Virus record (IMG/VR): IMGVR_UViG_3300039159_000623
Location: 1 to 24,426 of that record
Length of the DNA: 24,426 nucleotides
DNA from: a virus
Direction: 5' to 3' (one strand)
The translations under genes were made by a program, and so were the position numbers. This document shows, in pieces, positions 1 to 24,426 of this stretch. The number at the start of each line of letters is the position of its first letter. The stretch's first letter is position 1. The notes below the pieces were generated by a model, which did not search any database, had not been told where the DNA came from, and saw only the letters and a program-made list of their open reading frames with translations.

Positions 1-610
1 AGTATGGCACATCGAAGCCGTCAACGTTCCAGCCTGTGATGATGTCGGGATGTCTCTGCTCCCAGAAAGCCAGGAACAACTTCATCAACGACTTTTCGTC
101 CTTGCAAATGGTGTATACGGTTTCAGCTTTGTGCTTGCCAGTGGGCACGTAATCTTTCACACCCCAGGTAAAGCAGCGCTTCGTGTGGATGTCTTGGACT
201 GTAATCAGCTGGATGTTTCCAAGTGCGTACTTTGGGTCTGGGAAGCTGCCATCGGGCGCGGCAGAAGTCTCGATATCAACCGAGTAAGTGAGGATGTGAG
301 CAAAATCCCAGCCATGGAAGTCGTATTCATTGGCGTACTGGAGAACCTCGTTTTGCTGGCCATAAACTTCGAAGCCAGAAACATCGGCATACTTTTTACA
401 CCAGTCCCGAGAATCACGCATGTTGCCAGGTTGCACTACCTTAACCGGATCACCGTACAAAGATTTTAGGCCAGAATCCGAGTTGGCATCCTTCATGTAG
501 TAAGTAGGGTTCCATGCAGCCTTACGGTTCGACGCAATCCCGTCCACCACTTCCCTAACGAGAATGGTGTTCCCGTATTTTGCGATATTGGTGTAGAATT
601 TTTTACTCAT
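1..610 (-). CDS. 43: DNA polymerase gp43, N-terminal part (family B), cut by window edge
   Basis: This is the replicative family B DNA polymerase of T4-like phages. Only the first 203 codons are in the window; the gene continues past the left edge. The ATG at 610 gives MSKKFYTNIAKYGNT. The exonuclease Exo I motif reads YSVDIETS, with Asp112 and Glu114 at the same residue numbers as the exonuclease carboxylates of T4 gp43. The fragment ends in IITGWNVDGFDVPY, the Exo II region that follows in T4. The visible part is therefore the N-terminal domain and the start of the 3'-5' proofreading domain. The start overlaps the end of the upstream exonuclease gene by 8 bases, which suggests translational coupling. 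In T4 this gene also follows regA; here two genes lie between. Identification is firm. Confidence 0.96.
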   Translation of the reverse strand, partial: MSKKFYTNIAKYGNTILVREVVDGIASNRKAAWNPTYYMKDANSDSGLKSLYGDPVKVVQPGNMRDSRDWCKKYADVSGFEVYGQQNEVLQYANEYDFHGWDFAHILTYSVDIETSAAPDGSFPDPKYALGNIQLITVQDIHTKRCFTWGVKDYVPTGKHKAETVYTICKDEKSLMKLFLAFWEQRHPDIITGWNVDGFDVPY

Positions 611-1202
611 CAAATTGGCCCGCCAACATCATGCAAATATCACGAACACAATCATCCACGGGCTCGTGGGCAACCAGAAGTGTTTCATCATAGTCGGGGC
701 AGATTTTAGTATCAATCGGCACGTAGCCTCGTTCGGATTTTGGATACATGCAATGAATGAAGGTGCGAATATCCAAAAAGCCGTAGTACGGAACCAGCGG
801 CTTAACACCGACTGCCTTACACAGAGATTCAGTGATGATCGAATCAAAATTCCCGCGAGTGTAGATCAAAGAGTTTCTGCTACCGCCGCGGCTGTGAAAA
901 AATGCCTGGAGCTCGAAAAGTCCATCTTCAGCGGAAAGATCATTCGCCGAGGGGATCAAAGATTTTACCTTTGCTTCGTGTGGCTGTGTTGCCCACCAGT
1001 CAAGGGTATCCTTGGATACAGTTCGGTTATAGCGCTTCTGTTGTTGAACGGCATCGAACTTCACGAAGAAGGATTTCTCGCGAAGTTCCTGCATTGATAG
1101 TGGGATTTTTGTTGCGAAAGGCACGAGGCCGATCGAAAGAATCACAGCGGTTGATTCTGTGTCGAGAGTCTCGATGTCGAGAGCCCATGATATGTTGCTC
1201 AT
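603..1202 (-). CDS. dexA: DexA-like 3'-5' exonuclease (DEDDh family)
   Basis: This 199-aa protein resembles exonuclease A (DexA) of T4 and the Rv2179c-like exonucleases. Motif I is ALDIETLD (Asp9, Glu11). Motif II is the Asp in RGNFDS (about residue 120). Motif III is HEPVDD (His179 to Asp184), which matches the His-x4-Asp signature of the DEDDh class. T4 DexA has the same TxxWW and AHDSIHDC-type segments at matching places. It probably degrades single-stranded DNA or RNA ends 3' to 5'. T4 DexA is a non-essential early protein encoded elsewhere, so its place directly before gene 43 is different here. The ATG at 1202 is preceded by GGAGGA with good spacing. An early-type promoter lies at 1226-1254, and the stop overlaps the polymerase start. 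Confidence 0.85.
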   Translation of the reverse strand: MSNISWALDIETLDTESTAVILSIGLVPFATKIPLSMQELREKSFFVKFDAVQQQKRYNRTVSKDTLDWWATQPHEAKVKSLIPSANDLSAEDGLFELQAFFHSRGGSRNSLIYTRGNFDSIITESLCKAVGVKPLVPYYGFLDIRTFIHCMYPKSERGYVPIDTKICPDYDETLLVAHEPVDDCVRDICMMLAGQFDE

Positions 1203-1225
1203 TCATTTCCTCCATAGTATAATTC

Positions 1226-1254
1226 ATTATATCACGCCCACTTGGGAACGGAAA
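1226..1254 (-). promoter_or_regulatory. Early-type sigma70 promoter for dexA-like gene and gene 43
   Basis: On the minus strand the -35 is TTTCCG (1249-1254) and the -10 is TATAAT (1226-1231), 17 bases apart, with GTGA directly before the -10 (extended -10). The same arrangement recurs eight more times in this window. The dexA-like start codon lies 24 bases downstream of the -10. Confidence 0.8.
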
Positions 1255-1258
1255 TAAC

Positions 1259-1456
1259 TTAATCCGTCAGCTGCTTCACCCATTCATAGGCTAGACTTTC
1301 ATCCACAAAAAATCGGATTATAAAGTCGTGATCATCCTTTATTTTGCTTGCGAAAACAAGAACATTCGTGCGATTGGTGATTGAAACATAAAAGAACCAA
1401 GCTCCCTTTCGGAAGGTTGGAAACTTAACGATTGAGGTGATGTGGTCTGTTTTCAC
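1259..1456 (-). CDS. Small protein of unknown function after regA
   Basis: I do not recognise this protein. It is about 65 aa, with alternating hydrophobic stretches (AWFFYVSI, NVLVFAS, FIIRFFV) typical of a small alpha/beta fold, and ends in YEWVKQLTD. The frame is open further upstream to a TTG at 1501 inside regA. I prefer the GTG at 1456, which lies two bases after the regA stop codon, so termination and reinitiation would couple the two genes. Neither start has a convincing ribosome binding site. The gene lies between regA and the promoter of the dexA-like gene. Confidence 0.55.
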   Translation of the reverse strand: MKTDHITSIVKFPTFRKGAWFFYVSITNRTNVLVFASKIKDDHDFIIRFFVDESLAYEWVKQLTD

Positions 1457-1458
1457 GG

Positions 1459-1827
1459 TTAGAACTTTTTTCCAACGGTGTACTTGACCACCAAGTTCCA
1501 AGATTTTTTCTGTGAGAACGGAATGATCTTCACAGCGGATACTGGAACCAAAAGATCAGACTTTGCCACGATAGTACATAAACCCCATTGCTCCAAAAGA
1601 TCGGTGATTGTATTCCGACGGGCGATATCATTGTATTCTATGTGAGTAGGTTTGCCATCCAGATGGAAAAGCTCTTTGAACATCATGATATAGTACTTGC
1701 CCCTGCGATGCAGAATGTGGCAAGTCTGATAGAGTGTTTTTTCATGTTTAGAGGCTACACCGATACGTGAGAGTGTTTCCTTAATCTTCAGAAAAGCATC
1801 TGGGTCGGGTAGGATAATCTCATGCAT
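1459..1827 (-). CDS. regA: Translational repressor RegA
   Basis: RegA is the RNA-binding translational repressor of T4-like phages. It blocks ribosome binding on many early mRNAs, including its own. From the ATG at 1827 the protein is 122 aa, the same length as T4 RegA, and aligns from the first residue without gaps (MHEIILPDPDAFLKIKETLS against T4 MIEITLKKPEDFLKVKETLT). Shared segments include YQTCHILHRRGKYY, the FKELF block, LLEQWGL and the KYTVG ending. The frame extends upstream to another ATG at 1875, which would add 16 residues absent from T4. I chose 1827 because of the length match and a GAGGAG just upstream, although that motif is only 3 bases from the ATG. An exact T4-type late box lies upstream at 1909-1916. 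Confidence 0.93.
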   Translation of the reverse strand: MHEIILPDPDAFLKIKETLSRIGVASKHEKTLYQTCHILHRRGKYYIMMFKELFHLDGKPTHIEYNDIARRNTITDLLEQWGLCTIVAKSDLLVPVSAVKIIPFSQKKSWNLVVKYTVGKKF

Positions 1828-1908
1828 GCACTCCTCGGTCCAATGGAAAGTGTCGGTAAGATTTATTGTATTCATTATGAAGGCCTATGTTATAGTTATT
1901 GGACTCCA

Positions 1909-1916
1909 TATTTATA
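1909..1916 (-). promoter_or_regulatory. T4-type late promoter box before regA
   Basis: The minus strand reads TATAAATA here, the exact T4 late promoter consensus read by RNA polymerase with gp55. It lies 33 bases before the upstream regA ATG and 81 bases before the preferred one. It is an exact 8-base match, and late-type transcription of regA would be unusual. Confidence 0.5.
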
Positions 1917-1926
1917 CAATAATATT

Positions 1927-2319
1927 TTAGCGACCACCCTTGAACATTTTGGCTTCCAATTCCTTAATATCTTCCTGAGTGAGTACCTTTAGATATTGTT
2001 CTGCTATTTGCTTGCTACATTTGTAATAATCAGACACAGTTATAATATCAGCTGAAGGTGAACTTTTGGCCCAGGCTGCGAACCGTTTTTTCTTTGGGCT
2101 GATTACAAAATGGTAGAAATCAAATTGCCACTTCTTGGGAACTTTTGATACAGCCATAGTGTTCATCTCATTGGCGATCATGATGGTGTCGTAGAAGTTT
2201 GAAAAGCCCCGATTCGTTAAAAACGGGGCATAGGCAGTCTCAATCTCAGGGGTATAGTTGTACTCCCGGGAAGAGCTTAGTTCCTGGATAACTTCAAATG
2301 GGGTGATGGTTTTAGTCAT
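1927..2319 (-). CDS. 62: Clamp-loader small subunit gp62
   Basis: gp62 joins gp44 in the clamp loader that places the gp45 ring on DNA. The protein is 130 aa, shorter than T4 gp62 (187 aa) and close to the short forms of cyanophages. The recognisable part is the segment FDFYHFVISPKKKRFAAWAK, the equivalent of the T4 region ending RGKRYGKWAK, followed by DYYKCSKQIAEQYL and an LTQEDIKELEAKMF tail. The position directly before regA is the T4 order. The ATG at 2319 overlaps the end of the upstream gene by 8 bases, and an AGGA lies just upstream. In T4, gene 44 is the immediate neighbour; here a small membrane protein gene intervenes. Confidence 0.85.
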   Translation of the reverse strand: MTKTITPFEVIQELSSSREYNYTPEIETAYAPFLTNRGFSNFYDTIMIANEMNTMAVSKVPKKWQFDFYHFVISPKKKRFAAWAKSSPSADIITVSDYYKCSKQIAEQYLKVLTQEDIKELEAKMFKGGR

Positions 2320-2611
2320 CCGATTCCTGATTCATTGAAAAAACTATAGTACGATTGGGGAACTTCTGGCGAGCCATTTGTAGAAGATCATTTTTATTTC
2401 TACTCTGGCCCACAAACACCCCGGTTCCCATTAGCCGTGCATAGAACATCCCATCATCTTCATTGAGTTCGAGATTTAATGGCAGGGCCTCGAGAAGTTT
2501 AATGACGTGATCAACCATGTTTTCTGCAATACCTGCCCCGAAGCCTCTCCAGTAACCAAACCCAAACCCAAGTACGGTAAAAACTGCAGCGGTAATAAAG
2601 ATTGAATCCAT
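2312..2611 (-). CDS. Small membrane-anchored protein between 44 and 62
   Basis: I do not recognise this 99-aa protein. It opens with a hydrophobic, Gly/Phe-rich segment (residues about 4-25, FITAAVFTVLGFGFGYWRGF) that would span the membrane once. A short soluble domain with an acidic, polar C-terminus (NQESDD) follows. The ATG at 2611 follows the gene 44 stop by one base, and its own stop overlaps the gene 62 start, so it is translated inside the clamp-loader operon. Its location suggests a link between replication and the membrane, but nothing in the sequence proves it. Confidence 0.75.
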   Translation of the reverse strand: MDSIFITAAVFTVLGFGFGYWRGFGAGIAENMVDHVIKLLEALPLNLELNEDDGMFYARLMGTGVFVGQSRNKNDLLQMARQKFPNRTIVFSMNQESDD

Positions 2612-2612
2612 A

Positions 2613-3554
2613 TTAATCCTTCACCGGATCAAGCATAGCCATCTCGATGAGGGCCGCGGTTAGGTTGATCTGCTGATCGACCGCACGGGTAGCCTTGTCC
2701 CCGTAATCCGCCATCAGCAAAATAAGAGGCGGGATTGTATTGGGCTCGAAGTAATCGAAGCAATTGTCGTAGAAGTCTCGGAATAGAAGTTGTGTTTCCA
2801 CGTCCGCATTTTCACCGACCCATTTCCGCATACCCTTGAAATCCTTGGTCTTGACTGAGGCCAGCAACTCGCGGAATGTTTCACGGGATGCTGATAGCAG
2901 GATACCAGAATCAATCTTGCCGTTGGCCGAATATCTCTGCAATTCATTGAGAGTTTTCCGGAAATCAGGGAAGAACTTGTTCACGATTTGCGCGACCGCG
3001 GCTTGGTCGAACTCTACATTGTTGGCCTTGAGAATCGTGCAGACCCTCTTGAACATCTTTGCCGCCAGCTTTGGCTTTTCGGAAGAGGGCGTGGAGAAGT
3101 CGATCATCAAAGCCCGCGACTGGATAGCGGGAATGATTTTGGCCAAAGAGTTAGTCGTGAAGAAGTACCTGGTACTCGAAAATTCCTCGATTGCGCCCTT
3201 GAGCGAATTCATTGCCTGAGCCGAGAGAGAATCCGCCTCATCGAATAGAACAATCTTGATGCTATCCGAGAGCGAGACCGAGCTACTGAAGGAGACCACG
3301 TCACTGCGAATGTTATCAATCGAGTTATTTAGGCCGCAGTTGATATACAATAGATCAGCACCCATATCATGGGCCACGGCATAGCACAAACTCGTCTTGC
3401 CGGTACCCGGTGGGCCCGACAAGATCAGGTGCTGGATTGCATCTTTAGCGATCGCACTCTGAATCATCTTCAGGGTGGCCTCGGGCAAAATGCAATCCTC
3501 AACATTTACGGGGCGGTATTTTTCTGCCCATACTTTTTCACTGCTCATCATCAT
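2613..3554 (-). CDS. 44: Clamp-loader ATPase gp44
   Basis: gp44 is the AAA+ ATPase subunit of the T4 clamp loader; with gp62 it opens gp45 and closes it around primer-template DNA. The protein is 313 aa (T4: 319). It begins with the family signature WAEKYRP, has Walker A GPPGTGKT (residues 47-54), Walker B IVLFDEAD (101-108), a sensor 1 region FFTTNS, and an SRA in place of the usual SRC arginine-finger motif (about 146-148). Three consecutive ATG codons start the frame. AAGG is best spaced to the third (3548), so the true N-terminus may lack the first two Met. An early-type promoter (3575-3603) lies about 20 bases upstream. Confidence 0.96.
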   Translation of the reverse strand: MMMSSEKVWAEKYRPVNVEDCILPEATLKMIQSAIAKDAIQHLILSGPPGTGKTSLCYAVAHDMGADLLYINCGLNNSIDNIRSDVVSFSSSVSLSDSIKIVLFDEADSLSAQAMNSLKGAIEEFSSTRYFFTTNSLAKIIPAIQSRALMIDFSTPSSEKPKLAAKMFKRVCTILKANNVEFDQAAVAQIVNKFFPDFRKTLNELQRYSANGKIDSGILLSASRETFRELLASVKTKDFKGMRKWVGENADVETQLLFRDFYDNCFDYFEPNTIPPLILLMADYGDKATRAVDQQINLTAALIEMAMLDPVKD

Positions 3555-3574
3555 CCTTGAAAGTTAGATCACCC

Positions 3575-3603
3575 ATTATATCACACCCACAAATAAAAGT
3601 ACC
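3575..3603 (-). promoter_or_regulatory. Early-type sigma70 promoter for the 44-62-regA operon
   Basis: On the minus strand the -10 TATAAT lies at 3575-3580, preceded by GTGTGA. Seventeen bases upstream is GGTACT (3598-3603), followed by TTTTATT as in the promoters at 7100 and 7572. The -35 sits in the base of a hairpin between genes 45 and 44. Confidence 0.7.
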
Positions 3604-3619
3604 CGACTGGTGCCGGGGT
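3590..3619 (-). terminator. Possible weak hairpin terminator after gene 45
   Basis: Just after the gene 45 stop, the minus strand can pair CCCG with CGGG around an 8-base loop, followed by TACTTTTATTT. The stem is only 4-5 pairs and the T tract is interrupted. It overlaps the -35 of the gene 44 promoter, so it would give at best partial termination. Confidence 0.3.
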
Positions 3620-3624
3620 TGTTT

Positions 3625-4284
3625 TTACTCGAATGTGGATGATGCCTCAAGGGCCGCGAAGAAAACAGCATCGATGCTAGTGTGCTTGAAGCGGCTGATT
3701 TTCTTGGAAGAGATGGAGACTTCATACTCTCCAGGGATCAACTTCAGATTTTCCGTCTTAAAATTTGCGCGGAAGTTCTGGTCGGTATCACCCAGGGGTA
3801 CAGTGAACGAGTTCGATGTGGCCGACTTCAGGTCTGCAACTTCGAAGGTAAGGGATTCACCGTCCGCCACCAAGGAAACATCCGAACTGCGGAGTACACC
3901 TGCGGTACGAAGAACCAGCGCCAGAGTTTCCTGAGAAAGGGTGAATTCCAAATCTGGGGTCGGGAACTTCACAGATTTCGTGGGAGCAATTAGGATGCTG
4001 GTATCTGCAGCGTAGTACTTGATCGCATTGCCGTTCTCCGAGATGAGAGCGAATTTACTCTTGAAGATAATATCAGGATCATTGAACAGGCTCAGGGCAC
4101 CCAGAAATTCCGACAGATCATAGATGCCGAACTCGGTATCAAATACCTCGGCGATTGCAATATCAGCGACCACATTTTTCTGAGGGCTGATAGTGGAAAC
4201 AACGGATCCTGGCTTGAGGATGATGTTGGAATTGATGGTACTCAAGTGCTTGAGAATTGAGATTGTTTCTTTGGAGATTTTCAC
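3625..4284 (-). CDS. 45: Sliding clamp gp45 (processivity factor)
   Basis: gp45 forms the trimeric ring that tethers gp43 to DNA and also activates late transcription through gp55 and gp33. The protein is 219 aa (T4: 228). It opens MKISKETISILKHLSTINSN, parallel to T4 MKLSKDTTALLKNFATINSG. It keeps the IYDLSEFLGALSLFND block, the IAPTKSVKFP block and the ending VFFAALEASSTFE, close to T4 VVALEADSTHDF. The start codon is GTG at 4284, with GAAGGAAA seven bases upstream. It has its own early-type promoter (4329-4357) inside the end of the preceding gene. Identification is firm. Confidence 0.95.
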   Translation of the reverse strand: MKISKETISILKHLSTINSNIILKPGSVVSTISPQKNVVADIAIAEVFDTEFGIYDLSEFLGALSLFNDPDIIFKSKFALISENGNAIKYYAADTSILIAPTKSVKFPTPDLEFTLSQETLALVLRTAGVLRSSDVSLVADGESLTFEVADLKSATSNSFTVPLGDTDQNFRANFKTENLKLIPGEYEVSISSKKISRFKHTSIDAVFFAALEASSTFE

Positions 4285-4328
4285 GGGGTTTCCTTCATTG
4301 TAAATGGCAATATTGCCTGGGATGATTC

Positions 4329-4357
4329 ATTATATCACGGGTTCTCGGAGACGGAAA
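4329..4357 (-). promoter_or_regulatory. Early-type sigma70 promoter for gene 45
   Basis: On the minus strand TTTCCG (4352-4357) and TATAAT (4329-4334) are 17 bases apart, with CGTGA before the -10. The block is nearly the same as those at 1226 and 10485. It overlaps the last codons of the upstream gene. Confidence 0.8.
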
Positions 4358-4673
4358 TAATCTTTTCCCCACCTGGGAGGGGATTGCCCGATTCGATCGC
4401 ATCCAAGATAAATGCCGCGCAACACATAAGATGAGCCATGTGGCTCTCTCCGGTTTCAGGATCATCCATCTCACCCGACATATAAGCAAATAGGTGGCGC
4501 ATCATGGCATCCATATAGCGCTGATGGCCATCTGGCACTCGTTTCCAATTATCTCTTTCATACTTTTTAGCGCCAAAAGTAAGAACCCGCCCGACTGCAA
4601 TCATAGCATGGGGCGGGAGAAGAGACATCAGGGGTTTGTCACCATCGAACTTTCGTCCAATACCGGTATCCAT
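4335..4673 (-). CDS. dATP/dGTP diphosphohydrolase-like protein (DUF5664-type)
   Basis: This 112-aa protein matches my knowledge of the phage family annotated as dATP/dGTP diphosphohydrolase N-terminal domain, an all-alpha nucleotide-pyrophosphatase-like fold. The family features visible are GRKFDGDKPLMSLLPPHA near the start, VGRVLTFGAKKYERDNW (residues about 27-43), RYMDAMMRHLFAY, and the metal-ligand-like GEMDDPETGESHMAHL. It would trim purine dNTPs, adjusting pools for replication or nucleotide modification. The family also occurs in phages with altered bases, but I see no other base-modification gene here. The ATG at 4673 is preceded by AAGGAG. It is cotranscribed with the 65-aa gene upstream. 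Confidence 0.75.
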   Translation of the reverse strand: MDTGIGRKFDGDKPLMSLLPPHAMIAVGRVLTFGAKKYERDNWKRVPDGHQRYMDAMMRHLFAYMSGEMDDPETGESHMAHLMCCAAFILDAIESGNPLPGGEKIISVSENP

Positions 4674-4684
4674 ACCCCTACTCC

Positions 4685-4882
4685 TTAGGCTTCTAGGCTG
4701 TACTGAGACACTTCGCCCGCGCGAGTCGTCTTCACCGAGCGCTGAACACTCAGGCCTTTGTTGCGAGCCTTGTAAGCCGCGTCCGCTGGGTTTGCGAAGC
4801 CCATTTTTTGCAGTTGGGCAACAGTCAGAGTTGCACCGGCCAGCATTTTTGACTCAAACTTGGTTTGCATCGAGGTTTTCAT
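4685..4882 (-). CDS. Small putative helix-turn-helix protein
   Basis: This 65-aa basic protein has the pattern LTVAQLQKMGFANPADAAYKARNKGLSV (residues about 19-45). It resembles the short winged or helix-turn-helix modules of many small phage proteins, in which a fixed 'FG..NP..A...LR..G' segment forms the recognition region. A role in DNA binding is an inference. The ATG at 4882 has AGGA upstream and its own early-type promoter at 4941-4969. It is the first gene of the unit leading to the diphosphohydrolase gene. Confidence 0.65.
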   Translation of the reverse strand: MKTSMQTKFESKMLAGATLTVAQLQKMGFANPADAAYKARNKGLSVQRSVKTTRAGEVSQYSLEA

Positions 4883-4940
4883 GATGAATTTCCTATATAC
4901 CGAACAATGAATGTATGACTATCGGTGTCGTCATAAGCCT

Positions 4941-4969
4941 ATTATACCACTGATCTTGAGAATCGAAAA
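4941..4969 (-). promoter_or_regulatory. Early-type sigma70 promoter for the 65-aa gene
   Basis: On the minus strand TTTTCG (4964-4969) and TATAAT (4941-4946) are 17 bases apart, with CAGTGG before the -10. This is a slightly diverged member of the shared promoter family; the upstream AAATTATTTTCG block is retained. The window up to the next gene's stop at 4974 is otherwise empty. Confidence 0.7.
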
Positions 4970-4973
4970 TAAT

Positions 4974-5390
4974 TTAATCTCCCCGAGCTTTGTGTTCCAG
5001 GATCAAGGCTTCTAGCCAGGCTACACGGTGTGCCTGGATTAGCTCCCGGTACTCTTTATCGTGATGATTAAAGTAAACACCCATGCACGTGCCGTTGGGA
5101 TAGAGAACTTCCTGGAAAATCCACTCGTCGAGAGTGTATACAAAATCCTTCTTCCAGGTGAGATTCAAAGATTTGGCGGTGCGCTTATTTACTTTTTCGG
5201 CCAGTTTCATCCAGTCATACTCTAACGAATCAGAGTTATAGTCTAGATGGAATGCAGCAAATTCAATAGCATTACACAGATATCTTTTCTTCAAACGCCG
5301 GCCGTCATAGATATCGGTATAATCTCGAACGGTTTTAGCCAGGTATTGTCTGGCCTCTTTCAAGAGCTTGGATGTTTTATAGCGGCTCAT
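4974..5390 (-). CDS. Hypothetical early protein, 138 aa
   Basis: I do not recognise this protein with certainty. It is 138 aa, has a basic N-terminal helix (SKLLKEARQYLAKTVRDY) and a segment RRLKKRYLCNAIEFAA (about 31-46). This recalls small phage proteins with a 'KxYLCxAIxxA' motif followed later by a Trp-rich helix (here LDEWIFQEVL). There are no membrane segments and no catalytic motif that I can name. The ATG at 5388-5390 overlaps the stop of the 34-aa ORF upstream as ATGA. Confidence 0.75.
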   Translation of the reverse strand: MSRYKTSKLLKEARQYLAKTVRDYTDIYDGRRLKKRYLCNAIEFAAFHLDYNSDSLEYDWMKLAEKVNKRTAKSLNLTWKKDFVYTLDEWIFQEVLYPNGTCMGVYFNHHDKEYRELIQAHRVAWLEALILEHKARGD

Positions 5391-5491
5391 TCAATGCCAT
5401 GAGCCTTCTCGGTGGCCCGAACGATATCTAGCAAGATTTTCCGAGCGTCGCAATCAGCCGGAAGAAGCTCGTTATTTTGTGGTATTAGCAT
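5387..5491 (-). CDS. Possible 34-aa protein bridging two genes
   Basis: A small frame from ATG 5491 to TGA 5387 encodes MLIPQNNELLPADCDARKIL and onwards, ending KAHGIE. It starts 20 bases inside the end of the lipoprotein gene, and its stop overlaps the next start as ATGA. It fills what would otherwise be the only gap in a tightly overlapping operon. No ribosome binding site is visible, so expression would rely on coupling. The function is unknown. Confidence 0.45.
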   Translation of the reverse strand: MLIPQNNELLPADCDARKILLDIVRATEKAHGIE

Positions 5492-5711
5492 TGTAGAGGT
5501 AGTTAGTTATATAGGCAGCTTGAGTCGAACATTCGGATACCACCTCGGCTACGTTGTCGTCGGATTGCCGGGTGATTTTTGCTGCAAGTTCCATGCACTG
5601 CACGAAGGCGGCATGACGGGCCTCACCGACCTGTTTGTTTAGAACACGATTGGCCTGGGGAATATCACACGCGCCCAAGAGCACGATCGGGATGAGAAGA
5701 AGGATTTTCAT
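5472..5711 (-). CDS. Small lipoprotein, 79 aa
   Basis: The N-terminus MKILLLIPIVLLGACD is a lipoprotein signal peptide with lipobox LLGAC, so Cys15 would be lipidated and the remaining 65 residues would be periplasmic. The mature part is helical, with two more Cys (about 39 and 61: FVQCMEL and SECSTQ) that could form a disulfide. Phages use such lipoproteins for superinfection exclusion or receptor masking, but that role is only a possibility here. It starts by ATGA overlap with the upstream gene. It is unlikely to be an o-spanin: it is not proline-rich and a spanin pair is present elsewhere. Confidence 0.75.
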   Translation of the reverse strand: MKILLLIPIVLLGACDIPQANRVLNKQVGEARHAAFVQCMELAAKITRQSDDNVAEVVSECSTQAAYITNYLYNANTTK

Positions 5712-6127
5712 TTTTCAACCAAGCCAATGCCGTCAAAGTTCATACACTCAAGGATATTACACGCACTGCTATCATCATCATATCCAGCTTCGAGTAGAAG
5801 GGCGAGAACGGCATCCCGGCATTTTTTGTTATGCTTTGCCTGTTCGAGTAGGGTAGGGGCTGCAGCGATCAGGCGAGCAGTGGCCAAGGCAATTTTTTGG
5901 CCTTCTCCATCCGTATCATCAAAGTCGTATGAATCTAGAGAAACGACTGATTTGCAACCCACGATTCGGCCGCGAGAAACAGGGCCGACGGGTGTTCCAG
6001 CCATAATGGAAAAATCCTCATTTTCTTCCATCTCTGCTTGAATTTCATCCTCCTCCATACCTTCTTCTTGCATGGCTTTTTCTTGCCAGATGAACCATGG
6101 GCCAGGGATAAATTTACTCGTTTCCAT
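5708..6127 (-). CDS. Hypothetical acidic protein with ARLIAAAPTLLE motif
   Basis: This 139-aa acidic protein has a glutamate-rich stretch near residues 18-40 (QEEGMEEDEIQAEMEENED). It also has a segment LATARLIAAAPTLLEQAK (about 81-98) that recurs in many phage proteins annotated only as hypothetical. The N-terminus (FIPGPWFIWQEK) is also typical of that group, whose function is unknown. The ATG lies in a TAATG overlap with the gene upstream, and its stop overlaps the lipoprotein start as ATGA. Confidence 0.75.
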   Translation of the reverse strand: METSKFIPGPWFIWQEKAMQEEGMEEDEIQAEMEENEDFSIMAGTPVGPVSRGRIVGCKSVVSLDSYDFDDTDGEGQKIALATARLIAAAPTLLEQAKHNKKCRDAVLALLLEAGYDDDSSACNILECMNFDGIGLVEK

Positions 6128-6456
6128 TATTTTGCATTTTTGTATTTGATATCAAGCTTAGCGAGTTCAGCCCGATAGCGAGTCTCAAGTTCATCGTTTA
6201 CCTCAACCGGTCCATCCACGTCCGATGCAGTGCTTTTAGGGAACTTGTATGTACCCCGGGAGACTGCATTGTTGGTGATGAGCCAGAGAGCCTTGGAGAT
6301 TTTGAACTTGGGATTCTCGGCGCGCCTCGAGGTGAAGTACTCGTGGATATCCTGAATCTGTTTGAAGCTGAGAGTGTCGCCGTCATCGGGGAAGCACTCT
6401 TCAACCAGATCGACCCAACGTTTCTGGGCTTTGGAGAGGTCTGTGTAATTAAGCAT
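6127..6456 (-). CDS. Hypothetical early protein, 109 aa
   Basis: I do not recognise this protein. It is 109 aa, mostly helical and charged, with a well-formed segment FKISKALWLITNNAVSRGTYKFP (about 50-72) and a Lys-rich end. The ATG at 6456 overlaps the end of the 62-aa gene by 8 bases, and the stop shares a base with the next ATG. It belongs to the operon driven from 7100-7128. Confidence 0.72.
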   Translation of the reverse strand: MLNYTDLSKAQKRWVDLVEECFPDDGDTLSFKQIQDIHEYFTSRRAENPKFKISKALWLITNNAVSRGTYKFPKSTASDVDGPVEVNDELETRYRAELAKLDIKYKNAK

Positions 6457-6637
6457 TAAGATTTTCTACCTTATAGGAGATTTGGAACTCATCGAGTGGA
6501 GCTGTATAGCGTTTCACATCCAGGGTAATGATCACGCCCTGGGTCTTGTTGATAGATTCACCCACGTAAGCAGTGTCGTCGTACCACTCGTAATTGGAAC
6601 CGAACTCCATCATATCGAGGACTGTTAGTTTATACAT
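6449..6637 (-). CDS. Hypothetical small protein, 62 aa
   Basis: This small protein starts MYKLTVLDMMEFGSNYEWYD and continues with alternating beta-type segments (GVIITLDVKRY, FQISYKVENL). I cannot assign a function. The ATG at 6637 lies 13 bases before the end of the upstream gene, a typical coupled overlap in this operon. Confidence 0.68.
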   Translation of the reverse strand: MYKLTVLDMMEFGSNYEWYDDTAYVGESINKTQGVIITLDVKRYTAPLDEFQISYKVENLNA

Positions 6638-6834
6638 GGGGTCACTACAATACCGGTGATATCGAGGCCTTCGGCTTCAATCTCGTCCAAAGTTGCCTTG
6701 TCGATTGGCAGCTGTTCACGGCGCGTAATCTCAAGAACCCATTCCTTTTCTTCGCGAGGGATATTTTCTTGGCCGAGCATCTCGGCCTGGAGCAAGAAAA
6801 TTTTCAGGCGTACAATTTCATTATCGGTTAGCAT
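6625..6834 (-). CDS. Hypothetical small protein, 69 aa
   Basis: This small acidic helical protein begins MLTDNEIVRLKIFLLQAEML and ends GIVVTPCIN. No motif lets me name it. The ATG at 6834 follows the previous stop by two bases, and its end overlaps the next start. It is the second gene of the unit transcribed from the promoter at 7100-7128. Confidence 0.68.
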   Translation of the reverse strand: MLTDNEIVRLKIFLLQAEMLGQENIPREEKEWVLEITRREQLPIDKATLDEIEAEGLDITGIVVTPCIN

Positions 6835-6836
6835 AT

Positions 6837-7076
6837 TTACTCCAGAATCAAAACTTCACGAGTGGTTTCGTTCTCTTCATCTTCATCTTCATCATCTCGA
6901 CCACGTTTCAGCGTATCCATGCTGTGATAGTCGCTGTACTTCACGTGGCCAACCGAGGCCGAGCCGACATTGGCAGTCACGCGTGACTGCCAGTGGTCGC
7001 CGTAGTTGTAGGCAAATTGCACCTCGAGTTCATCGTCGAATTCGGAGAGCAGTTCCTTGAGTTCACGTACATTCAT
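6837..7076 (-). CDS. Conserved phage protein with FAYNYGDHW motif and acidic tail
   Basis: This 79-aa protein belongs to a family I recognise from many phages: an N-terminal helix (MNVRELKELLSEFDDELEV), the signature FAYNYGDHWQSRV (about residues 21-33), a KYSDYH segment, and an acidic run of Asp/Glu (about 61-70, DDEDEDEENE) before a short beta strand. The function is not known. The ATG at 7076 has AGGA seven bases upstream. It is the first gene downstream of the promoter at 7100-7128. Confidence 0.78.
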   Translation of the reverse strand: MNVRELKELLSEFDDELEVQFAYNYGDHWQSRVTANVGSASVGHVKYSDYHSMDTLKRGRDDEDEDEENETTREVLILE

Positions 7077-7099
7077 GATATTTCCTGTGTTGATAAGTT

Positions 7100-7128
7100 A
7101 TTATATCACACCCAAGAATAAAAGTAAA
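7100..7128 (-). promoter_or_regulatory. Early-type sigma70 promoter for the small-gene operon
   Basis: On the minus strand TTTACT (7123-7128) and TATAAT (7100-7105) are 17 bases apart, with TGTGA before the -10. The promoter and its surroundings are nearly the same as those at 7572-7600, which points to a duplicated promoter cassette. Confidence 0.82.
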
Positions 7129-7158
7129 ATTCGGACACCCATGATCTTAGCGATCAGA

Positions 7159-7333
7159 TCACTCACGACATAGGGACTTCTTCGATCGAAAATTCAAACC
7201 AGGTTGCCGGATTACTCGTGTATCACGGAATGCCTCGAGCTCGGCGCGATCATGGGAAACCAGAACCACCGCTGATTTCCCCGGAATTCAACGAAAGAAC
7301 ATACACGGCAGCGAGTTTGCTAGCTTCAATCAT
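7159..7333 (-). pseudogene. Small ORF broken by an extra G (or using +1 frameshifting)
   Basis: An ATG at 7333 overlaps the upstream stop as TGATG and opens MIEASKLAAVYVLSLNSGEI, which ends after 26 codons. If one G is removed from the GGGG run at 7279-7282, the frame instead continues SGKSAVVLVSHDRAELEAF and so on to a TGA at 7159, giving one 57-aa protein. The second part lacks a start of its own, while the fused product looks like a small soluble phage protein. Either the gene is a recent pseudogene, the assembly has a homopolymer error, or a +1 frameshift is used. Nothing else occupies the stretch from 7129 to 7332. Confidence 0.5.
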
Positions 7334-7545
7334 CACTCCACCTTTGCGATCAAGCCGTTGGCCATGGTAACCTGGGCGAAGAACTCGCGCTTCACGATGG
7401 AAGAAAGATGGGGACGGCCAGCGACCGTGATCTTACCATCGGCTTTGTATTCAGCGCCGAACATGCTGGTTTCCTCGTAGCGCAGGGTCTGGCCCACGGA
7501 TTCTTTGAGAACTTTTTTCGAGGGGTAGTGTACAAGCATCGTCAT
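7333..7545 (-). CDS. Conserved small phage protein, 70 aa
   Basis: This is a small beta-rich protein of a kind common in large myoviruses: MLVHYPSKKVLKESVGQTLR near the start, then YEETSMFGAEY (about 23-33), GRPHLSS, and REFFAQVTMANGLIAKVE at the end. The family has no known function. The ATG at 7545 has only a weak ribosome binding site (AGAAAG). Its own promoter lies at 7572-7600, so it is the head of a unit with the frameshifted ORF. Confidence 0.75.
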   Translation of the reverse strand: MTMLVHYPSKKVLKESVGQTLRYEETSMFGAEYKADGKITVAGRPHLSSIVKREFFAQVTMANGLIAKVE

Positions 7546-7571
7546 GATAAACTTTCTGGTTGAGATAGGTT

Positions 7572-7600
7572 ATTATATCACACCCAGGAATAAAAGTAAA
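7572..7600 (-). promoter_or_regulatory. Early-type sigma70 promoter for the 70-aa gene
   Basis: On the minus strand TTTACT (7595-7600) and TATAAT (7572-7577) are 17 bases apart, with TGTGA before the -10. It differs from the copy at 7100-7128 by very few bases, including the flank on the downstream side. Confidence 0.82.
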
Positions 7601-7602
7601 AC

Positions 7603-7683
7603 TTAGATGTACTCCAAGTGAGTGTCGCCGGTCTCAATTTTCTGAAAGTATAATGCTTGTATGCAGACTATCCGATCGAAAAG
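7603..7683 (-). pseudogene. Possible remnant of a second gp46 C-terminus
   Basis: Between the gp46 stop and the next promoter, a start-less minus-strand frame reads FDRI, then eight residues, then QKIETGDTHLEYI followed by TAA. The gp46 gene itself ends YDQVIKIEKKNDFSLLEYI. The shared KIE and final LEYI suggest leftover 3' sequence of another gene 46 allele after recombination. The match is short and could be chance. A 7-base inverted repeat (ACTATCC and GGATAGT, 7667-7694) lies in the same spacer without a T tract. Confidence 0.4.
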
Positions 7684-7719
7684 TTATGGATAGTGGTAGC
7701 TTTTTGCGCTGGGATAAAG

Positions 7720-9414
7720 TTAAATATACTCCAGCAAACTAAAATCATTCTTCTTTTCTATCTTAATTACCTGGTCGTAGATACTATTATCGGGTGCGTT
7801 GTGACTGATCACAAAGTTGTTACCGTTCTCCAGTTGGGAGAGGATGTTCACGAACGCTTCTTTTGAAGTTACGTCAAGATGAGAATCTCCACATTCATCG
7901 AGGAACAACAAGTTACAGTTTGCCGAGTTCTTCAATTCTGTGATTTGTCGGAACGCGAAAAGTATCGAAAGATCAATTTTAGTTTTCTCGCCTTCCGAGA
8001 AGGAGTTGTAACTAAACTCATCGCGACCTCGTGAAAGAATTTTCTCATTGAAGTTTTCATCCAGGGTGAAGTTGATAAAGAAGCCAAATTCAGCCAAGTA
8101 CTTGTTGATCAATCGGTTGAGGATCGGAATGTACTCACGGATGATTGCAGACTTGATGCCAGAATCCTTGAGGAGACCTGCCACGACTTCTTGGATCGAG
8201 CGCTCTTGAAGCAGAGTATTTTTCCGATCGATCAACGCCAATGCATTATCAGCAAAACCCTTGAGCTTGGCTTTTTCATCCTTGATGCCCGTGGTGCTCT
8301 GCTTCAGGTCGGAGATACTATCCCGGTTCTTTGCCAGTGTGGCTGTATCCCGTCGGATCAAAGATTGCAGAGAAATCGTGTTCTGCCGGATGCCACCACA
8401 CTCGGAATCTATTTCTCGGTTAGCACTATCAATGGTCTGGTATAATTCTTGATGGGCATATACATTCACAAGTTTCCCGAGAACAATCTTTAGATCGTCA
8501 CCAAGTTGTTTCTTGGTAGTTTTCTTGTGCGCTGTGGTGACGCATTGCAAGCAGGTTGGACAGGATTCCATGCTATCCACGGTTTCCAGTTTCTTCTCGA
8601 GTCTGCTTTTTTCATCCTCGAGTGCGAACATCCCCCGAGAATTATCTAGAGTCGGTTTTTGTTTTTTGGCGAGTTGCTCTTCGATTTTCCGATCATTCGC
8701 GGCGATCTCTCCCTCATATCCCAGGATAGATTCCGTCAACAAACAGTTGTCACTCTCGAGCAATACGATGCGATCGTTCTGATGTTCCTCCATGAGCTTG
8801 ATGATCTTAACTTGGTTCGCAGTATCCTTCTTGGCATTTTCGAGCTTGTGGTTCACATCAACAAGAGAATCTCGAACCTCGAGAATACGTTGTTTCAAGA
8901 TCACATTCATCTCCGAGAAGATGGCAATATCCAGAACATCCTCGATCACGTCCCGGCGCTGGCCAGCGGGCAGTTGCATGAAGGGGGTGAATCCAGCGGT
9001 GCCGATCAAAACCACTTGGCAGAAGGTTTTGTAGTTGATCTTGAGAATGGCTGTTTCCAAGAAGCCCTGGTAGTCGCGGGTGGCTGCTTCTTGATCAAGC
9101 AGCTTGCCGTCCTGGTAAATCTGAAAGACGCCGGGCTTCATGCCGCGGATAACTTTGTACTCGATGGAACCGATGTTAAACTCGATGGTTACCAGCATAC
9201 CCTTCAGATTGATCGAGTTGATCATCTGGCCCAGTTTGATGTTCCGGTAGGGCTTGCCATAGAGTGCATAGCAGATGGCATCCACAAATACGGACTTGCC
9301 CGAGCCCGAACTTGATGCGATCAGCGTGTTGCGGTATTCATCTAGCTTGAGGACTGTAGGAACATTCCCGTATGAAAGGAAGTTTTTGATAGAGATAGAT
9401 TTTAGATTGATCAT
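7720..9414 (-). CDS. 46: Recombination endonuclease subunit gp46 (SMC/Rad50-like ATPase)
   Basis: gp46 is the Rad50-like ATPase that works with gp47 to resect DNA ends for recombination-dependent replication. The protein is 564 aa (T4: 560). It starts INLKSISIKNFLSYG, as in the family. The P-loop region (34-41) reads SSSGSGKS, so the usual first glycine is serine. A coiled-coil segment surrounds a zinc-hook CPTC (Cys285, Cys288). The ABC signature SFSEGEKTKID (about 471-481), Walker B LLFLDE (about 502-507) and an H-loop FVISHN follow. Its ATG overlaps the gp47 stop as ATGA, so the two subunits are translated together. Both are transcribed from the promoter at 10485-10513. Confidence 0.95.
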   Translation of the reverse strand: MINLKSISIKNFLSYGNVPTVLKLDEYRNTLIASSSGSGKSVFVDAICYALYGKPYRNIKLGQMINSINLKGMLVTIEFNIGSIEYKVIRGMKPGVFQIYQDGKLLDQEAATRDYQGFLETAILKINYKTFCQVVLIGTAGFTPFMQLPAGQRRDVIEDVLDIAIFSEMNVILKQRILEVRDSLVDVNHKLENAKKDTANQVKIIKLMEEHQNDRIVLLESDNCLLTESILGYEGEIAANDRKIEEQLAKKQKPTLDNSRGMFALEDEKSRLEKKLETVDSMESCPTCLQCVTTAHKKTTKKQLGDDLKIVLGKLVNVYAHQELYQTIDSANREIDSECGGIRQNTISLQSLIRRDTATLAKNRDSISDLKQSTTGIKDEKAKLKGFADNALALIDRKNTLLQERSIQEVVAGLLKDSGIKSAIIREYIPILNRLINKYLAEFGFFINFTLDENFNEKILSRGRDEFSYNSFSEGEKTKIDLSILFAFRQITELKNSANCNLLFLDECGDSHLDVTSKEAFVNILSQLENGNNFVISHNAPDNSIYDQVIKIEKKNDFSLLEYI

Positions 9415-10463
9415 CGGTTAGAGGCTTCAAGAAACAAGGTTTGTACATATTGCTTGACGGCATTTTTATCAACAGACACATTGAGGCAGTCGATATACTG
9501 AGAGATGATGGTGTTGGTATCATGAATCTCGATGGATTCATCAATCTCTCCACCCGTGAGATCTTGCTGGTTCTCGATGATGGTGAGATCGTATGGATCA
9601 GACATCTTCAGTGTGTTCACGAAGTTATCAAAATCCACCAGGTTCTTCTTGCTCTCCACGATCAGCTTAACATACTTGCCGGTGAGGCTTTTCGGATTCA
9701 CGAAGCAACCGTCTTTGTACCTTACCTTGATGTACATCAGGAAGGGGTTGGGTACGAATGTATACTCGAGCGTCTCGGTATCCAAAACAGTGAAGCCACG
9801 CTGGTCGCCAGAGTCGCCCCAGTTCATTTCGTATGGTGTCCCCACATAGTTGATTCTGTTGCCGTCCAGGAATGAACGAGTATGATAGTGACCCGAGAGT
9901 ACCGACGAGTACCGGCCGAATGCTGTAATCGGGAAACCACCGTGACCCGGGATGCCTCGTTGCATCATGGCCCCGGCAATCTCAAGATGGCCAAAGCATA
10001 TATCACCGATAGTCTTTCGATTCATGAACTTGGCAATCTCCTTGGTGTTCTCACTGCAAATCCAGGGTAGCATATCAATGGTGCAGGAACCGAACTTGAC
10101 TGCCTTTGGTTCCTTGTGAACATGCACGTGCCCAGATTGGATGTACTCTTGCAGCAACAGAGTGGATGTATCCATCCGCAGAGAATCCCTGAGCGTGATA
10201 TCGTGGTTGCCCACGATGGTGTGCATGGTATAACCTCGGCGCACGATCTCATCGAAAACGACCGGCTTGATAGCGTGAAAGGTTTTCAGGGTCAGCTGTG
10301 TTCTGTTATCCCACATATCCCCACTTTGGAGAATCGTATCGATTCCGTGTTCTTCCATGTAGGGGAACAAGAGTTCCTCGAAGAACTTGATCTGAAACTT
10401 TGAAAAGTGGTTGGAACCAGACTTATAGCCAAAGTGGGTGTCGCCGATAATTGCTATTAAAAT
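9411..10463 (-). CDS. 47: Recombination endonuclease subunit gp47 (Mre11-like), probable ATT start
   Basis: gp47 is the Mre11-like metallophosphoesterase partner of gp46. Metal-binding motifs in order are IIGDTHFG (residues 5-12), SGDMWDNR, TIVGNHD, CFGHLE and LSGHYHTRS. The GDTHFG motif, required for activity, lies upstream of every ATG, GTG or TTG in the frame: the first TTG is at 10370 and a stop precedes codon GAG at 10469. The only plausible start is ATT at 10463, six bases after a perfect AGGAG (10470-10474). That gives 350 aa against 339 in T4. The alternative, starting at TTG 10370, would delete the first catalytic motif. A sequencing error in the start codon cannot be excluded. Confidence 0.92.
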   Translation of the reverse strand: MLIAIIGDTHFGYKSGSNHFSKFQIKFFEELLFPYMEEHGIDTILQSGDMWDNRTQLTLKTFHAIKPVVFDEIVRRGYTMHTIVGNHDITLRDSLRMDTSTLLLQEYIQSGHVHVHKEPKAVKFGSCTIDMLPWICSENTKEIAKFMNRKTIGDICFGHLEIAGAMMQRGIPGHGGFPITAFGRYSSVLSGHYHTRSFLDGNRINYVGTPYEMNWGDSGDQRGFTVLDTETLEYTFVPNPFLMYIKVRYKDGCFVNPKSLTGKYVKLIVESKKNLVDFDNFVNTLKMSDPYDLTIIENQQDLTGGEIDESIEIHDTNTIISQYIDCLNVSVDKNAVKQYVQTLFLEASNR

Positions 10464-10484
10464 AAAGTTCTCCTAGTTAGATCC

Positions 10485-10513
10485 ATTATATCACGGATTC
10501 TTAAAAACGGAAA
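10485..10513 (-). promoter_or_regulatory. Early-type sigma70 promoter for 47-46
   Basis: On the minus strand TTTCCG (10508-10513) and TATAAT (10485-10490) are 17 bases apart, with CGTGA before the -10 and AAGTTTAT before the -35. It lies 22 bases ahead of the ATT start of gene 47. Confidence 0.82.
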
Positions 10514-10518
10514 TAAAC

Positions 10519-10853
10519 TTACCGTTCCCGGTAATAGCCAAGATGCTCAAAGCGTCTTTTTAGTCCCTCTAAAGTTAGAGGAAAGATAAAAAAAGGATCG
10601 TTGTGGTGTGTAGCCGCGTGCTTTGAATAATCTCCAAAGGCAACTTTGCACAATGGCTTAGAAAACAAGAGATCCTTACTTAACTCTCTCGGGGTCTTTC
10701 TCCAGTAACGAACTGGTAGTAAAACTGCTCATCATCTATGAGTGGGGAATTGGCATCATTCCTGTCCATGCGGAGTTCAGTTTCGTCAATCAAATCTCGA
10801 ATCATATTAAGCCAGATAAGCTGCTGTGGGCCGAGTTTTTCAAATGGTATCAT
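10519..10853 (-). pseudogene. Small gene downstream of 55, split by a frameshift
   Basis: An ATG at 10853, three bases after the gp55 stop, opens MIPFEKLGPQQLIWLNMIRD and ends after 57 codons at TAA 10680. A second frame without a start then runs to TAA 10519 and reads PRELSKDLLFSKPLCKVAFG and so on to GYYRER. Around 10684-10690 the minus strand has GAGAGAG. Removing one AG there joins both parts into one protein of about 110 aa. Alternatively one base is missing slightly upstream, near 10700, giving RYWRKTPRELSK. Either way the two halves look like one protein of unknown function. Together with the 47 promoter they fill the 390-base stretch between 55 and 47. Confidence 0.6.
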
Positions 10854-10855
10854 AA

Positions 10856-11440
10856 TTACATGAAGTCGTCTAGACCGCCAGCTTTGTCTGCCTTCTCAGG
10901 TTTTTTGGATATCATGGCCTCAACTTCTTCCTTACCCAAGCTCTGAATAAATTCAGTCAGATTGAGTCGGAACTCTCCCGCATCTTCATCTTGAGTGCTG
11001 AATGATTCCAGATCGGCCGAGTAGATCATGGCTCGTTTGATACGGGTCTGCTTGGCCTCAACATTGATCCGGTTGATATAGGCAAAGTGGATTGCCTGAG
11101 TGAAGTAACTCAATGCCGAGGTGGGCTTTCCAGTTTTTTCACTGATTCGAGTCGGATCGAACGAGCGTACATATTTTAGGCAGACCACCACACCGTCACC
11201 GATCATTTCATTCACGAAACTATAGCCCCGGAAGTTGAATTTCATCGCCACACCCTTTGCGATGTTGAGAAAACATTCGCCGAGATAGTTGGAAATGCCA
11301 GGTACTTCCTTACCTGCGGCTTCGGCCTCCTTGCATTGTTTCCTGTAATCTACCAGGGCAGCATGCATCTGATCCTTATCCAGATAGTATCTTGGATTTT
11401 TTGGATCGACTGGGGGTTTGATTTTCGGTTCAGTTTTCAT
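10856..11440 (-). CDS. 55: Late-transcription sigma factor gp55
   Basis: gp55 is the phage sigma factor that directs host RNA polymerase to TATAAATA late promoters when bound to the gp45 clamp. The protein is 194 aa (T4: 185). The core KGVAMKFNFRGYSFVNEMIG and the following IHFAYINRINVEAKQTR segment match the sigma region 2-like part of T4 gp55 ([20 protein letters not shown] and QACFNAFVQRI). The last residues, GGLDDFM, are placed like the clamp-binding tail of T4 gp55 (SLDFLYE). The ATG at 11440 has no Shine-Dalgarno sequence; the leader instead carries ATCACCTCC. Its early-type promoter lies at 11470-11498. Late boxes found in this window fit its role. Confidence 0.92.
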   Translation of the reverse strand: MKTEPKIKPPVDPKNPRYYLDKDQMHAALVDYRKQCKEAEAAGKEVPGISNYLGECFLNIAKGVAMKFNFRGYSFVNEMIGDGVVVCLKYVRSFDPTRISEKTGKPTSALSYFTQAIHFAYINRINVEAKQTRIKRAMIYSADLESFSTQDEDAGEFRLNLTEFIQSLGKEEVEAMISKKPEKADKAGGLDDFM

Positions 11441-11469
11441 AGTGGGTGCCCATTGGAGGTGATATCACT

Positions 11470-11498
11470 ATTATATCACAGGTTCTAAATGCAAAAAA
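11470..11498 (-). promoter_or_regulatory. Early-type sigma70 promoter for gene 55
   Basis: On the minus strand the -10 TATAAT lies at 11470-11475 with CTGTGA before it. The -35 position (11493-11498) reads TTTTTT within GTTTATTTTTTGC, matching the upstream block of the family more than the hexamer. It stands back to back with a promoter on the opposite strand. Confidence 0.72.
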
Positions 11499-11531
11499 TA
11501 AACTGCTACCAGAAAGATAACAGTTTATTTT
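11495..11531. repeat. Inverted repeat between back-to-back promoters
   Basis: AAAATAAACTG (11495-11505) and CAGTTTATTTT (11521-11531) are perfect 11-base inverted arms around a 15-base centre. They contain the -35 regions of the two divergent promoters. The symmetry may simply reflect two copies of one promoter in opposite directions, or may serve a regulator that touches both. Confidence 0.6.
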
Positions 11532-11556
11532 GGGTTTCTAGGAACCGTGATATAAT
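11528..11556 (+). promoter_or_regulatory. Early-type promoter on the plus strand, antisense to the spanins
   Basis: The plus strand reads GTTTATTTTGG, then CCGTGATATAAT. The -10 TATAAT is at 11551-11556 and the -35 position at 11528-11533 (TTTTGG), 17 bases apart. It is the only member of the family on this strand. No plausible plus-strand gene follows, so a transcript would run antisense to the remnant frame and the o-spanin gene. Confidence 0.6.
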
Positions 11557-11610
11557 ACCTTTAGGTGGTTCCGGTAGTTGCTGCTGCTGCTGTTCGTAAT
11601 GCCTTCTAGC

Positions 11611-11826
11611 CTACTTTGCTGGCGTTCCGTATAGCTTTTGCTGAGCATCAGTCTGGTGGCATACCAGATAGTTATCCACGATTACTTTGGCGGCACCAGA
11701 GAGTTTAACTCCTGAAGCTTGCCCGGCGGTTGCATCAGCACTTCCGGTGGCTGGGGGAAGGATGCCCTGAGCTGCGGTGTCGTGGAGCAGCCAACGAGTA
11801 GGATAATAGTTATAAATGATACAATT
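11611..11826 (-). pseudogene. Start-less i-spanin (Rz) C-terminal remnant beneath the o-spanin gene
   Basis: This minus-strand frame opens after a TAA at 11827-11829, lacks any start codon, and ends at TAG 11611. It reads RWLLHDTAAQGILPP, then AGQASGVKLSGAAKVIVDNY and LVCHQTDAQQKLYG. That is the typical C-terminal end of an i-spanin: LHD, then a small-residue linker, then S-x-x-LS-A-x-x-VI-x-x-NY-x-x-C. The intact i-spanin upstream ends with the same pattern (LHDYAVR, then IPLSSATAVITSNYLTCKKT). Rz1 lies in the +1 frame relative to this remnant, as in lambda. I read it as the tail of a former Rz in which this Rz1 was once nested. No other gene occupies 11441-11681. Confidence 0.65.
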
Positions 11827-11834
11827 TTAATCAT
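11682..11834 (-). CDS. Rz1: o-spanin (Rz1-like outer-membrane lipoprotein)
   Basis: This 50-aa protein has a lipoprotein signal with lipobox LLVGC (Cys16) after MIKIVSFITII. The 35-residue mature part is proline-rich (FPQPPEV, QPPGKL, VPPK). Small size, lipid anchor and proline content are the hallmarks of Rz1-type o-spanins. With the i-spanin it would bridge the periplasm and fuse the two membranes at the last step of lysis. The ATG at 11834 overlaps the i-spanin stop as ATGA. The arrangement is therefore adjacent rather than nested, but a remnant Rz frame still runs through this gene. Confidence 0.85.
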   Translation of the reverse strand: MIKIVSFITIILLVGCSTTPQLRASFPQPPEVLMQPPGKLQELNSLVPPK

Positions 11835-12445
11835 AAGTTATCTGAATTATATAATCTCTGCTGATCCCTTATCCAATTTTGCAAAGATTCCAATTGAATT
11901 TCCGTCTTTTTACACGTTAGATAGTTTGATGTGATGACGGCGGTCGCCGAAGATAGTGGAATTGAGCTTATCTGGTTTGATGAATCGTTTGGTGCTGGCG
12001 GTGTCTCTACTCTAACTGCATAATCGTGGAGAATTACAAAACCATTTGGTAATGGAAACTTAGCATCAATCTCCGGGGTGATGAATTTATCGACATAGAC
12101 TGTTTTGAACTCCGTTTTAATCTTTTCCACTGTTTTCACACGATCCACATACATCACGACCGTATCAGTAGTTATATTGGCCGCGGCTGCCTCGAGAGAT
12201 GCAATCTCCAGAGCTTGCTCTGTGAGCACGAGTTGCAGTTTCCTATTTTCCACTTCCTTGCCCGCGTAGAAGGTAAAGAACAGAACCAGGCCAATACCGA
12301 TGGCCATAGCGGGAATCTTGTACGCGAATGAGGGCAGAAACAAACTCGCGGCAATCGCCGCCAAGCCTAGCACAATACCCGGAGTAACCAGAGCATAGAT
12401 CACCTGGTCGGTGAACGAGATGAAGGAGGCAAGAAAACTTAGCAT
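11831..12445 (-). CDS. Rz: i-spanin (Rz-like inner-membrane protein)
   Basis: The protein is about 204 aa from ATG 12445. Two hydrophobic segments (about residues 15-37 and 44-62) precede a periplasmic part with a helical, charged stretch (KEVENRKLQLVLTEQALEIA). The C-terminus carries the i-spanin pattern FVILHDYAVR, IPLSSATAVITSNYLTC and LESLQNWIRDQQRLY. Most i-spanins have a single membrane segment, so the second one is unusual. The open frame extends to a TTG at 12472, but the ATG sits in an ATG-to-TAA overlap of 7 bases with the upstream gene, which I take as the start. It is followed directly by the o-spanin. Confidence 0.82.
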   Translation of the reverse strand: MLSFLASFISFTDQVIYALVTPGIVLGLAAIAASLFLPSFAYKIPAMAIGIGLVLFFTFYAGKEVENRKLQLVLTEQALEIASLEAAAANITTDTVVMYVDRVKTVEKIKTEFKTVYVDKFITPEIDAKFPLPNGFVILHDYAVRVETPPAPNDSSNQISSIPLSSATAVITSNYLTCKKTEIQLESLQNWIRDQQRLYNSDNL

Positions 12446-12741
12446 GTTACTGGATATGGATTTGGAATCCAATTACCTGCGCCCCGGGGCTGCATGAAAT
12501 TTGGCTGAGTGTACCGAGCGGGCTCGGTAAAAATATCCCTTGGCCTAAAGATAGGGGCAGTTTCAGTAGCGGTGTGCCTGTTCAACTCCGCGGCCAAGGC
12601 TCGAGCCTCTTGCATAGTGAGGGTGATTGTAGTACCCTTTACTGTTATCGTGACGAAAGATGTAACTTCCGCCGCGGGTTCAGCGTGGTTGCTCATTTTG
12701 GTGGGGCTCATCAAAAATTCACTCGAAGTGTGTGTAATCAT
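12439..12741 (-). CDS. Hypothetical protein with proline-rich C-terminus, 100 aa
   Basis: I do not recognise this protein. The middle part (SFVTITVKGTTITLTMQEARALAAELNRHTA) forms a beta-beta-alpha unit like small 'TLTxEEAxALxxxL' phage proteins. The end (PNFMQPRGAGNWIPNPYPVTC) is rich in Pro and Asn. The frame opens at ATG 12756, but the ATG at 12741 is preceded by AAAGGA at good spacing, so I prefer it. The gene overlaps the i-spanin start by 7 bases and may be expressed with the lysis genes. Confidence 0.7.
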   Translation of the reverse strand: MITHTSSEFLMSPTKMSNHAEPAAEVTSFVTITVKGTTITLTMQEARALAAELNRHTATETAPIFRPRDIFTEPARYTQPNFMQPRGAGNWIPNPYPVTC

Positions 12742-12772
12742 AAAATTTCCTTTCATTAATCTACTATAGTTA

Positions 12773-13270
12773 TCAAGGTAAAGTAATTACTTTCCACATC
12801 TTGCGACGTTGCATGGTGAACAGCCGCTCATGGGGAACATTGGTGCTGACTGCAGTGCCGGTTGCATTTGCTGGAACATCTTCATCCATCCGATACACAG
12901 CCTCAATGAGAGAATCCAGTTCCGGGCACTCGGCCTCACATAGTTCATTGAAGTGGGTCAAGCATTGCTCATTCAATTCGGCCTCGCTCCAGCCCTGTTC
13001 AACGGCTTCCTTCATGAGTAGATAAGCTGCCGCCAGGCTCCCGATGCGGGTTTTACCGCCCGGGATGATGCCGATCATCCGCTTCAGATTCCAACAGAGC
13101 CGATGCAGCATAGAGGTGGAATTTTTTTCCTCCGAGGTTTCGGCCTTACGAATAGTCTTGCCATCAGCATCAAGGAGACCCAGTTTGAAGGCAGCCGTAT
13201 TCTCAATCGGTGTGATCAAAAGATATGCCACCCGAAGGGCAGCGATCGAGTCTAGTATTGAGGCAGCCAT
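12773..13270 (-). CDS. Conserved T4-superfamily structural-module protein, 165 aa
   Basis: This protein resembles a conserved family of unknown function in large T4-like myoviruses, with the pattern RVAYLLITPIENTAAFKLGLLDADGK (about 14-39). EEKNSTSMLHRLCWNLKRMIGIIPGGKTRIGSLAAAYLLMKE follows in the next 60 residues. It is largely helical after that. The ATG at 13270 lies in a TGATG overlap with the upstream gene, and AGGA is placed well before it; the TTG one codon earlier is unlikely. The function is unknown. Its neighbours suggest a late, assembly-related gene. Confidence 0.75.
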   Translation of the reverse strand: MAASILDSIAALRVAYLLITPIENTAAFKLGLLDADGKTIRKAETSEEKNSTSMLHRLCWNLKRMIGIIPGGKTRIGSLAAAYLLMKEAVEQGWSEAELNEQCLTHFNELCEAECPELDSLIEAVYRMDEDVPANATGTAVSTNVPHERLFTMQRRKMWKVITLP

Positions 13271-13623
13271 CAAAATTTCCTAATATGTTCGATCGTTTTT
13301 AGATCAAGTTCCACATCGTATCGGTTGATAATCTCATCGGGTAGCCGATGAATATACAGCAAAAACACGAACAAAACTGGATATTGTTCTTCCGGTATCT
13401 TGAACAGGATCAGCTCAGTTGCATTGCTTCCGAACACATTAAAGAGCACGATCAAGTTATTCAAAACCAACCGATGAGATGAATTTACATCCAGCTTATC
13501 GATCAGCTTCTTAACACCCATAATCCTAGATATGTCTGAGTTGAATTCCTCCAGGGAGACACATTGTACATTACTATAGGAATGGAGAGCGGTGTGCAAG
13601 AATTCAGACTCAGACTTGATCAT
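13270..13623 (-). CDS. Conserved T4-superfamily protein, 117 aa
   Basis: The protein begins KSESEFLHTALHSYSNVQCV and has LVLNNLIVLFNVFGSNATELILFKI (about 53-77) and FVFLLYIHRLPDEI. I recognise this layout from conserved hypothetical proteins of ViI-like and cyanophage-like myoviruses, which share the 'EFLHTAIHxYxNVQC' start and the 'LNxIIVLYNxFG' core. No function is known. The ATG at 13623 lacks a ribosome binding site. A late-like box (TATAAATT) ends 13 bases upstream, so a very short leader is possible. Confidence 0.78.
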   Translation of the reverse strand: MIKSESEFLHTALHSYSNVQCVSLEEFNSDISRIMGVKKLIDKLDVNSSHRLVLNNLIVLFNVFGSNATELILFKIPEEQYPVLFVFLLYIHRLPDEIINRYDVELDLKTIEHIRKF

Positions 13624-13635
13624 AGTATAGGGCTA

Positions 13636-13643
13636 AATTTATA
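13636..13643 (-). promoter_or_regulatory. Late-like promoter box, one mismatch
   Basis: The minus strand reads TATAAATT, one base from the T4 late consensus. It overlaps the stop of the upstream structural gene and ends 13 bases before the ATG at 13623, the distance expected for a short late leader. Confidence 0.4.
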
Positions 13644-14457
13644 CGGTGGCTTGCGTCAGAGTTGCACCGCGTGAAGTTGTGGAAGCGGCACCAGCGGCAG
13701 CCCCGACAACGCAGCGGTAACGATTTTCACCCAAGCCAGTGGTGTTAGAGATGTTGAGAGTAGCGGTCGTCGCGGTCGTGTAAACACCACTGTTGGCCAA
13801 GTTTGCATATGCGCCTGTGCCCCCGGCTTGAACTTGCCACTGGTATGTAGAGCCACCGGTCGCGACCACCGTGAAGGTAGAAGCAGCTGCTGCTTGAGCC
13901 AGAGTTTTGGTGAGGTTTGCTGGCTGGGTTGTGATCACGAGGTTCACGTCACCAACAACCAGATCGTCACCCTTCGCGTCACCCGCAACCGCGTTAGTAA
14001 CAGACATGGCAACCAAGCACTCTGACTTGTAAGTAATGGTGCCATCATTGCGCAATTTTTCCTGGATACGATACCAGCCTGGTGAATGGATGCCCTTGAG
14101 TCTGTTGCCAACCAGAACTGCTTCTTCTCTAGAGACAAATACCACTTCATTGTTGGGTACTTCGATTTTAGCAACAGTAGCAGTCAGAGTAGCGCCCGTG
14201 CCCGTCGCTGCAGTCACTGTAGGAGCAGATGTGTAGCCAGCCCCTGGATTGGTTAGAACAATACCAGTGATACGCCCGGCAACAACAACGATTGTACCCA
14301 CTGCTTGAACACCACCACCTGGAGGGGCACCAATAGTAAGAGCCGATCCATCTACATAGCCAGTCATAGTACCCGTGATACGAACACCGGTAACTTGACC
14401 GACATTGATGTTCTTTGGTTGACCTGCCTGTGCGTCTTTATTTGTGAAGAGAGCCAT
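13639..14457 (-). CDS. Virion surface/decoration-like protein with Ig-like domain
   Basis: The 272-aa protein starts MALFTNKDAQAGQPKNINVG. A GAGYTSAPTVTAATGTGATL module is inserted at about residues 72-91, of a kind seen in phage surface proteins. Then comes EAVLVGNRLKGIHSPGWYRI, with YKSECLVAMSV close to the end of the N-terminal domain. An Ig-like domain occupies about 178-268 (STFTVVATGGSTYQWQVQAG, later ENRYRCVVGAAAG). The N-terminal part resembles small head-associated proteins of T4-like phages that begin 'MPLFTNKD' and end 'YETLVAM'. A capsid decoration or neck protein carrying a Hoc-style Ig domain is likely but not proven. AAAGGA precedes the ATG by about 8 bases. Confidence 0.72.
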   Translation of the reverse strand: MALFTNKDAQAGQPKNINVGQVTGVRITGTMTGYVDGSALTIGAPPGGGVQAVGTIVVVAGRITGIVLTNPGAGYTSAPTVTAATGTGATLTATVAKIEVPNNEVVFVSREEAVLVGNRLKGIHSPGWYRIQEKLRNDGTITYKSECLVAMSVTNAVAGDAKGDDLVVGDVNLVITTQPANLTKTLAQAAAASTFTVVATGGSTYQWQVQAGGTGAYANLANSGVYTTATTATLNISNTTGLGENRYRCVVGAAAGAASTTSRGATLTQATV

Positions 14458-14488
14458 TTTGAATTCCTTTGTTTGATTTATTTAACAA

Positions 14489-15457
14489 TTACTTTTTTGC
14501 CTCGGCTGCAGCAAGTTTCTTTGCATGGGCCAGAAGCGATTTGTTCATGATATCCTTGAAGTAGGCGCGATCTTCAAAGCCTTGAGCTTTTGCCGCACGA
14601 ACTTTTGCCGAGAGAGCATCCTTGTATTCCTTGGAATCACGTGCACCCTTATCAATTTTGTAGGCGCCACCATAGGCACCTGCTGGACGACCAACCGACT
14701 TTTTCTCGATTGGTTTAGATTTTTCATCGGGCGCCCGGTGAGTTTCTGAGCCGTATGTACCCACGTGACGAGTAACACCAGGTTCATGGGATGTAGTACT
14801 TTTCCCCTTACCATTGAGCCAAGAAACATCTGGCTTGGTTTTGCCCCAATCGAACGCGGCTTCATCTAGTTTGGAAGTGAGTTCGGCAATTTGCGCATCA
14901 ATCTCGGCCTCGGCCGACTCGTGCATCTCCTTGTATTCTTTGAATGTAATCTTCACTGTTTTCTCCTCTTGGATACCTTTTGATTTTAGAATTGCCTTAC
15001 GGGCGGTTGCAAAGTGAGTATCATCAACACCCGCCATGTTCTTTTTATTTTTCTTATTTGAATCTTTGTTTGCAATCTCTCTGGCTTTATCCAAGAACAT
15101 TGCAGCCGACATCATCACACGACCGTCTTTGCCTTTGCGAATAACTTCGGATTCTTTTACTACCTTACCTTCACTAGCGTGGTGGTTATACCAAGAATCA
15201 CCCGGTGTATCCCAGTAACTTTTCTTCTTGGTGCTGACTGCCTTCTTGGCTGCATCATGAGCTGCATCAGCAGTTCTGTGAATTGCCGTGGCGATCATCT
15301 TATCCCCATGAACAACTATAGCCGTTTGGTGGCCATTATGATGGGTGCCTGTATAAACATCGGAACCATTTCCGTCTACACCATGATGCTTTACATTGGT
15401 GTAGGTTACATCGCTGTTTATTCGTTGCCCGGTGTGTTTTAGTTTTTTTACAGTCAT
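14489..15457 (-). CDS. Basic His/Lys-rich protein, possible head/core component
   Basis: The 322-aa protein is strongly charged. The first third is rich in His and Gly (YTNVKHHGVDGNGSDVYTGT). The middle has a Lys/Asn run (NKDSNKKNKKNMAG) and an acidic helix (EMHESAEAEIDAQIAEL). The last third (KKSVGRPAGAYGGAYKIDKG, then YKDALSAKVRAAKAQGF) is a segment I know from phage proteins annotated as core or structural components without proven function. It may bind DNA or serve as a scaffold part. The ATG at 15457 follows the upstream stop by one base. Confidence 0.65.
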   Translation of the reverse strand: MTVKKLKHTGQRINSDVTYTNVKHHGVDGNGSDVYTGTHHNGHQTAIVVHGDKMIATAIHRTADAAHDAAKKAVSTKKKSYWDTPGDSWYNHHASEGKVVKESEVIRKGKDGRVMMSAAMFLDKAREIANKDSNKKNKKNMAGVDDTHFATARKAILKSKGIQEEKTVKITFKEYKEMHESAEAEIDAQIAELTSKLDEAAFDWGKTKPDVSWLNGKGKSTTSHEPGVTRHVGTYGSETHRAPDEKSKPIEKKSVGRPAGAYGGAYKIDKGARDSKEYKDALSAKVRAAKAQGFEDRAYFKDIMNKSLLAHAKKLAAAEAKK

Positions 15458-15458
15458 A

Positions 15459-16154
15459 TTATTCTCTGGTTACCGATTTGTGGGATAATCTATTTTTCTC
15501 GATGGTGCGGATTCTGCTGGTAAGCTTCAAGGCAAGTCGGCCAACAAGAGCGGCCTTGCCTTCAATCATTTTCTCGATGCGGGCTTTTTGCGCAAACCCC
15601 ATCTTAGAAATATCTTGCCCCCGGGCAAACTTTCTCTTGAGAATACTGACTGCAAGTTTTCTGGCCCGCTTATTGATCTTAGTATTTGAACTGTGTCGTT
15701 TCAATGCGAGCTTGGTTGCCCTAGCTCTTTTACCTGAAGTTCTGGCAAAACGCATACGAGCCTTAATTCGCTCGACCCGAGAAAGTACTTCATTTAGTTC
15801 TTCGGATTCCTTAAGATCACCCGAAAGATCATCCTCGAGTACTTCATCTGTATCTTGATCAACGATACAAAGCTCATCGCCCTCATATGCTTCGATGGTG
15901 TGCTCCCAGTCAGTCACCTCGGCCGCGAGTTTGTTAAGTTCCTCATCGGTTAGATCATCATCTTCCTCAATGGATTCAGCGAGTCGGAGCATATCGGTAA
16001 CAATTTTAGATTCTTGATCATTCATCTTCGGCTTTGAAGCAATCGCCCGAGAAATAATTTCGGCCGGAGTCTCATTTTTCCCCGGAGTATACTTCAGGGA
16101 GTTTGCAATAATCATTGCAGCCTGAGCTTTTCTCAGAAAAGTTTCGTTGATCAT
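15459..16154 (-). CDS. Putative prohead-core-like basic helical protein
   Basis: The 231-aa protein has an acidic middle (EEDDDLTDEELNK; EVLEDDLSGDLKESEEL) and a very basic helical end (about residues 128-225: RIKARMRFARTSGKRARATK, then KINKRARKLAVSILKRKFAR). This composition and the 'GKS/GQDISKMGFAQKARIEK' segment match proteins of T4-like myoviruses often labelled prohead core or head protein. Such proteins may be processed during head maturation. The ATG at 16154 has AAGG five bases upstream and an exact late box at 16170-16177, so strong late expression is expected, consistent with a structural role. Confidence 0.65.
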   Translation of the reverse strand: MINETFLRKAQAAMIIANSLKYTPGKNETPAEIISRAIASKPKMNDQESKIVTDMLRLAESIEEDDDLTDEELNKLAAEVTDWEHTIEAYEGDELCIVDQDTDEVLEDDLSGDLKESEELNEVLSRVERIKARMRFARTSGKRARATKLALKRHSSNTKINKRARKLAVSILKRKFARGQDISKMGFAQKARIEKMIEGKAALVGRLALKLTSRIRTIEKNRLSHKSVTRE

Positions 16155-16169
16155 AGTGCCTTTTACTTT

Positions 16170-16177
16170 TATTTATA
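16170..16177 (-). promoter_or_regulatory. T4-type late promoter box
   Basis: The minus strand reads TATAAATA, the exact late consensus, 15 bases before the ATG at 16154. It lies in the short gap after the stop of the membrane-protein gene, where no other signal is needed. This is the best-placed late promoter in the window. Confidence 0.75.
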
Positions 16178-16181
16178 TGGC

Positions 16182-16550
16182 TTAGTTTGCCAACCACTGC
16201 CTAACAGTCTCGCCAAGCCCCGTTACTAGAATCAACAACAAGGCGCCAACACCCCATTTTATGATCACCTCGGAGACATTTTTCTTGTAATTTTCAACGA
16301 TATTAGCCTCATTTTCTAATTTGATGTGAGACTTCCGATGCCCGTCATAATCTGGGGTACCTAGATCATTGATCACAAAGGCGGAATCATGCGACTTTAG
16401 TGTAGATTCAATGGCTCGCGTACGCTCATTGATCTGAGTTATAACATTGAGAAGATCTTTGTTAGACGGGGTGTTCAATTTATCAAACTCCCCATCTAGA
16501 GAAATACGACTCTCATGGTCCTGATTTTTTTCTTGCACTTTGAATACCAT
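16182..16550 (-). CDS. Tail-anchored membrane protein, XhlA/holin-accessory-like
   Basis: From ATG 16550 the protein is about 122 aa: a long charged helical region with heptad-like spacing (LLNVITQINERTRAIESTLK) followed by one C-terminal membrane segment (about 100-118, IIKWGVGALLLILVTGLGET). This is the layout of XhlA-type haemolysin or holin-accessory proteins, though sequence identity is not evident to me. The frame is open to TTG 16592; neither start has a good ribosome binding site. It overlaps the end of the preceding membrane-protein gene by 38 bases. Confidence 0.6.
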   Translation of the reverse strand: MVFKVQEKNQDHESRISLDGEFDKLNTPSNKDLLNVITQINERTRAIESTLKSHDSAFVINDLGTPDYDGHRKSHIKLENEANIVENYKKNVSEVIIKWGVGALLLILVTGLGETVRQWLAN

Positions 16551-16974
16551 GGTAGAGAATAATAGGGCGAAGCCAAACCCATAAAGCCCCAAGTGTGAGG
16601 GCTATTTCACCAGAAATTTGCGCTGGTGGTGGAGTGACTGAGAAAAATATTGTTAGAATCATGATTGCCCAAATCATCGCGCTGATAAATGCGAAAAATG
16701 ACGCTATGGTTGTATGATATCTATCCGTTGCAATAATGTAAAATTGAAAAATGCTAATGCCAAGAAAGACAAAAGCAAGGGTTTCCTCAGACATAATCTC
16801 ACGAATCTCTATATAGTAAGGTTGATCGAAGACGGTGCCGGGCCAGATCAAAAGAACAAACCAAAAGAACTCTGCTACACCAAGTAGAATTCTCAACAAG
16901 ACTAGATCAGAATCGAATAAAGCAGATGTTATTGTATCTACCGTCTTTTCTTTTTGTACTGAGAAAATTGACAT
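16513..16974 (-). CDS. Four-helix integral membrane protein
   Basis: The 153-aa protein has four hydrophobic segments (about residues 22-46, 66-84, 89-113 and 124-143) with short polar loops and a basic C-terminus (SARKKSGP). It lies between the NlpC/P60-like gene and the tail-anchored membrane protein and is cotranslated with both. A holin or other inner-membrane role is possible; holins are usually smaller with one to three helices, so this is a guess from context. The ATG at 16974 follows the upstream stop by one base. Confidence 0.65.
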   Translation of the reverse strand: MSIFSVQKEKTVDTITSALFDSDLVLLRILLGVAEFFWFVLLIWPGTVFDQPYYIEIREIMSEETLAFVFLGISIFQFYIIATDRYHTTIASFFAFISAMIWAIMILTIFFSVTPPPAQISGEIALTLGALWVWLRPIILYHGIQSARKKSGP

Positions 16975-16975
16975 G

Positions 16976-17494
16976 TTAGAACTTTTTCACAAAATAAAGT
17001 TGTTCACCAAGCTCTTCGAGAGCAAATTTGATGACGGCCGATGGAGTCGACTTAACATTGGCCCATTCGGGATTGTTATGCATATGAATCCACTGAACAT
17101 GCTTGGAACATTGCCACTTTGTATTTTCCTCTAGCATCTTGTCGTTCAAGAAACCTCGAATTGCTTCCCACTTAGAGTAGTCACCACCAAGTTTTTCGGC
17201 CATAATTTTATCATTGATATTGCCTAGATTCATGGGCACATGATAACACGGGAGAAAATCCGACAGTGGATTTGCCACAATCTTAGGAACTATTGCCTCA
17301 AGAACAAGAACACGACCCCCGACAACCCAGGCCACGCCGACGTGATTGAATTCCGAGCGGGTCGCAATACGTACCAGATTCAGCTGAGCCATATACCATG
17401 ATTTCCAACTACCATGCGACCAAGCAAGAATATCACCGGTCTTGATGGTGGGACGAATAACAGAGTAGGTCTCTGTTTGTGCAATATCGATCAT
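16976..17494 (-). CDS. Permuted NlpC/P60 (YiiX-like) cysteine hydrolase
   Basis: The 172-aa protein shows the order expected of circularly permuted papain-fold hydrolases of the YiiX group: KTGDILAWSHGSWKSW (about 18-33), the catalytic-His segment SEFNHVGVAWVVGGRVLVLEA (about 48-68), and a candidate nucleophile in WQCSKHVQWIH (Cys about 129). Members cleave amide or ester bonds in cell-wall or lipid substrates. A homologous protein with 'TGDILAWSHG' and 'EYSHVGVAWVVGGRVFVLEA' occurs in large myoviruses, usually among tail genes. It may act in entry or lysis. The ATG lies in a TGATG overlap with the upstream gene. Confidence 0.78.
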   Translation of the reverse strand: MIDIAQTETYSVIRPTIKTGDILAWSHGSWKSWYMAQLNLVRIATRSEFNHVGVAWVVGGRVLVLEAIVPKIVANPLSDFLPCYHVPMNLGNINDKIMAEKLGGDYSKWEAIRGFLNDKMLEENTKWQCSKHVQWIHMHNNPEWANVKSTPSAVIKFALEELGEQLYFVKKF

Positions 17495-17889
17495 CAGAAG
17501 TTACTCACTTGAATTTGCCCGAACATGAGAACCACAGATTCAAGCGGGGGATTTGGGGGAAGTTGGATTGCCGGCGGTATGGCAATTGGCGGTTGAACCG
17601 GATTTGGCAGCTTTGCTGTAAGACGGTAGATGTATCTTGGTCGATACATTAGTTGGGTCTCAATCGCGGTGGCGGTCACCGTGATGGCACCAGCGCTTGG
17701 TATTGGAGCAGTAACCACAAAATATAGGGGTAGTACAGCAGTTCCGATGTATTCCTTAACATCAAGCTCAAACACATACCCAGTCAAATCCACCGGCAAA
17801 ATCCCGTCAGAGATGTTGAACTCTTTGTAGTAGGTATCACCTTGATCCACATAGAGATCAATATTGATCGGTGTTATATTTTTTAGCAT
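17494..17889 (-). CDS. Small structural protein following the fibre gene
   Basis: The 131-aa protein has the pattern INIDLYVDQGDTYYKEFNIS (residues 8-27), then LTGYVFELDVKEYIG. This resembles small beta-rich phage virion proteins placed near baseplate or fibre genes, in which 'xDQGxxF...xDxxGxPxDLTGY' starts the fold. A proline-rich linker (about 95-115: LPNPVQPPIAIPPAIQLPP) precedes the last strands. The function is unknown, but a tail attachment role fits its place between the long fibre gene and the hydrolase. A late box lies 94 bases upstream inside the fibre gene. Confidence 0.7.
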   Translation of the reverse strand: MLKNITPINIDLYVDQGDTYYKEFNISDGILPVDLTGYVFELDVKEYIGTAVLPLYFVVTAPIPSAGAITVTATAIETQLMYRPRYIYRLTAKLPNPVQPPIAIPPAIQLPPNPPLESVVLMFGQIQVSNF

Positions 17890-17893
17890 GATT

Positions 17894-20635
17894 CTATCGT
17901 ATAGTTATTGTTCTTTTTCCGGTGGTAACTCGGAAGTTTTTGCCAGTACCAGAAGATATCCGGATTTTTCTTTCTGCACTTGTATTTATATGGCCGTCGG
18001 TTGTGAGAATATCAGTGGTGTACCGAATAACATCAGCGATACCAGTGGTTTCCTGTAGTTCTACATTTCCTGTGTACTCGACTACATATACATCATCGAG
18101 AACCATATTTTCAAACAGTTCTGCATCACCGGTTTGAATTTCCGAGTAGTCGTAGGTAACAACACCCATGGTATCGGAGAGAGATGCATCAGTGGTGTAG
18201 TTGCCTTGCTCGCCGGATGATAGAGTTGAAGCTTCGAACAATTCGGTAATAAACGAGGCGCTTGCAGAGATTTGTTCGGATGTGAACAGATTTTCCACCA
18301 CGTTCGAGCTAGTAACCAGACCAGCGATGAAGGAATCTCCACTTGATACAATATCCGATACCTGTTCATCCTCGGATGCACGAACCTCGTCGGATGTAGC
18401 AACTACTTCAGAGATAGAAGCTGGATTGATCGTGGTGTAGGTTTCGGATGTACTGGATGACGTAACCTCACCCACCAACACATCGGTGGTAGCAGTAGCA
18501 ACTTCAAGTGCAGAGGTGATCGTTGTATCCAAAATGGATCCAACATAACCAAGCTGAGTAGGATGCGTATCAACTATCGGAGTAGAATCCGAGACCGAGA
18601 CGGCAAAAGAAGCGGTACCAATTTCACTATGTGATATAGTAGATGTTTCGGATACAGTCGCGTTTGAAACCAGATTGCCCGAGAACACGTCTGTTGCAAC
18701 CGCTGATTCAATCACCGATGCTGCGACAGTTGTCGTGGCAGTAGCAATATCAGAGGTAGAAATTGATTCGGATGTAGCTGCAAGACCCGTGAAGATAGTA
18801 CTCAGATTCTCCGTGAGAACTTGAGATTCAGATATAGCATCCGAGAAGATATTGAATGTAGATTCAATGGTGGCTACAGAAGTGTTATCAGAGAGAGATT
18901 CTGAGTATGCAGAAGCGATACTACTGCCATCAATGATCGCAGTCGTTTCAAGAACAGAGGCACCATAAACAACAGCGAGTGTATTCGTGTCGGTAACACT
19001 GCGAGATTCACTCAGAGCTGCGCCCATCACAGCGATCACAGAGTTGGTGTCGGAACTTACAAGCGGTTCGCCCAATGTGCCAACAAAACTAGCCGATCCC
19101 GAGGTGATCTCTGAGGAAGCAATTGCTTCCTGAATCTCATCCGTATACAGCATCGTAGAATTCATGAATTCTACGATGCTGATCGCTTCTGCCAGGGAAA
19201 CCGGGAAGAGTACAGCAGTGGTTACAGTGTCGGTCGCACCGGTGGTTTCCGTGTTTGATGCAACATATGAACCTTGTGGGCTAACCGTGTCTGCTACCAA
19301 GAGAGGCTCGGCCAAAGATCCTGCAAAATTAACCTGTACCGAGAAGCTATCCGCGGTAGTACCGGTTTCGGTTATAGATCCGTTGGTCGTTAGAGTGCTA
19401 CTACTTGCATCTTGGGTCGAGTTTGTTTCGGCAATGGAGCCAACAAATACCACAACAGCAGAAGCAACTTCTGTGAGCGAACCAGCCTCAAGAAGAGAAT
19501 CAACTCTTATACTACTCGCGGTGTAGTTATCGCCTGTTGAGTTGGAATCAAGATTAGAATCATTGAAGATAGTACCAACAGGCGCGGTAACAGTAAGAAC
19601 GGCTTCATTACTGACCACGGTTCCAGCTGCATTGGTTACTACTAATCTAAATCTTTTGCCAGAGTTCCCAAGAACAGTTGGTGGCGTGGTGTAGCTGCTG
19701 CTGGTTGCACCGGGAATGTCGGTCCAGGCGGGTGCTGCACTCCACCGCACGATGACGATGCCGGAGCCGCCGTTACCCGAAGCACTATTCTGATCGCTGC
19801 CGCCGCCGCCGCCGCCAAGGCCCGCTATGCCCTCTGTCGCCGGACTGTCTTGAACCCCGCCTCGACCGCCGCCGCCCAAACTTGGAAAGCGCGAATTTTC
19901 GGGGAATGCGCCGCCGCCGCCCCCGCCGCCGCCGTAATGGGTGAGCGTGCCGGTAATGTCATCTTCAACGCCATCGCCGCCACGGCCCCCTGTGCTATCT
20001 AGTTCTCCGGGTGCACCTGCTTCACTCGCGCCGCCGCCGCCGCCGCCGCCGCCGCCTCCGCCGCTTGTGCCCCCTACGCCCCCTGAAAATCCCTGAGGGG
20101 GCGTTTGGTTTGGAGTATTGCCTGCGCCTGGAGCATTAGTCCCACCGTCACTCCCACCCCCGCCACCACCAGACCCGCCTGAACGCCCTGCCAGGGTGCT
20201 CCAATCTCGTGCCCCGCCAGCGCCACCGCCTGCCGCCGATTGCCCAAAGGCCGAAGAGGCGCCACCGTCGGAAGGACCGCGATCGTCGAATTCACCCGTC
20301 TGAACGACGCCGCCAATGCCGGTGACGATTGTGTGGGTTGCGGCGGCAACAGGGGTGGCGTTGAACCTGCGAACACCGCCCGCGCCACCGCCACCGGCCA
20401 AGTATGCTGGACCCCCTGCTCCGCCACCCGCCACCAACAGGTAGTCGAAGTTGCCAGGATTGGTGACAACCAACGAGCCTCCGGCTGCGAACGTGGCAAC
20501 ACGGTAAACCCCGGAGGTCGTGAATACCGCGCCGGTGCTGGAGCCTTCGTCAACGACGGGCCCGTCGGTCCATTCTTCCCCGGATAGCGGCCCTCCGAGC
20601 GACTCAACACCTACGGTGTCAAAGCCAAGGCTCAT
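17894..20635 (-). CDS. Long tail fibre/adhesin: glycine-rich domain, Ig-like domain, 20-residue repeats
   Basis: The 913-aa protein is modular. Residues about 1-45 form an N-terminal attachment part. About 45-300 form the classic glycine-rich adhesin domain: YLLVAGGGAGG at the start, long Gly runs, and GGSGIVIVRWSA at the end. About 302-350 look like part of an Ig-like domain (AWTDIPGATSSSYTTPPTVL, then GKRFRLVVTNAAGTVVSNEA). About 385-876 consist of 24 units of 20 residues, almost all exact in length. The C-terminus (RKIRISSGTGKNFRVTTGKR) is basic. The repeats probably form a beta-structured shaft and the Gly-rich part binds receptors. The start overlaps the previous stop as ATGA. Base composition changes sharply within the gene near 19.7 kb. 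Confidence 0.85.
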   Translation of the reverse strand: MSLGFDTVGVESLGGPLSGEEWTDGPVVDEGSSTGAVFTTSGVYRVATFAAGGSLVVTNPGNFDYLLVAGGGAGGPAYLAGGGGAGGVRRFNATPVAAATHTIVTGIGGVVQTGEFDDRGPSDGGASSAFGQSAAGGGAGGARDWSTLAGRSGGSGGGGGGSDGGTNAPGAGNTPNQTPPQGFSGGVGGTSGGGGGGGGGGGASEAGAPGELDSTGGRGGDGVEDDITGTLTHYGGGGGGGGAFPENSRFPSLGGGGRGGVQDSPATEGIAGLGGGGGGSDQNSASGNGGSGIVIVRWSAAPAWTDIPGATSSSYTTPPTVLGNSGKRFRLVVTNAAGTVVSNEAVLTVTAPVGTIFNDSNLDSNSTGDNYTASSIRVDSLLEAGSLTEVASAVVVFVGSIAETNSTQDASSSTLTTNGSITETGTTADSFSVQVNFAGSLAEPLLVADTVSPQGSYVASNTETTGATDTVTTAVLFPVSLAEAISIVEFMNSTMLYTDEIQEAIASSEITSGSASFVGTLGEPLVSSDTNSVIAVMGAALSESRSVTDTNTLAVVYGASVLETTAIIDGSSIASAYSESLSDNTSVATIESTFNIFSDAISESQVLTENLSTIFTGLAATSESISTSDIATATTTVAASVIESAVATDVFSGNLVSNATVSETSTISHSEIGTASFAVSVSDSTPIVDTHPTQLGYVGSILDTTITSALEVATATTDVLVGEVTSSSTSETYTTINPASISEVVATSDEVRASEDEQVSDIVSSGDSFIAGLVTSSNVVENLFTSEQISASASFITELFEASTLSSGEQGNYTTDASLSDTMGVVTYDYSEIQTGDAELFENMVLDDVYVVEYTGNVELQETTGIADVIRYTTDILTTDGHINTSAERKIRISSGTGKNFRVTTGKRTITIR
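17983..17990 (-). promoter_or_regulatory. T4-type late promoter box inside the fibre gene
   Basis: The minus strand reads TATAAATA within the last 35 codons of the fibre gene, 94 bases before the ATG at 17889. It could drive late expression of the 131-aa gene, the hydrolase and the membrane proteins. Confidence 0.5.
18008..19483 (-). repeat. Protein-level tandem repeat, 24 units of 20 residues
   Basis: After a 14-residue lead-in (GSLTEVASAVVVFV) the fibre protein can be cut into 24 units, 22 of them exactly 20 residues (one of 18, one of 21). Examples: GSIAETNSTQDASSSTLTTN, GSITETGTTADSFSVQVNFA, AALSESRSVTDTNTLAVVYG. Position 5 is Glu or Asp in every unit, and position 11 is acidic in 18 of 24. 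DNA identity between units is low, so the array is old and constrained at protein level. Confidence 0.85.
19148..19181. repeat. Perfect 34-bp palindrome within the fibre gene
   Basis: The 17 bases CAGCATCGTAGAATTCA are followed directly by their exact reverse complement, with no spacer. It encodes part of SIVEFMNSTML in one repeat unit of the fibre. Pairing stops at once on both flanks. Confidence 0.95.
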
Positions 20636-22170
20636 GCGACCACCTCTGGCCTTGTGCCCGTTGTGTAATATGGCCCGCCCCAGCCGTCAGGCGTTCGGTT
20701 TGGATGACTCACGCCAGCCGTCACGCCAACCGCATCGCCAGCACCCAGATTCAGAAAGCAATCTCTCCGCCCGATGTGCCGCCCGGTAAAGTCCATTGAG
20801 TACCAAGTTGATGTCTGTATCCAGTTGCAGTATTCAAAACCCGCAAGCTCTGCACCCTCGGCTGGCTCAAGGTCGTTGTTCTGAGGGCCAAACCCCGCGT
20901 TGGCAACAGGCGTCACACCCCCCGAAGCTCCAAGCTGGCAATCAACTACGGCCACGCGCGTACAAGGCAGTCCCAACGGGCGGCGGGTAACTGAATCAAT
21001 CACCATCTCATCATCTCGCCAAGGGTCAGGCGTGCCCTTGAGCGTTGGCAAGTTGACCCCACCCGTACACGCCCAGCCCTGAAATTTGAAGTAGCTTACG
21101 CTGCTTGCCGTGTTGTTCAGGCGCATGTGGCGGAAGGAGCTGTAAGCGAACATCCCACGGATGTTGTGGTTTGTCGATGTGCCTTTCACTGAGTTGACGT
21201 TTTTCAAGTGAAGGCCTCGCATCTCACCGATCAGCACGTAGGCGTCACCGTTTTCATCACCCATCTGACCAGTGTCTTGCAACATCAGGCCACGCACCAT
21301 TCTGATGTTTGATGCTTGCAGGTCCGGCATACTCAGCACGGCGATTTGATCGCGGAAATACTCCATTGGTGCCGGCGCAACCTGGCGCACCCGACCACCC
21401 ACAAAAGCGCAATAGTCAAACCCAACGTTACCCCAGGTAACACTTGCTACGTCGCAGTTCAAGAATCTAACGCCACGGGTTCGGGTAATCGCGCTGGTTG
21501 GCTCATTTCTGCCGTCAAGCGAAACCGAGCCGAACACCGGGTCGGCTCCCGCGCCAGTCTTGCGAATGATGACGTTGTGCAGCCCGTTGAGCTGCGACGT
21601 AATGTCTCCCCAGGTGCCGCCCGCTGGTGCGTTGTAAACCGTGCTGCTGGCAAACGCCGGAATTACGCCAGTGGTCATGTCAACCCCAGCTCCTGGCGCG
21701 GACACAACGACATTCACGCGAATGAAGGCTTGATTGCCTGCGGAGTCTCGGCATGTAAGGCGTGCCGAGTGAGTTCCTGCCGTGGTGTATGTGTGGGCAA
21801 ATACCGGAAAGCCTCGATCCGTGTCTCTTGGCCGGCCCGACAAAGACCAGTTGCCACCAAGACCCTCGCCGTAGTTCATCAGGTAGCCAAGATTCCAGAA
21901 CGCTTCGTCGGTTGTGTTGCTGTCCGACTGCTCAGACACAGAATCCCCGCCAAAGAACTCAACAAACAGAGGAGCGGTTCCGCTGATAGTTGTCACGTTG
22001 TCAACCACGCTCACCCACTGCCGATTGCCAGACGAATCAACATAGCCGGCTGTTAGTGCGGACGTTAGCCCTCCCAATGGCGGAGTTGGAGCCTCCACAA
22101 AAGAAAATGAGCGAAGCCCAGCCGACGACAACACAACACCGAAATTTCCAGGCACCCGATAGAAGCTCAT
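20632..22170 (-). CDS. Tail spike/fibre protein with PKD-like domain and beta-helix
   Basis: The 512-aa protein has a short N-terminal part (MSFYRVPGNFGVVLSSAGLR). A PKD-like domain at about residues 55-160 shows SGTAPLFVEFFGGDSVSEQS, WNLGYLMNYGEG in place of the usual WNFGDG, then FAHTYTTAGTHSARLTCRDS. The remainder looks like a right-handed beta-helix of the parallel type used by receptor-degrading tailspikes (NVIIRKTGAG, VRFLNCDVASVTWGNVGFDY, LHLKNVNSVKGTSTNHNIRG). It may bind or cleave surface polysaccharide; I see no catalytic residues that I can assign. Its end overlaps the fibre gene start as ATGA. The region is markedly GC-rich. Confidence 0.78.
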   Translation of the reverse strand: MSFYRVPGNFGVVLSSAGLRSFSFVEAPTPPLGGLTSALTAGYVDSSGNRQWVSVVDNVTTISGTAPLFVEFFGGDSVSEQSDSNTTDEAFWNLGYLMNYGEGLGGNWSLSGRPRDTDRGFPVFAHTYTTAGTHSARLTCRDSAGNQAFIRVNVVVSAPGAGVDMTTGVIPAFASSTVYNAPAGGTWGDITSQLNGLHNVIIRKTGAGADPVFGSVSLDGRNEPTSAITRTRGVRFLNCDVASVTWGNVGFDYCAFVGGRVRQVAPAPMEYFRDQIAVLSMPDLQASNIRMVRGLMLQDTGQMGDENGDAYVLIGEMRGLHLKNVNSVKGTSTNHNIRGMFAYSSFRHMRLNNTASSVSYFKFQGWACTGGVNLPTLKGTPDPWRDDEMVIDSVTRRPLGLPCTRVAVVDCQLGASGGVTPVANAGFGPQNNDLEPAEGAELAGFEYCNWIQTSTWYSMDFTGRHIGRRDCFLNLGAGDAVGVTAGVSHPNRTPDGWGGPYYTTGTRPEVVA

Positions 22171-22173
22171 GGC

Positions 22174-23514
22174 TTATGCCGCCCTGAAGACGCACCAAGC
22201 CTTGTGGCCGTTCCTGCTATCTGCCAGCGTGATGACTGTGGTGTTGGCCCCCGCTGTCGGGAACAGCCCTTGGCTGTATCCGCCGTAGTTTCCGTCCAGA
22301 CCAACCGATGTGATAGGCGCGGTTCCGGTCGGCACAGAGCCGTTTGAAAGGTTGTGCGTGCCAATGAATATGGTGTTGGCAACTGTTGAAGTGAACGCAC
22401 TCCCAAAGGCTGTGGTCGCTGAAGATACGTTGACGCCGCCCGTTGTATCGGCGGTGATTGACGACCCGCCACCAGACACCTCCATAGCGGCAATGAAACC
22501 ATTGGCGTTTGATCCATAAGTGGCCCGAACCCATGTCGGAGCATTGGTGATATTGGCCCTGACGTAGAACCTTTGTGCAGCATCGCCCACTGCAGAGTAG
22601 CTATGCAGTAGCGTGTAGGATCCGCCTCCGCTGTCTGTGATCGTCGGTGCGCCGCTGCTTTCTGAGCCAAATGCCGTCACCAGCAAAGCGTTGCCAGATG
22701 TCACAGCGGTAAAAGCTGATGTCTGGTGTGTCGGGGTTCCGCTCACAACCGTTGGAGCTGGTACGTTCACGATGGCAAGGCCCGAAGATACCGCCGTTGG
22801 TGTGGCTGTCTTCACATCGCTTGCCGCGCCGTTTCCGACCGCGTTGACTGCCCTGATCTGCGTTGTCTTGAGCGTTGCCGTCTGACCCGTGATCGTGCGC
22901 GAGCCTGTGCCGGTGCCGGCGAAAGGTGTCCAGGTGCCGCCTGCGTTGAGCGTGTACTCCAGCGCAGTGATTGCCGATCCACCGTCCGATGGCAGCGCCG
23001 TGATGTTGTAGACCAGTGACTCGACGCCACCGGTCAGCGTCCAGTTGCCCAAGACAAATGCCGATGGTGCAGCCCCCGCAAAATCGATGTAGGTTTTGAC
23101 CGCAGACATTGCAGCCAGGTAAGGCACGCCTGCCCGGAAAACCAGCACATCATCTGTGCCGACCACTGCGCTCGGGAGCGCGGCCACGTCAACAAAGTCA
23201 AGTTGCGCTGCCGGGGCCACAAGCCGAACATCCTTCAGACCAACCGAGAAGTTGACCGCCGCGCCTGCGTTGCTGCTTGACAGCGGTGAGCCAACCCGCG
23301 TGATGGTGTGCCCGGTTGGGTTGTAGGTGTAGTTGCCGACCTCCCACTCATCAAGCGTGGCGTGGTCGATGCGAAGGTAAGCGGTGTCTGCATTGACAGC
23401 GCCAGCCTCGGCCAGCGTTTGATACAAGCGAGGCGCTATGTTTGCCAGCGTCTTGACGCCTGTTCCGGTGGTGGTCGTGGTGTCTCTTACACCGTCTCGA
23501 ACGATCTGCGGCAT
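22174..23514 (-). CDS. Tail fibre protein with conserved phage N-terminus and FN3-like domain
   Basis: The 446-aa protein begins with a conserved phage fibre N-terminus: VRDGVRDTTTTTGTGVKTLA, then WEVGNYTYNPTGHTITRVGS and NFSVGLKDVRLVAPAAQ (up to about residue 105). Such domains attach variable fibres to the virion. A fibronectin type III-like domain spans about 158-242 (SAITALEYTLNAGGTWTPFA and RAVNAVGNGAASD). The C-terminal 190 residues (SGNALLVTAFGSESSGAPTI, then SYTLLHSYSAVGDAAQRFYV) resemble a jelly-roll adhesion domain seen repeatedly in phage and bacterial surface proteins. It was probably acquired as a module. The ATG at 23514 has a weak AAAGAA upstream. Confidence 0.8.
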   Translation of the reverse strand: MPQIVRDGVRDTTTTTGTGVKTLANIAPRLYQTLAEAGAVNADTAYLRIDHATLDEWEVGNYTYNPTGHTITRVGSPLSSSNAGAAVNFSVGLKDVRLVAPAAQLDFVDVAALPSAVVGTDDVLVFRAGVPYLAAMSAVKTYIDFAGAAPSAFVLGNWTLTGGVESLVYNITALPSDGGSAITALEYTLNAGGTWTPFAGTGTGSRTITGQTATLKTTQIRAVNAVGNGAASDVKTATPTAVSSGLAIVNVPAPTVVSGTPTHQTSAFTAVTSGNALLVTAFGSESSGAPTITDSGGGSYTLLHSYSAVGDAAQRFYVRANITNAPTWVRATYGSNANGFIAAMEVSGGGSSITADTTGGVNVSSATTAFGSAFTSTVANTIFIGTHNLSNGSVPTGTAPITSVGLDGNYGGYSQGLFPTAGANTTVITLADSRNGHKAWCVFRAA

Positions 23515-23523
23515 AGGTTCTTT

Positions 23524-23646
23524 CTAAGTTGGGCTTCGTCGCTGCCACTGGTACGTCACACCGGTCCCGCTTGTGGCTGCTACTGTGTAGGTAGAATCGT
23601 GATCGGTCAAGTTGCTGTCTGCGAGGGAGATAGGATTAAATTTCAT
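23524..23646 (-). pseudogene. Fragment of an Ig-like fibre domain, 40 codons
   Basis: A short frame from ATG 23646 to TAG 23524 reads MKFNPISLADSNLTDHDSTY, then TVAATSGTGVTYQWQRRSPT. The TYQWQ core is the B-to-C strand region of Ig-like domains, also seen in the decoration-like protein (STYQWQVQ). The domain breaks off right after this core, so it is probably debris of a former fibre gene, although a tiny expressed protein is possible. Confidence 0.5.
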
Positions 23647-23658
23647 TTAAAGATGGAG

Positions 23659-23808
23659 TTATAGTATTCTATGCTGAATGTTCTTGCCGTCTTCGTACCC
23701 GCCCAGCACAATGATCGTGTTGCCTGCCGTGATAGCAGACGGGAACGCCGCTACGGCGTCCGAGTAAAATCCGGAAGCGACTGGTGTTGATTGGACAAGA
23801 GTAGCCAC
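23659..23808 (-). CDS. Truncated adhesin-like ORF, 49 aa, GTG start
   Basis: From GTG 23808 the frame reads MATLVQSTPVASGFYSDAVA, then AFPSAITAGNTIIVLGGYED, ending KNIQHRIL. This is the N-terminal half of the jelly-roll type seen at the C-terminus of the neighbouring fibre protein (there SGNALLVTAFGSES), cut off after the second strand. It lies between the DUF1996 gene and the Ig fragment and lacks a ribosome binding site. I regard it as a remnant or a fusion partner lost by rearrangement. Confidence 0.45.
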   Translation of the reverse strand: MATLVQSTPVASGFYSDAVAAFPSAITAGNTIIVLGGYEDGKNIQHRIL

Positions 23809-23817
23809 GGCGGTCTA

Positions 23818-24426
23818 TCAGTACAACATCTGCCCGTTGCCGACCAGGTGAGCTTTGCAGTCTTTCAGGCCACGGATGCAGCCGTTATGCCAAGCGTTGG
23901 ACACACCTTCGTTCCAGCCGTTGAACCAGTCGCCATGCACCGAGTAGCCTGCATTGCTGCCGTTGTACGGGTAGTTGTCAGACGACAAGCGCCAGCCAGC
24001 AGCCCCTGCGGTGCCGGTGTCCCAGCGCACGGTAAACGTGATCTCAGGGATGGCTACCGGATGCGAAGATGGGCAGCGGCCACCGGCATCACCCACGCGG
24101 GCGCTCAGGTGGCTTTTGTGATCCGCGCTGTCGAGGTTCTTTCCGTCCCAGCACTGCGGGAAGTGAACGATCATCGAGAGTTTGGAGTTTGGCGGGCAAG
24201 CCGGGATGGTGTCGCCCCGGGCTCCCGTGCTCTCGCACTCAAAGACTTGCGGCGTGCTCTCCCATGAGTTGCGCGGAGCTGGACCGGTGGCCTTCATGTC
24301 GCCAAAGCTCAACATCTTCAGGCCGCGCGGAAGCGGCTGGATTTCAGATGCCCGCATCTGGCTATAGCCGGTCTTGTAGTAAACGACGATGTTGTCTGCT
24401 TTGATGGCGCGGCCCGTGCCGTGAAC
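23818..24426 (-). CDS. DUF1996 domain protein, 5' end beyond the window
   Basis: The frame is open to the right edge (202 codons visible, start outside). It matches the DUF1996 family: ADNIVVYYKTGYSQM, IQPLPRGLKMLSFGDMKATG, PPNSKLSMIVHFPQCWDGKN, LDSADHKSHLSARV, CPSSHPVAIPEITFTVRW, and YSVHGDWFNGWNEG near the end. The His and Asp residues in DSADHKSH and SVHGDW are the family's conserved core and suggest a metal or catalytic site. DUF1996 is known mainly from secreted proteins of fungi and actinobacteria. Here it is the first visible gene of the fibre locus, so it may be the tip of a fibre acting on host surface sugars. The function is not established. Confidence 0.85.
   Translation of the reverse strand, partial: VHGTGRAIKADNIVVYYKTGYSQMRASEIQPLPRGLKMLSFGDMKATGPAPRNSWESTPQVFECESTGARGDTIPACPPNSKLSMIVHFPQCWDGKNLDSADHKSHLSARVGDAGGRCPSSHPVAIPEITFTVRWDTGTAGAAGWRLSSDNYPYNGSNAGYSVHGDWFNGWNEGVSNAWHNGCIRGLKDCKAHLVGNGQMLY

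Follow-up and report, generated by a model that had tools for sequence, protein, structure and literature searches.

We analysed a window of 24,426 nucleotides, the whole stretch of DNA studied here (positions 1 to 24,426 of IMG/VR virus record IMGVR_UViG_3300039159_000623), and found a separated pair of spanin genes that very probably (about 0.87) derives from a nested pair and has left a relic Rz tail under Rz1. The record is a T4-like phage. Directly observed were the homology of the frame in the shadow of Rz1, its register, the nested relatives, an upstream Rz tail without Rz1 and an empty site in close relatives; from these we infer the separation event itself, and the direction of change, from nested to separate, is supported. 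The locus is known from one virus record which, as far as our tools show, has no end repeats and no isolate behind it, and we counted this against the explanation. Searches of phage records, viral contigs and related loci did not turn up the arrangement in another genome, and two class-based draws, each of about 370-385 genomes, returned few family members and no locus with two tails.

Organisation of the spanin locus

All features around the spanin locus lie on the minus strand (Table 1), a point absent from an earlier reading of this DNA made from its letters and open reading frames (the sequence-only reading).

Table 1. Predicted features of the spanin locus and its flanks, in window coordinates.
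Feature	Position	Strand	Basis or remark
Rz, intact i-spanin	11831..12472	-	213 aa from TTG; phrog_4952 profile
Rz1, o-spanin lipoprotein, own separate gene	11682..11834	-	50 aa, lipobox LVGC, Pro-rich
Start-less shadow frame, read as relic of a second Rz tail	11611..11826	-	family homology 11787-11641
Relic part past the Rz1 stop (VIVDNYLVCHQTDAQ...), free of Rz1 constraint	11626..11681	-	
ATGA, Rz stop (TGA) overlapping Rz1 start (ATG)	11831..11834	-	sequence
Intergenic DNA common to the window and spanin-less L139/L140	11441..11622	-	local alignment
gp55-like late sigma factor, downstream flank	10856..11440	-	66% identity; common to L139/L140
Upstream flanking gene, 105 aa	12439..12756	-	positional counterpart in L139 directly before gp55

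The upstream Rz matched the phrog_4952 profile with an E-value of 2e-28 over positions 28-167 of 171, which covers most of the length of the family. An alternative in-frame ATG start lies at about 12445, the N-terminus is hydrophobic, and the family tail corresponds to 12044-11831. The closest relative found was the Rz of viral contig L001 (36%). The N-terminal part of the window protein (12472-12260, minus strand) carries two hydrophobic stretches (about residues 25-47 and 52-70) instead of a single anchor; the N-terminus of the L001 Rz looks similar, and a weak match to a holin PHROG (E 0.11) falls within the same region of the window protein.

Rz1 has the characteristics of an o-spanin, namely a lipoprotein signal with its lipobox and a short mature part. 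Its matches to PHROG Rz-like spanin families were 4.8e-4 and weaker, and a profile built from the Rz1 proteins of nested relatives recognised it with an E-value of 2.5e-11. It is 45% identical to the nested Rz1 of Pseudomonas phage Bise, and its best tblastn match was the Rz1 of Caulobacter phage Cr30 (46.5%, E 3e-3). The Rz and Rz1 frames overlap by four bases only, a separated architecture; the available text of Kongari et al. 2018 (PMC6139136) counts an 8-bp overlap as separated. Since the stop-start pair is not accompanied by a clear ribosome site ahead of Rz1, as judged by eye, Rz1 probably depends on the translation of Rz, and the overlap suggests translational coupling of the two genes.

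Homology points to a lysis function for the pair. The upstream gene would make the inner-membrane spanin Rz, and the downstream gene, translated from the stop-start overlap, the outer-membrane lipoprotein Rz1; together they would bridge and fuse both membranes at lysis, as other spanins do. Two overlapping ORFs for small membrane proteins (153 and 136 aa; 16182-16974, minus strand), located about 4 kb upstream of Rz, could be candidate lysis or holin genes.

An i-spanin tail in the frame under Rz1

The shadow frame consists of 71 open codons preceded by TAA and ended by TAG, with no ATG, GTG or TTG among them. The sequence-only reading had located this start-less frame correctly and had rightly placed Rz1 in its +1 register, as Rz1 codons begin one base later. 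It had proposed a search with the fossil translation, and this search returned the i-spanin family phrog_4952, the same family as the upstream Rz (E 8.5e-9; residues 14-62, profile positions 108-154 of 171). Among phage records, tblastn matched the frame to nested LysB/LysC pairs of Burkholderia, at best with an E-value of 1e-2, and, at E 0.3, to Pseudomonas phage Bise. When all six frames of the window were scanned with a tail profile derived from relatives only, the tail of the upstream Rz scored 67.6 bits and the shadow frame 49.9 bits; the next best frame reached 5.0 bits.

Frames are coupled in nested genes, including the nested relatives, so that part of the likeness to Rz could be forced by Rz1, and a conserved Rz1 protein might by coding constraint or chance generate an Rz-like frame; some residues, such as the LHD under the lipobox, are indeed partly forced. 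The controls used a tail profile of 29 relatives from which the window was excluded. The part of the shadow under Rz1 scored 28.0 bits, higher than all 3,000 synonymous recodings of Rz1 (3.7 +/- 3.5, maximum 25.8). The likeness extended past the Rz1 stop, where the stretch from 11684 to the end of the relic, constrained by no known gene, scored 11.1 bits; the highest of 3,000 shuffles reached 7.3. The match to the phrog_4952 tail therefore exceeded both chance and the Rz1 constraint. This source of the shadow was rejected, each half at a level of about 1 in 3,000, and is in our view extremely improbable.

The relic retains LLHDTAAQG and NYLVCHQT. The claim that it carries the full i-spanin C-terminal signature was correct for the LHDxAA...NYxxC part; the closing LxxLQxWI segment is absent, and from 11622 onwards the codons are homologous to intergenic DNA that flanks the site in relatives without the pair. 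A functional i-spanin is thus not encoded here: there is no start, no front half with the transmembrane segment and no last segment. With the start and the front missing, the shadow is presumably untranslated. Frameshifting or an unusual start could nevertheless use it to make an Rz-tail peptide or an Rz1-tail hybrid: the frame has stayed open, its part past Rz1 still scores, and the Rz1 frames of Pseudomonas phages PAJU2 and FBPa42 run into the Rz tail, so tail transfers do occur in the family. Against such a use stand the lack of start codons, the stops on both sides, the loss of the final segment and the complete upstream Rz, which renders the shadow unnecessary, and we consider it very unlikely.

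Nested relatives, an empty site and the source of the second tail

A +1 ORF that ends inside Rz and whose lipobox falls on the same Rz codons was present in 82 of 82 related Rz loci with a recognisable motif (5 from phages or viral contigs, L001, Carl1, AP3, Bise and Pluto, and 77 from bacterial genomes). The lipobox was recognised by pattern in 81 of them and by eye in L131, likewise nested, where YGC occupies the position. The Rz/Rz1 pair of phage Cr30, which we take to be T4-like, is nested too, as are pairs in Smp131, Siara and Bixiavirus phages. Because Rz1 is nested in all 82 related loci, in the same +1 register and at the same lipobox position, the Rz1 of the window was most probably once nested as well. 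The family match, the null distributions and these nested relatives agree with the proposal that Rz1 formerly lay in an Rz whose tail is the shadow, and the comparison with related phages that had been suggested as a check, L001 and Cr30 included, gave nested pairs of that register and lipobox position. A second tail was absent from all 99 loci with a tail match.

In two Pseudomonas phages, FBPa42 (L154:851-1316) and PAJU2 (L155:893-1370), the Rz1 frame runs on into the Rz tail (LSGVAETV.SNYAACSANTEQLKALQEYI). Their Rz is shortened, as if an indel had detached the tail from the i-spanin and joined it to the o-spanin, and a single frame matches both the Rz and the Rz1 profiles.

The upstream Rz of the window has no nested o-spanin, although all 82 surveyed phrog_4952 relatives do; nesting is a trait of these relatives and lies outside the definition of the family. 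The +1 frame of the upstream tail contains several stops and no lipobox cysteine and scores at the level of the null, and no ghost of Rz1 was found in that tail (p 0.30 and 0.58).

Close relatives of the window, the records L139 and L140 (73% in gp47, 66% in gp55), keep its gene order with no spanin between the 105-aa gene and gp55. The intergenic DNA in common with them resumes at 11622, on the last codons of the relic (local alignment score 79, compared with 26 +/- 3.4 for shuffles), and the spanin segment therefore has its 3' junction there. It was either inserted in the lineage of the window or lost in that of L139/L140. In the 65 kb L139 record, searches detected no phrog_4952-type member elsewhere and, by lipoprotein pattern, no spanin candidate. 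An AGC repeat (cagcagcagcagcaac) at 11575-11600 directly follows the relic and is longer than the matching stretch of L139. Just upstream of the spanin-less site, a gene of L139 (L139:4149-4799, minus strand) resembles, by eye, a GIY-YIG homing endonuclease; the available text of PMC6139136 links a GIY-YIG gene to spanin separation in T5-like phages.

The sequence-only reading had attributed the loss of the old Rz front to replacement by an adjacent-type Rz. We did not retain this part, since the upstream Rz is itself a member of phrog_4952, whose 82 surveyed members are all nested, and its tail groups as sister of the relic; for the same reason, a partial duplication, or recombination of two related nested pairs, is an equally good history.

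The extra tail may have arisen by partial tandem duplication of the phage's own nested pair, in which the segment with Rz1 and the Rz tail was copied and Rz1 was then lost from the upstream copy and Rz from the downstream one, a history to which we give a little less than an even chance. The window Rz tail and the relic tail were sisters in every tree tried, against 25-33 other tails (UFBoot 89-96, SH-aLRT 61-92), although these trees rest on about 74 columns and have long branches, which could attract each other. The UFBoot/SH-aLRT supports were 95/92, then 89/79 when the C-terminal end was removed, 92/89 when long rows were left out, 96/92 under a simpler model and 93/61 after four phages had been added. 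This sisterhood favours duplication, as does the membership of both tails in one family in which L001 and Cr30 are nested; duplication is also easy at such a size, as argued for the reverse transition in the available text of Kongari et al. 2018 (PMC6139136). However, the DNA of the two tails shows no excess similarity (score 20 versus 22 for the recoded null) and the upstream tail has no Rz1 ghost, which makes a recent in-place duplication unlikely, and the relic core, with a G+C content of 56%, differs from the Rz tail, with 39%.

The same mismatch of the two tails in composition and DNA speaks for recombination, in which the complete Rz of one lineage was joined to a tail with Rz1 that stemmed from a different nested pair within the family. 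The relic is 46-52% identical to some prophage tails and 39% to the window's own tail, and the empty site in L139/L140 implies gain or loss of the whole spanin segment as one unit. The sister grouping of the tails argues against this history, and no donor was found in 50,697 phage records or in viral contigs. At the DNA level the relic resembles nested relatives (scores up to 73), a resemblance that is inflated by common Rz1 coding and does not count as evidence for recombination, since Rz1 is encoded in those relatives too. An Rz1 tree for placing the donor had a support of 12/0 with one row, L158, wrongly trimmed. Recombination thus also falls just short of even odds, and we regard the two histories as about equal.

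Under a nested origin of the separated pair, which we prefer, the Rz1 gene would have come from a nested Rz/Rz1 pair, and the DNA under and just past Rz1 would be the tail of that former Rz, deprived of its front, start and last segment and no longer translated. Either a partial tandem duplication or recombination with a related nested pair would have supplied the extra tail; afterwards the upstream copy would have kept Rz only and the downstream copy Rz1 only. That un-nesting took place by partial duplication and complementary loss, with the lost frame still readable, we propose tentatively, at rather less than even odds. The sequence-only reading had called the locus an intermediate between nested and separate architectures: the direction is supported, and the term is fair only insofar as the relic has not yet been deleted.

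Comparison with known spanin systems

According to the available text of Kongari et al. 2018 (PMC6139136), which covers 528 two-component spanin pairs, spanin families mix overlapped and separated members and none mixes embedded members with either; its authors conclude that embedded pairs arose from primordial separate genes, propose duplication and deletion as the route, and report that embedding brought no functional gain relative to a synthetic pair of separated Rz and Rz1 genes. Spanins are grouped by architecture in a 2025 survey of lytic proteins (PMC12596118), and a term search of its accessible text found no embedded-to-separated transition; most subscription papers lie beyond text search. 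The window locus looks like a case of a family that mixes embedded with separated members. It would be a member of its family that departed from the embedded arrangement, the relic fixing the direction of change, and would indicate that nesting can be undone with both proteins kept. If duplication and complementary loss are true, this would be a natural un-nesting of overprinted genes, opposite to the route proposed for spanins. An i-spanin tail read in the frame behind that of a separate o-spanin provides a search rule by which the frequency of such un-nesting could be estimated.

The nested LysB/LysC pairs of the Burkholderia phages KS5, AP3, Mana and Carl1 resemble the window in their phrog_4952-type i-spanin, +1 register and lipobox codons, and their Rz1 is similar. 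In these phages one Rz tail serves both frames, whereas in the window the functions are on two tails. In Cr30 and L001 the nested pair is followed by another short gene with a primase gene nearby, a gene neighbourhood unlike that of the window. Separated i- and o-spanin genes are also found in T4 (pseT.3/pseT.2). Separate or barely overlapping genes and a change of architecture within a family are likewise described, in the available text of PMC6139136, for T5/Shivani, DFL12phi1/EE36P1 and Jersey/FSL_SP-031; unlike the family of the window, these comprise overlapped and separated members only and no embedded ones. A relic i-spanin frame under the o-spanin, described in that text for none of its families, distinguishes the window.
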